A stretch of DNA of 64,000 bases from Micromonospora purpureochromogenes (GTDB taxonomy: Bacteria > Actinomycetota > Actinomycetes > Mycobacteriales > Micromonosporaceae). Each line of letters starts with the position of its first letter. Within the stretch, counting starts at the first letter, position 1. The stretch spans positions 3,906,001 through 3,970,000 of the forward strand of contig NZ_LT607410.1 of NCBI RefSeq assembly GCF_900091515.1, written 5' to 3'. The notes under the pieces are model-generated. The model saw nothing but the letters and a program-made list of their open reading frames with translations, was not told the origin of the DNA and did not search any database. The position numbers and the translations under genes are program-made. Shown in pieces: positions 1-64,000 of this stretch.

Positions 1-684
1 TTCTCCCTGCCAGCCACCGTGAATGCGCTGCACCCTGAATCCCGCCTGGGCGAGCGAGTCCCGCAACTCCCCCTCGGTACGGAACCGCAGCACCGCGTCG
101 CCGCGCAGCTCGCCGTCGGCGAAGCCGAAGTGCCGGGTGAATCGCACGACGCCGTCCCGGGCGTCGGTCACCTCGGTCCAGGTGACCACGACGGAACCGT
201 CCGGCAGGTGGACGGACCGCCGCGAGTCGACCGGGTTCCACCGCTCCCAGCGCCGGTCTGCCGGATCCCGGGAGTCGAAGAGCAGCCGACCACCCGTACG
301 CAGCGCCCGACGCAGCGCGGCGAGGACCTGCCGCCACTCGTCGTCGTCCACCACGAACTGCGCCACGTGGCTGGTCATCAACGCCGCGTCGTACGCCCCA
401 CCGGGCAGCACCTCCGCGCCACCCTCGAGCCAGGTGACCCGGTCCGCGCCGGGCTTGGCGCGGGCCGCGTCCAGTGAGGCGCGGGCCGGGTCGACGCCGG
501 TGACGGTGTGCCCGGCGGCGGCCAGGGCGAGCGCCAGCCGGCCGGTACCGCAGCCGAAGTCCAGCACCCGGGCGGCCGGCTCGGCGCCGACCTCGGTGCG
601 GAAGAAGTCGTCGTCGGGGCCCCACGGGCACTCGACGTCGTAGACCGCGACGAGGCGGGGATCGGTGAACTCCGCGTTGCGCAC
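1..684 (-). CDS. Class I SAM-dependent methyltransferase (C-terminus outside window)
   Basis: The frame reads leftward from a GTG at 684 and runs off the left edge, giving about 228 residues. Motif I is clear near residue 40 (VLDFGCGTGRL), followed by an acidic motif II (VTGVDPA), a motif IV region (YDAALMTSHVAQFVVDD) and the post-motif loop (LRTGGRLLFDSRDP). This is the Methyltransf_11/25 type that methylates small molecules in the cytoplasm. The substrate cannot be read from sequence. It starts 8 nt after the stop of the upstream gene on the same strand, so the two are probably co-transcribed. Confidence 0.8.
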   Translation of the reverse strand, partial: MRNAEFTDPRLVAVYDVECPWGPDDDFFRTEVGAEPAARVLDFGCGTGRLALALAAAGHTVTGVDPARASLDAARAKPGADRVTWLEGGAEVLPGGAYDAALMTSHVAQFVVDDDEWRQVLAALRRALRTGGRLLFDSRDPADRRWERWNPVDSRRSVHLPDGSVVVTWTEVTDARDGVVRFTRHFGFADGELRGDAVLRFRTEGELRDSLAQAGFRVQRIHGGWQGE

Positions 685-692
685 CGCCGCAC

Positions 693-1274
693 CTATCCCA
701 CCGGGCCGGAGGGAGCAAACCGGAAGTGGATCCCGTTGGGAGCGGCGGCATGCGCCAGCCCGGTGATGTCGCTGAATTCACTGAGCCGAGCGAGGGCCGC
801 GTCGGCGGTCACCGTGTCGCTCAGCGACACGGTGATGCCGGCAAAGTGCAGCCAGGCGTCTGCGGCGACCGATTCGACTCCCAGGCTGTCCAGGTCACCG
901 GACACGTTCGCCCGGACCCGGATGGCCAGGTCGCGCTGCTCCAGTATCTGCACGTGGATCGCGTCATAGCGGTGGTGCGCGAAGTAGTAGACGCTGGCCT
1001 CGCCCGGCTCGGCGAATCGTGAGCTGCTGGCCCTCCGGCCTGCCATGCTGCGCCACCCGTCCGCCTGGATCGGCAGCCACTCGAGGTCCAGGGTGAGTGG
1101 ACTGCTCCCGTGATCGCGCGACACCGGCTGGAAGGGGAAGTGAAAGCTCCAGGTCAGCTGCGGTGCCAGTCCCAGCGTCGGGTTCTCGAACAACAGCCCC
1201 CGCCACTCACCGCCCTCGGCCGGAACGAAATCGCTGCGGTCCAGGGCGTCCTCGTCACCGACCTCGTCGATCAT
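693..1274 (-). CDS. Hypothetical protein, 193 aa
   Basis: I do not recognise the family. ATG at 1274 is chosen because a longer in-frame extension would run antisense over the neighbouring gene. The protein begins MIDEVGDEDALDRSDF and has no signal peptide or membrane segment. It has a beta-rich look (alternating hydrophobics such as LTLDLEWLPIQ, VYYFAHHRYDAIHVQILE, AIRVRANVSGDLD) and an acidic N-terminus. It lies immediately upstream of the methyltransferase on the same strand. Function unknown; the coding call rests on length, frame and codon use. Confidence 0.6.
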   Translation of the reverse strand: MIDEVGDEDALDRSDFVPAEGGEWRGLLFENPTLGLAPQLTWSFHFPFQPVSRDHGSSPLTLDLEWLPIQADGWRSMAGRRASSSRFAEPGEASVYYFAHHRYDAIHVQILEQRDLAIRVRANVSGDLDSLGVESVAADAWLHFAGITVSLSDTVTADAALARLSEFSDITGLAHAAAPNGIHFRFAPSGPVG

Positions 1275-1473
1275 CGGTGCAGTCTGCCACCGCAGGGAAG
1301 CAAGCATTGGCCCGGCTCGTGGCGTACCTGGAACATGTCCTGTCTGGTTCGGTCTGACATGCCCGCTCAATGAGGACACCGCGTCATCCGAGGGCGCGCG
1401 GCCCGTGCCGCGCGCTTGCGTCGGCTGTGAAACTCGCTGTCCGGCTGTCGGAGCACGGTGATAGACAGCCGGA

Positions 1474-1995
1474 GTGGAAAAGACTCTGGAGTTCCCCGAG
1501 CTGCTGCGGCTGATCGACGAACGGTCGACCGCCTTCCGCGCCGCGGTCACCTCCGCGCCCAGCCTCGACGTGCAGGTGCCGACCTGCCCCGAGTGGACGC
1601 TGTTCGATCTGGTGCAGCACCTGGGCGAGGGGCGCCGCTCCTGGGCCGCCACCATCGCCGCAGGGCCAACCGCGTCGGCCAAGTCCGCATCGGAGGGCCC
1701 GGCTGCGCCTCGGGAGCGCGAGGCCCTGCTGGCCTGGTCGGCCGCGTCGACGCAGCAGCTACTGGACGCACTGCGGGAGGCCGGCCCGGATCACGGTTGC
1801 TGGACGTGGTGGGGTACGTCGCAGTCGCCGCAGACCTGCGGTGCCGTCGCCCGACACCAGCTCCAGGAGATCGCGGTGCACACCTACGACGCTCAGGTCA
1901 CTCTGGGCGCCCCGCAGCCGCTGCCGGACGAGGTGGCACTCGACGGTGTCGAGGAGTTCCTGTTCGGGGTTGAGGAAGAGCGGTACAGCGGTTAG
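1474..1995 (+). pseudogene. Mycothiol-dependent maleylpyruvate isomerase-like gene, copy 1, 3'-truncated
   Basis: This is the first of three closely related copies. GTG at 1474 opens the N-terminal DinB/MDMPI_N four-helix fold (EKTLEFPELLRLIDERST, then PTCPEWTLFDLVQHLGEG and HTYDAQVTLGAPQPLPDE). Metal-ligand positions look intact: His in LVQHLG and an E-xxx-H pair in LQEIAVH. Homology to copies 2 and 3 stops after VALDGVEEFL; the last eleven residues are unrelated and a TAG follows. The entire MDMPI_C domain (about 85 aa) is missing. Such proteins act on thiol or mycothiol adducts in actinobacteria. Copy 1 shares its upstream sequence with copies 2 and 3, so it was duplicated with its promoter. 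A stable product is doubtful. Confidence 0.8.
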
Positions 1996-2046
1996 CGCTG
2001 AGAACGATCTTGCTCTGGGGATCTCACATATACGTTGCTGTCGTAG

Positions 2047-2283
2047 CTGACCGCCGTGGGCAAGCCACCGGCCAGTGCGCTGGTGCTGGGCATCGAGGAG
2101 GTCTACCCGCACTGCCCCAAGGCGCTGCTGCGCGGCGGGGCCTGGAAGCCGGAGCAGTGGCTGCCGGCGGACGCCCAGCCGACCTCGGCCGAGGTGACGC
2201 TGGCCCAGCTGCGGATGCCGGCGCTGACGATCGCCGACATCGAACAGGTGGAGGCGGACTCGCTGAAATACCGCTACGAGTGA
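2047..2283 (+). pseudogene. C-terminal remnant of a PPOX-type FMN flavoprotein
   Basis: About 78 codons after an in-frame TAG at 2044 read TAVGKPPASALVLGIEEVYPHC followed by KALLRGGAWKPEQWLP. This resembles the C-terminal third of pyridoxamine-5'-phosphate-oxidase-family flavoproteins, where an EE-x-H-C-K-A-hhR segment is typical. No N-terminal split-barrel strands are encoded upstream. The remnant is joined directly to the broken end of isomerase copy 1, which suggests a recombination junction. A hairpin terminator follows the stop. Family assignment is from memory of the motif. Confidence 0.55.
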
Positions 2284-2290
2284 CGGGCCG

Positions 2291-2342
2291 CGGACCCACC
2301 GCCGTGCGCTGAGGCCGAGGTCGGCGCAGGGCGGTGGGTCCG
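2291..2342. terminator. Bidirectional hairpin terminator
   Basis: A 13-bp perfect stem (CGGACCCACCGCC at 2291-2303 pairing with 2330-2342) lies between the convergent PPOX remnant and isomerase copy 2, so it can serve both strands. Confidence 0.7.
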
Positions 2343-2352
2343 TCGTCGCGTC

Positions 2353-3129
2353 CTATTCCTCCGGCTCCCAGGCGATCAGCTGCTCGAAGACGCGCCGGTC
2401 GCCGTCGAGCCGCAGCGAGTCCATCGGAATGCGGCCGTAGCAGAACATGACCAGCTCATTGGCCGTGCCCCGGGCGGAGACATAGGCCACCTCCGGGCCC
2501 TCGCCGGCGACCGGCGTGGGGAGGCGGGCGGTCCGGGCGCCGTCGGCGGAGAACCAGAGCCGCCAGGAACGGCCCTCGGTGGCGTGGTAGTCGATGACCG
2601 CGGGCTTGTGCGGCCACGCGGCCGTCGTCGCGACGCAGGTGGTCAGGAACTCGTCGACACCGTCGAGGGCCACCTCGTCCGGCAGCGGCTGCGGGGCGCC
2701 CACGGCGACCTGGGCGTCGTAGGTGTGCACGGCGACCTGCTGGAGCTGGTGCCGGGCGACGGCACCAGTCGTCTGCGGCGACTGCGAATCACCCCACCAG
2801 GTCCAGCAACCACGATCCGGGCCGGCCTCCCGCAGCGCGTCCAGCAGCTCCCCCGTCGACGCGGCGAACCAGGCCAGCAGGGCCTCGCGCTCCCGGGGCG
2901 CCACCGGGGCGGACATCGCCGGAGGAGCGTCGGCGGGCCCCGCGGCCACGATGGCGGCCCACTTGCGGCGCCCCTCGCCCAGGTGCTGCACCAGGTCGAA
3001 CAACGTCCACTCGGGGCAGGTCGGCACCCGCACGTCGAGGCTGGGTGCCGCGGCGACCGCCGCCCGGAAAGCGGTCGATCGTTCGTCCATCAGCCGCAAC
3101 AGGTCAGCGAACTCCAGAGTCTTTTCCAC
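2353..3129 (-). CDS. Mycothiol-dependent maleylpyruvate isomerase-like protein, copy 2
   Basis: A full-length copy of 258 aa. GTG at 3129 aligns exactly with the starts of copies 1 and 3. MDMPI_N/DinB covers about residues 8-160 and MDMPI_C the remainder (YHATEGRSWRLWFSADG to GRIPMDSLRLDGDRRVFEQL). The family uses a divalent metal held by His/Glu/His and mycothiol as cofactor; a thiol-dependent isomerase or transferase role is inferred. Oddity: the position that is Glu in copies 1 and 3 (QEIAVH, PEIAVH) is Gln here (QQVAVH), which may weaken metal binding. It is inverted relative to copy 1, with about 500 bp of near-identical sequence. Confidence 0.85.
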   Translation of the reverse strand: MEKTLEFADLLRLMDERSTAFRAAVAAAPSLDVRVPTCPEWTLFDLVQHLGEGRRKWAAIVAAGPADAPPAMSAPVAPREREALLAWFAASTGELLDALREAGPDRGCWTWWGDSQSPQTTGAVARHQLQQVAVHTYDAQVAVGAPQPLPDEVALDGVDEFLTTCVATTAAWPHKPAVIDYHATEGRSWRLWFSADGARTARLPTPVAGEGPEVAYVSARGTANELVMFCYGRIPMDSLRLDGDRRVFEQLIAWEPEE

Positions 3130-3326
3130 CGCGGCTTTGTACCACCCCCCCTCCGACAACCGACAGCGGATTTCCCCACCCCCGGCGGCGGGGCCACGCG
3201 GAAAATCCGTTGCCCGGCGGCCCACGGGTTGACCATGCTGACGCGCATGGATCAGTGACCAGTGGCGCACGTGCGCGATGAAGGCGGGTTCGAGTCACCT
3301 CCCCGTCTCGGTCCGCCGTGCCCCTC

Positions 3327-3358
3327 GAAGCCCGCACCGGGTGACCGGTGCGGGCTTC
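3327..3358 (+). terminator. Strong intrinsic terminator with no gene before it
   Basis: A 14-bp perfect stem (GAAGCCCGCACCGG at 3327-3340, loop GTGA, complement 3345-3358) runs into CTTCTTTC. No intact gene precedes it on the plus strand: between the copy 2 start at 3129 and this hairpin I see only the copy 2 promoter region. It is probably left over from a lost upstream gene. Confidence 0.75.
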
Positions 3359-3506
3359 TTTCACGCGACGTGATCTGCGACGTCGCGCCAGCCGGCGTGC
3401 TCCCCGCCGAGACTCCGGCTGCCCGCCACTGGATCCGGGAGGCACCCCCCGGCGCGCCATCGCGCTGCCGGGCGCCTCCTGCCTAGACCTTGGAATCGCC
3501 GAAGCC

Positions 3507-4448
3507 ATGAATAGTTCCCGCCATATCCGCGTGCCGGCCCACGGTCGCGGACCCGGCATCGACCGCAAAGCGCTGTGGGTGGTCAGCGAGCTCGGACTGC
3601 CCACCATCGTCAAAACCTGCGTGTCATGCAGGTCCACGCGGCACCGTCCCACCGGCAAGATCCGGGTCAACGCGAACCACAAGCTGCTCGACGTGTGGCT
3701 GCTGATCTGCTGCGACCTGTGCGGCCGCACGTCGAAAATCCCCGTCCACGAGCGCATCAACGTGCGGGCGCTGGACCACGAGCGGCTACTGAGGTTCGAG
3801 AACAACGATCCGGCCATAGTGCGACAGCTGACCATGGACGCGACGCTCGCCCACAAGGCCGCCTACCAGCTCGACTGGACCGGCACCTGGCAGCTGGACA
3901 CCGACATACCGTTCTACGACCTCCAGCGCGAGGATGCCGCGCCACTCGAGGTCATCATCAGGTTCGAGCTCCCGGCACCCATCCGGGTCGAGAAGCTGCT
4001 CACCGCCGGGTTCGGCCTGAGCCGTCCCGCCGTGCGAGGCATGGTCGACTCCGGGCGCATCCGCCTGCCCCTGCCCATCGACGCCAAGGCCCGCGAGGAC
4101 TTCACCTTCCTTGTCGTCGCCGCCCCACCGCTGTCACCCGAGCGGGCAGGAGGTGCCACCCCACGGCGCGATGACCTGCGCCGTGGGGCGGCCCGTACCA
4201 TCCGGCCCGCCGGCCGTCGCGGTCGGCGGGCCGGCCCAGCGTGCGGCGGCTCACTTGAATGTGCCGGCCTTCGCCCGTACGGACATGCCTGCGTGCGAAT
4301 CCCGCGCATCAAAGACCTCCGTGATTCTGACGGCCTGCGGTGGCCCCGCGCGGACGGTCTGCGGTGGCCCCGTCGTGGTGAGGCGTGCGGTGGTGTGACG
4401 GCCCGATTTGGCCCCACCCCGGCCTGCCGCAGGAGATCAGATCAGTGA
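3507..4448 (+). CDS. DUF1062-family protein with an aberrant C-terminal extension
   Basis: ATG at 3507 begins MNSSRHIRVPAHGRG. The DUF1062 domain covers about residues 20-210, with two zinc-ribbon-like cysteine pairs (CVSC and CCDLC), the characteristic RVNANHKLLDVWLLICC segment and VHERINVRALDHERLL. The family's function is unknown. The usual product is about 200 aa, whereas this frame stays open to 4448. The last ~100 codons are Arg/Gly-rich, run through a terminator hairpin (4159-4188) and contain a short DNA repeat. The original stop was therefore probably lost by an indel or rearrangement near 4140. Domain call is firm; the extended end is not. Confidence 0.7.
   Translation: MNSSRHIRVPAHGRGPGIDRKALWVVSELGLPTIVKTCVSCRSTRHRPTGKIRVNANHKLLDVWLLICCDLCGRTSKIPVHERINVRALDHERLLRFENNDPAIVRQLTMDATLAHKAAYQLDWTGTWQLDTDIPFYDLQREDAAPLEVIIRFELPAPIRVEKLLTAGFGLSRPAVRGMVDSGRIRLPLPIDAKAREDFTFLVVAAPPLSPERAGGATPRRDDLRRGAARTIRPAGRRGRRAGPACGGSLECAGLRPYGHACVRIPRIKDLRDSDGLRWPRADGLRWPRRGEACGGVTARFGPTPACRRRSDQ
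4159..4188 (+). terminator. Terminator hairpin lying inside the DUF1062 reading frame
   Basis: An 11-bp perfect stem CCCCACGGCGC / GCGCCGTGGGG with an 8-nt loop. It marks where the DUF1062 transcript originally ended. Confidence 0.6.
4328..4371 (+). repeat. Short tandem direct repeat
   Basis: Two near-identical copies of GACGGYCTGCGGTGGCCCCG lie 22 bp apart, between the terminator and the end of the open frame. The sequence is not coding-like. It may be a residue of an insertion-sequence end, but no partner end was found. Confidence 0.4.
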
Positions 4449-4455
4449 CTGTGCG

Positions 4456-5004
4456 TTAGATATGTAGGCGCTCGGCTTCAGGCCGAAGCTGCCACCCGAC
4501 CTTTTCGATGACTTCGCGAGCTGCCTCCGTAACAGGCCTTGCGTGGGTCGACACCTGAAAGTCTCGGATCCTCGCAAGATCGCTCCGCTGCTGATAGAGA
4601 TCGACGAAGTTGCGCAGCCGGCTGCGCCAGTACTCGTTCGGTTCCCGGGCAGTGACCCGTTCCTTCAACCGTCTCAGGTGCGGTCAGCTCGCAGATGACG
4701 AACCGTGAGCCCGGCACGGCAGCGCGAAGCTGCACCCGTTCGTCCTCGTCCGCGATAACACTGGGAATGACGAGCCGCAGGCCCGCAATAGCCGCATAAT
4801 TGGGCCAGATAGCCCTGAGATTGTTGCACGCGAAAGACCGGTCGGGGTGCGGGTAGACCATGTTGAGGCCATCGAGGTCGATCACCGCGTTCGCCAAACC
4901 GGACTCACGCAGCAGTTCTGCTATGGCGCCCGACAGGGTGGACTTTCCTGAGCCGGCGATCCGTGCAGGATGAGTACGTCCGCGTTGTTCACGAGCGTAG
5001 CCAC
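4456..5004 (-). pseudogene. P-loop kinase-like ATPase, broken by two frameshifts
   Basis: Three minus-strand frames join into one protein: GTG 5004 MATLVNNADVLILHG, then IAGSGKSTLSGAIAELL (Walker A), NAVIDLDGLNMVYPHP, LRLVIPSVIADEDERVQLR, SRFVICELTAP, then LKERVTAREPNEYWRSRL to a stop at 4456. The first shift lies just before Walker A (one base short in CACGGATCGCC) and the second near 4675 between TAPET and LKERV. Overall form resembles small P-loop kinases of the adenylylsulfate- or gluconate-kinase type found as orphan ATPases in actinobacteria. With both shifts real, no functional product is made. Confidence 0.75.
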
Positions 5005-5074
5005 CCGGGCCGGATGCCTGTGACTTTGCTGCGGCCTTGGCCTCGGGGCGCAGGAGGTGGAGTGTCGTCGATTG

Positions 5075-5863
5075 TCACACGGACGGGTCCCAAGCGATGA
5101 GCTGGTCGAAGATGCGGCGGTCGCCTTCCAGCTTCAGGGAATCCAGCGGTATGCGGCCGTAGAACATCAGGACCAGGTCACTGGCCGTGCCGCGGGCGGC
5201 TGCGTCGACCGGGTCCGGGTCCTCGCCGGCGGCGGGCGCGCCGAGGCGGGCGGCCCGTGCGCCGTCGCTGGACAGCCGGAGGCGCCAGGAGCGGCCCTCG
5301 GTGGCGTGGTATTCGACGACGGCGGGTTCGTGTGGCCAGGCGACCGTCGTTGCGCAGAGGGTGAACTGGCAGTCGTCGAATCCGTCGAGGGCGACCTCGT
5401 CTGGTAGCGGCTGCGGGGCACCCACGGTGAGCTGGGCGTCGTAGGTGTGCACTGCGATCTCGGGAACCTGGCGCCGCGCCCATGCACCGGAGGTTTGTGG
5501 TGACGGCGAGTCATCCCACCACGTCCAGCAACCGCGGTCCGGGCCGGCTTCGCGCAGCGTGCTCGTTAGTTGTTCGATGGACTCGGTCCACCAGGCCAGG
5601 AGGGCCTCGCGTTCCCGAGGCGCACCCATGCCGTCCTCCCAGGCCGACTTGTCTGGGGGAGCGTCTGCGGGCCCTGCGGCGACGATGGCGGCTGATTTGC
5701 GGCGGCCCATGCCGACGTGTTGCACGAGGTCGAACAGCGTCCGCTCGGGATGGGTCGGCACCTGCAGGTCGAGGCTGGGTGCCGCGGCGACCGCGGCGCG
5801 GAAGGCGGTCGACCGTTCGTTGATCAGCCGCAGATGATCAGAGAACGTCAGAATTTTGTGCAC
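5075..5863 (-). CDS. Mycothiol-dependent maleylpyruvate isomerase-like protein, copy 3
   Basis: A 262-aa full-length copy, GTG at 5863 (MHKILTFSDHLRLINERST). MDMPI_N carries the expected His (LVQHVGMGRR) and E-xxx-H (PEIAVH). The C-terminal domain ends GRIPLDSLKLEGDRRIFDQL. Compared with copy 2 it has a short insertion (DKSAWEDGMGA) in the interhelix loop. Upstream sequence is conserved with copies 1 and 2, including CGCTGTCCGG and GTGATAGA blocks, up to the point where the truncated transposase begins. Likely functional; its substrate is unknown. Confidence 0.85.
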   Translation of the reverse strand: MHKILTFSDHLRLINERSTAFRAAVAAAPSLDLQVPTHPERTLFDLVQHVGMGRRKSAAIVAAGPADAPPDKSAWEDGMGAPREREALLAWWTESIEQLTSTLREAGPDRGCWTWWDDSPSPQTSGAWARRQVPEIAVHTYDAQLTVGAPQPLPDEVALDGFDDCQFTLCATTVAWPHEPAVVEYHATEGRSWRLRLSSDGARAARLGAPAAGEDPDPVDAAARGTASDLVLMFYGRIPLDSLKLEGDRRIFDQLIAWDPSV

Positions 5864-5905
5864 CCCGGCTTTCTATCACTGTGCTTCGGCAACCGGACAG
5901 CGACC

Positions 5906-6682
5906 GACTGGTCGCACCGGCCCCTGGACGAGATCTACGCGGCGGTGTTCATCGACGCCATCGTGGTCAAGGTGCGAGACGGGCAGGTCGCCAACCGGCC
6001 GTTCTACGCCGCGATCGGCGTCACCCTCGACGGAGACAAGGACATCCTCGGCCTGTGGGCCGGCGCCGGTGGCGAGGGCGCGAAGTTCTGGATGAGCGTG
6101 CTGACCGACCTGCGCAACCGCGGCGTCAAGGACGTGTTCTTCCTCGTCTGCGACGGCCTCAAAGGCCTGCCAGAGGTCGTCACGAACGTCTGGCCCCAGA
6201 CCGTCGTGCAGACCTGCATCATCCACCTGATCCGCAACACGTTCCGGCTCACCTCACGCCGGTACTGGGACGAACTCAAGCGCGACATCAAGCCGATCTA
6301 CACCGCCGTCAACGCGGCTGCGGCCCCGGCAGCCTTCGACGACCTCGCCGACAAGTGGGGCGGGCGGTATCCGGCGGTGATCCGGCTGTGGGACAACGCC
6401 TGGGCCGAGTTCATCCCGTTCCTCGACTACGACCTGGAAATCCGCACCGTCATCTGCTCCACCAACGCGATCGAGTCGCTCAACGCCCGCTACCGGCGGG
6501 CGGTCAAAGCCCGCGGCCACTTCCCCAACGAGCAGGCCGCGTTGAAGTGTCTGTACCTGGTGACCCGATCCCTGGCCCCCACCAGAGCAGGCAGAACCCG
6601 ATGGACGATGCGCTGGAAACCCGCGCTGAACGCCTTCGCCATCACCTTCAGCGACCGCTTCCCCGCCGCTGAAGCCTACTAA
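5906..6682 (+). pseudogene. IS256/Mutator-family transposase, N-terminus missing
   Basis: About 258 codons matching the catalytic and C-terminal part of IS256-type transposases: RPLDEIYAAVFIDAIVVKVR, LGLWAGAGGEGAKFW, VFFLVCDGLKGLPE, CSTNAIESLNARYRRAVK. All three DDE residues appear to remain (Asp in FIDAI, Asp in VCDGLKG, Glu in NAIESLN). The first ~150 residues (DNA-binding region) and any start codon are absent: upstream the frame runs straight into the shared promoter sequence of isomerase copy 3. Full family length is about 400 aa. This is a dead fragment. Confidence 0.9.
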
Positions 6683-6716
6683 CCAAGATCGCCGGAAACA
6701 CCGTTCACGAGACAGC
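5906..6716 (+). mobile_element. Truncated IS256-type insertion sequence, right end retained
   Basis: The right flank after the transposase stop (6683-6716, ending in ACCGTTCACGAGACAGCC) looks like an IS256-type terminal inverted repeat. It abuts an isomerase C-terminal fragment exactly in frame. No matching left end was found next to the truncation at ~5906, so the element is incomplete and immobile. Confidence 0.65.
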
Positions 6717-6878
6717 CCCGCTGCCGGCGAGGACCCGGACGCGGCCGACGCCTCCCTCCGAGGCACGGCCAGTGAGCTGGTCCTGGCCTTTTACGGGCGT
6801 ATTCCGGTGGACTCCCTGAAGCTCGACGGCGACCGACGTCTCTTCGAGCTGCTCATAGCCTGGGAGCCGGATATGTAG
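6717..6878 (+). pseudogene. C-terminal scrap of an isomerase-like copy (copy 4, or the tail of copy 1)
   Basis: Fifty-three codons, in frame right after the IS end, read PAAGEDPDAADASLRGTASEL and then GRIPVDSLKLDGDRRLFELL to a TAG. They align closely with the last ~53 residues of copies 2 and 3. This strand matches copy 1, which lacks exactly this domain, so it could be copy 1's displaced tail. About 45 residues between the two pieces are missing. Confidence 0.85.
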
Positions 6879-6898
6879 GACGTGACGATGCGCCGCCT

Positions 6899-7105
6899 CT
6901 CGTCGGGGACGGCGTCACCCGGGCCAGACGCAAGGCGACCGCCGCTGCCGTGCGGCTGGTCGTCGACCACTGCCGCTCATCCAAGCGCGTACGAGGGCTC
7001 CTGTGCACAGGATGCAACTCGGCCCTGGGCCACTTCAGGGACTCGCCCGAGACCCTCACCGCGGCCCTGCGCTACCTCCACGAAGCTAATCCCTACCTCA
7101 AAGTA
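6899..7105 (+). pseudogene. Recombination endonuclease VII remnant
   Basis: An open stretch without a plausible start contains LVVDHCRSSKRVRGLLCTGC followed by NSALGHFRDSPETLTAALRYL. This is the conserved core of the endonuclease VII (HNH-like, phage-type) family: the VDHCH-xxG-xVRGLLC-xxCN-xALG pattern. The upstream zinc-binding half and start are missing. Its presence supports past phage or mobile DNA in this region. Confidence 0.75.
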
Positions 7106-7215
7106 GGAAAACAACAGAACAGACATTATGATGCATCGCCTCTTTGCCCGTTATGCCCGAGCAAATTACTGGATTGTCGTTACTGGTTATCCAATAAACC
7201 GCCACGCCTCTCTGC
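7105..7215. other. AT-richer patch in a GC-rich genome
   Basis: The sequence from AAAGTAGGAAAACAACAGAAC to CCAATAAACC is visibly poorer in G+C than anything else in the window. No convincing gene, RNA or repeat is seen. It sits at the seam between the endonuclease VII and MFS remnants and is likely of foreign origin. Confidence 0.5.
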
Positions 7216-7248
7216 GGTGCGCTGCGAAGGTTCTGGCAACGTCGGCAC

Positions 7249-7440
7249 GATGGCGACCGTCAGCTCGGCGGCGCGGTGCTCGCGGTGGTCGCGGTGGTCG
7301 TTCAGCGGCAGCTCGCCGGGGGCGCGGGGGCGAGCCTCGACCCGGTCGTCCGGGCGGCGGCGGCGCCGCGACGTTCTGGTGGGTGGGCTTCATCCAGCTC
7401 GCAGCGCTGCCCGCACTGCTGCTGCCGCCCGCCCGCAGTC
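7249..7440 (+). pseudogene. C-terminal remnant of a DHA2-type MFS exporter
   Basis: RQLGGAVLAVVAVVVQRQL in one frame, followed after a shift near 7365 by ATFWWVGFIQLAALPALLLP in another, reads as the last two membrane segments of an EmrB/QacA-type transporter. The rest of the gene is absent. A hairpin follows directly. Confidence 0.55.
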
Positions 7441-7452
7441 CACGGCGGGGGC

Positions 7453-7513
7453 CTGATCGTCGTCGCGAGCGGCCACCGGCTCGGGGGTGGTGGGCGCCCG
7501 CGACGACGATCAG
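7453..7513. terminator. 15-bp perfect inverted repeat, probable terminator
   Basis: CTGATCGTCGTCGCG (7453-7467) is repeated inverted at 7499-7513 with a 31-nt spacer. It lies between the MFS remnant (plus) and the DUF1992 gene end (minus). Confidence 0.55.
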
Positions 7514-7514
7514 G

Positions 7515-8009
7515 TCAGCGCGAGCGCTGCCACGGAAAACGCCAGCGGCGGCGGGCCCGCCGGCCGGCAGTGGTCGCCGGCTCGGTGGCAGCGGCCACGA
7601 CAGCCGCCGACCGCTGTTCCCGGTCGGCCCGCCAGCGTCGTACCGTCTCGTCGACGTTGACCGGCCGGACCACGACGCGCGGGCCGGTCGGGGTACGCAG
7701 CCAGGCGACGATCTCGGAGTTCAGCACCGCCACGTACGCCCGGACGGACTCCTCGGTGGGCAGGTCACGAACCTCGTCGGGGACCTGTTCGACCCGCCGG
7801 CGCAGCTGCAGCGGCGTCGGCAGCAGCAGATCGCTGGGCAGCGCCTCCCGCTCCAGGAAACTCTTGATCCACCATGACTCGTCGTAGGGGGCGCCGCGGC
7901 CCGGGATCGGCTTGCCCATGCCGGGCAGGTTGTCGAAGTCGCCGCGCTCCACGGCGGTGCGGATCTGCGCCTCGACCGCCGCTTCCCACGCGTTGCTCAC
8001 GTCGCCCAC
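7515..8009 (-). CDS. DUF1992 (DnaJC28-like) protein
   Basis: 164 aa, GTG at 8009. The DUF1992 signature fills residues 8-75: AAVEAQIRTAVERGDFDNLP, GMGKPIPG and PYDESWWIKSFLERE. In animals the domain follows a J-domain (DNAJC28); bacterial proteins carry it alone and have no known function. The C-terminal ~40 residues are basic (RRARRRWRFPWQRSR). It is probably cytoplasmic. It stands alone, with the terminator repeat at its 3' end. Confidence 0.85.
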   Translation of the reverse strand: MGDVSNAWEAAVEAQIRTAVERGDFDNLPGMGKPIPGRGAPYDESWWIKSFLEREALPSDLLLPTPLQLRRRVEQVPDEVRDLPTEESVRAYVAVLNSEIVAWLRTPTGPRVVVRPVNVDETVRRWRADREQRSAAVVAAATEPATTAGRRARRRWRFPWQRSR

Positions 8010-8143
8010 CTCCCCGGACCAAGGTATCCGCCGTACCGCCGAGGTTCAGCGTCCCGGCGCGGCCGGGCATTCCCGCCGGCGGGCGGTGGCGGCGGCCGGG
8101 GCGTAGATTCCCGGCAGGGTCGACGCGGGTCGGAGGAGGCAGC

Positions 8144-8548
8144 GTGCGGGAGTGGCTGATCGGGCTCGGCGTGGCGGTGGCCTGCCTGCTGGCCAGCTGG
8201 GCGCTGCTGGTGCTGCTGGCCCGGCGGCTGCCGCCGGGCATCCTGCGCGACCTGGCCGCGTTCATTCCCGACTGCCTGACCACGGTACGACGGCTGCGCG
8301 CCGACCCCCGGGTCCCCCGCAAGGCGAAGATCGCCATCGTGCTGGCGGGCCTCTGGCTGGCCAGCCCGATCGACCTGATCCCGGAGTTCCTGCCGGTGAT
8401 CGGCCCGCTGGACGACATCGTGGTGGTCGCCCTCGCACTGCGCTACGCGGGCCGGCAGGTGCCGCGTGAGGTGCTGCTCGCCGCCTGGCCCGGGGAGCCG
8501 CGGCTGCTGCTGCGGCTGCTCGGCCCGCCCCCCACGCCGCCGGCGTGA
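8144..8548 (+). CDS. DUF1232 small membrane protein
   Basis: 134 aa. GTG at 8144 has a good ribosome site (GGAGGAGG at 8132). An N-terminal membrane segment (LIGLGVAVACLLASWALLVL) precedes the DUF1232/YkvA core: PDCLTTVRRLRADPRVPRKA, then IAIVLAGLWLASPIDLIPEF and GPLDDIVVVALALRY. The invariant SPIDLIPEF motif is present. Role unknown; usually an inner-membrane protein. Its stop overlaps the next gene's GTG (GTGA), so the two are translationally coupled. Confidence 0.85.
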   Translation: MREWLIGLGVAVACLLASWALLVLLARRLPPGILRDLAAFIPDCLTTVRRLRADPRVPRKAKIAIVLAGLWLASPIDLIPEFLPVIGPLDDIVVVALALRYAGRQVPREVLLAAWPGEPRLLLRLLGPPPTPPA

Positions 8549-9270
8549 GCCCGGTCGAGACCCTGCTGGTCGCCTCGGCGGCCGCCTTCGCCCTGGCGCT
8601 GCTGTCGGCGGTGACCGGTTTCGGCGGCGGCGTGCTGCTGCTGCCGGTCTTCACCGCCCTGTTCGGGCTGCGGGTCGCGGTGCCGGTGCTCACCCTGGCG
8701 CAGCTGTCCAGCAACGGCGCCCGGGTATGGCTCAACCGCCGGGAGCTGTGCCCGCCGCTGGTGGGCCGGTTCGCCGCCGGTGCGGTGCCGTTCGCCCTGG
8801 CCGGGGCGTTGCTGCTGGCGCACGCCCCGCTTGCCGCACTCAAGCGGCTGCTGGGGGTGTTCCTGCTGGCGGCGGTGGCCTGGCGGCGGCGCGGGCCCCG
8901 GCCGGGGCGCCCCCGGCAGCGGACGTTCACCGTGGTCGGCGCCGCGTCCGGCCTGGGCTCGGCGCTGCTGGGCTCCGTCGGGCCGCTGACCGCGCCGTTC
9001 TTCCTGGCGTACGGGCTGACCCGCGCCGGGTACGTCGGCACCGAGGCGGCCGGCGCGCTGACCCTGCACCTGGCCAAGACCGCCGGGTACGCCGCCGGCG
9101 GCCTGCTGGACCGGCAGGTGCTGCTGCTCGGTGCGGCGTTGACCCCGGCCACCCTGCTCGGCGCGGCCGTCGGGCGGCGGGTCGTGGCCCGGCTCGACGA
9201 CCGGGTCTTCGTGCTGCTGGTCGAGGTCGGCCTGGTCGTCGCGGGAGTGCTGTTCCTGCTGGGCGGGTGA
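8545..9270 (+). CDS. TauE/SafE-family anion/sulfite exporter
   Basis: 241 aa starting at the GTG that overlaps the preceding stop. Seven to eight hydrophobic helices; the TauE/SafE feature of two similar halves is visible (VTGFGGGVLLLPVFTALFGL in the first, GSALLGSVGPLTAPFFLAYG in the second). These plasma-membrane carriers export sulfite, sulfoacetate or related organosulfonates. No sulfur-metabolism genes are adjacent, so the substrate is open. Coupled to the DUF1232 gene. Confidence 0.85.
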   Translation: MSPVETLLVASAAAFALALLSAVTGFGGGVLLLPVFTALFGLRVAVPVLTLAQLSSNGARVWLNRRELCPPLVGRFAAGAVPFALAGALLLAHAPLAALKRLLGVFLLAAVAWRRRGPRPGRPRQRTFTVVGAASGLGSALLGSVGPLTAPFFLAYGLTRAGYVGTEAAGALTLHLAKTAGYAAGGLLDRQVLLLGAALTPATLLGAAVGRRVVARLDDRVFVLLVEVGLVVAGVLFLLGG

Positions 9271-9272
9271 GG

Positions 9273-9830
9273 TCAGTCCCGAAGGCGCACGTGGCGGTGC
9301 CCGTCGCCCGGGTACGGCGGCCGGGCGGGCAACACCTCCACGAACGCGTACCCGCTCTTCTCCGCCACCCGGCAGGACGCCGGGTTGTCGACCTCGTGCA
9401 GCAGCTCCAGCCGGGTCAGTCCGGTCGCGGCGAAGCGGGTGAACGCCCAGCGGCTCACCGCGTCCACCGCGCGCGGTGCCACCCCGCGGCCCCGGGCCGC
9501 CGCGGCCGTCCAGTAGCCCACCTCGGCGTCCGGCCGTCCCGGCGTGACGTCCTTGAGGACCACGCAGGCGACGAGCCGCTGCCCGCCGTCGACCGGGTCC
9601 GTCTCGCAGACGGCGAAGCAGAAGCGGCGGCCGGCCGCCCAGCCCTGCCGGTGCCGGGCCACCCAGCGGCGGGCGTCGGCGACGGTGCGCACCGGGCGCC
9701 GGGTGCGCGCCCGCAGTTCCGGATCGCGGTAGATCTCCCGCAGCGCCTCGACGTCGTCGTCGCGCCACGGGCGCAGGACGAGCTCGGCGGCGGTGGACGC
9801 GGTGGCGGGCACCCGCAGGACGACGGACAT
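9273..9830 (-). CDS. GNAT-family N-acetyltransferase
   Basis: 185 aa, ATG at 9830. RimJ/RimL-type GNAT: ELVLRPWRDDDVEALREIY at the N-terminus, the beta4/acetyl-CoA loop region VGYWTAAAARGRGVAPRAVD (R-x-x-G-x-A form) near residue 110 and LELLHEVDNPASCRVAEKSG, which is the conserved N-x-x-S-x-x-V-x-E-K-x-G segment. It would acetylate an amine on a protein N-terminus or small molecule. It is convergent with the TauE gene (2 nt apart) and divergent from the LysE gene. Confidence 0.85.
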   Translation of the reverse strand: MSVVLRVPATASTAAELVLRPWRDDDVEALREIYRDPELRARTRRPVRTVADARRWVARHRQGWAAGRRFCFAVCETDPVDGGQRLVACVVLKDVTPGRPDAEVGYWTAAAARGRGVAPRAVDAVSRWAFTRFAATGLTRLELLHEVDNPASCRVAEKSGYAFVEVLPARPPYPGDGHRHVRLRD

Positions 9831-9935
9831 CACAGCAGTGTCACCGCTGAACGGGCCGGCGCAAAGCTGCGGTGCGTACGGCGCAGTGGTTCCCGGCGTA
9901 GGGTCGGGGCCGGCACGGGGAGGGGCGGTGCGGCG

Positions 9936-10586
9936 ATGGTGACGGTGGGCGCGCTGGTGGGAATGGGTCTGGTGGCGCTCGGCCTGGTGCTGACGCCCGG
10001 GCCGAACATGGTCTACCTGGTGTCCCGGTCGGTGACCCAGGGCCGCCGCGCCGGGTTGGTCTCCTTGCTCGGGGTGGCGGTCGGTTTCCTGGTCTACCTG
10101 GCCGCCGCGGTGGCCGGCATCGCCACGGTCTTCGTGCTGGTGCCGCCGCTGTACACGGCGGTGAAGCTGGCCGGCGCGGCGTACCTGCTGTGGCTGGCCT
10201 GGCGGACGCTTCGCCCGGGCGGGCAATCGGCGTTCACCCCGACGCCGCTGCCGCCGGACCGGCCACGCCGACTGTTCACCATGGGCCTGGTCACCAACCT
10301 GCTCAACCCGAAGATCGCCATCCTGTACGTGTCGCTGCTGCCGCAGTTCGTCGATCCGGCGCGCGGCCACGTGGCGGTGCAGAGCCTGCTGCTCGGGCTG
10401 ACCCAGATCGTGATCGCGCTGACGGTCAACGCGCTGATCGTGCTGACCGCCGGTTCGGTGTCGGCGTTCCTGGTCCGCCGGCCGGGTTGGGCGCGGGCGC
10501 AGCGGTACGTGATGGGCACCGTGCTGGCCGGCCTCGCGGTGCGCATCGCCGCGGACCGTTCCCGGGCCGCCGTCGCCACCGGCTGA
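9936..10586 (+). CDS. LysE/RhtB-family amino-acid exporter
   Basis: 216 aa, ATG at 9936. About six membrane segments. The LysE signature LVLTPGPNMVYLVSRSVTQG lies at residues 17-36, and FTMGLVTNLLNPKIAILYVS is the conserved mid-protein motif. Such proteins pump out basic or neutral amino acids or related compounds. The 3' end overlaps, antisense, the tail of the NUDIX gene. Confidence 0.88.
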   Translation: MVTVGALVGMGLVALGLVLTPGPNMVYLVSRSVTQGRRAGLVSLLGVAVGFLVYLAAAVAGIATVFVLVPPLYTAVKLAGAAYLLWLAWRTLRPGGQSAFTPTPLPPDRPRRLFTMGLVTNLLNPKIAILYVSLLPQFVDPARGHVAVQSLLLGLTQIVIALTVNALIVLTAGSVSAFLVRRPGWARAQRYVMGTVLAGLAVRIAADRSRAAVATG

Positions 10587-11133
10587 CCCGTCCCGGCCGA
10601 ACGGTTGGCACCGGGCCGCAGAGAGCGTCGGGTCGGCGCAGCGCCGGGTGCCGCTCGCCGGGCCGTGCATGCCAGGTCGGGGCGTCCTCGCGCAGCGTGG
10701 TGTCGATGCGCAGCCGCGCCCACTCGTCCAGCTCCGGCAGGTCGTCCGGGGCGAACCAGCCCACCTCGGTCGACTCGTCGCCGTCGGCGCGCGGCTCGCC
10801 ACCCACCGGCGCGCAGCGGAACCACACGTTGAGGTACTCGCAGACGTCGCCGTTGGGGTAGACCACCGGGTGGGTGGCGACGCCACCGACCCGCTCGACC
10901 CGGACCCGCACGCCGGTCTCCTCGAAGACCTCCCGCACCACGGCGTCGGCCGGCTGCTCACCCGGGTCCACGATCCCGGCCGGCACCAACCAGCGGCTGT
11001 TGTCGCCCCGCCGGGCCAGCAGCACCCGCCCGGCGTCGTCGCGCACCACGCCGCTGACCCCGGGCAGCAGGAGCAGGCCGTGGCCGATGTGGGCGCGCAG
11101 CCGGGTCACGTACGCGGGGACGGGCACCGGCAC
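10426..11133 (-). CDS. NUDIX hydrolase with an unusual tail
   Basis: 235 aa, GTG at 11133. The NUDIX box (GX5EX7REUXEEXGU) reads GIVDPGEQPADAVVREVFEE followed by TG, near residues 53-74. The catalytic domain ends around residue 155 (DDLPELDEWARLRIDTTL). The last ~75 residues are Arg/Pro-rich, low-complexity, and lie antisense to the LysE coding region, so the ancestral stop was probably nearer 10620. It hydrolyses a nucleoside-diphosphate-X compound. It begins 3 nt after the SDR stop, making it the third gene of the monooxygenase operon. Confidence 0.8.
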   Translation of the reverse strand: MPVPVPAYVTRLRAHIGHGLLLLPGVSGVVRDDAGRVLLARRGDNSRWLVPAGIVDPGEQPADAVVREVFEETGVRVRVERVGGVATHPVVYPNGDVCEYLNVWFRCAPVGGEPRADGDESTEVGWFAPDDLPELDEWARLRIDTTLREDAPTWHARPGERHPALRRPDALCGPVPTVRPGRVSRWRRRPGNGPRRCAPRGRPARCPSRTAAPAPNPAGGPGTPTPNRRSARSAR

Positions 11134-11136
11134 ACG

Positions 11137-11961
11137 CTAGCCGGTGGCGTCGCGGTGCCGGCGGACCATCCCGGCGGCCAGCGGCGCCCCGTCGAGGTCA
11201 CCGGCGGCGATCCGGCCCGCGACGGTACGGCGCACCATCCGGTCGGCCAGCGCGGGCGCGTGCCGGGCGAGGGCCATCTCCAGCCGGCCCCGGGCGGTGG
11301 TGGCCACGTCCCGGGGCGCCCGGCGGGCGGTGGCCGCCCGCAGGATCGCCGCCACCACTCCCTCGACGGGTTCCATCCGGGACACCCCGCCAAGCGACAG
11401 ACCGGCCTCGGCGGTGCTGTCGTGGATCGGTGAGGCGACCATGCTCGGGTAGACGACGCTGACCCCGACGTGGGTGCCGACCTCGTGGCGCAGCGCGTCG
11501 GCGTAGGCGACCAGCGCTCGCTTGCTCACCCCGTACGCGGCGGCGAGAGGCAGCGGCAGCACCGCCATCCGGCTGGCCACGAAGATCACCCGGCCGCGGG
11601 CGGCGACCAGGTCGGGCAGCGCGGCGGCGGTGGTCCGCCAGGCGGCGAGCAGGTTCACCTCCAACTGCTGGCGGACGATCTCGTCGGGAGGCAGCTCCGC
11701 CGGGGCGGGACCACCGACGCCGGCGTTGTTGACCAGCAGGTCCAGCCCGCCGAGGCGGTCGACGGCGGCGCGTACGGCGGGCGGGACGGCGCCCGGGTCG
11801 GTCAGGTCGCAGCCGAGCACGGGCACGCCGGCGGCGACGCCCGGATAGCGGTCGACGCCGACGACCCGCGCCCCGGCGGCGTGCAGCGCGGCGCAGAGCT
11901 GCCGGCCGAAGGTGCCGTGCGCGCCGGTGACCACCGCCCGGCGGCCGACCAGCCCGCTCAC
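11137..11961 (-). CDS. Short-chain dehydrogenase/reductase
   Basis: 274 aa classical SDR. The cofactor loop is TGAHGTFGRQLC (TGxxxGxG), NNAG is present in LLVNNAGVGG, catalytic Ser is in VIFVASRM, and Tyr-xxx-Lys is in AAYGVSKRAL. An acidic residue after beta2 (GVDRYP) suggests NAD(H) preference. The ATG overlaps the stop of the flavin monooxygenase gene by 4 nt, so the two are coupled and probably act in sequence, for example alcohol to ketone before Baeyer-Villiger-type oxidation (inference). Confidence 0.88.
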   Translation of the reverse strand: MSGLVGRRAVVTGAHGTFGRQLCAALHAAGARVVGVDRYPGVAAGVPVLGCDLTDPGAVPPAVRAAVDRLGGLDLLVNNAGVGGPAPAELPPDEIVRQQLEVNLLAAWRTTAAALPDLVAARGRVIFVASRMAVLPLPLAAAYGVSKRALVAYADALRHEVGTHVGVSVVYPSMVASPIHDSTAEAGLSLGGVSRMEPVEGVVAAILRAATARRAPRDVATTARGRLEMALARHAPALADRMVRRTVAGRIAAGDLDGAPLAAGMVRRHRDATG

Positions 11962-13286
11962 GCCGGCACCCGGGTGGTGGCGGCAGCCCGGCGGACGCCC
12001 TCGTCGAGTTCCCGGGCGAGCTGGGCGAGGTAGGCGTCGAAGTCGACGCGCATCGCCGGGCGGCGGTCGCCCCAGCGGTCAATCGCCGCGCGCAGCTCCG
12101 CCCGGATGTCGGCGTGCTGCCGGGCCGGGTCGGGCAGCGCGTACGTGCCGGCGAGCTGGGCGGCGACCAGCCGGGCCTGCGCCTCGACGAGCGGGAACGC
12201 CGCCCCGGTGGACTGCATCAGCCCGACGAAGGCCAGGCCGGGCACGTCGGGGTGGAAGACGTGCCGGTACAGCGGCAGGGCGTCCGGCCGGTCGCCGAGC
12301 AGCGCCGGGTCCAGGAACGGCAGGTCCACCCGGTAGCCGGTGCACCAGATCACCAGGTCGACCTCGTCGGCGCGGCCGTCGGTGAAGGTGACCCGGTCAC
12401 CGTCGAAGCCGGCGATGCCGGGCCGCACCTCGATCTCACCGTGGGTGAGGCGGGACAGCAGCCCGTCGGAGAGGGTGGGGTGGTCCTGGAGGAAGCCGTG
12501 GGCGGGGGCGGGCAGGCCGTAGCGGGTCGGGGGTCCGACGGTGGCGGTGAGCATGGTCTGGCTGATCCGTTGGCGCAGCCGCCACGGCAGCCGGCGGGCC
12601 AGCGCCCCGTTGAGGGTGTCCGACGGGCGGCCCAGCAGGTGCTTGGGCACCACCCACACGCCGCGGCGCAGCGACAGCAGGGTGCGCGCGCCGGCGTACG
12701 AGGCGTCGACGGCGATGTCCATCGCGGAGTTGCCGCCGCCGACGACCAGCACCCGCCGGCCGGCGAGCTGTTCGGGCCCACGGTAGCCGTGGCTGTGCAG
12801 CTGCCGGGCGGTGCAGGTGCCCGGGGGCGGCGGGACCGGTGACTTCGGCACCCGGTTGTGCCCGTTGGCGACGACCACGGCGGCGACGCTGACGCTGACC
12901 GGCCCGTCGGATCCGTCGGCGTGCACGGTCCACCGGTCGCCGGCCTGCGGGACGACCCGGTCGACGGTGTGCCGCAGCCGTACCGACTCGTGCAGGCCGA
13001 ACCGGTCGGCGTAGTCGGCGAGCCAGCCGGCGACCCGGGTGTGGTCGGGGTAGTCGGGCCAGTGCGCCGGCATCGGGTGGTCGGCGAACTCGGTCCGCCG
13101 CCTGCTGGTGTTCAGGTGCAGCGTCCGGTACGCCGGCGAGCCGGGCGACCCGTAGACCCACAGCCCGCCGACCCGGTCGCCGGCCTCGAAGCAGACTGCG
13201 GGCACGCCGGCGTCGGCGAGGGCCTTGAGGGTGGCCAGCCCGGCCGCGCCCGCCCCGATCACCGCCACGGACGGTGGTGCGCCCAT
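11958..13286 (-). CDS. Flavin-containing monooxygenase (FMO type)
   Basis: 442 aa, ATG at 13286. The N-terminal FAD-binding motif GAGAAGLATLKAL is at residues 11-23. The second Rossmann motif for NADPH, VLVVGGGNSAMDIA, is near 205. LHSHGYRG resembles the FMO F-x-G-x-x-x-H-x-x-x-(Y/F) fingerprint, and VIWCTGYRVDLPFLD is the conserved TGY motif. It would use NADPH and O2 to oxygenate a nucleophilic N/S or a ketone. It is first gene of an FMO-SDR-NUDIX operon with a TetR-type operator 23 bp before the start. Confidence 0.88.
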   Translation of the reverse strand: MGAPPSVAVIGAGAAGLATLKALADAGVPAVCFEAGDRVGGLWVYGSPGSPAYRTLHLNTSRRRTEFADHPMPAHWPDYPDHTRVAGWLADYADRFGLHESVRLRHTVDRVVPQAGDRWTVHADGSDGPVSVSVAAVVVANGHNRVPKSPVPPPPGTCTARQLHSHGYRGPEQLAGRRVLVVGGGNSAMDIAVDASYAGARTLLSLRRGVWVVPKHLLGRPSDTLNGALARRLPWRLRQRISQTMLTATVGPPTRYGLPAPAHGFLQDHPTLSDGLLSRLTHGEIEVRPGIAGFDGDRVTFTDGRADEVDLVIWCTGYRVDLPFLDPALLGDRPDALPLYRHVFHPDVPGLAFVGLMQSTGAAFPLVEAQARLVAAQLAGTYALPDPARQHADIRAELRAAIDRWGDRRPAMRVDFDAYLAQLARELDEGVRRAAATTRVPA

Positions 13287-13308
13287 CCCCGCCTCCCCTC
13301 CCGCGCCA

Positions 13309-13327
13309 AATCCAACGACTGTCGGAT
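13309..13327. promoter_or_regulatory. TetR-type operator in front of the FMO operon
   Basis: AATCCAACGACTGTCGGAT, an imperfect inverted repeat of the same length and half-site pattern as the element at 14014-14032. Confidence 0.7.
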
Positions 13328-13351
13328 AATGGGCGCGGGTGGGGCCGCGCG

Positions 13352-13993
13352 TCAAGAGCCGTACAGGCCGTCGAGGAAGCGGTGCACGAAGGCGCGGAAC
13401 TCGCGGCGCTCGCGGGCCTGCGATCCGCCGCCGGCGGCCAGGGCCACCACGTGCCCGTGCACCGCCCAGACCAGGCTGCGCACGGTGACGTGCGGGGTGG
13501 GCTCGGCCAGCGCGCCGGTCGCCGCGGCGGCGGTGAGCAGCTCGGCGACCAGCCGGTACAGCGGCGCCGCGTACCGCTCGTCCAGCTCGGCGTGGCGCTG
13601 CGGCTCCAACCAGCGGCGCAGCCACAGCGCGGTGGTCTCCGGCCGGTCCTCCAGGAAGTCCACGAACACGTCGACCAGTTCGTGCAGCGCCCGCAGCGCC
13701 TCACCCGGCCCCGCCTCGAGAGCCGTCCGGGCCCGTGCCGTCGCCTCCTCCAGGGCCCCCCGCTCGGCGGCGAACACCCGCCCGAAGCAGGCGTCGTAGA
13801 GCTGCGCCTTCGTACCCGTGTGGTGGGAGACCGTGGCCACGTCGACGCCGGCGGCGGCGGCGACCTCCCGCAACCCGACGGCGTCGAAGCCGCGCCGGGC
13901 GAACAGCTCGGTCGCCGCGGCGAGCACCACCTCACGGGTCTGCCGGGTCTCCTCACGGCGGGGACGGCCCGGGCGGCGTCGGGGCATGGTCAT
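13352..13993 (-). CDS. TetR-family transcriptional repressor
   Basis: 213 aa from the ATG at 13993 (MTMPRRRPGRPRREETRQTR); an earlier start at 14023 is possible but would put the operator inside the gene. The HTH lies in residues 20-65 (ATELFARRGFDAVGLREVAA, then AAGVDVATVSHHTGTKAQLY). The C-terminal ligand domain is helical and Arg/Glu/Ala-rich. It is divergent from the GPH transporter gene, with the second operator in the shared promoter. Expected to repress itself, the transporter and the FMO operon until an inducer binds. Confidence 0.88.
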   Translation of the reverse strand: MTMPRRRPGRPRREETRQTREVVLAAATELFARRGFDAVGLREVAAAAGVDVATVSHHTGTKAQLYDACFGRVFAAERGALEEATARARTALEAGPGEALRALHELVDVFVDFLEDRPETTALWLRRWLEPQRHAELDERYAAPLYRLVAELLTAAAATGALAEPTPHVTVRSLVWAVHGHVVALAAGGGSQARERREFRAFVHRFLDGLYGS

Positions 13994-14013
13994 GCCGGCC
14001 ATTGTGCCCCTAC

Positions 14014-14032
14014 AATCCAGCATCCGTTGGAT
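14014..14032. promoter_or_regulatory. TetR-type operator between the regulator and transporter genes
   Basis: AATCCAGCATCCGTTGGAT forms the palindrome AATCCA-N8-TGGATT when extended by one base. It matches 13309-13327 in both half-sites and spacing. Confidence 0.75.
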
Positions 14033-14052
14033 TGGCCGGGAGGAGACGCGGC

Positions 14053-15399
14053 ATGACCGGGCTCGACCAGCAGCCGACCAGCGCGGACGCGGCGGCCCTG
14101 CCCCGCGGTCCGCTGCTCGGCTTCGCCGCCGGCTCGCTCGGCATGGGCATCTGGGTCACCGTGCCCGGCCTGCTGCTGCTCTACTTCCTCACCGACGTGC
14201 TGGCCGTCGCCCCCTGGCTGGCCGGGTTGGCGCTGCTGCTGCCCAAGGTCGCCGACGTGCTGCTGCACCCGTGGGTCGGGCACCGCTGCGACGTCGAACA
14301 GGCCCGCCGCGGTGACCGGCGGCGGCTGTTGCTGCTCGGCTGCGCCCTGCCGGTGGCCTTCGCGGCGCTCTTCGCGGTGCCCGGCGGGCTGACCGGCGCG
14401 CCCGCCGCCGCCTGGGTGGCGGTGTTCTTCGTCGCCGGCAACCTGCTCTTCGCCGCCTACCAGGTCCCCTACCTGGCCACCCCCGCCGACCTGCGGATCG
14501 GCTACCACGAGCGGACCCGGCTGATGGCCTTCCGGATGGTGGTGCTGACCCTCGGCATCCTCGTCTCCGGTCTGCTGGCCCCGCTGCTGACCGGCGGGGA
14601 CGCCGCCACCCGGGGCGGCTACCAGCGGATGGGCGTGCTGCTCGCCGTCGGGATGCTGGCCGCCATGCTGGTCGGCGTCGCCGGCATCGCCCGGCTGCGC
14701 CGGGCCGCCGCCGCGGGCGCCGCCCCGCACGCCGGCGGCTGGCGGGCGCTCGCCGCCGCCCTGCGCGACCGGCAGTTCCGCTGGCTGGTCGCCGCCTACC
14801 TGGCCATGTCCACCACCACCCACCTGGTGCTGGCCGGGGTGCCCTACTACGCCGAGTACGAGCTGGGCCGCCCGGGCCTGACCACGGTGCTGGTGGCCGC
14901 GTTCGTCGCCCCGGCGCTGCTGGTCACCCCCGGCTGGCTGGCGGTGGCCCGCCGGGTCGGCAAGCAGCGGGCGCTGCTGGGCGCCCAGGGCGCGTTCGCC
15001 GCCGGCTCGCTGGTGCTGGCGGTGGGCCGGCCGGCGGGGCTGCCGGTCCTGGTGGCCGCGGTGGCGGTGCTCGGGGTGGCCTTCGCCGGCATGCAGCTGC
15101 TGCCGTTCTCGATGGTGCCCGACGTGATCCGCGCCGGCACCGGCGCCGCCGGCACCTACACCGGGGTGTGGACGGCCACCGAGGCCACCGGCGCGGCGCT
15201 GGGCCCCTGGGCGTACGCGCTCTGCCTGGCCGCCGGCGGGTTCGTCGCCTCCGCCGCCGGGCAGCGCGTCACCCAGCCCGACGCGGCGCTGGACGCGATC
15301 CGCTGGGGCTTCGGGCTGCTGCCCGCCGCCGCGATGCTCGCGGCGCTGCTGCTGCAACGCCGCTACACCCTGGACCGCACCGCCCGCGCCGGGGACTGA
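14053..15399 (+). CDS. GPH/MelB-type MFS transporter
   Basis: 448 aa, ATG at 14053 after GGGAGGAGA. Twelve membrane segments. The N-terminal half has features of the glycoside-pentoside-hexuronide symporters (PKVADVLLHPWVGHRCDV, where Na+/H+-coupled carriers have K-x-x-D-x-x-x-D/H-P-x-x-G; QVPYLATPADL). It probably moves the substrate or product of the FMO-SDR pathway across the plasma membrane. Divergent from its presumed TetR regulator. Confidence 0.82.
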   Translation: MTGLDQQPTSADAAALPRGPLLGFAAGSLGMGIWVTVPGLLLLYFLTDVLAVAPWLAGLALLLPKVADVLLHPWVGHRCDVEQARRGDRRRLLLLGCALPVAFAALFAVPGGLTGAPAAAWVAVFFVAGNLLFAAYQVPYLATPADLRIGYHERTRLMAFRMVVLTLGILVSGLLAPLLTGGDAATRGGYQRMGVLLAVGMLAAMLVGVAGIARLRRAAAAGAAPHAGGWRALAAALRDRQFRWLVAAYLAMSTTTHLVLAGVPYYAEYELGRPGLTTVLVAAFVAPALLVTPGWLAVARRVGKQRALLGAQGAFAAGSLVLAVGRPAGLPVLVAAVAVLGVAFAGMQLLPFSMVPDVIRAGTGAAGTYTGVWTATEATGAALGPWAYALCLAAGGFVASAAGQRVTQPDAALDAIRWGFGLLPAAAMLAALLLQRRYTLDRTARAGD

Positions 15400-15432
15400 C
15401 CGTCCCGGCGCCGGCACTAGACTTCCGCCTCG

Positions 15433-16551
15433 ATGGACGCCCAGCCCGCCCCCACCGACACCCGCCCCTGCGCCCACTGTGGACGGGACGTGCCACAGCG
15501 CGTCGGCGCCGGCCGGCCGTTCCGCTACTGCCGGGACAACGACGGCGCCTGCCAGCGGGCCTCACGCAACGTGCGGATGCGGCACCGCAACGCCCCCGGC
15601 CTGCCGGGGCAGGTGGCCCGCACCTGGGAGGCGGTGGAGCGGCTCGACCAGATCGTCGAGACGCTGACCGAGGCGCTGCACGCCGAGCTCTCCCCCGCCG
15701 GGGTGGAACGCCAGCTCGCCCAGCTGCGCGCCGAGACCGCCGCCGACATCGCCCGGGCGCACACCGAGCGCGACGAGGCCCGCACCGACGCCGAGACCGC
15801 CGCCGCCGAGGCCACCCGCGCCCGGCAGGAGGCGCGGGCCGCCGCCGCGGACCGTGACGCCGCCCTGGCCCGCGCCGAGCAGGCCGACGCGCGGGCCGCC
15901 GCCGCGCGGGACCGCGCCGAGCGCGCCGAGGCGGACCGGGACGTCGCCCGCCGCGAGGCCAGCGCCGCCGAGGCGCTGCGCGCCCAGGCCGAACGGGACC
16001 GCGACGCCGCCCGCCACGAGCTGCGCGGCCTGCGCGCCGAGCGGGACACCGACCGGCAGCGCGCCGCCGACCTGACCGTCGAGCGCGACGCCGCCCGCGC
16101 CGACGCCCAGCGGGCCACCACCGCCGCCGCGGAGGCGGTGCGGCAGGCCGAGCGGGCCGCGGCCGAGGCCGCGCGGGCGCGTACCGAGGCCGACCGGCAC
16201 GCCGAGCAGGCCCGGCGGGCGCACGCGGAGGCCGCCGCCGCGGCCGGCGACCGGGACGCCGCGCGGGCGGCGGCCGACGCCGCCCGCGAGGAGGCCGCCG
16301 CGGTGTCGGCCCGCGCCCGTGAGGAGGCCGCCGGGGCCGCCGCGCAGCGCGACGCGCTGACGACCGAGCTGGCCGAGGCCCGCCGCGGCGGCGACGCCGC
16401 GCAGGCCCGGCTGACCGAGATCGAGGTACGGCTGCGCGCCGCCGAGGCCGACCGGGACGCCGCCCAGCGGCGGGCGGCGCAGCTCGCCGACCAGGTCAGT
16501 GACCTGGCTGCCGCGCTGGCCCGGCTCGGCGCGCCGCCTCAGGCGGGCTGA
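15433..16551 (+). CDS. Long Ala/Arg/Glu coiled-coil protein with an N-terminal Cys motif
   Basis: 372 aa, ATG at 15433. Residues 14-40 carry a small cysteine cluster (CAHCGRDVPQR, then FRYCRDNDGACQRASR), reminiscent of a zinc knuckle. From about 70 to 365 the protein is an almost unbroken charged coiled coil (repeats such as AERDRDAARHELRGLRAERD). It has no membrane segment. Similar proteins occur in actinobacteria without assigned function; a scaffold or DNA-associated role is speculation. Its 3' end overlaps the oxidoreductase gene on the other strand by 13 nt. Confidence 0.75.
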   Translation: MDAQPAPTDTRPCAHCGRDVPQRVGAGRPFRYCRDNDGACQRASRNVRMRHRNAPGLPGQVARTWEAVERLDQIVETLTEALHAELSPAGVERQLAQLRAETAADIARAHTERDEARTDAETAAAEATRARQEARAAAADRDAALARAEQADARAAAARDRAERAEADRDVARREASAAEALRAQAERDRDAARHELRGLRAERDTDRQRAADLTVERDAARADAQRATTAAAEAVRQAERAAAEAARARTEADRHAEQARRAHAEAAAAAGDRDAARAAADAAREEAAAVSARAREEAAGAAAQRDALTTELAEARRGGDAAQARLTEIEVRLRAAEADRDAAQRRAAQLADQVSDLAAALARLGAPPQAG

Positions 16552-18617
16552 CCGGGCGCCTCGGCCGGCACGCCCTCGACCTGCACCCTGGTGTCATGGA
16601 ACGTCGGCCCGCCACCCAGGTCGGTGTCGCGTACGGCGGTGACCGCGTTGACGGTGCTGCCGCCGGGGCTCAGCCGCGCCCAGTACGCCTTGTAGGTGAA
16701 CGCCAGCCCCGGCCGGGTGGCCTCGTCCACCGCGACGGTGGCCAGGAACCCGCCCCGGTCGTTGTGCACCCGCGCCGCGTCGCCGTCGGCCAGGCCCCGG
16801 GCGGCCGCGTCGACGGGGTGCAGGTGGATGCGGGGCGGGCCGGTGCGGTCCAGGTGCCAGGGCAGCGAGGCGAAGGTGGAGTTCATCAGGAACCGGCCGG
16901 CCGGTGAGATCAGCGCCAGCGGGAACCGCCGCGCCAGCTGCGGGTCGGCGGCCTCCACCGGCGGGGTGTAGCCGATCAGCGGGTCGACGCCCTGCCCGGT
17001 GAGCTGCGGGTCGTACAACCGGGCCCGCCCGTCGCGGGTGGGAAAGCCGCCCTTGGCGTAGGGGGCGGCGCCGACGTCGACGCCGGTGGCCCGCGCGTAG
17101 GTGTGCTCGCGCAGCTCCTCGAAGCTGACCCCGGCGCCGTCGAGCAACTGCCGGGCCAGGTCCTCGTCGGTGTCGCGCAGCCGGGGATGGGTCAGGCCGA
17201 GGGCCGCGGCGATGCGGCGGAAGATCTCCGTGTTCGGCAGCGCCTCCCCCGGCGGGGTGCTCGCCGGCAGGTTCAGCGTCGCGTAGTGGTGCCCGTAGGA
17301 GGTGTGCAGGTCGAGGTGTTCGGGCTGCATGGTGGCCGGCAGCACCACGTCGGCCCAGTCGCAGGTGTCCGTCCAGCGCTGTTCCAGCACCACGGTGAAC
17401 AGGTCGGCCCGGCCCAACCCGGCGCGCAGCCGGTTCTGGTCGGGGACGGTGGCGGCCGGGTTGGCGTCGAACACCACCAGCGAGGTGACCGGCGGGTCGG
17501 CCTCGCCGGTCAGCGCGGCGGCGAGCCGGCTCATGTTGATCGAGCGGGCCGGCGGGGTGGGCAGGTCGGCCGGGCGGGCCACCCGGTCGGGGTCGATCCG
17601 GTGGTGCCCGGAGGTGGTGACCAGCGCCCCGCCGCCCGGGTAGCGGAAGTCCCCGGTCAGCAGCGGGATCGCCGCGATGGCCCGGACGGCCTGGCCGGCG
17701 CCGGCGTGCCGTTGCAGGCCCAGCCCGACCCGGATGGCGGTGGGCCGGGTGCCGGCGATCCGCGCGCCGAGCCGGCGCAGCACCTCGACGTCGAGACCGC
17801 ACTCGGCGGCGGCGCGTTCCACCGGCCACTCGTCGAGGCGGGCGTCGAGCCGTTCCCCGCCGGTGGTGTGCGCGTCCCGCCACTCCCGGTCGACGCCACC
17901 GAGGTCGCGGATGTGGCGCATCAGCCCCAGCGCGAGGGCGGCGTCGGTGCCGGGCAGCGGCGCGACGTGCTCGTCGCTGCGCGCGGCGGTGTCGGTGCGC
18001 AGCGGATCGATCGTCACCACGTACGCGCCGCGCCGCTGCGCCTCCTGTACGAACGGCCAGTGGTGCAGGTTCGTCGAGAGCAGGTTCGCGCCCCACAGCA
18101 CGATCAGCCGGGCGTCCACGATCGACTCCGGTTCGAAGCCGACCGACCCGCCGTAGATCGACTGGAGGGCGGCGCGGGCGGCGGCGGTGCAGATCGTGGT
18201 GCGCAGCCGCGACGCGCCCAGGTGGGCGAAGAGCCGGGGCCCCATCGTCCAGCCCTGCACCAGGCCCATCGTGCCGGCGAAGTAGTACGGCAGGATCGCC
18301 TGCGGCCCGTCGGCGTCGATGGTGGCGCGCAGCCCGGCCGCCACCCGGTCCAGTGCCTCGTCCCAGCTCGCCGGCCGGTACGACACCGACCCGACGCCCT
18401 TGGGCCCGACCCGCACCAGCGGCCGGGTGAGCCGGTCGGGGCCGTTGACCGCGTCGAGGTAGCGGTTGACCTTGCCGCACAGCGCGCCCCGGGTGAACGG
18501 GTGGTCCCGGTCGCCGCGCAGCGCCACCGCCCTGCCGTCGGTGACGGTGAGCTGCCAGGTGCAGGTGTCCGGGCAGTCCAGCGGGCAGGCGCCGGGGTGG
18601 ATCGTGGTGCGGGCCAT
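16539..18617 (-). CDS. Molybdopterin-dependent oxidoreductase, [4Fe-4S] type
   Basis: 692 aa, ATG at 18617. The N-terminal cluster motif is CPLDCPDTC followed by GALCGKV (C-x3-C-x3-C-x-n-C), as in the prokaryotic molybdopterin oxidoreductase (DMSO reductase) superfamily. LIVLWGANLLSTNLHHWPFV and DWADVVLPATMQPEHLD match the cofactor-binding segments, and the C-terminal molydop_binding domain starts near 575 (PLALISPAGRFLMNST). There is no Tat signal, so it is cytoplasmic, nearest the formate-dehydrogenase-like or thiosulfate/polysulfide reductase-like cytosolic group. No redox partner subunit is adjacent. Confidence 0.85.
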   Translation of the reverse strand: MARTTIHPGACPLDCPDTCTWQLTVTDGRAVALRGDRDHPFTRGALCGKVNRYLDAVNGPDRLTRPLVRVGPKGVGSVSYRPASWDEALDRVAAGLRATIDADGPQAILPYYFAGTMGLVQGWTMGPRLFAHLGASRLRTTICTAAARAALQSIYGGSVGFEPESIVDARLIVLWGANLLSTNLHHWPFVQEAQRRGAYVVTIDPLRTDTAARSDEHVAPLPGTDAALALGLMRHIRDLGGVDREWRDAHTTGGERLDARLDEWPVERAAAECGLDVEVLRRLGARIAGTRPTAIRVGLGLQRHAGAGQAVRAIAAIPLLTGDFRYPGGGALVTTSGHHRIDPDRVARPADLPTPPARSINMSRLAAALTGEADPPVTSLVVFDANPAATVPDQNRLRAGLGRADLFTVVLEQRWTDTCDWADVVLPATMQPEHLDLHTSYGHHYATLNLPASTPPGEALPNTEIFRRIAAALGLTHPRLRDTDEDLARQLLDGAGVSFEELREHTYARATGVDVGAAPYAKGGFPTRDGRARLYDPQLTGQGVDPLIGYTPPVEAADPQLARRFPLALISPAGRFLMNSTFASLPWHLDRTGPPRIHLHPVDAAARGLADGDAARVHNDRGGFLATVAVDEATRPGLAFTYKAYWARLSPGGSTVNAVTAVRDTDLGGGPTFHDTRVQVEGVPAEAPGQPA

Positions 18618-18719
18618 GGCGCGGATCGTATCCCCACCGCGCCGCACGGGACGGCCCCGCGCGCGCCGGGTGCGGCGCCGCGCGGCACGGCCCGCGCCCC
18701 GGGTGCGGCCGGGACGGGG

Positions 18720-20201
<1,482 letters not shown>

Positions 20202-20350
20202 CGTCACCTCCGGCAACCTGGGGCGGCTAACATCCCCGGTGAGCGCCGAAACACTCCACCGATTCGACCCGGCCGGGGACGACCCCGCCGGGTCCCGCCC
20301 GTGGCCGGTTACCCTTGCAGGGGCCACCGGCCGGATCACCCAGCCGGGCG

Positions 20351-20377
20351 GGAATGCCGCGGGGGCGACGGGCCGTT
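20351..20377 (+). promoter_or_regulatory. SigR-type promoter of rbpA
   Basis: GGAAT (20351-20355), a 19-nt spacer, then GTT (20375-20377). This fits the thiol-oxidative-stress sigma factor SigR/SigH consensus (GGAAT-N18/19-GTT). It lies 40 bp before the rbpA start. SigR control of rbpA is established in Streptomyces coelicolor. Confidence 0.7.
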
Positions 20378-20417
20378 ACACGAGAAGACCAGCACCACGA
20401 ACGAGGGGAAGTCGATC

Positions 20418-20759
20418 ATGGGCGAGCGTATGCTGCGCGGTAGCCGGCTGGGCGCGGTCAGCTACGAATCCGACCGCAACACGGAGCTCGCGCCGCGTCA
20501 GACCCGCGAGTACCTGTGCGCCAAGGGTCACCAGTTCGAGGTGCCGTTCGCCGTCGACGCCGAGGTCCCCACGACCTGGGAGTGCAAGTTCGACGGCAGC
20601 GTCGCGCGGCTGGTCGACGGCACCGAGCCGGAGCAGAAGAAGGCCAAGCCGCCGCGTACCCACTGGGACATGCTGCTGGAGCGGCGCTCCATCGCCGAGC
20701 TGGAGGACATCCTCGCCGAGCGGCTGCAGGAGATTCGTACCCGCCGCGGCCGCGCCTGA
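20418..20759 (+). CDS. rbpA: RNA polymerase-binding protein RbpA
   Basis: 113 aa, ATG at 20418. The sequence runs MGERMLRGSRLGAVSYESDR, then the zinc-binding/core-binding region (YLCAKGHQFEVPFAVDAEVP, TTWECKFDGSVARLVDG), then the sigma-interacting C-terminus (RTHWDMLLERRSIAELEDIL). RbpA binds core polymerase and principal sigma factors and stimulates open-complex formation. Only one of the two usual zinc-cysteine positions is preserved as a pair, as in many orthologues. Confident by sequence; found only in actinobacteria. Confidence 0.97.
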   Translation: MGERMLRGSRLGAVSYESDRNTELAPRQTREYLCAKGHQFEVPFAVDAEVPTTWECKFDGSVARLVDGTEPEQKKAKPPRTHWDMLLERRSIAELEDILAERLQEIRTRRGRA

Positions 20760-20774
20760 GCGCCCCACCTGACG

Positions 20775-20815
20775 ACGACGGCGCCCCCGGGAGAACTTCC
20801 CGGGGGCGCCGTCGT
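20775..20815 (+). terminator. rbpA terminator
   Basis: An 18-bp perfect stem (20775-20792 with 20798-20815, 5-nt loop GAACT) begins 16 nt after the rbpA stop. It ends 11 nt before the convergent fxsA-like stop. Confidence 0.85.
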
Positions 20816-20825
20816 GTGTCTGCGG

Positions 20826-21365
20826 TCAGGGGCGACGCGGCTCGACGATCTCACCCTCGATGGCCCGACCCCCGTCGACGACCTGCGGCGGCTCGACGAC
20901 CTGCCCGTCGACCGTGGGCTCCGGCGCGGGCCGGCTGGCGCCGCGGCGCACCCGCACGGTGCGCGGCCCGAACAGGTCACCGGCGACCATCGACGACACC
21001 CGGCGCTCGGCGGCACGTTGCACCCCGGCGCGGGCCAGCCGGCGCACCGGCGGCACCAGCAGCAACAGGCCCACCACGCCGCTGACCAGACCCGGGGTGG
21101 CCAGCAGCAGCGCCCCCAGCAGCCCCACCAGCCCGTCGGTGACCTGCCGGCCCGGCGGCTGCCGGGCCTCCACCGACGAGCGGAACCCGCGCCAGGCGCG
21201 CATCCCCTCCCGGCGCAGCAGCACCAGCCCCAGCAGCGACGCCGCGAACACCAGCAGCACCGCCGAGCCGAACCCGATCACCCGGCCCACCCCGACGAAG
21301 ACCGCCAGCTCCAGCACCACCGCCAGCAGCAGGGCCGGTGGCACGAACCTCAGGTATCGGCGCAT
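20826..21365 (-). CDS. FxsA-family membrane protein
   Basis: 179 aa, ATG at 21365. N-terminal FxsA core with three to four hydrophobic segments (RFVPPALLLAVVLELAVFVG; AVLLVFAASLLGLVLLRREG; LVGLLGALLLATPGLVSGVV). The LLRREGMRAWR and ATPGLVS-x-x-G motifs are typical. In E. coli FxsA over-production relieves F-plasmid exclusion of phage T7; its own role is unknown. The C-terminal ~50 residues are polar, as in actinobacterial members. Confidence 0.85.
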   Translation of the reverse strand: MRRYLRFVPPALLLAVVLELAVFVGVGRVIGFGSAVLLVFAASLLGLVLLRREGMRAWRGFRSSVEARQPPGRQVTDGLVGLLGALLLATPGLVSGVVGLLLLVPPVRRLARAGVQRAAERRVSSMVAGDLFGPRTVRVRRGASRPAPEPTVDGQVVEPPQVVDGGRAIEGEIVEPRRP

Positions 21366-21463
21366 CTCACCTCATCCGCGTCGCGCGGCGCCCGGTCGAC
21401 GACGCCGCCGTGAACCGGACACGGGGCGGAAACCCCGCCCCTCCAGCATGACACGCCCGCGCG

Positions 21464-22264
21464 TCACGGCCACCGGCCCGCGACCCGCCGGCCGGACCAC
21501 GCCCCCGCCCGCCGGTCCCGCAGCCCCCACGTGGTGATCCGCCACAGCGCCTCCGCCACGATCAGCGGGCTCATCTTGCTCGCGCCGCGCTCCCGTTCGA
21601 CGAACGTGATCGGCACCTCCACGATCCGCACCCCCGCCCGGTGCGCCAGCCGCGACAGCTCCACCTGGAACGAGTAGCCCTGCGAGCAGACCGACTCCAA
21701 CTGCATCGCCGTCAGCGCCGTCGACCGGTACACCCGGTAGCCGCCGGTGGCGTCGGAGACCGGCATGCCCAGCGCCAGTCGCGCGTACAGGTTGCCGCAG
21801 CGCGACAGCAGCAGCCGCCGCAGCGGCCAGTTCAGCACCCGCGCCCCGCGGGTCCACCGGGAGCCGATGACCACGTCGGCGTCGCGGGCGGCGGCCAGCA
21901 GCGCGGGCAGGTCCTCCGGGGCGTGCGAGCCGTCGGCGTCCATCTCCACCACCGCGTCGTAGCCGCGCCGGCGCGCCCAGGCGAACCCGGCCAGGTACGC
22001 CGCCCCGAGGCCCTCCTTGGCGGGGCGGTGCAGCACGTCGACGTGCGGGTCGGTGGCCGCCATCGCCTCGGCGATGACGCCGGTGCCGTCGGGGCTGTTG
22101 TCGTCGGCGACGAGGATGTCCACCGCCGGCGCGGCGGCGCGGACCCGGGCGACGACGTCGGGGAGGTTCTCCGCCTCGTTGTAGGTGGGGATCACCACCA
22201 GCACGCGCCCCACCCCGGGGTGGCCCACCGGCACTGGCTCGCTCACCGCACCCCTTTCGCGCAT
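21464..22264 (-). CDS. ppm1: Polyprenol monophosphomannose synthase
   Basis: 266 aa; ATG at 22264, though a GTG seven codons in is also possible. GT2 glycosyltransferase: VLVVIPTYNEAENLPDVVAR, VADDNSPDGTG, the DxD-type MDADGSHAPEDLPALL and SQGYSFQVELSRLAHRAG are all diagnostic of dolichol/polyprenol-phosphate mannose synthases. It transfers mannose from GDP-mannose to polyprenyl phosphate on the cytoplasmic face, feeding extracytoplasmic lipoglycan and protein mannosylation. It lies directly downstream of the apolipoprotein N-acyltransferase (11-nt gap), as in Streptomyces and mycobacteria, where the two may be fused. Confidence 0.93.
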   Translation of the reverse strand: MRERGAVSEPVPVGHPGVGRVLVVIPTYNEAENLPDVVARVRAAAPAVDILVADDNSPDGTGVIAEAMAATDPHVDVLHRPAKEGLGAAYLAGFAWARRRGYDAVVEMDADGSHAPEDLPALLAAARDADVVIGSRWTRGARVLNWPLRRLLLSRCGNLYARLALGMPVSDATGGYRVYRSTALTAMQLESVCSQGYSFQVELSRLAHRAGVRIVEVPITFVERERGASKMSPLIVAEALWRITTWGLRDRRAGAWSGRRVAGRWP

Positions 22265-22275
22265 CCGCCCCGGCC

Positions 22276-23898
22276 TCAGCGGCCGGCGTCGACCTCCCGG
22301 CGGCGTGCGCGGCGCAGCCCGCCGGCGGCCACCAGGACCGCCACCGCGAGCCCGGCCAGGGCCAGCTCCGGCCACACACCCGCCCGGGTGGCCGGGGTAC
22401 GCCCGTCGGCGAGCGCCATCTGACGCAGCACCACCGCGCGGGTGTTGAACCCGGTGGCGCCGCTTACCCGCCCGTCGGGGGCCACGAACCCGGACACCCC
22501 GACCGTGGAGGCCATCAACGCGCCCCGGCCGTGCTCGACGGCCCGCAGCCGCACCATCGCCAGCTGCTGGCGGGCCTCGGCGACGTCGAAGGTGGCGTTG
22601 TTGGTCTGCACCACCAGCAGCTGCGCCCCACCGTCGACGGTGTCGCGCACCAGGCCGTCGTAGGCGACCTCGAAGCAGATCACGTCGCCGAGCACCGCCG
22701 GCCCGGACCGGACCACGCCGGGCCGCTCACCGGGCACGAAGTCGTTGCGGACGAGGTCGACCTGCTTGCTGACCATCCGGGCGAGCGTGCGCAGCGGCAC
22801 GTACTCGGCGAACGGGACGGGGTGCCGTTTGGTGTACAGCTGCGACAGGTCCGCCCCGGTGCCCGGGCGCCACAGGATCCCCGCGTTGCGCACCTGCCCC
22901 CGGTCGGGGCCGAGCAGCACCGCGCCGACCAGGATCGGCGCGCCGATCGCGTCGGCGGCCTGGGAGATCCGCTCCCCGGCGACGGCGTTGCGCAGCGGGT
23001 CGATGTCGGAGGAGTTCTCCGGCCACACCACCAGGTCGGGGCGCGGCCGCGTGCCGGCGGCGACCCCGGCGGCCAGTTCCAGGGTGGCGTCGACGTGGTT
23101 GTTGAGCACCGCCTGCCGTTGCGCGTTGAAGTCCAACCCGAGGCGGGGCACGTTGCCCTGCACGACCGCGACGGTGACGGTCCGGCCGGTGCCGGCCGCG
23201 CCGGTGGGCACCAGCAGCGCCCCGCCGGTGAGCGCGAGGGCCGACGCCACCAGCAGCGCCACCGGCGCCCAGCCGCGCCGGTCACCGCCCGGCCAGCGCC
23301 GCCACCCGGCGGCGAGCAGCAGCCCACCGGTCAGCGCCACGGCGAACGTCACCAGCGGCGCGCCACCGAGCCAGGCCAGCCGCAGCAGCGGCGACGTGTC
23401 CTGGCTGAACGCCAGCCGCCCCCACGGGAACCCGCCGAACGGGGTGCGGTCGCGCAGCGCCTCCTGCGCCACCCAGAGCAGCCCGGTCACCACCGGCCAC
23501 GCCCAGCGGCGCCGGTCCACCAGCGGCGACACCCACGCGGTGGCGACGCCGAGCAGCGCCAGGTAGCCGGCCTGCAGCAGCGACAGCAGCACCCACGGCA
23601 GGTAGCCGGTGTGCAGGTTGGTCCACTCCAGCATCGGCGCGAACAGCGCCACCCCGGTCAGGAAGCCCAGGCCGGCGCCGGCACGCAGCCGCCGCCGGTG
23701 CGCCGCCGCGCCGAGCAGCGCCACCCCCACCGGGGCCAGCGGCCACACCCCGTACGGCGGGAACGCCAGCAGCATCGCCAGGCCGGCGAGCACGGCGGCG
23801 GGCACGGCCAGCCGCAGCGGCAGCGCGCGCGGGGCGTCCGCGCGGCCGACCACCTCGGCGGCCCGGGTCTCATCCCGGTCGAGCGTCGTCACCGGCAC
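22276..23898 (-). CDS. lnt: Apolipoprotein N-acyltransferase
   Basis: 540 aa, GTG at 23898. The N-terminal half has about seven membrane helices (LLAFPPYGVWPLAPVGVALL, FGGFPWGRLAFSQDTSPLLR). The C-terminal carbon-nitrogen hydrolase domain sits outside the membrane with the Glu-Lys-Cys triad: Glu in VVWPENSS, Lys in YTKRHPVPFAEYVPLR, Cys in GDVICFEVAYD. It adds the third acyl chain to lipoprotein N-termini. Standard length. Organised with ppm1 as a two-gene operon. Confidence 0.94.
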   Translation of the reverse strand: MPVTTLDRDETRAAEVVGRADAPRALPLRLAVPAAVLAGLAMLLAFPPYGVWPLAPVGVALLGAAAHRRRLRAGAGLGFLTGVALFAPMLEWTNLHTGYLPWVLLSLLQAGYLALLGVATAWVSPLVDRRRWAWPVVTGLLWVAQEALRDRTPFGGFPWGRLAFSQDTSPLLRLAWLGGAPLVTFAVALTGGLLLAAGWRRWPGGDRRGWAPVALLVASALALTGGALLVPTGAAGTGRTVTVAVVQGNVPRLGLDFNAQRQAVLNNHVDATLELAAGVAAGTRPRPDLVVWPENSSDIDPLRNAVAGERISQAADAIGAPILVGAVLLGPDRGQVRNAGILWRPGTGADLSQLYTKRHPVPFAEYVPLRTLARMVSKQVDLVRNDFVPGERPGVVRSGPAVLGDVICFEVAYDGLVRDTVDGGAQLLVVQTNNATFDVAEARQQLAMVRLRAVEHGRGALMASTVGVSGFVAPDGRVSGATGFNTRAVVLRQMALADGRTPATRAGVWPELALAGLAVAVLVAAGGLRRARRREVDAGR

Positions 23899-23995
23899 CT
23901 CACCACGATCACGCGCCGAAGGCTACCCGGCCGGCGGTGGCCGGTGCCGCCGGCCGGGCAGGGTCGTGTCGTACCCGGCTGGCAGGGTGACCGGC

Positions 23996-24700
23996 ATGAC
24001 AGCACCCCCGACCGTGACGTACGTGCTGATACCCGGCGCCGGCGGCAGCGCCGACTACTGGCAGCCGCTGGTCGACGAGCTGCGCCGGCGGGGCCGGGAG
24101 GCGGTGGCCGTGGCGCTGCCCGCCGCCGACCCGCACGCCGCGCTGCCCGAGTACGCGGCCGTGGTCCGCGCCGCCGTCGACGCGCACCCGCGGGTGGTGC
24201 TGGTGGCGCAGTCACTGGGCGCGTTCACCGCCCCGCTGGTCGCCGACCATCCGGCGGTGCGGCTGCTGGTGCTGGTCAACCCGATGGTGCCGGCGCCGGG
24301 TGAGACGGCCGGTGACTGGTGGGCGGCCACCGGCCACGGCCCGGCCCGCGCCGCGTACGCCGCCGCCCAGGGCCGTGACCCGCACGCCGGCGTCGACCTG
24401 GCGGTGGACTTCTTCCACGACGTGCCCGCCGAGGTGACCGCCCGGCTGCTCGCCGGCGGGGGCGGCGAGGAGGCGGAGGCGGTGTTCGTCCGGCCGAACC
24501 CGCTGCGCCGCTGGCCGGACCTGCCGACCCGGGTGGTGACCGGCCGCGACGACCGGTTCTTCCCGGCGGACTTCCAGCGCCGCCTGGCCGTCGAGCGCCT
24601 CGGCGCGCGCCCCGACGAGCTGCCCGGCGGGCACCTGCTGGCGTTGAGCCAGCCCCGCCGGCTGGCCGACCTGCTGGAGTCCTACGCCCGGGACATCTGA
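23996..24700 (+). CDS. Alpha/beta-hydrolase family protein
   Basis: 234 aa, ATG at 23996. The oxyanion loop is IPGAGGSADYW and the nucleophile elbow VLVAQSLGAF carries Ser in A-Q-S-L-G, a variant of G-x-S-x-G. Asp is in VTGRDDRFFPADF and His in LPGGHLLALSQP near the C-terminus, completing the triad. Cytoplasmic; substrate unknown. Single gene followed by a terminator. Confidence 0.85.
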   Translation: MTAPPTVTYVLIPGAGGSADYWQPLVDELRRRGREAVAVALPAADPHAALPEYAAVVRAAVDAHPRVVLVAQSLGAFTAPLVADHPAVRLLVLVNPMVPAPGETAGDWWAATGHGPARAAYAAAQGRDPHAGVDLAVDFFHDVPAEVTARLLAGGGGEEAEAVFVRPNPLRRWPDLPTRVVTGRDDRFFPADFQRRLAVERLGARPDELPGGHLLALSQPRRLADLLESYARDI

Positions 24701-24720
24701 ACGGGCGGGCGGGAACAGAA

Positions 24721-24750
24721 ATCGGGGCGCGGCATACGCCGCGCCCCGAT
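24721..24750 (+). terminator. Intrinsic terminator after the hydrolase gene
   Basis: ATCGGGGCGCGGC (24721-24733), loop ATAC, perfect complement 24738-24750. Confidence 0.8.
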
Positions 24751-25102
24751 GCTCCCAGGCCCTCCCCGGCCGGTGGGGCGAGAGTAAGGTGCGCCGACCT
24801 TCGGACCGACCGGACGCGGACTGGCTGCCCCCGCCGGGCCGTTGTCTACTGGCCGTGCCTCTCACCCTGCCCGTACACCGGTAACCGCGGCCGGTTCGCG
24901 CCGCCCCGCCGACCCCCGCCCGCTGGACCTGGCCGCCGCGACGAGTTGCACCGTGTCGCTCGGCCAGCGGACGAAGGGACGAAGCGAACAACAGCCGCTT
25001 CCCGTAGTAGGACTCAAAGACGGTACGGCTTGGACCCCCGCCGCTGTCAACCCACCCCCGGCCAGTCGTGTGTTGCGACACGGCGTGTCGCGTCGGCGCG
25101 TC
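24751..25102. other. Intergenic stretch, nothing recognised
   Basis: About 350 bp between the terminator and the end of the kam operon. The only structure is a short palindrome at 25075-25091 (GCGACAC-GGC-GTGTCGC), which could help end the operon transcript. No gene, tRNA or riboswitch fold was recognised. Confidence 0.5.
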
Positions 25103-26440
25103 TCAATCCGTGCCGAGATGCCGGCGCAGCAACGCCCGCGCCGCCTGCGGATGGTCGTCGGCGAGCAGCCCGCCGGCGGCCAGCACGTAGTCCACATCGA
25201 CCACCGCGCGCGCCTCCCGGGGCAGCGGCCACCCGCCGGCGTGGTCGGCCAGCACCGCGGCGAGAACCCCGGCGGCGTGGTCGGCGGGCGCATGCCGCAG
25301 CACACCACCGGAACCCACCATCAGCCGCACGTCCCGCAGGTCCCGGCCGGCGCGTTCCCCGGTGGCCGCGCCCCGGGCGTGCCGGCGCAGCGCCACCGTC
25401 GCGGCCAGCGCCGCGATCCGCCGGTCGACGGCCCGCTCCGCACCGGATTCGGCCAGGAACCCCGGGTCGGCGGCCCGCACCGTCGCCGCCCGCTCCAGAT
25501 CGTCCTGCTCCCCCACCACGAGCAGGCGTTCCTCGGCGGCGGCGCGGACCACCCCCGGGGCGCTCCACCGCATCCCCAGGTCCCCCTCGACGGTGCGGGC
25601 CCGCCACAGCGTCCCGGCGACCTCCCGGCCCGGCCCGTCGGCCCGCTCGTCCGGGGTGAGCACCGAGTACACGTCGGTGGTGGCCCCACCGACGTCCACC
25701 ACCGCCAGGTCCCCGCCCAGGGTGTCGGCGAGCACCTCCACGCCGGTCAGCACCGCGTCCGGGGTGGCCGCGCGTACCAGCCGCGCGAACCGGGTCCCCC
25801 GCGACAGCCGCTTGCCGCCGATGACGTGCCGCAGGAACACCTGCCGGATCGCCGCCCGCGCCGACGCCGGGGCCAGCACCCCGATGCGCGGCAGCACGTT
25901 GTCCGCCGCCGTCACCGGCACCCCCGCCCCGGCCAGCAGCGCGGACAGCTCGTCGCGGACCGCGACGTTGCCGGCCAGCACCACCGGCACCCGCCAGCGG
26001 GCCTTCGCCAACCGGGTCGCGTTGTGCGTCAACGTGTCGGCGTCCCCACCGTCGGTGCCACCGACCAGCAGCACCACGTCCGGGCGGGCCGCCCGCAACG
26101 CCGCCAACTCCGCCGCGCCGAGCCGGCCCGCGGCCACGTGCACCACGTTCGCGCCCGCCGACAACCCCACCCGGCGGCCCGCCTGCGCGGTGACCAGCGG
26201 CTCGTAGCCCACCACCGCCAGGCGCAGCCCACCACCGGCCGACGAGCACACGTACCACGGCACGTCCCGCACGCCCAGGCCGGCGGTGGCCGCGCCGACC
26301 GCGGCGTCCAGGCCGTGCAGCACGTCCGTGCCGACCGTGGTCGGCGCCGACGCCGCCGCGACCAGCGCGGCGCCGTCGAGGTCCACCACCGCGACCTTCG
26401 TGTACGTGGACCCGACGTCCGCGCAGACGGCGAGGGTCAC
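25103..26440 (-). CDS. MutL/GlmL-family ATPase, probable lysine aminomutase reactivase
   Basis: 445 aa, GTG at 26440 overlapping the kal stop (GTGA). ASKHA-type ATPase fold: the phosphate-1 loop is VCADVGSTYTKVAVVDLDG, and DLAVVDVGGATTDVYSVL is the second. The family (TIGR01319, glmL/MutL) accompanies B12 mutases such as glutamate mutase and 5,6-lysine aminomutase, and is thought to expel damaged cobalamin at the cost of ATP. LMVGSGGVLRHAP and DVDYVLAAGGLLADDHPQAA are conserved C-terminal segments. As the last gene of the kam operon its role as KamDE repair factor follows from context. Confidence 0.87.
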   Translation of the reverse strand: MTLAVCADVGSTYTKVAVVDLDGAALVAAASAPTTVGTDVLHGLDAAVGAATAGLGVRDVPWYVCSSAGGGLRLAVVGYEPLVTAQAGRRVGLSAGANVVHVAAGRLGAAELAALRAARPDVVLLVGGTDGGDADTLTHNATRLAKARWRVPVVLAGNVAVRDELSALLAGAGVPVTAADNVLPRIGVLAPASARAAIRQVFLRHVIGGKRLSRGTRFARLVRAATPDAVLTGVEVLADTLGGDLAVVDVGGATTDVYSVLTPDERADGPGREVAGTLWRARTVEGDLGMRWSAPGVVRAAAEERLLVVGEQDDLERAATVRAADPGFLAESGAERAVDRRIAALAATVALRRHARGAATGERAGRDLRDVRLMVGSGGVLRHAPADHAAGVLAAVLADHAGGWPLPREARAVVDVDYVLAAGGLLADDHPQAARALLRRHLGTD

Positions 26441-26829
26441 GCCGGCGGCGGGACGACCACGGTGCCGGTCGCGGTGACCGCCACGATCGGCGTGTCCAGC
26501 ACCTCCGCCGCCGACTCCGACCGGTCCGGACGACCCCGGCACACCACCCGCGCCTCGAAGTCGATCGTGCGGCTGCGGGTGCCCACCCGGGTCACCGTCG
26601 CGGTCACCTCCAACACGTCCCCCGCCCGCATGGCGCCGCGGAACTGCACATCCGAGTACGACGCGAACAACCCCTCGTCGCCGTCGGTGCGGATGCACAC
26701 CTCCGTCGCCACGTCCCCGAACAACCCCAGCGCGTACGCCCCGTCGACCAGGTTCCCCGCGTAGTGGGCGTGCGAGTACGGCACATACCGCCGGTGGGTG
26801 ACGGTCAGCCCGACCCGGGAATCACTCAT
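26437..26829 (-). CDS. kal: 3-aminobutyryl-CoA ammonia-lyase (hotdog fold)
   Basis: 130 aa, ATG at 26829 overlapping the kamE stop by 4 nt. Single hotdog domain; HAHYAGNLVDGAYALGLFGD followed by VATEVCIRTDGDEGLFASYS matches the Kal family of lysine fermenters closely. It removes ammonia from (S)-3-aminobutyryl-CoA to give crotonyl-CoA. Length equals the family norm. It is placed between kamE and the reactivase gene, so the pathway's last deamination is co-expressed with the mutase. Confidence 0.88.
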   Translation of the reverse strand: MSDSRVGLTVTHRRYVPYSHAHYAGNLVDGAYALGLFGDVATEVCIRTDGDEGLFASYSDVQFRGAMRAGDVLEVTATVTRVGTRSRTIDFEARVVCRGRPDRSESAAEVLDTPIVAVTATGTVVVPPPA

Positions 26830-27587
26830 GCCCCTGCCTTCTTGTTCGTGATCAGCGCGTGCACCAGGTAGCTGGCCACCTCACCCGGGGTGGTGCCCCG
26901 GGTGAAGATCCGGTCCACGCCCAACTCGCCGGTCATCGTCTCGTCGAACCGCGGCCCGCCCACGATCAGCAGCGGCCGCTTCCCCGCCGGCATCGCCTCC
27001 CGGAACGCCGCCGACATCTCCCGCGTGTTGTGCAGGTGCGCGTCGCGCTGCGTCACCACCTGCGACACCAGCACCGCGTCGGCCTTCTCCACCCGGGCCG
27101 CCTCCACCAGCTCCGGCACGCTGACCTGCGCGCCGAGGTTGGTGACCTTCAGCTCCCGGTAGTACTCCAGGCCCTTCTCCCCCGCGATGCCCTTGACGTT
27201 GAGGATCGCGTCGATGCCCACGGTGTGCGCGTCCGTGCCGATGCACGCCCCCACCACCGACAGCTTGCGCCGCAACCGCTGCTTCACCACCGCGTTGACC
27301 TCCTTGGCGCTCAGCAGCGGGAAGTCCCGCTCCACCACCTGCACCGCGGAAAGGTCCACCAGATGGTTCACCCGCCCGTACACCACGAAGAAGGTGAACC
27401 CGTCGCTCATCGGCTTGGCGTGCACCAGCATCGCCGGGTCGATGCCCATCTTGTTGGCCAGCTGGATCGCCGCGCCCTCGGCCCGCTTGTCGTGCGGCAC
27501 CGGCAAGGTGAACGACACCTGCACCATGCCGTCACCGGTGGTGTCCCCGTACGGCCGGACGATCTTCTTCTCCGCCGGGGCCGTCAC
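26826..27587 (-). CDS. kamE: Lysine 5,6-aminomutase beta subunit
   Basis: 253 aa, ATG at 27587 overlapping the kamD stop (ATGA). An N-terminal dimerisation region precedes the B12-binding Rossmann domain. DAHTVGIDAILNVKG contains the D-x-H-x-x-G cobalt-ligand motif, and the Lys eleven residues after that His matches the His133/Lys144 spacing of the characterised Clostridium enzyme, where Lys144 forms the PLP aldimine. With KamD it converts beta-lysine to 3,5-diaminohexanoate using adenosylcobalamin and PLP. Very confident. Confidence 0.95.
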   Translation of the reverse strand: MTAPAEKKIVRPYGDTTGDGMVQVSFTLPVPHDKRAEGAAIQLANKMGIDPAMLVHAKPMSDGFTFFVVYGRVNHLVDLSAVQVVERDFPLLSAKEVNAVVKQRLRRKLSVVGACIGTDAHTVGIDAILNVKGIAGEKGLEYYRELKVTNLGAQVSVPELVEAARVEKADAVLVSQVVTQRDAHLHNTREMSAAFREAMPAGKRPLLIVGGPRFDETMTGELGVDRIFTRGTTPGEVASYLVHALITNKKAGA

Positions 27588-29146
27588 GGGCGCTCCCCTT
27601 CCAGGATCTCGGTGGCCGGGTTGTAGTAGTCGGCGTCGTGGGCGGCCACCCCGGCCAGGCCCTTGCCCCGGTCCGCGGGCCGCTTCATGATCCCGAACGT
27701 GCCCTCGGCGATCGCCGTCAACAGCGACTGGTCACCGATGCGCTCCAGCAGATCCAGCGCCTCACCCAGCACCCGGTTGGCGCGCTGCTGGATGAACCCG
27801 CCCGGCGCCGGCACGAAGTCCTCGTGCAGCCCACCGGCCGCGCCCAGCACGTAGCGCACGTTCTGCAGGGCGATGTCCCGGTCCGACAGCCACGGCGTCA
27901 CCACCGCCTCGGTCATCATCCCCACCAGCAGGATGCCCTGCCCGGTCATGGCACCCACCAGGTTGAAGAACCCGTCGAGCAGATTCCCGCGGAACACGTC
28001 CCCGGTCATGTGCTTCGTCGGCGGCATCCACTTCAACGGCGCGTCCGGGAACAACTCCCGCGCCAGCAGCGCGTGCGCCAACTCCAGGCGGAACGACTCC
28101 GGCAGATCCGGGTTGATCTCGAACGCGTGCCCCAGCCCCAACTGCCAGTCGGCCAACCCCGCCTCGTGCGCGAAGAACTCGTTGAGCAGCTGCGACACCG
28201 TCACCGTGTGCGCCTCGTCCACCGCGTCGGCAGTGGTCAGGTAGTTGTCCTCACCGGTGTTGATGATGATCCCCGCCCGGGCGTGCACCTGCCGGGAGAA
28301 CCGCTGGTCCACGAACGTGCGGATCGGGTTGATGTCACGGAACAGGATCCCGTACATCGAGTCGTTGAGCATCATGTCCAGCCGCTCCAGGCCGGCCAGG
28401 GCCGCCATCTCCGGCATGCACAGACCCGACGCGTAGTTCGTCAGCCGCACGTACCGGCCCAGCTCCTTCGACGTCTCGTCCAACGCCGCCCGCATCAACC
28501 GGAAGTTCTCCTGCGTGGCGTACGTGCCGGCGAAACCCTCCCGGGTCGCCCCCTCCGGCACGTAGTCCAACAGCGACTGCCCCGTCGACCGGATCACCGC
28601 GATGACGTCCGCGCCGGCCCGCGCCGCGGCCTGCGCCTGCGGGATGTCCTCGTAGATGTCACCGGTCGCCACGATCAGGTAGATCCACGGCCGCTGCGCC
28701 GGATCCCCGTACCGCTTCACCAGCCGGTCCCGCTCCGCGCGCCGCCGGTCGATCGACCGGATCCCCGCCCCGACCGCCTTGCGGGCCGCCTTCCGGGCGG
28801 CGGTGGCCGCCTTTCCGGCCGGCTGTGTGAAGCGCACCGACCCGGCCGCCGCCTTCTGCGCCAGCAACGTCACGTCGCTGATCTGCTCCCGGGCCAGCGC
28901 GTCGAACACCGGCACCGCCACCCCGTGCCCCAACCCGACGTCGGCCACCACCGCGTCGACCAGCCGGTTCACCCACGGAATGCCGTCCGGGTCCGCGCCG
29001 GTCACCCCGGCCAGCCGCAACACCGCCCGCTCCACCGACACCGTCGTGTGGCTACGCGCCAGATCCACCACCGGCTGCCCGGCCCGGCGCGCCAACTCCC
29101 GCGCCCGCGCCACCAGCACCGGATCCAGGTCGAGCTTGCCCGTCAC
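27584..29146 (-). CDS. kamD: Lysine 5,6-aminomutase alpha subunit
   Basis: 520 aa, GTG at 29146. A TIM-barrel subunit that carries most PLP and substrate contacts: PWIYLIVATGDIYEDIPQAQ, AGADVIAVIRSTGQSLLDYV, EGATREGFAGTYATQENFRL and MYGILFRDINPIRTFVDQRF are all highly family-specific. It forms an alpha2-beta2 complex with KamE. An inserted basic Ala/Lys-rich stretch (AGKAATAARKAARKAVGAG) near residue 120 appears longer than in clostridial proteins. Translation is coupled to kamE by a 4-nt overlap. Confidence 0.95.
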   Translation of the reverse strand: MTGKLDLDPVLVARARELARRAGQPVVDLARSHTTVSVERAVLRLAGVTGADPDGIPWVNRLVDAVVADVGLGHGVAVPVFDALAREQISDVTLLAQKAAAGSVRFTQPAGKAATAARKAARKAVGAGIRSIDRRRAERDRLVKRYGDPAQRPWIYLIVATGDIYEDIPQAQAAARAGADVIAVIRSTGQSLLDYVPEGATREGFAGTYATQENFRLMRAALDETSKELGRYVRLTNYASGLCMPEMAALAGLERLDMMLNDSMYGILFRDINPIRTFVDQRFSRQVHARAGIIINTGEDNYLTTADAVDEAHTVTVSQLLNEFFAHEAGLADWQLGLGHAFEINPDLPESFRLELAHALLARELFPDAPLKWMPPTKHMTGDVFRGNLLDGFFNLVGAMTGQGILLVGMMTEAVVTPWLSDRDIALQNVRYVLGAAGGLHEDFVPAPGGFIQQRANRVLGEALDLLERIGDQSLLTAIAEGTFGIMKRPADRGKGLAGVAAHDADYYNPATEILEGERP

Positions 29147-29213
29147 GCCGTCACCCCGGCCCCACTCGCCGCCGGCGCGACCCGCGCCCGTGCTGCCTCG
29201 ATGCTTCGCTCGC

Positions 29214-30785
29214 TCACGCAGACCCTTCCTCATAGATGACCTCACCGCGCAGCACCGTGCGCCGGCACACCGGCAACGGCGTCGGATCCTGCGGACCCCG
29301 CAGCTCCGGGTCCTCGGCCTGCAACACCGGCAGACCCCGCTCCACCCCCGCCGGCGTCGACCACACCGCGAACGTCGCCGGCGCCCCCAACGCCAGCACA
29401 CCCTCGTTGTCCAGGTGCACCGCCCGCCAACCGCCCCGGGTGTGCGCCGCGAACGCCGCCCGCGCACTCATCCGCTGCACCGGGTTGTGGTGCGCCGCCG
29501 CCGCCCGCACCGAACCCCACGGGTCCAGCGGCGTCACCGGCGAATCCGACCCGAACGCCAACGCCACCCCGACCGCGTGCATCGCCCCCATCGGGTTCGA
29601 CTCCAACGACCGGTCCAAACCCAACCGCGACTCGTACATCCGACCCGCGCCACCCCACAACCGGTCGAACGCCGGCTGCATGCTCGCCACGATCCCGTAC
29701 TCCACGAACCCGGCGATCAGCCGCTTGTTCATGATCTCCGCGTGCTCCACCCGGTGCCGCGCCGCCCGCACCCGGTCCGTGCCCAGCTTCTCCGCCGCCG
29801 CCGCGAACCCCTGCAACACCGTCGAGATCGCCGCGTCCCCGATCGCGTGGAACCCGCCCTGCATCCCGTGCGCCGCACAGTCCAGCAGGTGGTCACGCAC
29901 CTCGTCCGCGGAGACGTACCCGTGCCCGCACGAACCCGCGTCACCGTCCAGGTACGCCGACGACACGTGCGCCGTCCGCGAGCCCAACGCCCCGTCGGCG
30001 AACAGGTCACCACCGGCCCCGACCGCGCCCAACTCCCGGGCCCGCGCCGCACCCAGCAGCTCACCCCAGTAGCCGTACACCTCCGGCACGCCGTCGCCCG
30101 ACACCGCCAGCAGACCCGTGAAGTCCTCCTCGTCGGAGATCTCCGGACCACCGCACTCATGCACCGCCGCGATGCCCAGCGACGCCGCGTGCGCCAACGC
30201 CGCCCGCTGCGCCGCCACCCGCTGCGGACGCGTCACCGACGCGAACGCCGCCGCCCGCACCACGTGGTGCGCGTCCCGACGCAACCACCCCGACGCGTCG
30301 TACCCGGCGGCCTGCGCCGCCTGCGGACACGCCGCCAACAGCGCCGCCGAGACCAACGCCGAATGGATCGACGCCTGCGACAGGTACACCCGCCGACCCC
30401 CGGCCGCCCGGTCCAGCGCCGCCGCGTCCGGCAACTGCGGCACCGGCCAGTTCGACTCGTCCCACCCGTGCCCCAGCACCACCGCGTCCGCCGGCAACCC
30501 CGCCGCGAACGCCGCCACCGCCGCCAGCAGCCCCGCCGCCGACCGCACCCCGGACAGGTCCAACCCCGACAACGCCAACCCCGTGTCCGTGGCGTGCACG
30601 TGCGCGTCCACGAACGCCGGCGTCACCAGCGCACCGTCCAGCTCCACCACCCGGTCGGCGACCGGCGCGTCCCGGTCCGCGCCCAACCAAACGATCCGGC
30701 CGTCGGTCACCAGCAGGGCCGTCGCGCGCGGATCGGCCGGACAGTGCAGCACGCCGCCGCGGTACAGAGTCGAGGGGTTCGTCAT
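29214..30785 (-). CDS. YtcJ-like amidohydrolase inside the lysine operon
   Basis: 523 aa, ATG at 30785, five bases after the kdd stop. Amidohydrolase_3/YtcJ family: the metal motif VDAHVHATDTG, then FHAIGDAAISTVLQ, RHRVEHAEIMNKRL and the late Asp in ALAFGSDSPVTPLDPWGSV. These enzymes hydrolyse C-N bonds of amides, formamides or cyclic imines. No such activity is part of the textbook lysine fermentation route. Position between kdd and kamD implies action on a pathway amine or a cyclised side product, or delivery of lysine from an amide; this is inference. Confidence 0.85.
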   Translation of the reverse strand: MTNPSTLYRGGVLHCPADPRATALLVTDGRIVWLGADRDAPVADRVVELDGALVTPAFVDAHVHATDTGLALSGLDLSGVRSAAGLLAAVAAFAAGLPADAVVLGHGWDESNWPVPQLPDAAALDRAAGGRRVYLSQASIHSALVSAALLAACPQAAQAAGYDASGWLRRDAHHVVRAAAFASVTRPQRVAAQRAALAHAASLGIAAVHECGGPEISDEEDFTGLLAVSGDGVPEVYGYWGELLGAARARELGAVGAGGDLFADGALGSRTAHVSSAYLDGDAGSCGHGYVSADEVRDHLLDCAAHGMQGGFHAIGDAAISTVLQGFAAAAEKLGTDRVRAARHRVEHAEIMNKRLIAGFVEYGIVASMQPAFDRLWGGAGRMYESRLGLDRSLESNPMGAMHAVGVALAFGSDSPVTPLDPWGSVRAAAAHHNPVQRMSARAAFAAHTRGGWRAVHLDNEGVLALGAPATFAVWSTPAGVERGLPVLQAEDPELRGPQDPTPLPVCRRTVLRGEVIYEEGSA

Positions 30786-30790
30786 GACAC

Positions 30791-31852
30791 TCAGTCTGCC
30801 GCCAGCCGGGACTCGAACAGAGCGCGGACCCCCGGCTCCGACCGCAGCAGACCCAGCGCCAGCTCCGCGTGACCCGGCACGTACCCGTTGCCCACCAGCA
30901 TCGTCACATCAGCCGCCAGGCCCTCCGCGCCCAACGCCGCCGCCGCGAAGCTCGTCGCCATCGAAAAGAAGATCACCGTGCCGCCGTCCGCCGTGGCCAG
31001 CACCGCCCCGTGCTCGCAACCCGGCACGTCCACGCAGACCACCGTCACGTCCGCCGGCACCCCCAGCGCCGACGTCACCACCGTCGACAACGCCACCGGA
31101 TCCCGGGCGTCGGCCAACGCGACCACCGAGGCCAGCCCGGCGTCGGTCAGCGCGTCGCGCTCAGCCGCCACCGGCACCACCCCGACCGTACGACCCGCGC
31201 CCGCCCGCCGCGCCGCCGCCAGCGACAGCGACCCGCTCTTACCGGCCCCACCGATCACCGCGACGCGCACCGGCGTCGGGTCGTTCTCGCGCTGCCTGCG
31301 CGCCACGTGCTCCGCGACGACCCGCCCGGTCAGCGCCGGCGCCCCGCACACGTCGAGCACCGCCAGGGACAACTCCGGGTGCAGGTCCGCCGGCAGCACC
31401 GCCGCGATCGACCGGGCGAACAGGATCGCGTACCCGTCGCACGGCACCTGCTCGCTGCGCCCGTCCCAGCGGGCCAGCCCGTCGAGGACGGTCAGCGGGG
31501 TCAGGGTCAGCGACACCAGCGTCGCCACCCGGTCACCGGCCGTCAGCTCCAGCGGCGAACGCCGGCCGACCTCCTCCACGGTGCCGATCAGCATGCCGCC
31601 CGACCCGGTCACCGGGTTCTGCATCTTGCCCCGGGTGGCGATGATCTCCAGCACCTCGGCGCGGACCTTCTCCCCGTCGCCGCCGTGCTTCTCCGACAAC
31701 TGCCGGAAGCTCGCCGCGTCCAGGTTCAGCCGCTCGACCCGGATCCGCACCTCGTTCGGCGCGATCCGCGGGTCGGCGTCCAGCCGCCACGCCGCCTGCG
31801 GCAGCACCCCCGCCGGTTCCACAACGCGGTGCAGACCCACCGGTGACGTCAC
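30791..31852 (-). CDS. kdd: L-erythro-3,5-diaminohexanoate dehydrogenase
   Basis: 353 aa, GTG at 31852 preceded by GGGAGGTC. It oxidatively deaminates 3,5-diaminohexanoate to 5-amino-3-oxohexanoate. Family-typical segments: GLHRVVEPAGVLPQAAWRLD, EVRIRVERLNLDAASFRQL, GGDGEKV, ATRGKMQNPVTGSGGMLIGT and the NAD(P) Rossmann loop VAVIGGAGKSGSLSLAAARR. Length is close to the family's ~345 aa. First gene of the minus-strand kam operon, divergent from kamA with 145 bp between. Confidence 0.92.
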   Translation of the reverse strand: MTSPVGLHRVVEPAGVLPQAAWRLDADPRIAPNEVRIRVERLNLDAASFRQLSEKHGGDGEKVRAEVLEIIATRGKMQNPVTGSGGMLIGTVEEVGRRSPLELTAGDRVATLVSLTLTPLTVLDGLARWDGRSEQVPCDGYAILFARSIAAVLPADLHPELSLAVLDVCGAPALTGRVVAEHVARRQRENDPTPVRVAVIGGAGKSGSLSLAAARRAGAGRTVGVVPVAAERDALTDAGLASVVALADARDPVALSTVVTSALGVPADVTVVCVDVPGCEHGAVLATADGGTVIFFSMATSFAAAALGAEGLAADVTMLVGNGYVPGHAELALGLLRSEPGVRALFESRLAAD

Positions 31853-31922
31853 GCCGACCTCCCCTGTCAGCCGCGTGAAGCCCCGGCCTGGGCTCGCATC
31901 GCGGGAAAACTTCCGGCAGACT

Positions 31923-31941
31923 AATATCTTCACCGGATATT
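31923..31941. promoter_or_regulatory. Inverted repeat in the kdd/kamA divergent promoter
   Basis: AATATC-N7-GATATT (31923-31928 and 31936-31941) is an AT-rich perfect palindrome in the 145-bp divergent region. A GGAAAACTTCC palindrome lies just to the left (31903-31914). Probably a binding site for the regulator of the lysine cluster; which one is unknown. Confidence 0.55.
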
Positions 31942-31997
31942 TTCCAGTAGCCTACGGGCCGCTGATCATCTGCACCACTACGCACCGAGGAGGGGCC

Positions 31998-33404
31998 GTG
32001 ACCCAGACCCAACCGGTTGAGACCATCCCTCAACCCCGTCACGCCCCGGTCGCGACGCCGACCGCCGGGCAGCCGTACGAATACCGCCGCAGCCCCCTGG
32101 TCGAACCCGACTGGACCCGCTTCCCCGGCTGGCGCCACGTCACCCGCGACCAGTGGGAGAACGCCCAGTGGCAGCGCGTCAACTGCGTCAAGAACATCAA
32201 GCAGCTGCGCACGGTCCTCGGCGACGGAGTCGACGAGACCTTCTACGACGACCTCGCCGCCGACCAGAGCGCCCTGGCCACCATGTCCATGCTGGTGACG
32301 CCGCAGATGCTCAACACCATGGTCCCGTTCGCCCCGATGACCACCGAGGCGTTCCACGCCGACCCCGTGCGGCGCTACATGATCCCCGTCGCCTCCGACC
32401 GGCGCACCGACTGGCCGTCACACCCGTACGCCAGCCGCGACTCGCTGCACGAGCACGACATGTGGGTCGCCGAGGGCCTCACCCACCGCTACCCCACCAA
32501 GGTCCTCGCCGAGCTGCTCTCCACCTGCCCGCAGTACTGCGGGCACTGCACCCGGATGGACCTGGTCGGCAACTCCACCCCCGCCGTCGACAAGCTCAAG
32601 CTCACCCTCAAGCCCGTCGACCGCTACGACGCCCACATCGCCTACCTCAAGGCCCACCCCGGCGTCCGCGACGTCGTGGTCTCCGGCGGTGACGTGGCCA
32701 ACGTGCCGTGGCGCAACCTCGAGTCGTACCTGATGCGGCTGCTGGAACTGGAGACCGTCCGCGACATCCGGCTCGCCACCAAGGCCCTGATGGGCCTGCC
32801 GCAGCACTGGCTCCAGCACGACGTCGTCGAGGGCCTGGAGCGGGTCGCCCGCACCGCCGCCCGACGCGGCGTCAACCTGGCCATCCACACCCACGTCAAC
32901 CACGCCCAGTCGATCACCCCGCTGGTCGCCAAGGCCGCCCAGACCGCCCTCGACGTCGGCGTCCGCGACGTACGCAACCAGGGCGTGCTCATGCGCGGCG
33001 TCAACGCCACCGCCCCCGACCTGCTCGACCTCTGCTTCGCCCTGCAGGGCGAGGCGGGCATCCTGCCGTACTACTTCTACATGTGCGACATGATCCCCAA
33101 CGCCGAGCACTGGCGGGTCCCCGTCTGGCACGCCCAGCAGCTCCAGCACGACATCATGGGCTACCTGCCCGGCTACGCCACCCCGCGGATCGTCTGCGAC
33201 GTCCCCTTCGTCGGCAAGCGCTGGGTGCACATGCTCACCGAGTACGACCGCGAACGCGGCATCTCGTACTGGACCAAGAACTACCGCACCTCCATCGAGT
33301 CCGCCGACCTGGAGGCGCTCAACAAGCGCTACGCCTACTACGACCCGATCGACACGCTGCCCGAGGCCGGCCAGCAGTGGTGGGCCGCCCACCGCGACGA
33401 CTGA
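31998..33404 (+). CDS. kamA: Lysine 2,3-aminomutase (radical SAM, PLP)
   Basis: 468 aa, GTG at 31998 with GAGGAGGGG before it. The radical-SAM cluster motif is CPQYCGHCTRMDLVG (C-x3-C-x2-C) near residue 180. The N-terminal region (GWRHVTRDQWENAQWQRVNC) and DVVVSGGDVANVPWRNLESY are characteristic of the 2,3-aminomutase family. DVPFVGKRWVHML supplies a candidate PLP-binding Lys. It converts lysine to beta-lysine. Neighbouring kamDE, kdd and kal make lysine, rather than glutamate or arginine, the likely substrate. Confidence 0.93.
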   Translation: MTQTQPVETIPQPRHAPVATPTAGQPYEYRRSPLVEPDWTRFPGWRHVTRDQWENAQWQRVNCVKNIKQLRTVLGDGVDETFYDDLAADQSALATMSMLVTPQMLNTMVPFAPMTTEAFHADPVRRYMIPVASDRRTDWPSHPYASRDSLHEHDMWVAEGLTHRYPTKVLAELLSTCPQYCGHCTRMDLVGNSTPAVDKLKLTLKPVDRYDAHIAYLKAHPGVRDVVVSGGDVANVPWRNLESYLMRLLELETVRDIRLATKALMGLPQHWLQHDVVEGLERVARTAARRGVNLAIHTHVNHAQSITPLVAKAAQTALDVGVRDVRNQGVLMRGVNATAPDLLDLCFALQGEAGILPYYFYMCDMIPNAEHWRVPVWHAQQLQHDIMGYLPGYATPRIVCDVPFVGKRWVHMLTEYDRERGISYWTKNYRTSIESADLEALNKRYAYYDPIDTLPEAGQQWWAAHRDD

Positions 33405-33417
33405 CCCGCACCACCCC

Positions 33418-33456
33418 CGTCACCCCCGCGCGGCCCACCGGCCGGCGGGGGTGACG
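33418..33456 (+). terminator. kamA terminator
   Basis: CGTCACCCCCGC (33418-33429) pairs perfectly with 33445-33456, starting 13 nt after the kamA stop. Confidence 0.8.
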
Positions 33457-33497
33457 ACTTTCCTCCCGGCCCGCCCCGCCGACGCTAGCGTCACGAC

Positions 33498-34661
33498 ATG
33501 TGGCCCTCACCAGCCGAGCGCCCCGACACCGCCGACCGGGTCACCCCCGTCGAACTCTTCTTCGACGTCGTCTTCGTCCTCACCATCACCCAACTCGCCC
33601 GGCTCCTCGAAGCCGACCTGCACTGGACCGGCCTGGGCCGCACCGTCCTGATCTTCGGGCTGCTCTGGTACCTCTACACCGGCTACGTCTGGCTCACCAA
33701 CCACGTGCCGCCCCGCCGACCCGGCCGCAAACTTCTGCTCTTCGCCGGCATGGCCGGCTTCCTGATCACCGCCGTCGCCCTGCCCGACGCCCTCACCGGC
33801 AGCGGCCTGCTCTTCGGGGTCGGCTACCTGGTCGTCGTCCTCGTCCACCTCACCCTGTTCGCCCGCAGCACCGCCCGCGCCGGGGTCCGCCGACTCGCCC
33901 CCTACAACCTCGGCGCCGCCGCGCTGGTCATCGCCGCCGGCCTGCTCACCGGCCCCGCCGTACCCGCCCTCTGGATCGCGGCCGTGCTCACCCAGAGCGT
34001 CCTGCCCTACCTGACCCCCCGCCACTCCTGGATCGGTGTGGCGGCGAGCTTCCAGGTCAACGCCGCCTACTTCGTCGAACGGCACGGCCTACTGCTCATC
34101 GTGGCCCTGGGCGAAACCGTCATCGCCATCGGCATGGGCGTACCCCCCGACCACCTCGGCCCCGGCACCGTCGGCGCCGTCGTGCTGGCCCTCGCCCTGC
34201 CCGCCGCCCTCTGGTGGACCTACTTCACCGACACCCCGCGGACCGAACACGCGCTCGCCGACGCCGCACCCGCCACCCGCACCCGGCTCACCGCCCACAC
34301 CTACGTCTTCGGGCACTTCGTGCTGCTGCTCGGCGTGGTCCTCACCGCCACCGGGCTGCACGCCGTCGTCGCCCACCCCGACGAGCCCTCCGGCTGGCCG
34401 GCCGCGCTCGCCCTCTCCGGCGGCCCGGCGCTCTTCCTCGCCGGCATGGCCGACGCGCGTCGCACCTTCGGCACCGGCCGGCGCGGAGATCGCCTCGCCG
34501 TCGCCGCCCTGATCCTTCTCACCCTCCCGGTCGGCGCCACGGTGAACGGCTCGCTGCACCTGGCCGTGGTGACCGCCCTGCTCACCGTGATGCTGGTGGC
34601 CGACCGCCGCCGCCACGACATCCCGGCGGTCACCGGCGTCAGGCGCGCGGGGCGTACATGA
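33498..34661 (+). CDS. LtrA-family membrane protein, first copy
   Basis: 387 aa, ATG at 33498. Low-temperature-requirement A family: [20 protein letters not shown] at the N-terminus, [20 protein letters not shown] in the middle, about ten membrane helices. The ERHGL-x-x-I-x-x-LGE motif is diagnostic. The biochemical function is not established. The 3' end overlaps the convergent YnfA gene by 23 nt. A second, divergent family member lies at 39169-40413. Confidence 0.88.
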
Positions 34662-34971
34662 TCACCGCGACGCCGACCAGGCAGATCGCCGCACCGGCCA
34701 GGTCCCAGCGGTCCGGCCGGAAACCGTCCACGACCATCCCCCACGCCAGTGACCCGGCCACGAACACGCCGCCGTACGCGGCCAGGATCCGGCCGAAGTG
34801 TGGATCCGGCTGGAAGGTGGCCACGAAGCCGTAGCAGCCCAGCGCGATCACCCCGGCCGCGATCCACCACAGGCCCCGGTGCTCGCGCCAGCCCTGCCAG
34901 ACCAGCCAGGCTCCGCCGATCTCGGCGAGCGCCGCCAGGGCGAACAGCAGAAGGGACCGGGCGACCGTCAC
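34639..34971 (-). CDS. YnfA/UPF0060 small membrane protein
   Basis: 110 aa, GTG at 34971. Four membrane segments; [40 protein letters not shown] and [20 protein letters not shown] are the standard family blocks. It is related in shape to small multidrug resistance transporters. Role as an efflux component is suggested but weakly supported for the family. Full family length. Confidence 0.92.
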
Positions 34972-34986
34972 GCCCGCAACGCTAAT

Positions 34987-35020
34987 CGAGCGGTCCCCGG
35001 CGGTAGCCGGGGACCGCTCG
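34987..35020 (-). terminator. Terminator of the csbD-like gene
   Basis: A 15-bp perfect stem (34987-35001 with 35006-35020, loop GGTA) lies just past the CsbD stop on the minus strand. Confidence 0.8.
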
Positions 35021-35033
35021 TCAGGTGCCTGGG

Positions 35034-35225
35034 TCAGCGGAACGTGTCGCGCGCCCGGCGACCGGCGTCCCGGGGGTCCCCGCCCGTCCGCCGGGCCCGG
35101 GCGGTGCTCTGGTCGGTGGCGCCCTCACCCCGCAACGGCTCGTTGTCGGTGACGTCGCCGATCCGTTCCTTCGCGACGCCGGCGAGCTGCTGGGCCTTGT
35201 TCTTCGCCTTGTCCGTGAAGCTCAT
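35034..35225 (-). CDS. CsbD-family stress protein
   Basis: 63 aa, ATG at 35225 after [27 protein letters not shown] followed by [15 protein letters not shown] is the CsbD core (K-A-K-x-x-x-G-x-x-K-E-x-x-G). These small, hydrophilic, probably unstructured proteins accumulate in general stress and stationary phase. Terminator present downstream; long upstream region with paired promoter-like elements. Confidence 0.9.
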
Positions 35226-35309
35226 CTCGCCTCCTGCTGCTCCGGCGGTGTGCGAGGCGCTCCGCCCCGCTTCCCCGGTGCGTCCCCGGTCCCCAAGACC
35301 CGAAACCGT

Positions 35310-35351
35310 GCGCTCCTGGTTGCGGCTCTGTTGGGCCGTGACCAGGAGCGC
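35310..35351. repeat. 11-bp inverted repeat upstream of csbD
   Basis: GCGCTCCTGGT (35310-35320) is repeated inverted at 35341-35351. It may form a hairpin or bind a regulator. Confidence 0.45.
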
Positions 35352-35359
35352 GTCGCGTA

Positions 35360-35486
35360 AGGCATCCTAGGATACTGGTCTGAGGGGTTTGCCCTGGAGA
35401 CCTCATCCCGCCGGGCGGCGGCTGGCGCGGTGACCGCGCTGGCGTGGTCACCGCGCCACACCCGCTGAGGCGTCCTAGGACAATGG
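35360..35486. promoter_or_regulatory. Two matching promoter/operator elements
   Basis: AGGCATCCTAGGATACTGG (35360-35378) and AGGCGTCCTAGGACAATGG (35468-35486) agree at 16 of 19 positions and share the palindrome TCCTAGGA. They sit on either side of a 12-bp inverted repeat, TGGCGCGGTGAC (35423-35434) / GTCACCGCGCCA (35447-35458). The right copy is 52 bp before the histidine phosphatase start. The rest of the 35226-35537 gap shows nothing else. Confidence 0.5.
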
Positions 35487-35537
35487 GTGGCTCGTCACTG
35501 TCCGGCCGACGGCGTCCGGTACTGGTTGACTGGGGGC

Positions 35538-36104
35538 ATGAGCGAGATCCTCCTGGTCCGGCACGGCGAGACCACCTGGAGCGCCAGCCGCCAACACACC
35601 TCGTACACCGACCTGGCCCTGACGCCCGACGGCGAGCGGCAGGCCCGCGCCCTCGGCGCGGTGCTGGTCGGCCGACGGTTCGCCCGGGTGTTGTCCAGTC
35701 CTCGCCAGCGCGCCCGGGCCACCGCGCAGCTCGCCGGCCTCACGGTGGACGAGGTGGACGACGACCTGGCCGAGTGGAACTACGGCGAGTACGAGGGCCG
35801 GACCACCGTGGACATCCAGAAGGACGATTCGCGCTGGAACATCTGGACCGACGGGTGTCCCGGAGGGGAGACACCGGAGCAGGTCGGCGAGCGGGTCGAC
35901 CGGTTGCTCGCCCGGGTCACTCCCCTGCTCGACCACGGCAGCGTCGCCCTGGTCGGACACGCGCACAACCTGCGCGTGGTGGGCGCGCGCTGGATCGGGC
36001 TGCCCCCGTCCGGCGGCGGGAAGCTCCGGCTGGACACCGCCACGATCAGCGTGCTCGGGCACGAGCACGGGCGCCCCGTCATTCTGCGCTGGAACGGGAG
36101 CTGA
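35538..36104 (+). CDS. Histidine phosphatase (phosphoglycerate-mutase-like)
   Basis: 188 aa, ATG at 35538. LLVRHGETTWS is the RHG catalytic motif with nucleophilic His; the partner His is in ALVGHAHNLRVVGARWIG. Acid/base Glu is in LAEWNYGEYEG. Cofactor-independent phosphatases of this group act on sugar phosphates, acid phosphates or nucleotides. Substrate unknown. Single gene. Confidence 0.9.
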   Translation: MSEILLVRHGETTWSASRQHTSYTDLALTPDGERQARALGAVLVGRRFARVLSSPRQRARATAQLAGLTVDEVDDDLAEWNYGEYEGRTTVDIQKDDSRWNIWTDGCPGGETPEQVGERVDRLLARVTPLLDHGSVALVGHAHNLRVVGARWIGLPPSGGGKLRLDTATISVLGHEHGRPVILRWNGS

Positions 36105-36128
36105 GGGAACGGGAGCCGGCCGGCCCGC

Positions 36129-36620
36129 TCAGCCGGCCTCGCCGTTGGTGCGGGGCCGCACCCGGGTCCGCGGGTCGAGGTCGATCTTCGGCGGCCGCCC
36201 CTCGTACGGGGTGGAGAGCACCACGGTCGTGCGGGTGGTGACGTTGGCCGCCGTGCGGATCTCCTGAAGCACCCGCTCCAGGTCGGCCGGGCCGGCCACC
36301 CGCACCAGCAGCAGGTAGAAGTCCTCCCCCGCCACCGAGTAGCAGGAGTCGATCTCGGGCAGGTGAGCCAGCCGCTCCGGCGCGTCGTCCGGCTGCGACG
36401 GGTCGAACGGGCGGATCGCCACGAACGCGGTCAGCGGCAGGTCCAGCGCCTCGAACGAGACCCGGGCGGCGTAGCCGTTGATCACCCCGCGCTGCTCCAG
36501 CCGGCGGACCCGCTGATGCACCGCGGAGACCGACAGCCCCACCTTCTCCGCCAGATCCGTGTACGACAGCCGACCGTCAACGGTCAGTGCCGCGACGATG
36601 GCGCGGTCGATCTCCTCCAC
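36129..36620 (-). CDS. Lrp/AsnC-family transcriptional regulator
   Basis: 163 aa, GTG at 36620 (a TTG three codons earlier is possible). HTH at residues 4-50 (IDRAIVAALTVDGRLSYTDL, then AEKVGLSVSAVHQRVRRLEQ), followed by the RAM/AsnC effector domain (CYSVAGEDFYLLLVRVAG). Such proteins sense amino acids and control their metabolism. It lies 4 kb from the lysine cluster, whose divergent promoter carries an uncharacterised palindrome; a regulatory link is possible but unproven. Confidence 0.9.
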   Translation of the reverse strand: MEEIDRAIVAALTVDGRLSYTDLAEKVGLSVSAVHQRVRRLEQRGVINGYAARVSFEALDLPLTAFVAIRPFDPSQPDDAPERLAHLPEIDSCYSVAGEDFYLLLVRVAGPADLERVLQEIRTAANVTTRTTVVLSTPYEGRPPKIDLDPRTRVRPRTNGEAG

Positions 36621-36673
36621 GGCGTGCAACCTACCGGGTCCGAGCCCGGGGTGCGACGACCGGCCGGCCGCGG

Positions 36674-36901
36674 TCACGCTGGGCGGGCCGTCCGGTCGCG
36701 CACCGCATCGGCCGCGTAGTTCAGCACCTCGGCCAGGTCCTCCTCGTCGAGGAAGGGCAGGTCGGTGAGGATGTCGGTGACGGACATCCCTTCCGCCATC
36801 ATCGCCAGCAGGGTGGCCACCGGGATCCGGGACTGCCGCACGCAGGGCGCGCCGCCCATCACCTCGGGGTCGACGGTGATCCGGGGGAAGGTCACCGGCA
36901 C
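36674..36901 (-). CDS. DUF433 small protein (antitoxin-like)
   Basis: 75 aa, GTG at 36901. FPRITVDPEVMGGAPCVRQS followed by RIPVATLLAMMAEGMSVTDI is the DUF433 signature: P-x-x-x-x-G-x-P-x-h-x-G-T/S-R-I-P-V. The family often pairs with DUF5615 PIN-like toxins, but none is adjacent here. It starts 3 nt after the acyl-CoA dehydrogenase stop, so it is the last gene of that operon. An orphan antitoxin-like protein is the best description. Confidence 0.85.
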   Translation of the reverse strand: MPVTFPRITVDPEVMGGAPCVRQSRIPVATLLAMMAEGMSVTDILTDLPFLDEEDLAEVLNYAADAVRDRTARPA

Positions 36902-36904
36902 AGG

Positions 36905-38047
36905 CTAGCCCTTTGCGAGGGCCCGGGAGATCACCAGCCGCTGGATCTGGTTGGTGCCCTCGACGATCTGGAGCACCTTGGCCTCCCGCATGTACCGCTC
37001 CACCGGGTGGTCGGCCACGTATCCGGCGCCGCCGAGCACCTGCACCGCGTCGGTGGTCACCCGCATCGCCACGTCGGTGGCGAAGAGCTTCGCCTTCGCC
37101 GCCTCGATCGAGTACGGCCGGCCGGCGTCGCGCAGCCGGGCGGCGGAGAGCGTCAGCGCTCGGGCGGCGGAGATCTGCGTGGCCAGGTCGGCGAGGTTGA
37201 AGCCGAGCCCCTGGAAGTCGATGATCGCCTGGCCGAACTGCCGCCGTTGTTTCGCGTAGCCGACCGCGTAGTCGAGGGCGGCCTGGGCCAGCCCGACCGC
37301 GCAGGCGGCGATGCCGAGCCGGCCGGAGTCCAGGGCCGACATGGCGATGGTGAAGCCCATGCCCTCGCCGCCGATCAGCCGGTCGGCGGGCACCCGGGCG
37401 TCGTCGAAGGCGATCTGCGCGACCGGGGAGGCGTGCAGGCCCATGGTCCGTTCGGCGGCCTGCGGGTGCAGGCCCGGGGTGTTCTTCTCGGCCAACAGGC
37501 AGGAGATGCCCTTCGGGCCGGGGCCGCCGGTGCGGCAGAAGATGTTGTAGAAGTCCGCGACCCGGGCGTGCGTGATCCACGCCTTGGTGCCGGAGACGAC
37601 GTACGAGTCACCGTCCCGGACGGCCTTCGTGGTCATCGCCGCCGCGTCCGAGCCACCCTGCGGCTCGGAGAGGCAGTAGGCCCCCAGCAGCTCCCCGCCG
37701 ATCATGTCGGGCAGCAGCTTGCGCTGGGCGTCGGTGCCGAACTGGGCCACCGGGTAGCAGGACAGGGTGTGCACGCTGACCGCCTCGGCCACGGCGAGCC
37801 AGCGGCTGGCCAGGATCTCCAGCACCTGGAGGTAGACCTCGTACGGCTGGGCGGCGCCGCCGTACTCCTCGGGGTAGGGCAGGCCGAGCAGGCCGGCCCG
37901 GCCCAGGGTGCGCAGCACCTCCCGGGGGAACTCGGCGCGCTCCTCGAACCCGGCGGCCCGGGGGGCCAGCTCGCGGTCGGCGAGTTCGGTGGCGAGGTCG
38001 AGCAGGTCGTGGGCCTCGTCGGTGGGGAGGATCCGGTCGACAGTCAT
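36905..38047 (-). CDS. Acyl-CoA dehydrogenase
   Basis: 380 aa, ATG at 38047 overlapping the M24 peptidase stop by 4 nt. FAD-dependent: CLSEPQGGSDAAAMTTKAVR is the first signature, QVLGGAGYVADHPVERYMRE the second, and QIVEGTNQIQRLVISRALAK the C-terminal part. The catalytic base Glu is in IVEGTNQ. It oxidises acyl-CoA at alpha-beta. Co-transcription with a peptidase is unusual; it might handle a branched-chain or short acyl-CoA from amino-acid breakdown. Confidence 0.9.
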   Translation of the reverse strand: MTVDRILPTDEAHDLLDLATELADRELAPRAAGFEERAEFPREVLRTLGRAGLLGLPYPEEYGGAAQPYEVYLQVLEILASRWLAVAEAVSVHTLSCYPVAQFGTDAQRKLLPDMIGGELLGAYCLSEPQGGSDAAAMTTKAVRDGDSYVVSGTKAWITHARVADFYNIFCRTGGPGPKGISCLLAEKNTPGLHPQAAERTMGLHASPVAQIAFDDARVPADRLIGGEGMGFTIAMSALDSGRLGIAACAVGLAQAALDYAVGYAKQRRQFGQAIIDFQGLGFNLADLATQISAARALTLSAARLRDAGRPYSIEAAKAKLFATDVAMRVTTDAVQVLGGAGYVADHPVERYMREAKVLQIVEGTNQIQRLVISRALAKG

Positions 38048-39159
38048 AGCGCGATGAGCTCCGTGGGGGTGGTGTTGAGCCGGTGCACGCCGTCCGTTGT
38101 GCAGACGACGATGTCCTCGATGCGGGCGCCGTGTCGGCCCGCGAGGTAGATGCCGGGTTCGATGGAGAACGCCATGCCGGGCTCCAACGGCCGGGAGTTG
38201 CCGGCGACGACGTACGGCTCCTCGTGCCCGTCCAGGCCGATGCCGTGGCCGGTGCGGTGCAGGAAGGCGTCGCCGTACCCGGCGGCGGTGATCGGCTCGC
38301 GGGCGGCCGCGTCGACCGCCTCGGCGGTCACGCCGGGCCGGACCGCGGCCACGGCCGCGCGCTGCGCGGCGTGCAGCACCTGGTAGTAGTCGGTGAACTC
38401 GGCCGGGGCGCGCCCGCCGGCGAGGTAGGTGCGGGTCGAGTCGGAGCAGTAACCCGAGGGCATGGTGCCGCCGATGTCGACGACGACGGGTTCGCCGGCC
38501 TGGATCCGGCGGTCGGAGGTGCCGTGGTGCGGGCTGGCGCCGTTCGGGCCGGCGGCGACGATGACGAAGTCCACGGTCGCGTGGCCGGTGGCGCGGATCG
38601 CCGCGGCGATGTCGGTGGCGACCTCGGCCTCGGTCCGCCCCGGCCGCAGCCACTCGCCCATCCGCGCGTGCACCGCGTCGATCGCGGCGCCGGCCTCCGC
38701 CAAGGCGGCGATCTCGGCGGACGACTTGCGCACCCGCAACTCGCGCAGCACCTCCCCGGCCAGCCGCTGGGTCGCCCCCGGCAGCGCAGCGCGCAGCGCG
38801 AGGACCTGCTCGGCCCACATCCGGTCGGCCAGGCCGACCGCCGCGACCGGTCCGCCGAGGGCGGCCGTGACCAGCGGGTACGGGTCGGTGCCGTCGGCGT
38901 GGTCGACGATGCGCACGCCGGTGTCCGGCGCCGGGGACGCCTCGGCGGCCGGACGTTCCAGGGTGGGGACGATCAGGGTCGGTTCGCCCTCGGCGGGCAG
39001 CACCAGGCAGGTCAGCCGCTCCCCCGCGTGCGCGTCGTAGCCGGTCAGGTAGCGCAGGTCGGAACCGGGGGTGAGCAGCAGCGCGTCCAGGCCGGCGGCG
39101 GCGGTGGCGCGGCGCGCGGCGGCCAGCCGGTCGGGCGGATACAGCTCGGCGGTTCCCAC
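38044..39159 (-). CDS. M24 family Xaa-Pro peptidase
   Basis: 371 aa, GTG at 39159. N-terminal creatinase-like domain (LDALLLTPGSDLRYLTGYDA) and C-terminal pita-bread domain. The five metal ligands are visible: Asp in VVVDIGG, Asp in YCSDSTRTYL, His in LHRTGHGIGL, Glu in SIEPGIYL and Glu in ARIEDIVV. It splits X-Pro dipeptides or N-terminal residues before proline in the cytoplasm. First gene of a peptidase - dehydrogenase - DUF433 operon. Confidence 0.92.
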   Translation of the reverse strand: MGTAELYPPDRLAAARRATAAAGLDALLLTPGSDLRYLTGYDAHAGERLTCLVLPAEGEPTLIVPTLERPAAEASPAPDTGVRIVDHADGTDPYPLVTAALGGPVAAVGLADRMWAEQVLALRAALPGATQRLAGEVLRELRVRKSSAEIAALAEAGAAIDAVHARMGEWLRPGRTEAEVATDIAAAIRATGHATVDFVIVAAGPNGASPHHGTSDRRIQAGEPVVVDIGGTMPSGYCSDSTRTYLAGGRAPAEFTDYYQVLHAAQRAAVAAVRPGVTAEAVDAAAREPITAAGYGDAFLHRTGHGIGLDGHEEPYVVAGNSRPLEPGMAFSIEPGIYLAGRHGARIEDIVVCTTDGVHRLNTTPTELIAL

Positions 39160-39168
39160 CCCGTCAGC

Positions 39169-40413
39169 TTAACGGTCGTTTGGGCGCTCCAGGGAGTCGG
39201 TCGCCGGTTCGGCGTCACCCGACCCGGGCCGGGCGCGTTGCCGTCGCCGCTCCTGCACGGCGGCGACCAGGAGGACCACGGCGAGCAGGCCGAGCGCCGC
39301 CACCGCGGGCAGGGCCCGACCGAGCGGCAGCAGCGCCAGGATGACGCCGACGAGGGCCACCTGGGCCCGGCGCACCTGGTGCGCCGAGAACCGCCGGAAG
39401 AGTAGCCGCCCGACCAGGAACAAGGCCGTCCCGCCGTACAGGGCGGTGACGCCGGGCCAGCTCATCGACCCGGCGGCCGGCGGCGCGCCGTGCCCGCCGG
39501 CGACGAGCATCAGCACCTGCTCGACGCCGAGCGCGACGTAGATGACACCGATGACCAGCAGCAGGTGGGAGAGGCTGTAGGCGTCGCTGGCGATCCGGTC
39601 CCGGCGGTCCCCCGTCGACAGGTCGAGGCTCCGCTCGGCGGCGGGCGCGACGTGGTCGAAGTAGAGCCACCACAGGCAGACGGTCACCGAGAGCCCGACC
39701 AGCGCCGCGCCGAGCACCGGCGGCCGGGTCACCGCCGATCCGGCGCCGACACCGGCGGCGACCAGCGACTCGCCCAGCGCGATGATCAGGACCAGCCCGT
39801 GCCGTTCGGCGAAGTGGTGCGGGTTGCGCAGCGGCCAGCCGCCGCGGAGAAGATGGGCGAGCCGCTGCCCGCCGACCTCCACCGCGAAGGCCAGCACCCA
39901 GAGCACCGACTCTGCCGTACCGCCGAGCAGCGCGCCGAGCACGAGCGGCAGCCAGCCCACGGCGCTGACCGCCGCGAAGATCCGGATCCGGGCCCGCAGG
40001 CCCGGCGTCGCCGCCGCCGACCAGTAGTAGAGCGCCAGGTGCACCACCCGCAGCAGCACGTAGGCCAGCGCCAGCAGCAGCGGACCGTCGAGGCCCGGAC
40101 CGGACGACCAGGCCTGCGGCATGACCAGGGCGGCGACGAAGAGCGCGGCCATGGCGGCCAGGACACCCGCGCGGACCACGCCGACGTCCGCCGGTGTCTG
40201 GTTGCCCAACCACGCGTACGACGACCAGGAGAACCAGAGCAGCACCAGCAGGAGCAGCCCCCGCGCCATGGACTGCGGGGACGGCGGCTGCCCCATGAAC
40301 GCGATGATCCGGGTGAGCGCGAAGACGAAGACGAGGTCGAAGAAGATCTCGAAGGTGGTGGCCGGATGGTCCCGCGCCATCCGGGCCGCCGGGCCGCGCG
40401 TTGAGAACCGCAC
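39169..40413 (-). CDS. LtrA-family membrane protein, second copy
   Basis: 414 aa, GTG at 40413. TTFEIFFDLVFVFALTRIIA and HHFAERHGLVLIIALGESLV match the same LtrA blocks as the first copy, but sequence similarity between the two is low, so this is not a recent duplication. Ten or so membrane segments and a polar, charged C-terminus. Function unknown. The peptidase operon starts 10 nt downstream and might be co-transcribed. Confidence 0.88.
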   Translation of the reverse strand: MRFSTRGPAARMARDHPATTFEIFFDLVFVFALTRIIAFMGQPPSPQSMARGLLLLVLLWFSWSSYAWLGNQTPADVGVVRAGVLAAMAALFVAALVMPQAWSSGPGLDGPLLLALAYVLLRVVHLALYYWSAAATPGLRARIRIFAAVSAVGWLPLVLGALLGGTAESVLWVLAFAVEVGGQRLAHLLRGGWPLRNPHHFAERHGLVLIIALGESLVAAGVGAGSAVTRPPVLGAALVGLSVTVCLWWLYFDHVAPAAERSLDLSTGDRRDRIASDAYSLSHLLLVIGVIYVALGVEQVLMLVAGGHGAPPAAGSMSWPGVTALYGGTALFLVGRLLFRRFSAHQVRRAQVALVGVILALLPLGRALPAVAALGLLAVVLLVAAVQERRRQRARPGSGDAEPATDSLERPNDR

Positions 40414-40492
40414 GGCGCCACCACCCGTCCGTCCCGCCGACTGGATCCGATGCTAGGGCCGGTGGCGGGGCCGGACGGGAGCGTCGGGGAAA

Positions 40493-40531
40493 CGTCCGCC
40501 TCCCGGGGCACGGGGTCCCGGGAGGCGGACG
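40493..40531 (-). terminator. Terminator of the hybrid kinase gene
   Basis: CGTCCGCCTCCCGGG (40493-40507) pairs perfectly over 15 bp with 40517-40531, 7 nt beyond the kinase stop. Confidence 0.8.
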
Positions 40532-40537
40532 GCGGCG

Positions 40538-45043
<4,506 letters not shown>

Positions 45044-45214
45044 CACTCGCCCCCATCGCCGAGCCGCCGGGCACGGGCGGAGCCGTCCCGGCGACAACAT
45101 CAACCGCGCAAGTATGCCCATTGGGCGAGCGGCCCGCATGGGAGAGCGAACCGGGGTGAGCTGGGCCGGGGTGGCGGGGACGGAGCTGGGCGGGTGCGCT
45201 CGGGCGTACCCGGG

Positions 45215-46108
45215 TCAGTGCGGCGACGGGCGCCCGCACGACTGATGGACCAGCTCCACCATCTCCGCCACCGAGCCGGCCGGGTCGGTCACCGGGAACT
45301 GCACCGCGCGGACCACGGCATCGGGGTCGACCAGCAGGGTGAGCCGCTTGAACCGGTCCACCCCGCCGGCCCGGAACGTCGGCAGCAGCAGCCCCGCCGC
45401 GAGCCGCCCGTCCTGGTCGGACAGGAGCGGGTACGGCAGCCGGGCGTACCCGGCGAAGGCCCGCAACTGGTCCGGGCGCTGGGTGCTCACGCCCCGCACC
45501 TCGGCGCCGGCGGCCCGGATGAGCTCGTGCCGGTCGGCGTACGTGCGGGCCTCCAGCGTGCACCCGACGGCACCGGGGATGTCCCCCCAGCCCGGCGGAA
45601 GTCCCTGGTCGCCAGGGGCGAACGCGCCGGGGAAGAGGTAGAGCACCGTCCAGCGGCCCGGCACGGCCGCCGGCTCGTCGCCGCCGTCGTGCCGGGGCAG
45701 CGTGACCGCCGGCAGCCGGCGGCCGACGAGCTGGCGCACCCGGCGGGCCTCGGCGGAGTCGGCGCGTGCGGTCGCGGTGAGGGCCCCGTCGCCCATCACG
45801 TGCCGGCTGCCCCAGTCCTGCAGGGCGACCAGCACCGGCAGCAGTCCCTCCCCCTTCGGGGTGAGCAGGTAGTCGTGGCGCGGCGGGTGGTCCGAGTACG
45901 CCTCCCGGCGCAGCACCCCGTGCTCGACCAGCGCGGCGAGTCGTTCGGTCAGCGCCCGGCGGCTGACCCCCAGCTCGCGCTGGAGCGCGTCGAAGCGGGT
46001 GGTGCCGCCGGCGACGTCGCGCACGATCAGGAACGTCCACCAGTCGCCCAGCACGCCGAGGGCCTGGGCGATGCCGCAGTCGGCGTCGGCGAGGTCCGTC
46101 CGCCTCAT
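45215..46108 (-). CDS. HxlR regulator fused to a peroxiredoxin-like domain
   Basis: 297 aa, ATG at 46108. Residues 8-105 are an HxlR winged helix (CGIAQALGVLGDWWTFLIVR, GVSRRALTERLAALVEHGVL, YLLTPKGEGLLPVL) with the conserved N-terminal Cys at position 11. Residues ~135-290 form an AhpC/TSA-redoxin fold: TVLYLFPGAF, then VGCTLEARTYAD with the peroxidatic-type Cys of the PrxQ G-C-T-x-E pattern. A regulator that carries its own peroxide-reactive domain would be a built-in redox sensor. Divergent from an MFS exporter with an HxlR-like palindrome between. Confidence 0.88.
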   Translation of the reverse strand: MRRTDLADADCGIAQALGVLGDWWTFLIVRDVAGGTTRFDALQRELGVSRRALTERLAALVEHGVLRREAYSDHPPRHDYLLTPKGEGLLPVLVALQDWGSRHVMGDGALTATARADSAEARRVRQLVGRRLPAVTLPRHDGGDEPAAVPGRWTVLYLFPGAFAPGDQGLPPGWGDIPGAVGCTLEARTYADRHELIRAAGAEVRGVSTQRPDQLRAFAGYARLPYPLLSDQDGRLAAGLLLPTFRAGGVDRFKRLTLLVDPDAVVRAVQFPVTDPAGSVAEMVELVHQSCGRPSPH

Positions 46109-46138
46109 CCCACCCACCCCCTCGCTCGGTCCGCCGTC

Positions 46139-46164
46139 GACTATAGTCCGTTCCAGATTGGAAC
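46139..46164. promoter_or_regulatory. Operator(s) between the HxlR-redoxin and MFS genes
   Basis: GACTATAGTC (46139-46148) is a perfect 10-bp palindrome directly followed by GTTCCAGATTGGAAC (46150-46164), a perfect inverted repeat GTTCCA-N3-TGGAAC. This looks like an HxlR-type site and would control both divergent genes. Confidence 0.75.
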
Positions 46165-46194
46165 TCACTGGCTCGGGGACGGGGGTTGACGGTC

Positions 46195-47457
46195 ATGACC
46201 GTCGAGCAGGGAGCCGGAGTGTTCTGGCGCTGGTGGGCCGCCGGCACGACCAGCCTGGTCGGGTCGGCGGTCGGCGGGGTGGCGCTGCCGCTGACCGCGC
46301 TGACCGTGCTGGACGCGACCGCCTTCGAGATGGGCCTGGTCGCCGCCGCCGGCTACGTGGCCTGGCTGGTGATCGGGCTGCCCGCCGGGGTCATCGTGCA
46401 GCGGTTGCCGCTGCGCGGCGCGCAGGTCGGCGCCGACCTGGCCCGCGCCGTCGCGGTGGCGTCCATCCCGCTGGCCTGGTGGTGGGGATGGCTGACCGTC
46501 GCCCAACTGGTCGTGGTGGCGCTGGTGGTCAGCTTCGCCAACGTGCTCTTCGACGTCGCCAACTCCACCTTCCTGCCGGCCATCGTCGGCCGCGAGCAGC
46601 TGCACGCCCGCAACAGCCTGACCTCGGCCACGCACGCCGCCACCCAGCTCAGCGGTCCCGCGCTGGGCGGGCTCGCGGTGCAGGCCCTCGGCGCGGTGCC
46701 GACGGTGCTGGTCGACGCGGCCAGCTACCTCGTCTCCGCGGCGCTGCTGCGCTCGCTGCCGGCCCGCCGCGCGGACGCACCCGACCGGTGGCCCCCGATC
46801 CGCCAGATGATCGGCGAGGGCTGGCGGTACGTGACCCGCCACCCGGTGATGGGCCCGACCATGTGGACCGCCACCGCGGTGAACTTCGTCTGCGGGGCGC
46901 AGCTCGCGGTCTACCCGCTCTACCTCGTCCGCGAGCTGCACGCCCCGGCCGTGCTGGTCGGCGTGCTGCTCGCCGTGGAGGGCGTCGGGTCGCTGGTGGG
47001 CGCCGCGCTGACCCCCTGGATCACCGGCCGGTGGGGCACCGCCCGGTCGGTCCTGGTCGCCTGCGTGGTCTCCGTCGCCGGCGCGTTCGTCGTCCCGCTC
47101 GGGGTCGGCTGGCCGGCGTACCTGGCGTTCGCCGTCGGCAACGTGGTCTTCGCCGGCAGCGTGGTGGTGCTCAGCGTGACCACCCGCACCTACCGGCAGA
47201 CGGCCAGCCCGCCCGAGCTGCTCTCCCGGGTGATGGCCACCGTCCGCTTCGTCTCCTGGGGCGCGATCCCCGTCGGCGGGCTGGTCGCCGGCGCTCTCGC
47301 CGGTGTCGTCGGCGCGCGGGGCACCCTGTTCGTCTTCGCCGCCGCCGCGGTGTGCGCGCCGCTGGCCCTGCTCCGCTCGCCCGTACGCCGGCTGCGGGAC
47401 TTCACCGACCTGCGGGTGGACGGCGTCGATCGCCGGGAGGTCCTCGGCGCTCGGTGA
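46195..47457 (+). CDS. MFS transporter (EntS/macrolide-efflux type)
   Basis: 420 aa, ATG at 46195, nine bases after GGGGG; a TTG at 46186 is also in frame. Twelve membrane segments; LPAGVIVQRLPLRGAQVGAD is the loop 2-3 region, and ANSTFLPAIVGREQLHARNS is typical of the enterobactin-exporter-like MFS_3 group. It probably exports a small toxic or redox-active compound. Paired with the divergent HxlR-peroxiredoxin gene, so expression may respond to oxidants. Confidence 0.88.
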   Translation: MTVEQGAGVFWRWWAAGTTSLVGSAVGGVALPLTALTVLDATAFEMGLVAAAGYVAWLVIGLPAGVIVQRLPLRGAQVGADLARAVAVASIPLAWWWGWLTVAQLVVVALVVSFANVLFDVANSTFLPAIVGREQLHARNSLTSATHAATQLSGPALGGLAVQALGAVPTVLVDAASYLVSAALLRSLPARRADAPDRWPPIRQMIGEGWRYVTRHPVMGPTMWTATAVNFVCGAQLAVYPLYLVRELHAPAVLVGVLLAVEGVGSLVGAALTPWITGRWGTARSVLVACVVSVAGAFVVPLGVGWPAYLAFAVGNVVFAGSVVVLSVTTRTYRQTASPPELLSRVMATVRFVSWGAIPVGGLVAGALAGVVGARGTLFVFAAAAVCAPLALLRSPVRRLRDFTDLRVDGVDRREVLGAR

Positions 47458-47466
47458 CGGGGGGGG

Positions 47467-48540
47467 TCAGCGCAGCGGCAGGGCCGCCGCGAGCCGGCGG
47501 ACCCGCTCCGGGTGGGTGAGCACGTCCACGTTGTCGACGTACTGGTCGACGGCGCCGACCGGCGGACGCCCGCGCAGCGCCGGGTCACCGATCGCGGCGC
47601 GCAACGCGGTGGCGAACCGGCCGGCGTCCAGCACCAGGAACGGCCGGCCGTGGAAGGGCCGCACCCGGGGGTCGACCGGCGCGGCGAGGCCCATGCCGTT
47701 CGTCCAGTCCGCGAGGGTCTCCAGGGCCCGGCCGAGCCCGGCCTCCCGCGCCGTCCAGCCGGCCGGCCCGAGGGCGTCGGTCAACGCGGCCACCACCGGC
47801 GGCGCCTGCGGCAGCTGGGCGAAGACGGTGCCGAGCCACTTGTCGTACGGGGGCCAGCGGCGGTGCAGCAGCAGCCCGAGGCGCATCAGGTCGCGGGCCA
47901 ACCCGGCGGTGACCATTCGGCTGCCCAGCTCGTCGCCGACCTCGGCGCACCGCCCGGCCAGGTGCTCGCACTGGCCGATCCGGGTCCAGGCGGCGCTCAG
48001 AACGTGGCGCCACACGTCGTCCGGGTACCAGGCCAGCCGGGCCCGGGCAGCGCGCAGCGCCCCGCCGAGCCCGTCATGGAAGACCGCCCCGCCGGTCAGC
48101 TCGGCCAGTCGCTGGCTCGGCAGCGACAGCCAGTCCTCCGTGGTGATCCCGGCGGCCGGGTCGAAACCGAGCCGGCCCCGTAGCCAGCCGCCGAGTTCGT
48201 CCACGCCGACCCCGTGTCGGTCACCGGCCGCGTCCACCACCCCCAGGCGGGTGCCGGGACCGCCGACGAACCGGGTCGGCCAGCCCAGGAACTGCGCCGG
48301 CAGGCCGACGTCCAGCGCGGCTCGGACCGGCGCGACGTCTGCGGCGTCGGCGACGAAGAGTTGGGCCCGCGGACCCCAGTCGTGGTCGGTGGAGCGGGGC
48401 GTGTCCAGCCCGAGCAGTTCCGAGCCGCCGTCGAGCAGGCCGGCGGCATAGGCCAACCCGGGACAGCGCCGCGCCAGCAGCGGCGCGAGGATCTCATCGT
48501 GGAACCTGCGGCAGAGCGTCAGGCCGGGTACGAACGCCAT
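47467..48540 (-). CDS. DUF4037 nucleotidyltransferase-like protein
   Basis: 357 aa, ATG at 48540. LLDGGSELLGLDTPRSTDHD followed by WGPRAQLFV resembles the G-S-x-n-D-x-D pattern of minimal nucleotidyltransferases at residues 37-60. The C-terminal half is DUF4037 (AYFARRDLV-like region here RLGLLLHRRWPPYDKWLGTV). Function not established. Convergent with the MFS gene (10 nt apart). Confidence 0.75.
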   Translation of the reverse strand: MAFVPGLTLCRRFHDEILAPLLARRCPGLAYAAGLLDGGSELLGLDTPRSTDHDWGPRAQLFVADAADVAPVRAALDVGLPAQFLGWPTRFVGGPGTRLGVVDAAGDRHGVGVDELGGWLRGRLGFDPAAGITTEDWLSLPSQRLAELTGGAVFHDGLGGALRAARARLAWYPDDVWRHVLSAAWTRIGQCEHLAGRCAEVGDELGSRMVTAGLARDLMRLGLLLHRRWPPYDKWLGTVFAQLPQAPPVVAALTDALGPAGWTAREAGLGRALETLADWTNGMGLAAPVDPRVRPFHGRPFLVLDAGRFATALRAAIGDPALRGRPPVGAVDQYVDNVDVLTHPERVRRLAAALPLR

Positions 48541-48647
48541 GCCGGCAGTCTGCCGGTGCGGGCCCGGGCCGCCACCGGATTACCGGCCCGCCTGCCGGTC
48601 GCCGCCGATAACCTGGACCGGAGGTGACGGATGGGAAGGTGGGGACG

Positions 48648-48866
48648 GTGACGCAGGAGCGCGCAGCGGCACGGCGTCGCCGGATGCTCGCGGCCGGCAT
48701 CCTCGCCGTGCTCGGGCTGGCGCTGCTCGGGCTCGGCCTGACCGTCGCCGACGGCGTCCTCGCCGGCGTCGAGGTGGTGCTGGCGATCGTGCTGCTGCTG
48801 GCCAGCTACGCCCTGCAGTACGTGGCCCGTCGCGAGACGCTCTACCGCCACGACGACGAGCGGTGA
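48648..48866 (+). CDS. Small two-helix membrane protein
   Basis: 72 aa from GTG 48648 (GTG at 48624 adds eight residues; neither is clearly better). Basic N-terminus (ERAAARRRR) then two membrane segments (MLAAGILAVLGLALLGLGLT; GVEVVLAIVLLLASYALQYV) and a charged end (ARRETLYRHDDER). No family recognised. Confidence 0.6.
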   Translation: MTQERAAARRRRMLAAGILAVLGLALLGLGLTVADGVLAGVEVVLAIVLLLASYALQYVARRETLYRHDDER

Positions 48867-48964
48867 GCCACGGCGGGACGGCGCGGGCCCGGACCGGAGC
48901 CGACCAGGCCGGCGCGGCACGCCAGGTCCCCACCCCGTCGTAGGGCTGTGACAGGCTGTCGGGC

Positions 48965-49885
48965 GTGGCACAGCGACCCCCGATCCTGCTGATCGACGCG
49001 CCGAGTCTCTACTTCCGGGCCTACTTCGGCATTCCCGAGTCGGTCGCGAAGACCGAGGACGGCCAGCCGGTCAACGCCGTCCGCGGCTTCCTCGACATGC
49101 TCGCCCAACTGGTGCGCACCCGCCGCCCCGACCGGATGGTCTGCGCACTGGACCACGACTGGCGGCCGGCCTGGCGGGTGGAGCTGCTGCCGTCGTACAA
49201 GGCGCACCGGGTGGCGCCGCAGGGCGGCGAGGTGGTGCCGGACACCCTCTCCCCGCAGGTGCCGATGATCCTGGAGGTGCTGGAGGCGATCGGCATCACC
49301 GCGGTCGGCGCGACCGGCTACGAGGCCGACGACGTGCTCGGCACGCTGTCGGTGACCCAGGACGCGCCGGTGGAGGTGGTCTCCGGCGACCGCGACCTGT
49401 TCCAGCTCGTCGACGACGGGCGCGGGGTGCGGCTGCTCTACATCGGGCGGGGCGTGGCCAAGCTGGACGACTGCGACGACGCGGCGGTCCGCGCCCGCTA
49501 CGGGGTGCCCGCCGACCGGTACGCCGACTTCGCCGCGCTGCGCGGCGACCCGAGCGACGGGCTGCCCGGCGTGCCCGGGGTGGGTGAGAAGACGGCCGCC
49601 CGGCTGATCGAGCGGTACGGCGGCCTCGCCGGCATCCTCGCCGCGCTGGACGAGCCCGGTTCCGGCTTCGCGCCGGGGCTGCGCACCAAGCTGGACGCGG
49701 CCCGGGGCTACCTGGCCGTCGCGCCGAAGGTGGTGGAGGTGGCCCGGGACGTACCGCTGCCGGCGCTGCCCACCGCGTTGCCGACGGCGCCCGCGCAGCC
49801 GGAACGGCTGCTGGAGCTGGCGCAGCGGTGGAACCTGGCCGGCTCCTGCCGGCGACTGGTCGACGCCCTCGCCGACCGGCCCTGA
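48965..49885 (+). CDS. 5'-3' exonuclease (PolA N-terminal-domain type)
   Basis: 306 aa, GTG at 48965. Structure-specific 5' nuclease: ILLIDAPSLYFRAYFGIPES at the N-terminus, GYEADDVLGTLS and VVSGDRDLFQLVDD with the acidic metal ligands, and GDPSDGLPGVPGVGEKTAAR the helix-hairpin-helix. It is like the stand-alone nuclease domain of DNA polymerase I and may process RNA primers or flaps. It has no polymerase domain, which is common for a second copy in actinobacteria. Convergent with the helicase gene. Confidence 0.92.
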   Translation: MAQRPPILLIDAPSLYFRAYFGIPESVAKTEDGQPVNAVRGFLDMLAQLVRTRRPDRMVCALDHDWRPAWRVELLPSYKAHRVAPQGGEVVPDTLSPQVPMILEVLEAIGITAVGATGYEADDVLGTLSVTQDAPVEVVSGDRDLFQLVDDGRGVRLLYIGRGVAKLDDCDDAAVRARYGVPADRYADFAALRGDPSDGLPGVPGVGEKTAARLIERYGGLAGILAALDEPGSGFAPGLRTKLDAARGYLAVAPKVVEVARDVPLPALPTALPTAPAQPERLLELAQRWNLAGSCRRLVDALADRP

Positions 49886-49942
49886 CCACCGCCGGGGCGG
49901 CCGGCGGGGCGGGCCCGGACGGGCGACGGACGCCGCGGGTTC

Positions 49943-52744
49943 TCAGGTGGAGAAGTGGTATGCCAGCACGCCGCGGTTGACCGCGGCGATCGCCTGCCGC
50001 GCGGTGGACCGCAGGTCGGCCGAGGCGCCACCGGAGTCGGCGAGCTGACCGAGCAGGTCGACGACCTGCCGGGACCAGCGCACGAAGTCGCCGGCGGGCA
50101 TCTCCCCGTCGATCTCGTGCCCGCTGGCCAGCACCTTGGCCAGGGCCTCGCCCCGGGCCCAGCGGTAGATCGGCCAGGCGAAGCCGAGGTCCGGCTCACG
50201 GGTGACGGTGAGACCCCGGCCGGCCTCGTCGGCCTCGATCTCCCCCCACAGCTTGAGCGTCTCGTCGACCGCGTCGGCGACCGGGCCGCGGGGCAGTCCG
50301 GCCCGCTCGTCGACGTCGCGGCGGGCCTCGAAGACGACCACCGAGACGGCGGCGGCCAGCTCGGCCGGGGAGAGCCCGTCCCAGACGCCCCGACGCAGGC
50401 ACTCGGCGACCAGCAGGTCGGCCTCGGTCCAGATCCGGCCGAGCATCCGGCCGGCGTCGGTCACCCCGCCGTCGGCGGAGAGGTAGCCCCGGGCGGTGAG
50501 CAGCGCGACGATCCGGTCGAACGTGCGGGCCAGCGAGCCGGTCCGGCCGGCCACCCGCTGGCGCAGCTCCTCGGTGTCCTTCTCCAGCCGGCGGCTCCGC
50601 TCCGCCCAGCGGGCGTGCTCCTCCCGGTCCGGGCAGCCGTGGCAGGGGTGGTTACGCAGCTCGGTGCGGAGCTGGCTGAGCCGGTGGTCCTCGCCGGCGG
50701 CCTGCCGGGAGCGGCCGCCGCGGCGACCGCCGTGCCGGTCCAGGCCGGTGCCGCTGACCTCGGCGGCGAGGTCGCGCCGGGCGCCCGGGGAGCGGTGGTT
50801 GAAGTTCTTGGGCACCCGGATGCGGGCGAGCACCTCCGCCGGGGTGGTGAAGTCGCCGGGGCTGACCCGGCCGGCCCAGCGGTCCTGGGTGAGCACCAGC
50901 GGGCGCGGCTCGCCGAAGCCGCCGGTGGCCGGGTCGAGGACGACGGCGAGCCCGGCCCGCCGGCCCGCCGGCACCCGGATCACGTCGCCGACCCGCAGCC
51001 GCTCCAGGGAGGCGACCGCCGCCGCCTTGCGCTGGGTCTGCCCCTGCCGGGCGATGGCCCGCTCGCGGTCGGCGATCGCCACCCGCAGCGCGAAGTACTC
51101 GTCGAAGTCGCCGTGGTGGCAGGCGGCCTCCACGCCGTACGCCTCGATGGTCTCGGTGTTGCGCTGCACCTGCCGGGCCAGGCCGACCACCGACCGGTCC
51201 GCCTGGAACTGCGCGAACGACGACTCCAGCAGCGCCCGGGCGGGCTCCGCGCCCACCGTGCCGACCAGGTTGACCGCCATGTTGTACGACGGCCGGAAGC
51301 TGGAGCGCAGCGGGTACGTCCGGGTGGAGGCGAGACCGGCGACGTGCCGCGGGTCGGTCTCCGGGGACCACACCACGACGGCGTGCCCCTCGACGTCGAT
51401 GCCGCGCCGGCCGGCCCGGCCGGTGAGCTGCGTGTACTCCCCCGGCGTCAGGTCGACGTGCGCCTCGCCGTTGAACTTGACCAGCCGTTCCAGCACCACG
51501 CAGCGGGCCGGCATGTTGATGCCCAGCGCGAGGGTCTCGGTGGCGAAGACCGCCTTGACCAGGCCGCGGACGAACAGCTCCTCGACGACCTCCTTGAACA
51601 CCGGCAGCATGCCGGCGTGGTGCGCGGCCAGGCCGCGCTCCAGCCCGTCCAGCCACTCCCAGTAGCCCAGCACCGTCAGGTCCTCGCCGGGGATGGCGGT
51701 GACCCGGGACTCGACCACCCGGCGGATCTCGGCGCGCTCCTCGGGCGAGGTGAGGCGCAGCCCGGCGGCGAGGCACTGCTGCACGGCGGCGGCGCAGCCG
51801 GCGCGGCTGAAGATGAACAGGATCGCCGGGAGCAGCCCTTCGCGGTCGAGCCGGTCGACGATGTCCGGCCGCATCGGACCGCGCCAGCGGGGACCGCGCC
51901 GGCCGGCCCCGGGGCCGGCGCTGCGCCCCTCGCCCAGCTCCAGGCGGCGCACCGTGTCGCGGGTGTAGCGCAGCAGCTCCGGGTGCACGTCGTGCTTGCG
52001 GGCCGCGTCCGCGTCGTGGAACAGGTCGAACATCCGCTTGCCGACCAGCATGTGCTGCCACAGCGGCACCGGCCGGTGCTCGCTGACCACCACCGCGGTC
52101 TCGCCGCGCACGGTGACCAGCCAGTCGGCGAACTCCTCGGCGTTGGAGACGGTGGCCGACAGCGAGACCAGGGTGACCGAGGCGGGCAGGTGGATGATCA
52201 CCTCTTCCCAGACCCCGCCGCGGAACCGGTCGGCGAGGTAGTGCACCTCGTCCATCACCACGTAGGCCAGGCCTTCCAGGGTGGCCGAGCCGGCGTAGAG
52301 CATGTTGCGCAGCACCTCGGTGGTCATCACCACCACGGGGGCGTCGCCGTTGATCGCGTTGTCGCCGGTGAGCAGGCCGACCTGCTCCGCGCCGTACCGG
52401 TCGACGAGGTCGTGGTACTTCTGGTTGGACAGCGCCTTGATCGGCGTGGTGTAGAAGCACTTGCGCCGGGCGGGCGGCTGCTCGCCGCCGTCGGCCGCCG
52501 GCGGCCGCGCGGGCGTCCCCCGCAGGGCCAGGTGTACGGCGAACTCGCCGACCACGGTCTTGCCGGCGCCGGTCGGAGCGCAGACGAGTACGCCGCTTCC
52601 CCGTTCCAGGGCCTGGCACGCCTCGCGCTGGAAGTCGTCGAGATCGAACCCCAGATCGAGGGCGAACTCGTCCAGCGCCGGGAACTGAGAGGCCTGCGCG
52701 GCCCGGCGGCGCGCCGCGGCGTACCGCTCTGCGGGGCTCGACAT
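49943..52744 (-). CDS. helY: Ski2-like DEAD/DEAH-box helicase (HelY-type)
   Basis: 933 aa, ATG at 52744. Walker A is VLVCAPTGAGKTVVGEFAVH; motif II is VVMDEVHYLADRFRGGVWEE; motif III is VSLSATVSNAEEFADWL; motif VI is YTQLTGRAGRRGIDVEGHAV. An SH3-like/beta insertion follows, then a C-terminal DSHCT domain (LVAECLRRGVWDGLSPAELA). Related to Mtr4/Ski2 RNA helicases and mycobacterial HelY. It probably unwinds structured RNA or RNA:DNA during decay or repair. Single gene. Confidence 0.93.
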   Translation of the reverse strand: MSSPAERYAAARRRAAQASQFPALDEFALDLGFDLDDFQREACQALERGSGVLVCAPTGAGKTVVGEFAVHLALRGTPARPPAADGGEQPPARRKCFYTTPIKALSNQKYHDLVDRYGAEQVGLLTGDNAINGDAPVVVMTTEVLRNMLYAGSATLEGLAYVVMDEVHYLADRFRGGVWEEVIIHLPASVTLVSLSATVSNAEEFADWLVTVRGETAVVVSEHRPVPLWQHMLVGKRMFDLFHDADAARKHDVHPELLRYTRDTVRRLELGEGRSAGPGAGRRGPRWRGPMRPDIVDRLDREGLLPAILFIFSRAGCAAAVQQCLAAGLRLTSPEERAEIRRVVESRVTAIPGEDLTVLGYWEWLDGLERGLAAHHAGMLPVFKEVVEELFVRGLVKAVFATETLALGINMPARCVVLERLVKFNGEAHVDLTPGEYTQLTGRAGRRGIDVEGHAVVVWSPETDPRHVAGLASTRTYPLRSSFRPSYNMAVNLVGTVGAEPARALLESSFAQFQADRSVVGLARQVQRNTETIEAYGVEAACHHGDFDEYFALRVAIADRERAIARQGQTQRKAAAVASLERLRVGDVIRVPAGRRAGLAVVLDPATGGFGEPRPLVLTQDRWAGRVSPGDFTTPAEVLARIRVPKNFNHRSPGARRDLAAEVSGTGLDRHGGRRGGRSRQAAGEDHRLSQLRTELRNHPCHGCPDREEHARWAERSRRLEKDTEELRQRVAGRTGSLARTFDRIVALLTARGYLSADGGVTDAGRMLGRIWTEADLLVAECLRRGVWDGLSPAELAAAVSVVVFEARRDVDERAGLPRGPVADAVDETLKLWGEIEADEAGRGLTVTREPDLGFAWPIYRWARGEALAKVLASGHEIDGEMPAGDFVRWSRQVVDLLGQLADSGGASADLRSTARQAIAAVNRGVLAYHFST

Positions 52745-52821
52745 GTCCTCAAGATTAGTGCGTACTCCGCACGGCTACCTGGCAAGGCCGTCCGGTGGGG
52801 TGGTCGGCGGGGGTCGGTAGG

Positions 52822-53595
52822 GTGCACGACGTGCCGGATCATGCCCAACCGCCCCATGTCCCGAGCGGCGCCGACGACGCCGTCCGCCCGGGTCCGCCCC
52901 GCCGCGCCGTGGAGGCGGTCCTGTTCGACTTCCACGGCACCCTGGCCCAGGTGGAGGAGCCCCGCGAGTGGGTACTCCAGGCGGCTGCCGCCTGCGGGGT
53001 GACGCTGGAGCGGATGCGGGCCACCGCGCTGGCCGACCGGCTGCTGACCGCGGGTCGGGCGGGCGGGCCGATGCCGGCGCGGGTGCCGCCGCGGCTGGCC
53101 GAGCTCTGGGCCGACCGGGACCTCTACCCGTACGCGCACCGGGGGGCCTACACCGGGCTGGCCGAGACGGTGGACGCCGGCATCGAGGGCTTCGCCGAGG
53201 CGCTCTACGAGCGGCTGCTGGTCCCGGAGGGCTGGGTGCCCTATCCGGGCGTCGAGGCCACCCTGGGCGCGCTGCACAAGGCGGGGGTGAAGGTGGCGGT
53301 GGTGAGCAACATCGGCTTCGACCTCCGGCCGCTCTTCGCCGCCTGGGGTCTCGACGGGCTGATCGACGCGTACGCCCTGTCGTACGAGGTGGGGCGCTGC
53401 AAGCCGGACCCGGGGATCTTCCTGCGCGCCTGCGGGATGCTGGGCGTGGACCCGGAGCGGACGCTGATGGTGGGCGACACCCCGGCCGACGCCGGCGCGG
53501 TCAACGCCGGCTGCTCGGTGCTGGTGCTGCCCTGCGCCGATCCGGGCCGGGAGAACGGCCTCGGCGCCGTGCTCGACCTGGCGCTGCGCGACTGA
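52822..53595 (+). CDS. HAD-superfamily hydrolase with variant motif I
   Basis: 257 aa, GTG at 52822 (GTG 52831 is an alternative). Haloacid dehalogenase-like: motif I is VLFDFHGTLAQVEEP, motif II VAVVSNIGFDLRP, motif III Lys in RCKPDPGIF, motif IV MVGDTPADAGAVNAG. In motif I (DxDxT) the second Asp is replaced by His, while the nucleophilic Asp and Thr remain. The other motifs are standard, so it may still be a phosphatase, perhaps slow or with another leaving-group preference. Confidence 0.85.
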   Translation: MHDVPDHAQPPHVPSGADDAVRPGPPRRAVEAVLFDFHGTLAQVEEPREWVLQAAAACGVTLERMRATALADRLLTAGRAGGPMPARVPPRLAELWADRDLYPYAHRGAYTGLAETVDAGIEGFAEALYERLLVPEGWVPYPGVEATLGALHKAGVKVAVVSNIGFDLRPLFAAWGLDGLIDAYALSYEVGRCKPDPGIFLRACGMLGVDPERTLMVGDTPADAGAVNAGCSVLVLPCADPGRENGLGAVLDLALRD

Positions 53596-53637
53596 CCTGC
53601 GGCGATATATCAGCGCTAACAGGGTCTTGATAATCAC

Positions 53638-53656
53638 GTTAGCATCGGCCGCTAAC
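53638..53656. promoter_or_regulatory. Palindrome before the TetR gene
   Basis: GTTAGC-N7-GCTAAC, a perfect inverted repeat ending 24 bp before the TetR start; a further GCTAAC half-site lies at 53615-53620. Likely the autoregulatory operator. Confidence 0.7.
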
Positions 53657-53679
53657 GCCGAGAGGTTATCGTCGCTATC

Positions 53680-54381
53680 GTGACCGAGACGTCGGCCCGG
53701 GACCGGATCGTGCGGGCCGCCGCCGCGCTGCTCGCCGAGGGCGGTCGGGCGGCGGTCTCCACCCGCGCGGTGAGCCGCGCCGCCGGGGTGCAGGCCCCCA
53801 CCATCTACCGCCAGTTCGGCGACCTGCGCGGCCTGCTCGACGCCGCCGCCAGCTACGGCTTCGCCGCGCACCTGCACGCGCAGGCCGCCCGCGAGCCGGC
53901 CGACGACCCGGTGGACGACCTGCGCCGGGGCTGGGACATGCACGTCGGGTTCGGCGTGGCCAACCCGGCCTTCCACACCCTGATGTACGGCGATCCGCGC
54001 CCCGGTGCGCGCCCCACCGCCGCCCGGGTGGCCGCCGACATCTTCCGCCAGCTCGTCGTGCGGGTGGCCGAGTCGGGGCGGCTGCGCGTCGACGTGGACC
54101 GGGCGGCCGAGATGGTCCACGCGGCCAGCTGCGGCGTCACCCTCACCCTGATCCAGGGCGGCGATCCGGGCCTGTCGGTCGCCACTCGGGAGGCGGTCGT
54201 CACGGCGACCTGCGCCGACAGCCCCGCCGCCCGCGCCGTCCGCCCACCCGACCGGCCGGTCCGCCACGCCGTCGCGCTGCGGGCGGCGCTGCCGCAACTG
54301 GCCGGCGACCTCACCCCGGCCGAGCGGGCGCTGCTCGCCGAGTGGCTGGACCGGCTGGCCGGCGCCGACCGGCCAGCCTGA
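53680..54381 (+). CDS. TetR-family regulator
   Basis: 233 aa, GTG at 53680. HTH in residues 10-55 (AAAALLAEGGRAAVSTRAVS, RAAGVQAPTIYRQFGDLRGL). The C-terminal domain (TetR_C_33-like; WDMHVGFGVANPAFHTLMYG) resembles regulators of small hydrophobic ligands. It stands alone, with REP-like repeats downstream, so a target other than itself cannot be named; the EamA exporter 335 bp downstream is a candidate. Confidence 0.87.
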   Translation: MTETSARDRIVRAAAALLAEGGRAAVSTRAVSRAAGVQAPTIYRQFGDLRGLLDAAASYGFAAHLHAQAAREPADDPVDDLRRGWDMHVGFGVANPAFHTLMYGDPRPGARPTAARVAADIFRQLVVRVAESGRLRVDVDRAAEMVHAASCGVTLTLIQGGDPGLSVATREAVVTATCADSPAARAVRPPDRPVRHAVALRAALPQLAGDLTPAERALLAEWLDRLAGADRPA

Positions 54382-54386
54382 TCCGT

Positions 54387-54601
54387 CCGGCGGCCTGGCG
54401 GTGCTCGCGGCGGCGGTGAACCGCCGTCCCGGCGGGGACGGCGGCGCGGCCGGCGGGGATGATCCACTCCGTTCCGGCGGTCTGGCGGTGTTCGCAGCGG
54501 CGGTAGACCGCCATTCCGGCGAGACGGCGGCGCCGCACCGGCGAGCATGATCCACTCCAGAACCGAGGCGTGGCGGTGTTTGAGGGCGCGGGAAACCGCC
54601 A
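54387..54601. repeat. REP-like palindromic repeats, 2.5 copies
   Basis: Two ~85-bp units (54387-54470 and 54474-54558) share GGCGGYCTGGCGGTG, GGCGGTRRACCGCC, CCGGCG and the end GATGATCCACTCC or CATGATCCACTCC. A third, partial unit (54559-54601) keeps TGGCGGTGTTTG and AAACCGCCA. Each contains an inverted GGCGGT/ACCGCC core. They fill the 54382-54715 gap; no coding sequence seen. Confidence 0.8.
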
Positions 54602-54715
54602 GGAAAGCGAGATGAAGAGCCAGCGGACCGGCGAGCGCCACCGCCGGCGTGTGGGTGTGCACGCCATGGGCCACCGGCTGCGGGCTCACCGGGTGGGCGC
54701 ACTAGCGTCGCGGGA

Positions 54716-55711
54716 ATGGACTCCCAGGCCCGCCCGTCGACGCCCGCCCGCATCCTGCGACGCTGGGGAACCGGCCAGGTGGGGGCGGTCGGGCTGGTGC
54801 TCGGCGGCGCACTGTCGGTGCACTTCGGCTCGGCGGTCGCCGCGCTGCTCTTCCCCCGGGCCGGGGTGGCCGGCACGGTCACGCTGCGGCTGACCATCGG
54901 CGCGCTGCTCATGCTGCTGGTGTGCCGGCCCCGGCTGCGGGGCTACGGCCGGGGCGACTGGGCGTCGGTGGTCCTGTTCGGGCTCGCCCTGGCCGGCATG
55001 AACTCGGTTTTCTACCAGGCCATCGAGCGGATCCCGCTGGGGCCGGCGGTGACCCTGGAGGTGCTCGGGCCGCTCACCCTGTCGGTGCTGACCGCCCACC
55101 GGTGGACCGCGTGGTGCTGGGCCGGCCTGGCGCTGGCCGGGGTGGCGCTGCTCGGCCAGGGCGGGTTCGACCGGCTGAACCCGGTCGGCGCCGGCCTGGC
55201 GCTGGGCGCGGGGGCGCTCTGGGCGGCGTACATCGTCTGCTCGGCCCGGGTCGGCGGCCGGTTCCCCCGGGCCGACGGGCTGGCCCTGGCCATGACGGTC
55301 GCGGCCCTGCTCACCCTGCCGTTCGGGCTGGCCGACGGCGGGACGCGGCTGTGGCACCCGGCCGTGCTGGCGCTCGGCGCCGGGCTGGCGCTGCTCGCCT
55401 CGGTGCTGCCCTACACCCTCGAACTGCTGGCGCTGCGCCGGCTGGCCACCTCGACCTTCGCGGTGCTGATGAGCCTCGGCCCGGCGCTCGCCGCGCTCGC
55501 CGGTTGGCTGGTCCTCGGGCAGGACCTGCACCTGATGGAGGTGCTCGCCATCGCCCTGGTCGTCGCCGCCAGCATCGGAGCCGTGCGGGCCGGCACGCCG
55601 CGCACCGCCGACCGACCGGAGGGCCCGGCCGCCGCGCCGGCCGGCCCGGTGGGCACCGGCACGGACATCCAGCTCAGCGCAGCAACCGCACCGCCGCCGG
55701 CACGGCGGTGA
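54716..55711 (+). CDS. EamA-family exporter (RhtA-like)
   Basis: 331 aa, ATG at 54716. Ten membrane helices in two EamA repeats (VTLRLTIGALLMLLVCRPRL; LALGAGALWAAYIVCSARVG). GMNSVFYQAIERIPLGPAVT followed by LEVLGPLTLSVLT is characteristic of threonine/homoserine exporter RhtA homologues. The C-terminus is a polar Pro/Ala tail that overlaps the convergent kinase gene by 38 nt. Confidence 0.88.
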   Translation: MDSQARPSTPARILRRWGTGQVGAVGLVLGGALSVHFGSAVAALLFPRAGVAGTVTLRLTIGALLMLLVCRPRLRGYGRGDWASVVLFGLALAGMNSVFYQAIERIPLGPAVTLEVLGPLTLSVLTAHRWTAWCWAGLALAGVALLGQGGFDRLNPVGAGLALGAGALWAAYIVCSARVGGRFPRADGLALAMTVAALLTLPFGLADGGTRLWHPAVLALGAGLALLASVLPYTLELLALRRLATSTFAVLMSLGPALAALAGWLVLGQDLHLMEVLAIALVVAASIGAVRAGTPRTADRPEGPAAAPAGPVGTGTDIQLSAATAPPPARR

Positions 55712-56600
55712 TCCGCACCGGCAGGTCGAGGGAGCGTTCCCCGTCGGCGTACGTGGTGATGCCCTCGGCGGCCAGCTCCACCGTGCGGGCCCGGTAGCTG
55801 CGCACCAGCGGGTGCGTCACGTGGGTGCCCTGGTAGATGCGCGGCTTGACCCGCATCAGGGTGCGCCGGTCGAACCGCCCGCCGACCACCACGTCCAGCA
55901 GCCCGTCGGTGGGGTCGGCGTCCGGGCAGATCCGCATCCCGCCGCCGTAGCTGGCGCCGTTGCCGACCGCCACCAGCACCGCGTCCAGCTCGTGCACGTC
56001 GCCGTCCAGGCGCAGCGTGTAGCGGCGCGGGCGCAGCCGGGCCAGCTCGATCAGGATCGCCAGGTTGTAGCGGCGGGGGCCGCGCGGCCAGCGCATCCGG
56101 TTGGCCCGCTCGTTGACGATCGCGTCGAAGCCGGCGGCGAGCACCGCCCCGTACCAGCGGTCGCCGCCGTCCGTCCCGGTCATCCGGGCCAGGTCGACCG
56201 GCCGGGTGCGCCCCTCGCGCAGCGCGGCGACGATCACCTCGACCGCGCCCAGCGGGTCGGCCGGGAAGCCGCTGTCGGCCGCGAAGTCGTTGCCGGTACC
56301 GGCCGGGACCGGGCCGAACGGCACCGCGGTACCGGCGACCGCCTGCAACGCCCGGTGGACGGTGCCGTCGCCACCGACGGCGATCAGCGCGCCCGCGCCG
56401 CCGGCGACCGCGGCGTGGCACGCCGCCTCCGCCTCGGCCGGGGTACCCGCGGTCAGCAGCTCGACCGGGCGGCCGGCGGTGGCCAGCCGCTCCAGCAGGG
56501 CGGGCAGCAGGTCACGGTGCCGGCCCCGGCCCGCGGTGGGGTTGGCGAGCACGGCCACGGGGCCGGTCGGAAAGTGATCGTCTGCGGTCACGGCGAGCAC
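55674..56600 (-). CDS. Diacylglycerol kinase-like lipid kinase
   Basis: 308 aa, GTG at 56600. DAGK catalytic domain: VAVLANPTAGRGRHRDLLPA, the GGDGTVHRAL nucleotide motif, VPAGTGNDFAADSGFP. VGNGASYGGGMRICPDADPT followed by DGLLDVVV completes the YegS/DagB family signature. It would phosphorylate diacylglycerol or a related lipid at the membrane. Single gene; start overlaps no neighbour. Confidence 0.9.
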   Translation of the reverse strand: MLAVTADDHFPTGPVAVLANPTAGRGRHRDLLPALLERLATAGRPVELLTAGTPAEAEAACHAAVAGGAGALIAVGGDGTVHRALQAVAGTAVPFGPVPAGTGNDFAADSGFPADPLGAVEVIVAALREGRTRPVDLARMTGTDGGDRWYGAVLAAGFDAIVNERANRMRWPRGPRRYNLAILIELARLRPRRYTLRLDGDVHELDAVLVAVGNGASYGGGMRICPDADPTDGLLDVVVGGRFDRRTLMRVKPRIYQGTHVTHPLVRSYRARTVELAAEGITTYADGERSLDLPVRITAVPAAVRLLR

Positions 56601-56659
56601 CGTACGGTACGGCGGACGCCGCCCACCAGGGGCGGCGTCGTCACCGTCGGTGGTGGCGC

Positions 56660-57703
56660 TCAGAAGGTGATGCGGACCTTCAGCGCGGTGCGCTCGTCCA
56701 TCGCCCGGTAGCCGTCGGGCACCCCGTCGAGGGTGACGGTCCGGTCGAAGACCGGCGACGGGTCGATGGTGCCGTCGAGCACGTCGGCGAGCAGCTCCGG
56801 GAGGTAGGCGCGGGCCGGGGCGACCCCGCCGCCCAGGGCGACGTTGCGGCCGAACATCTGGCCGATGTCCACGCCGGCGCTGCCCCCGTGCGGCACCCCG
56901 ACGTAGCCGACCGCGCCACCGTCGCGGGCGATCGAGATAGCCGTACGCATCGACTCCTCGGTGCCGACGGCCTCCAGCACGGCGTGCGCGCCCTGGCCCT
57001 TGGTGAGTTCCCGGACGGCGGCGACCGCCGCGTCGCCCCGCTCGGCGACCACGTCGGTGGCGCCGAACGCCCGGGCGATGTCGGTGCGGGCGGTGTGCCG
57101 GCCCAGCGCGATGATCTGCTCGGCACCGAGCCGCCGGGCGGCCAGCACCCCGCAGAGCCCCACCGCGCCGTCGCCGACGACCGCGACGGTGGCGCCGGGG
57201 CGGACCCGGGCGGCGAGCGCCGCGTGGTGGCCGGTGGACATCACGTCCGACAGTGCCAGCAGCGCGGTGAGCAGCCGCTCGTCGCCGGCGGCCTCGGCGG
57301 GGAGCTTCACCAGGGTGCCGTCGGCGTACGGGACGCGGACGGCCTCGCCCTGCCCCCCGTCCGAGCCCGGCTCGCCCCAGAACCCGCCGTGCGGGCAGGA
57401 GGTGTGCAGGCCCTCGCGGCAGAAGTCGCAGACCCCGTCGGACCAGACGAACGGGGCGACCACCAGGTCACCGACGCGCACCGAGGTCACCTCGGCGCCG
57501 GTGGCCTCCACCACGCCCAGGAACTCGTGACCGATGCGCTGCCCCGGCTGGCGGCTGGCCACCCCCCGGTACGCCCACAGGTCGCTGCCGCAGATGCAGG
57601 CGGTGACCACCCGGACGACCGCGTCGGTCCGGTGGCGAACGGCGGCGTCGGGGACCTCCTCGACGCGGATGTCGTTCGGGCCGTGGATCACGGTGGCGCG
57701 CAT
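56660..57703 (-). CDS. Zinc-dependent alcohol dehydrogenase (MDR family)
   Basis: 347 aa, ATG at 57703. Catalytic zinc ligands: Cys in TACICGSDLWAYRG, His-Glu in RIGHEFLGVV. Structural-zinc cysteines: CDFCREGLHTSC. The NAD(P) Rossmann loop is VAVVGDGAVGLCGVLAARRL. Similar to GroES-like dehydrogenases often annotated as IMP dehydrogenase-like or threonine dehydrogenase-like; the substrate is uncertain. Single gene. Confidence 0.9.
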   Translation of the reverse strand: MRATVIHGPNDIRVEEVPDAAVRHRTDAVVRVVTACICGSDLWAYRGVASRQPGQRIGHEFLGVVEATGAEVTSVRVGDLVVAPFVWSDGVCDFCREGLHTSCPHGGFWGEPGSDGGQGEAVRVPYADGTLVKLPAEAAGDERLLTALLALSDVMSTGHHAALAARVRPGATVAVVGDGAVGLCGVLAARRLGAEQIIALGRHTARTDIARAFGATDVVAERGDAAVAAVRELTKGQGAHAVLEAVGTEESMRTAISIARDGGAVGYVGVPHGGSAGVDIGQMFGRNVALGGGVAPARAYLPELLADVLDGTIDPSPVFDRTVTLDGVPDGYRAMDERTALKVRITF

Positions 57704-57971
57704 GTGACCGTCCTTCGGGGGATCGACAGTGATCGGGGCAGGCAGCCGCTCCGGGCGGGCGGCGACGAGCCCGGGACGACGGTAGACCGGCACCGGGGGC
57801 ACGGCCCAGACGGTGCGGGGCCGGGGTGGCGGGCCTCACCCCGTACCCCGCGCGGCGCCGGCGCGGTCGGCAGGCGCCCGGCGGGCGGAAAAGGGTGGGC
57901 GCCGGCGGAACGGCCTTCGATACGCTGCGGCCCGCCGCCGGGCGTCGGCGGCGTCACGGGGAGGAACGCCA

Positions 57972-58756
57972 GTGCCGAGTTTCGACATCCGCAGCGCCGA
58001 CCTGCGCGCGGTCAACTCGATGACCAAGTACCCGTCGATCCCGACGTACCACGCGCTCGACCCCGGGACGGCGGGCTGCGCGAGGAGGTCGTCGAGTTCA
58101 CCGGGCCGGTGACCCTGACCGAGAAGGTAGACGGCACGAACAGCCGGATCATCCTCACCCCGGACGGGCGGTACCTGATCGGCAGCCGCGAGGAACTGCT
58201 GCACGCCCGGGGCGACCTGATCGCCAACCCGGCGTTGGGCATCGTCGAGGCGCTGCGCGGGCTGGCCGAGCGGCTGTGCGCGGACGCCCCCGCCGACCGG
58301 TTCACCGTTTACTACCTGGAGGTGTACGGCGGCAAGGTGACCGGCGCGTCGAAGCACTACACCGACAGCCGCCGGGTCGGCCACCGGCTCTTCGACATCG
58401 CCGAGTTCGACGGGTACGCCGACCTGCTGGCCCGGTCGCCGGAACAGCTCGCCGGCTGGCGCGACGGCGGCGGCCAGCGCTGGCTCGACGAGCGGGAACT
58501 GCTCACCCGGGCCGAGGCGTACGGGCTGGCGACGGTTCCCCGACCGGCCACGGTGGACGCCGCCGAGCTGCCCCGCGACCTGGACAAGACGTACGCGTTC
58601 CTGACCGACCACCTGCCGCACACGCTGGTGGCGCTCGACGGCGTACCCGGCCGGTCGGAGGGTCTGGTGCTGCGCGACGCCGACCGGTCGGTGATCGCCA
58701 AGGCCCGCTTCCAGGACTACGAGCGGTCCCGCCGCCGCCGCTCCGGCGGCCGCTGA
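57972..58756 (+). CDS. RNA ligase family protein, interrupted by one frameshift
   Basis: GTG 57972 follows GGGAGGAA and opens VPSFDIRSADLRAVNSMTKY then PSIPTYHALDPG. At ~58066-58070 the frame shifts; restoring one G in CCCGGGAC continues DGGLREEVVEFTGPVTLTEK. The nucleotidyltransferase motif I EKVDGTNSRI carries the active-site Lys (K-x-DG), later motifs are YLEVYGGKVTGASKHY and SEGLVLRDADRSVIAKARF (motifs IV and V). About 261 aa in all. Rnl2-like ligases seal nicked RNA. As read, translation would stop soon after the shift, so it is either a new pseudogene or a base-call error in the G run. Confidence 0.85.
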
Positions 58757-58790
58757 CCCCACCCCCGGTGGTGGCCCGCCGCCCGCCTCG

Positions 58791-58848
58791 GTGATCAAGA
58801 AGTTTGCGTCAGGTCCGGGGCCGATTCCGACGCAAACTTCTTGATCAC
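58791..58848. repeat. 20-bp perfect inverted repeat
   Basis: GTGATCAAGAAGTTTGCGTC (58791-58810), 18-nt spacer, exact complement at 58829-58848. It is AT-richer than its surroundings. It lies after the RNA ligase gene and could act as terminator; it looks like a member of a dispersed repeat family. The remaining bases up to 58986 show no other feature. Confidence 0.9.
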
Positions 58849-58986
58849 TGCGGGGACGGCGGGTGCGCCGGAGGTGGGGAGGTGACGGATGGTGACTGTC
58901 TGATTGCTGATCGCGGTCTTCGGGGGCGGCTTCTAACGTGACCGCGGAGCGCGCGGCGACCCGACAGGCCGGGAGGCACGATCACC

Positions 58987-59532
58987 ATGAACCCGACCAG
59001 GCAGGTCTCGGGCGGCGGGACGGAGGAGGACCTCGTCCGGCTGGCGATCCGGGCGGTGGCCCCCGACGAGGAGCCGCTGATGGTGTTCCTGCAACCGGCG
59101 TACCGGCGTGACCCCGACCGCTGGCGCGACGACCCTCGTGACCTGGTGCGGGTGAGCGGCGGCGAGGCCGGCGGAGGCGGGTTCCACGAGAACGTCGAGC
59201 CGCTGCTGCCGTACGTCATGGTGCTGACCGGCGTCGCGCTCACCGCGCTGCGTGACGCGGCGCAGGGCCAGGCCACCGACGCGGTGCGCGGCGGCCTGCG
59301 CCGGCTCGGCCGGCGGTGGCGGGTCCGTCGCTCGGGCGCCGAGGCGCCGGCGCTGCCGGCGGTGCGGCTGCGCCCCGGGCAGGTGCTGCGCATCGAGGAG
59401 GCGGTCACCGCCGCCGCCCGCGACCCGCGCTGGGCGCTCACCGACGACCAGGTGGCGCTGCTGCGCGCCGCGGTGCGGGACGCGTTCGTCGCGCGGTTCG
59501 GGGTGGACGGCGGGAACGCCGACGGTGCGTGA
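58987..59532 (+). CDS. Hypothetical protein coupled to the M48 protease gene
   Basis: 181 aa, ATG at 58987 after GGGAGG. No family recognised. The N-terminal half (EDLVRLAIRAVAPDEEPLMV) is mixed alpha/beta; the middle has one possible membrane segment (LLPYVMVLTGVALTALRDA); the C-terminal half is Arg-rich and then helical (DQVALLRAAVRDAFVARFGV). The stop overlaps the start of the protease gene by 8 nt, so translational coupling and a shared role are likely. It could be an adaptor or cytoplasmic sensor for the membrane protease. Confidence 0.7.
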   Translation: MNPTRQVSGGGTEEDLVRLAIRAVAPDEEPLMVFLQPAYRRDPDRWRDDPRDLVRVSGGEAGGGGFHENVEPLLPYVMVLTGVALTALRDAAQGQATDAVRGGLRRLGRRWRVRRSGAEAPALPAVRLRPGQVLRIEEAVTAAARDPRWALTDDQVALLRAAVRDAFVARFGVDGGNADGA

Positions 59533-62252
59533 GGCGACGTCGTACCGCGCCGGCCACGCCGCGCTGACCCCGCCGCTGCCCTCGCCGGCCCTGGGCCGCT
59601 TCGTCGCCGTGGTGACCGCGGTCGTCGGGACGAGCATGTTCGGCTGGCAGACGGTGCTCATCGACGCCGCGCTCACCCGGGAACGGGCCGAGTGCGTCGG
59701 CGGGCTGCGCCGGTTTCCGCCGCCGGTCGACGTGCGCGCCGGCACGGTCAACGAGGAGTCGGCCGCAGCGGTGCAGCGGTGCCTCGGCACCCTGCACGCC
59801 GACGTGGTGCGTCAGATGCTCGTCGGGCTGGCGGTGCTGACGGCCGTGACGGCGGCGATCTACCTGGCCGCGCCGTGGTGCGAACGCCGGTGGCGCGACC
59901 TGCGCCGGCTGGACCGGGTGCCGGGCACCGAGGCGTTGCGGGCGGACCTGGCCGCCCTGGTCCGCGAGGTGGGGCTGCGTCGGCCGCCGACGTTCGTGGT
60001 GTCGAGGTCGGCACGGGTCAGCGGCAACACCTTCGGCACGGTCGGAGTCCGGTACGTCCGGCTCGACCTGGGGCTCGTGCACGCCCACCGGACGGCGCCC
60101 GGGGTGTTCCGGACGGTCGTCCTGCACGAACTCGCCCACCTGCGCAACGCGGACGTGGACCTGACCCGGCTGACGATCGCGTTGGCATGGGCCTTCCCGC
60201 TGGGTGTGCTTGCCCCCGTCGCGGTCAACTACGCCGGCGCCGTACCGGCCGCGCACCTGCTCGGCGACGCCTGGCGGTTGGCGGTGTTCGCGCTGGTGGT
60301 GCAGGTGTCGGCCTGGTCGGTGCTGCGGGCCCGGGAGTTCGCCGCCGACGCCCGGCTGACCGGGGTGGACGCGGCGACCGCCCGGGCGATGCTCGCGGCC
60401 GACCGCACCCGCGCCGGACGCTGGTCCCGCCTCGCCGCCGTGTTCCGGTTCCAGCCGCTGGCCGGGGCCCGCGCCGACGAGCTGGCCCGCCCGGCGCGCC
60501 GGGTCGCCGCCCGCCCGATCGAGGCGCTGGGGGCCGGCCTGGCGGCCGGGATCGCCGCACCGCCGCTGCTGGACCTGATGTCGCAACTGCCGCGCACCCT
60601 GGGCGGCCCCGATCCCCTCACCGGCGGCGCGTTCCTCGTCGGCCTGCTGCTCGGCGCGCCGCTGGCCCTGGTCACCACCGGCGCGCTGTGGCGGTCGGCG
60701 TGGTGGGCGCGGCACGGCGGCGGCACGGCGTCCCGGGGTGGCCTGTTCGGCGCGGCGCTCGCCGCCGGGCTGCTCGTCGGCCGCCGGCTGGCCTGGTCCG
60801 CCGGGTACGCCAGCGACCGGCCGGCCTGGTGGGTCGAGCTGACCTGGGCCGTGCTCGGGGTCGCCGGTGGCGTCCTGCTCGGCCGCTGGGTCGCCCTCGG
60901 CGCTCGCGCGCACCTGCGCCGGGTCGCGGTGGGCGACGCGACCCGCACCCGCCTGGCGTGGGCCGGCGCCGCCGTGGCCACGACCGTGCTGGCCGCCGCC
61001 TTCGTGGCGTCGTTCCTGATCCTGGACGCGTGGTCGGCGGACTCGGAGGTGAGCATGCCGCGGGTGCTCGCGGCGCGGGAGGGCCACCCCGACCATGTCA
61101 CCGCGCTCACCCTGCTGGACACCCTCGGCTGGTACGTCCGCGTGCTGGCCGACCAGGCGCCGTACCTGCTCGCGCTGCCGCTCGCCGCCGCGCTGTACCC
61201 GGTCCTGGCGAACCGGCACGCCACCCGGCGGGCGGTCCGGCTCGGCCTGGTCGCGGGGGTCGTCGGCGCGGCGGCGCTGCCGGCGGTGGCGACCGGCGTC
61301 GCGGTCGCGGTCCGGGACCCGGACCTCGGGCCGGCGGCGCTGCGGGGCCTGGTCGAGGGTCACACCCTGCTGCCCGTGACGCTGGTGGAGATGACCGTGG
61401 CGGTCGCGGCCGTGGCCGGCCGACGGCTGTCGGTCTGGCACGCCCTGCTCGCCGCCGGCACGGCGGGGCTGCTGTTGGCGCCGGTGCTGGTGGCCGTGAC
61501 GGCGGCGCTGCCCTGCCTCGGCACCGCCGCCGACCTCGACTGTGTCCGGCCTCCCGAGCAGGTTCTCGTCGTCCGGTCGGTCAGTCACGCCCTTCTCGTC
61601 GCACCGGTCTTCGCGGCGCTCGCCGCGGCGCTCGGTGCCGCGGTGACGGCGGCGCTCGCCGTGGCGGCGCGCGCCCGGCACCGGCGCTGGCTGCTGGCCG
61701 GGGCCGCCGTCGTGGTGCTGCTCGGCGCGTCCGGGGCGGTCGCCGGCGCGCACCGCGGGTCGGGGCGCGCGGCGGTGACCGGACAGGACGGCTGCCTGGT
61801 CGGGGTGTGGCGGCTCACCGCCGGCCGCTACCACGTCCCGGTCGCCGCCGACTCGCCGCTGGGCACGCTGGCCGGGCTGCGACAGGACGCGAGCGTGGAC
61901 CTGGTCAGCGGCCCGGAGACCGGCTTCGCCAGCGCGTACCGGGTGGACGGCACCGCGACGGACCTGTTCGACCTGACCGTGGCCGAGGGTTCCCTCAACG
62001 GGCACACCGTGCGCAACGTCCGGCGGGGCACGCAACCGGTGGACCGCCGGGGTGGGGCGGTACCGGCAGCGCGACGGGGTGACCGCGGGCGACGTGAACC
62101 TGCTGCGGGTCGACGGCCGGGAGCTGGACATCAGCTCGGTGATGGCGGACTCGGCGGGCTCGTACCGCTGCGCCGGCGACCGGCTGGTGATCCGGCTGGC
62201 GGCCGACGACGGGTCGTGGGGCGAGGAGACCTTCGTCCGCAGCCGCGCCTGA
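59525..62252 (+). CDS. Multi-pass M48 metalloprotease with a C-terminal extracytoplasmic domain (frameshifted near end)
   Basis: GTG at 59525. One N-terminal membrane helix, a second at ~105, then the HExxH zinc motif in FRTVVLHELAHLRNADVDLT at ~200, followed by RAREFAADARL, which supplies the third ligand (E-x-x-x-D). About ten more helices precede a C-terminal domain (CLVGVWRLTAGRYHVPVAAD) that looks lipocalin-like. The reading frame is broken at ~62045 (G-rich CGCCGGGGTGGGGCGG); in the +1 frame YRQRDGVTAGDVNLLRVDGR continues to a stop at 62252. About 908 aa if corrected. HtpX-like proteases remove damaged membrane proteins; the large membrane and outer domains here are not typical of HtpX. 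Confidence 0.8.
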
Positions 62253-62279
62253 CAGGCCGACGCATCGCGGCATTTACAT

Positions 62280-62292
62280 TTAACAAAGTTAA
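62280..62292. promoter_or_regulatory. AT-rich palindrome before the chitinase gene
   Basis: TTAAC-AAA-GTTAA, inside the AT-rich stretch CATTTACATTTAACAAAGTT, 37 bp before the chitinase start. Possible operator or promoter element of the chitinase. Confidence 0.55.
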
Positions 62293-62328
62293 CTGATAGC
62301 CTCCCGCGCATCGACGAGGAGGTATGTC

Positions 62329-63672
62329 ATGCGACTCCGACCCGCACTCACCGCCCTGGCCGCCGGCGTGGCGCTGGCCACAGTCGCCGCCGCCCTGCCG
62401 ACGACGCAGGGGCTCGCCGCGGCCATCACCGACGTCGCGGCCCTCGCCTGCACCGCGCCCGCCTGGGCCGAGGGCACCACCTACCCGGCGGGCAGCCAGG
62501 TCAGCTACGCGGGCCGGCGCTACGAGGCCCTGATGACCCACACGCCACCGCCGGGCGCCGGCTGGAACCCGGCCGCCACGCCGTCGCTGTGGCGGGACCT
62601 CGGCGCCTGCGACGGCGGCGGCACGCCCGCACCCACGCCGTCGCCCACCCGCACCTCGTCGCCCACCCCGACCCCGACGCCGACCGCGACGCCAACCACC
62701 CCGCCGCCCGGCACGCCGACCTGCGCGGTCAAGCCCCGACCGGCGGGCAAGGTGCTGCAGGGCTACTGGGAGAACTGGGACGGCGCCGCCAACGGCGTCC
62801 ACCCGCCGCTGGGCTGGATCCCGATCACCGACCCGCGGATCACCGGACACGGCTACAACGTGGTCAACGCCGCCTTCCCGGTGATCCGCGCCGACGGCAC
62901 CGTGCTCTGGGAGGACGGCATGGACGCCACCGTCAAGGTGCCCACCCCCGCCGAGATGTGCCAGGCGAAGGCGGCCGGCCTGACCATCCTGCTCTCGATC
63001 GGCGGCGCCACCGCCGGCATCGACCTCAGCTCGACGGCGGTCGCCGACCGGTTCGTCGCCACGGTGGTGCCGATCCTGAAAAAGTACAACTTCGACGGCA
63101 TCGACATCGACATCGAGACCGGCCTGACCGGCAGCGGCGACATCAACCGGCTCTCCCCCTCCCAGGCGAACCTGATCCGGATCATCGACGGGGTGCTGGC
63201 CCAGATGCCGGCCGGCTTCGGCCTCACCATGGCCCCGGAGACCGCGTACGTCACCGGCGGCAGCGTCACCTACGGCTCCATCTGGGGCGCGTACCTGCCG
63301 ATCGTGAAGCGGTACGCCGACAACGGCCGGCTCTGGTGGCTGAACATGCAGTACTACAACGGCAGCATGTACGGCTGCTCCGGCGACTCCTACCCGGCGG
63401 GCACGGTGCAGGGCTTCACCGCGCAGACCGACTGCCTCCACACCGGACTGGTCGTCCAGGGCACCACCATCCGCGTCCCGTACGACAAGCAGGTCCCCGG
63501 CCTACCGGCGCAGCCCGGTGCCGGCGGCGGACACCTGCCGCCGTCGTCGGTGGCGCAGGCGTGGAACGCCTACCGGGGCGGGCTGAAGGGGCTGATGACC
63601 TGGTCGCTGAACTGGGACGGCGCCAAGGGCTGGACCTTCGGCGACAACGTCCGGTCCCTGCAGGGCCGCTGA
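62329..63672 (+). CDS. Secreted GH18 chitinase with CBM5/12 domain
   Basis: 447 aa, ATG at 62329 after GAGGAGG. A signal peptide (MRLRPALTALAAGVALATVA) is cut near LAAA. Residues 44-95 are a chitin-binding CBM5/12 (PAWAEGTTYPAGSQVSYAGR, SLWRDLG). A Thr/Pro linker (TPSPTRTSSPTPTPTPTAT) leads to the GH18 barrel from ~142 (KVLQGYWENWDG). FDGIDIDIETG contains the D-x-x-D-x-D-x-E catalytic motif with proton-donor Glu. It hydrolyses chitin outside the cell; close to ChiD/ChiC-type single-barrel enzymes. Confidence 0.95.
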   Translation: MRLRPALTALAAGVALATVAAALPTTQGLAAAITDVAALACTAPAWAEGTTYPAGSQVSYAGRRYEALMTHTPPPGAGWNPAATPSLWRDLGACDGGGTPAPTPSPTRTSSPTPTPTPTATPTTPPPGTPTCAVKPRPAGKVLQGYWENWDGAANGVHPPLGWIPITDPRITGHGYNVVNAAFPVIRADGTVLWEDGMDATVKVPTPAEMCQAKAAGLTILLSIGGATAGIDLSSTAVADRFVATVVPILKKYNFDGIDIDIETGLTGSGDINRLSPSQANLIRIIDGVLAQMPAGFGLTMAPETAYVTGGSVTYGSIWGAYLPIVKRYADNGRLWWLNMQYYNGSMYGCSGDSYPAGTVQGFTAQTDCLHTGLVVQGTTIRVPYDKQVPGLPAQPGAGGGHLPPSSVAQAWNAYRGGLKGLMTWSLNWDGAKGWTFGDNVRSLQGR

Positions 63673-63683
63673 GATCCGCTCCC

Positions 63684-63717
63684 CCGGCCCCGCCCCCGCT
63701 CACCGGGGCGGGGCCGG
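63684..63717 (+). terminator. Chitinase terminator
   Basis: CCGGCCCCGCCCC (63684-63696) pairs over 13 bp with 63705-63717, starting 12 nt after the stop. Confidence 0.85.
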
Positions 63718-63815
63718 CTCGCGCCCGCACCCGGCGGTCGGGCGGCCGGACCCGCGCCGGACACTTCGACGCATCGACATGTTGCGACGACGTTGCGGAC
63801 GCCTCTAGGCTGTCA

Positions 63816-63829
63816 TGGGAGCGCTCCCG
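63816..63829. promoter_or_regulatory. CebR-type operator
   Basis: TGGGAGCGCTCCCG differs by one base from the perfect 14-bp palindrome TGGGAGCGCTCCCA, the known binding site of the LacI-family cellobiose repressor CebR in Streptomyces. It lies 139 bp before the last start codon, just after a possible promoter (TTGCGG ... TAGGCT). Confidence 0.8.
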
Positions 63830-63967
63830 AGCCTCGTCCGGGCATCGAGGCGACACCGGGCACCGCCCGGACGGGTGGGTGATGTGTGGGCACCACATCC
63901 ATCCGGTCCACGGCCGGCCCGGGCACACCACCTCGCACCCGACCCCCGCACAGATTGAGACGGTCCC

Positions 63968-64000
63968 ATGCAGAAGATCCCCCGCCCGACGCGGCGGCAC
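63968..64000 (+). CDS. Start of a gene, probably a secreted glycoside hydrolase (partial)
   Basis: Only eleven codons are inside the window: MQKIPRPTRRH, a short basic run typical of the n-region of a signal peptide (possibly twin-arginine, RR). A CebR box lies upstream. A cellulase, beta-glucanase or lytic polysaccharide monooxygenase is the likeliest product; identity is inference from the operator alone. Confidence 0.5.
   Translation, partial: MQKIPRPTRRH

Follow-up and report, generated by a model that had tools for sequence, protein, structure and literature searches.

We propose, with a probability of roughly 85%, that the sequence of Micromonospora purpureochromogenes encodes a complete coenzyme-B12-dependent pathway of lysine catabolism whose genes lie at two sites on the chromosome: an operon in the window analysed here (the whole 64,000-nucleotide stretch, positions 3,906,001-3,970,000) and a kce gene 2.8 Mb away on the same contig. 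The gene content, gene families, co-occurrence and linkage in relatives that underlie this proposal are observed, and from them we infer the substrates, flux and regulation as well as the beta-oxidation and thiolase steps.

Operon layout and enzyme families

The features of the locus, in window coordinates and with start codons chosen by us, are as follows.

31998-33404, plus strand: kamA, radical SAM enzyme of lysine 2,3-aminomutase type (468 aa, GTG start after GAGGAGGGG)
31853-31997, no strand assigned: divergent kamA/kdd promoter region, with inverted repeats 31904-31916/31933-31945 and AATATC N7 GATATT at 31923-31941
30791-31852, minus strand: kdd, L-erythro-3,5-diaminohexanoate dehydrogenase (353 aa, GTG start)
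29214-30785, minus strand: YtcJ-like metal-dependent amidohydrolase (Amidohydro_3, 523 aa), between kdd and kamD
27584-29146, minus strand: kamD, lysine 5,6-aminomutase alpha subunit (NF052384, PDB 8T0V)
26826-27587, minus strand: kamE, lysine 5,6-aminomutase subunit (NF052385, PF16554, PF02310)
26437-26829, minus strand: kal (NF052388, PDB 4MTU)
25103-26440, minus strand: mutL/glmL-type reactivase of a B12 mutase (445 aa; PF13941, TIGR01319)
36129-36620, minus strand: Lrp/AsnC-family regulator, candidate for the operon (PF13404, PF01037)

All six genes named in an earlier sequence-only reading (kamA, kamD, kamE, kdd, kal and a MutL-like reactivase) are present, and the tight coupling it described is borne out on the minus strand, where kamD/kamE, kamE/kal and kal/mutL each overlap by 4 nt. 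The amidohydrolase gene had been overlooked there. A plasmid copy of kamD was also sought, and the plasmid collection gave no DNA match.

Assignment to the B12 lysine pathway is supported by the gene families of the operon enzymes. Both lysine 5,6-aminomutase subunits exceed their NCBIfam equivalog cut-offs (KamD, 697 bits versus 600; KamE, 350 bits versus 280, along with its two Pfam domains), and the alpha subunit matches the solved structures 8T0V (E 1.3e-164), 9Q1A and 1XRS. Equivalog cut-offs are likewise passed by Kdd (NF052381, 267.6 bits versus 200; top PDB match 7DL3, E 1.6e-60) and by Kal (194 bits versus 160), whose PDB match is a beta-alanyl-CoA ammonia lyase. The reactivase scores 460 bits with PF13941 and 258 bits with TIGR01319 (cut-off 204), and the amidohydrolase 246 bits with PF07969, with a PDB match to 3ICJ. 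KamA falls under both NCBIfam cut-offs (157.5 versus 525.4 and 171.6 versus 199.2), a point against the proposal; its sole solved-structure match at E <= 0.001 is the lysine 2,3-aminomutase 2A5H. All eight aligned KamA proteins conserve the CxxxCxxC motif and have Asp at the positions of D293 and D330 in 2A5H, which we take to be functional residues of that enzyme.

A distant Kce ortholog

The sequence-only reading found no gene in the window for Kce and described the organism as lacking it. A BKACE/DUF849 (PF05853) search of the whole single-contig genome, window included, returned one match in total, at about 1,173,864-1,174,673; the first statement is thus true of the window yet misleading for the organism, and the second does not hold. 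The top PDB match of this protein is the true Kce 2Y7D, and it carries the TGAE motif, whose Glu presumably has a functional role in Kce, and which is absent from the 3FA5 and 3NO5 proteins.

Its best NCBIfam model is Lys_ferment_KCE (NF052387), at 274 bits against a cut-off of 382. In this score it differs from the curated family, and it groups in a clade with other actinomycete Kce-like proteins. Two kamA-adjacent Kce copies also stay under this cut-off (L045, 293 bits; L051, 255 bits), which among the seven proteins scanned was passed only by L126 (406 bits). The sub-threshold score, the runner-up model (3-oxoadipate:acetyl-CoA acetyltransferase, 203 bits) and the neighbouring genes, a GCV_T-domain gene on one side and an asparaginase II gene on the other, could indicate a different beta-keto acid cleavage enzyme, for example that acetyltransferase, with 5-amino-3-oxohexanoate leaving by another route. 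This is very improbable in our estimate, since the structural match and the retained motif point to Kce, since kce lies directly beside kamA in two of 20 fetched family loci (L045 and L051), and since the distant gene co-occurs and is lost jointly with kdd and kamD. The linked copies of L045 and L051 and the split copies form a common clade (support 100/100); linked kce copies of three distant genomes of the phylum lie on the opposite side of the midpoint-rooted tree, which counts against the Kce reading.

Co-occurrence and gene loss in relatives

Comparison of 200 family genomes recovered kdd in 190, and a Kce ortholog (E <= 8.8e-112) in 190 of these 190 versus two of the 10 kdd-negative genomes (Fisher p 8e-13, which overstates the significance, since members of a single family do not count as independent samples). 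Operon and kce thus occur together in most of the relatives surveyed, and the replaced middle step that had been contemplated is not borne out, an ortholog being encoded elsewhere in the genome and in every kdd-positive genome of the family sample. One of the two exceptions, G094, can be ascribed to an assembly gap, because its kamD sits at a contig edge; the other, G113, has Kce with both kdd and kamD absent, and counts against the Kce reading.

Genomes of genus g34 (G093, G105, G121) and of genus g29 (G164) lack kdd, kamD and the Kce ortholog altogether and have no kamE, kal or mutL at the locus; these losses are nested, sister genomes having retained kdd. Across the wider phylum, a BKACE gene occurs in 17 of 18 further genomes with a kdd match above 150 bits, the remaining one being G258, a draft assembly (90% complete) with kdd but no BKACE, which again speaks against the proposal.

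The operon amidohydrolase and a leftover kamA module

The amidohydrolase gene separates kdd from kamD in 18 of the 20 fetched family loci. Of 80 named loci, 67 contain it along with kdd in the fetched stretch, kce being in none of the 80. It was not found in the five loci in which kce adjoins kamA or kdd (L045, L051, L118, L119 and L125, the last ending at kdd with one flank out of view). Such a distribution favours the view that the amidohydrolase replaces Kce or performs a dedicated step, such as opening a lactam of 5-amino-3-oxohexanoate, while the distant BKACE is otherwise engaged. We nevertheless hold this to be very improbable, because the amidohydrolase and kamA persist where the rest is lost: in the kdd-negative genomes G093, G105, G121, G164 and G030 the amidohydrolase is still beside kamA (a contig end cuts the G030 locus), with kdd, kamD, kamE, kal and mutL absent at the locus and the Kce ortholog absent genome-wide. 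Conversely, G013 and G014 possess the pathway with the amidohydrolase ortholog elsewhere in the genome, and five Nocardioides loci (L214, L216, L217, L219, L222) have kamA, kdd, kamD, kamE and kal but no amidohydrolase gene, which another one, L230, does carry. By known pathway chemistry, moreover, Kal requires a CoA ester, which Kce supplies and a hydrolase would not. A homolog search with the amidohydrolase gave 7939 matches; among the 120 listed, the named ones are nearly all from Micromonospora or Salinispora, and the only functional lead is one record named 'N-substituted formamide deformylase'.

Since several lineages lost the degradative genes together with the distant kce and kept kamA with its neighbour, the former appear separable from the latter. 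KamA and the amidohydrolase might tentatively be viewed, together with the Lrp/AsnC regulator, as a second module for non-catabolic use of beta-lysine (or of whatever KamA makes), with the amidohydrolase acting on a beta-lysine derivative; we give this a modest chance at best. The leftover module is the sole mildly novel point of the analysis.

The same loci bear on whether the operon as a whole is non-catabolic, its beta-lysine or 3,5-diaminohexanoate going into a natural product or an osmolyte. kamA without other pathway genes is full-length in four loci and runs off the contig in G030, and its product may therefore serve some other purpose in these loci. PMC5859366 reports two Amycolatopsis strains with lysine 2,3-aminomutase and without a lysine catabolic pathway. 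For the operon itself we consider such a role hardly probable at all, given that Kdd, Kal and Kce break down the carbon skeleton and that the spread of kdd across the family is wider than we would expect of a product cluster. The AblB acetyltransferase, considered as a KamA partner, gave no match above its cut-off in any of the 12 genomes searched, with weak matches in six, a further point against such a role. Catabolism by the split pathway remains our preferred reading.

Regulation

The sequence AATATC N7 GATATT has one exact match in the whole genome, at the kamA/kdd region; the exact palindrome is not conserved, as several other Micromonospora loci read AATATCCGGTGAAGAAATT or similar. An operator common to kce and the operon was rejected: five genome sites match at <=2 mismatches, the exact one counted, and none is at kce. 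TAGGAT stands just before the start in nine of 23 kce upstream sequences, resembling what may be a leaderless promoter, and kce seems to be driven by a promoter of its own. The sequence-only reading had reasoned that a Kce gene elsewhere, controlled with the operon, would make this an ordinary split pathway; the gene does lie elsewhere, and common control was not found, no operator match occurring at kce. What emerges is essentially an ordinary split pathway, present in many aerobic-type actinomycetes. Concerning the candidate regulator, an Lrp/AsnC homolog (E <= 1e-20) accompanies 86 of 124 loci examined and lies <=5 kb from kamA in 68 of the 86.

Proposed pathway and known systems

KamA would convert lysine to beta-lysine, which KamDE would turn into 3,5-diaminohexanoate, with the MutL/GlmL-like reactivase maintaining the activity of KamDE. 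Kdd would then yield 5-amino-3-oxohexanoate and ammonia, the distant Kce would combine the former with acetyl-CoA to give acetoacetate and 3-aminobutyryl-CoA, and Kal would release crotonyl-CoA, destined for beta-oxidation, and a second ammonia. The acetoacetate CoA-transferase that the earlier reading had suggested looking for was not recovered, the whole genome showing no match to the CoA-transferase family PF01144, and an acetoacetyl-CoA synthetase (810 bits versus a cut-off of 521) was found instead. This synthetase probably activates acetoacetate, as the CoA-transferase does in anaerobes, so that the likely net yield per lysine is three acetyl-CoA and two ammonia, with oxygen not a reactant.

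Micromonospora and its family are known as aerobes. The KamA, KamD/E, Kdd, Kce and Kal families and the predicted step order are the same as in the B12 lysine fermentation of Clostridium sticklandii and Fusobacterium (with Kdd and Kce of Cloacamonas), whereas here kce is unlinked, an amidohydrolase sits inside the operon and an Lrp/AsnC gene is a neighbour. In contrast to the butyrate-forming clostridial fermentation, acetoacetyl-CoA synthetase occurs here without a PF01144 butyryl-CoA:acetoacetate CoA-transferase. Variation of one pathway step between organisms recalls Ca. Cloacamonas acidaminovorans, for which PMC3149608 gives an aminotransferase, Kat, in place of kal; here kal is present and up to crotonyl-CoA no replaced step is needed. 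Ammonia-oxidising archaea are described in PMC8397731 as having kal and kat without the key pathway enzymes, and the 'kamD' matches in PMC8707384 were author names rather than the gene. Among the papers listed from open PMC, no title or abstract opening reported the pathway for Micromonospora or for another aerobic actinomycete, which is not proof of its absence in print.

Overall, nested gene losses provided a natural test of pathway membership, and a gap in one operon could be closed by patterns of gene loss rather than by proximity. A pathway usually termed an anaerobic fermentation has all its steps to crotonyl-CoA encoded in 190 of the 200 sampled family genomes. If active in these genera, which are used as sources of natural products derived from acetate, it would deliver all six lysine carbons to acetyl-CoA without oxygen or loss of CO2.

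Gene content of the operon

The genome is a single contig of 6,674,134 bases, with the window at positions 3,906,001–3,970,000, and seven genes lie inside the interval (window 25103–33404) that the sequence-only reading had assigned to a B12-dependent lysine pathway:

31998–33404, + strand: kamA
– strand, divergent from kamA, first in order: kdd
29214–30785, – strand, second: Amidohydro_3 amidohydrolase gene
– strand, third: kamD
– strand, fourth: kamE
– strand, fifth: kal
– strand, sixth: mutL, a MutL/GlmL-type reactivase gene

Overlaps of 4 bases occur at kamD/kamE, kamE/kal and kal/mutL. Gene families support the assignment: KamD, KamE, Kdd and Kal all score above curated NCBIfam cut-offs and the sole PDB match of KamA, which scores below its own NCBIfam cut-offs, is the lysine 2,3-aminomutase 2A5H. 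The CxxxCxxC cluster and the aspartates aligned to D293 and D330 of 2A5H are kept in all eight aligned KamA proteins, and these aspartates are presumably functional. Among the matches listed, the closest records to the amidohydrolase are from Micromonospora (98% identity), which places the host in that genus or very close by. Downstream of the operon lies an apolipoprotein N-acyltransferase gene (LNT_N, CN_hydrolase; 22276–23898, – strand). In one family locus (L053, genome G023) kal is present but the retrieved DNA gave no match to mutL; the reactivase there may be missing or diverged.

Probable relocation of Kce and likely fate of acetoacetate

The cleavage enzyme Kce had been described as lacking, and the proposed genome search for DUF849 refutes this as worded: a single BKACE/DUF849 match is encoded 2.8 Mb away from the operon. 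Among solved structures it is closest to the true Kce 2Y7D (209 bits, the runner-up reaching 145), and its top NCBIfam model is Lys_ferment_KCE, at 274 bits against a cut-off of 382, the kamA-adjacent BKACE copies of two relatives being likewise under that cut-off (293 and 255 bits). The step thought missing is probably relocated, and the lysine pathway is real and, as judged by gene content, complete as far as crotonyl-CoA. The distant kce is apparently driven by a separate promoter.

The acetoacetate CoA-transferase that was also to be sought did not appear, a PF01144 profile search of the genome giving no match while the same search matched 6 of 14 control genomes. An acetoacetyl-CoA synthetase is encoded (810 bits, cut-off 521); acetoacetate would thus be activated ATP-dependently, in place of the transferase step in the route of anaerobes.

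Linkage and co-occurrence in the family

In a linkage sample of 20 of the 190 family kdd loci, kce directly adjoins kamA in two (L045, L051), and the amidohydrolase gene stands between kdd and kamD in 18. In a tree of 39 BKACE proteins, a single 100/100 clade unites ten split family copies, three split class copies and the two linked ones; the linked copies of the distant phylum genomes G233, G545 and G364 fall on the opposite side, the root being a midpoint only.

Across 200 family genomes, kdd occurs in 190 and BKACE in 195, and the Kce protein used as query finds a match at E ≤ 8.8e-112 in every kdd-positive genome (190/190). The ten kdd-negative genomes comprise five with no Kce match (G059, G063, G093, G105, G121; completeness of the first two only 82% and 77%), three with remote matches (G030, 5.6e-6; G033, 8.2e-44; G164, 3.1e-48) and two with Kce orthologs (G094, G113). 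The co-occurrence gives a Fisher p of 8e-13, which relatedness makes too small. Since the G094 contig carrying kamD, kamE, kal and mutL begins inside the amidohydrolase gene, its kdd was lost to an assembly gap; recounted as kdd-positive, the contrast becomes 191/191 versus 1/9 (p 1.6e-13, again too small given relatedness). The remaining nine also lack kamD, and the exception is G113, a 440-contig draft with a Kce ortholog in which kdd and kamD were not found. The losses are nested within genera: kdd-positive G034, G060, G079 and G114 versus kdd-negative G093, G105 and G121 in one (g34), and many kdd-positive members versus kdd-negative G164 in another (g29).

The amidohydrolase and the leftover kamA module

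A constant position in the operon suggested the amidohydrolase for the missing step, and none was found in the five kce-linked clusters, of which L125 ends at kdd. The pattern of losses speaks against that role. Full-length kamA and the amidohydrolase gene are still neighbours in G093, G105, G121 and G164, and G030 retains the amidohydrolase with kamA running off the contig end; all five lack kdd, kamD, kamE, kal and mutL at the locus, and kdd, kamD and a Kce ortholog genome-wide. The amidohydrolase was therefore judged unlikely to replace Kce. An ortholog of it is kept outside the cluster in G013 and G014. Since both genes remain after pathway loss, the amidohydrolase does not depend on the lysine pathway, and KamA probably serves some other purpose. 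AblB, the N-acetyl-beta-lysine enzyme, scored above cut-off in none of 12 genomes searched. Two Amycolatopsis strains are reported to have lysine 2,3-aminomutase although they lack a catabolic pathway for lysine (PMC5859366), which fits another use of kamA. At two loci (L284, L285) an apolipoprotein N-acyltransferase homolog adjoins the amidohydrolase gene, the kam cluster lying elsewhere.

Candidate regulator and promoter region

36129–36620: Lrp/AsnC-type regulator, candidate regulator
about 36917–38023, – strand: acyl-CoA dehydrogenase, adjoining the AsnC gene

The regulator is a frequent kamA neighbour across many actinomycetes, homologs being present in 86 of the 124 loci that were examined (4/5 kdd-negative loci included); in 68 of these 86 the homolog lies no more than 5 kb from kamA. 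The kamA/kdd promoter region holds inverted repeats; the exact palindrome AATATC N7 GATATT occurs once genome-wide, and its right half differs among loci.

Distribution in the phylum

The kdd model matches 23 of 396 phylum genomes, 21 outside the genus, 18 of these above 150 bits. BKACE of some kind is encoded in 17 of the 18, the search finding none in the other genome (G258), nor in three with weak kdd matches (G424, G451, G487); kdd was found in none of 14 listed genomes of another family of the same order. When named genomes were scanned with a Kdd alignment, at least 580 stretches were found to encode a relative; the best 80, which were kept, include Micromonospora, Salinispora, Kribbella, Nocardioides, Actinoplanes, Actinomadura and Phycicoccus. 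The amidohydrolase gene is present in 67 of these 80, several kb off kdd in two, and kce was found in none within the fetched DNA, such absences being uncertain where loci are short or masked (L158: 9421 N). In this group it is therefore usual for the operon to lack kce. The pathway is widespread in aerobic-type actinomycetes, an occurrence that limited literature searches did not turn up.
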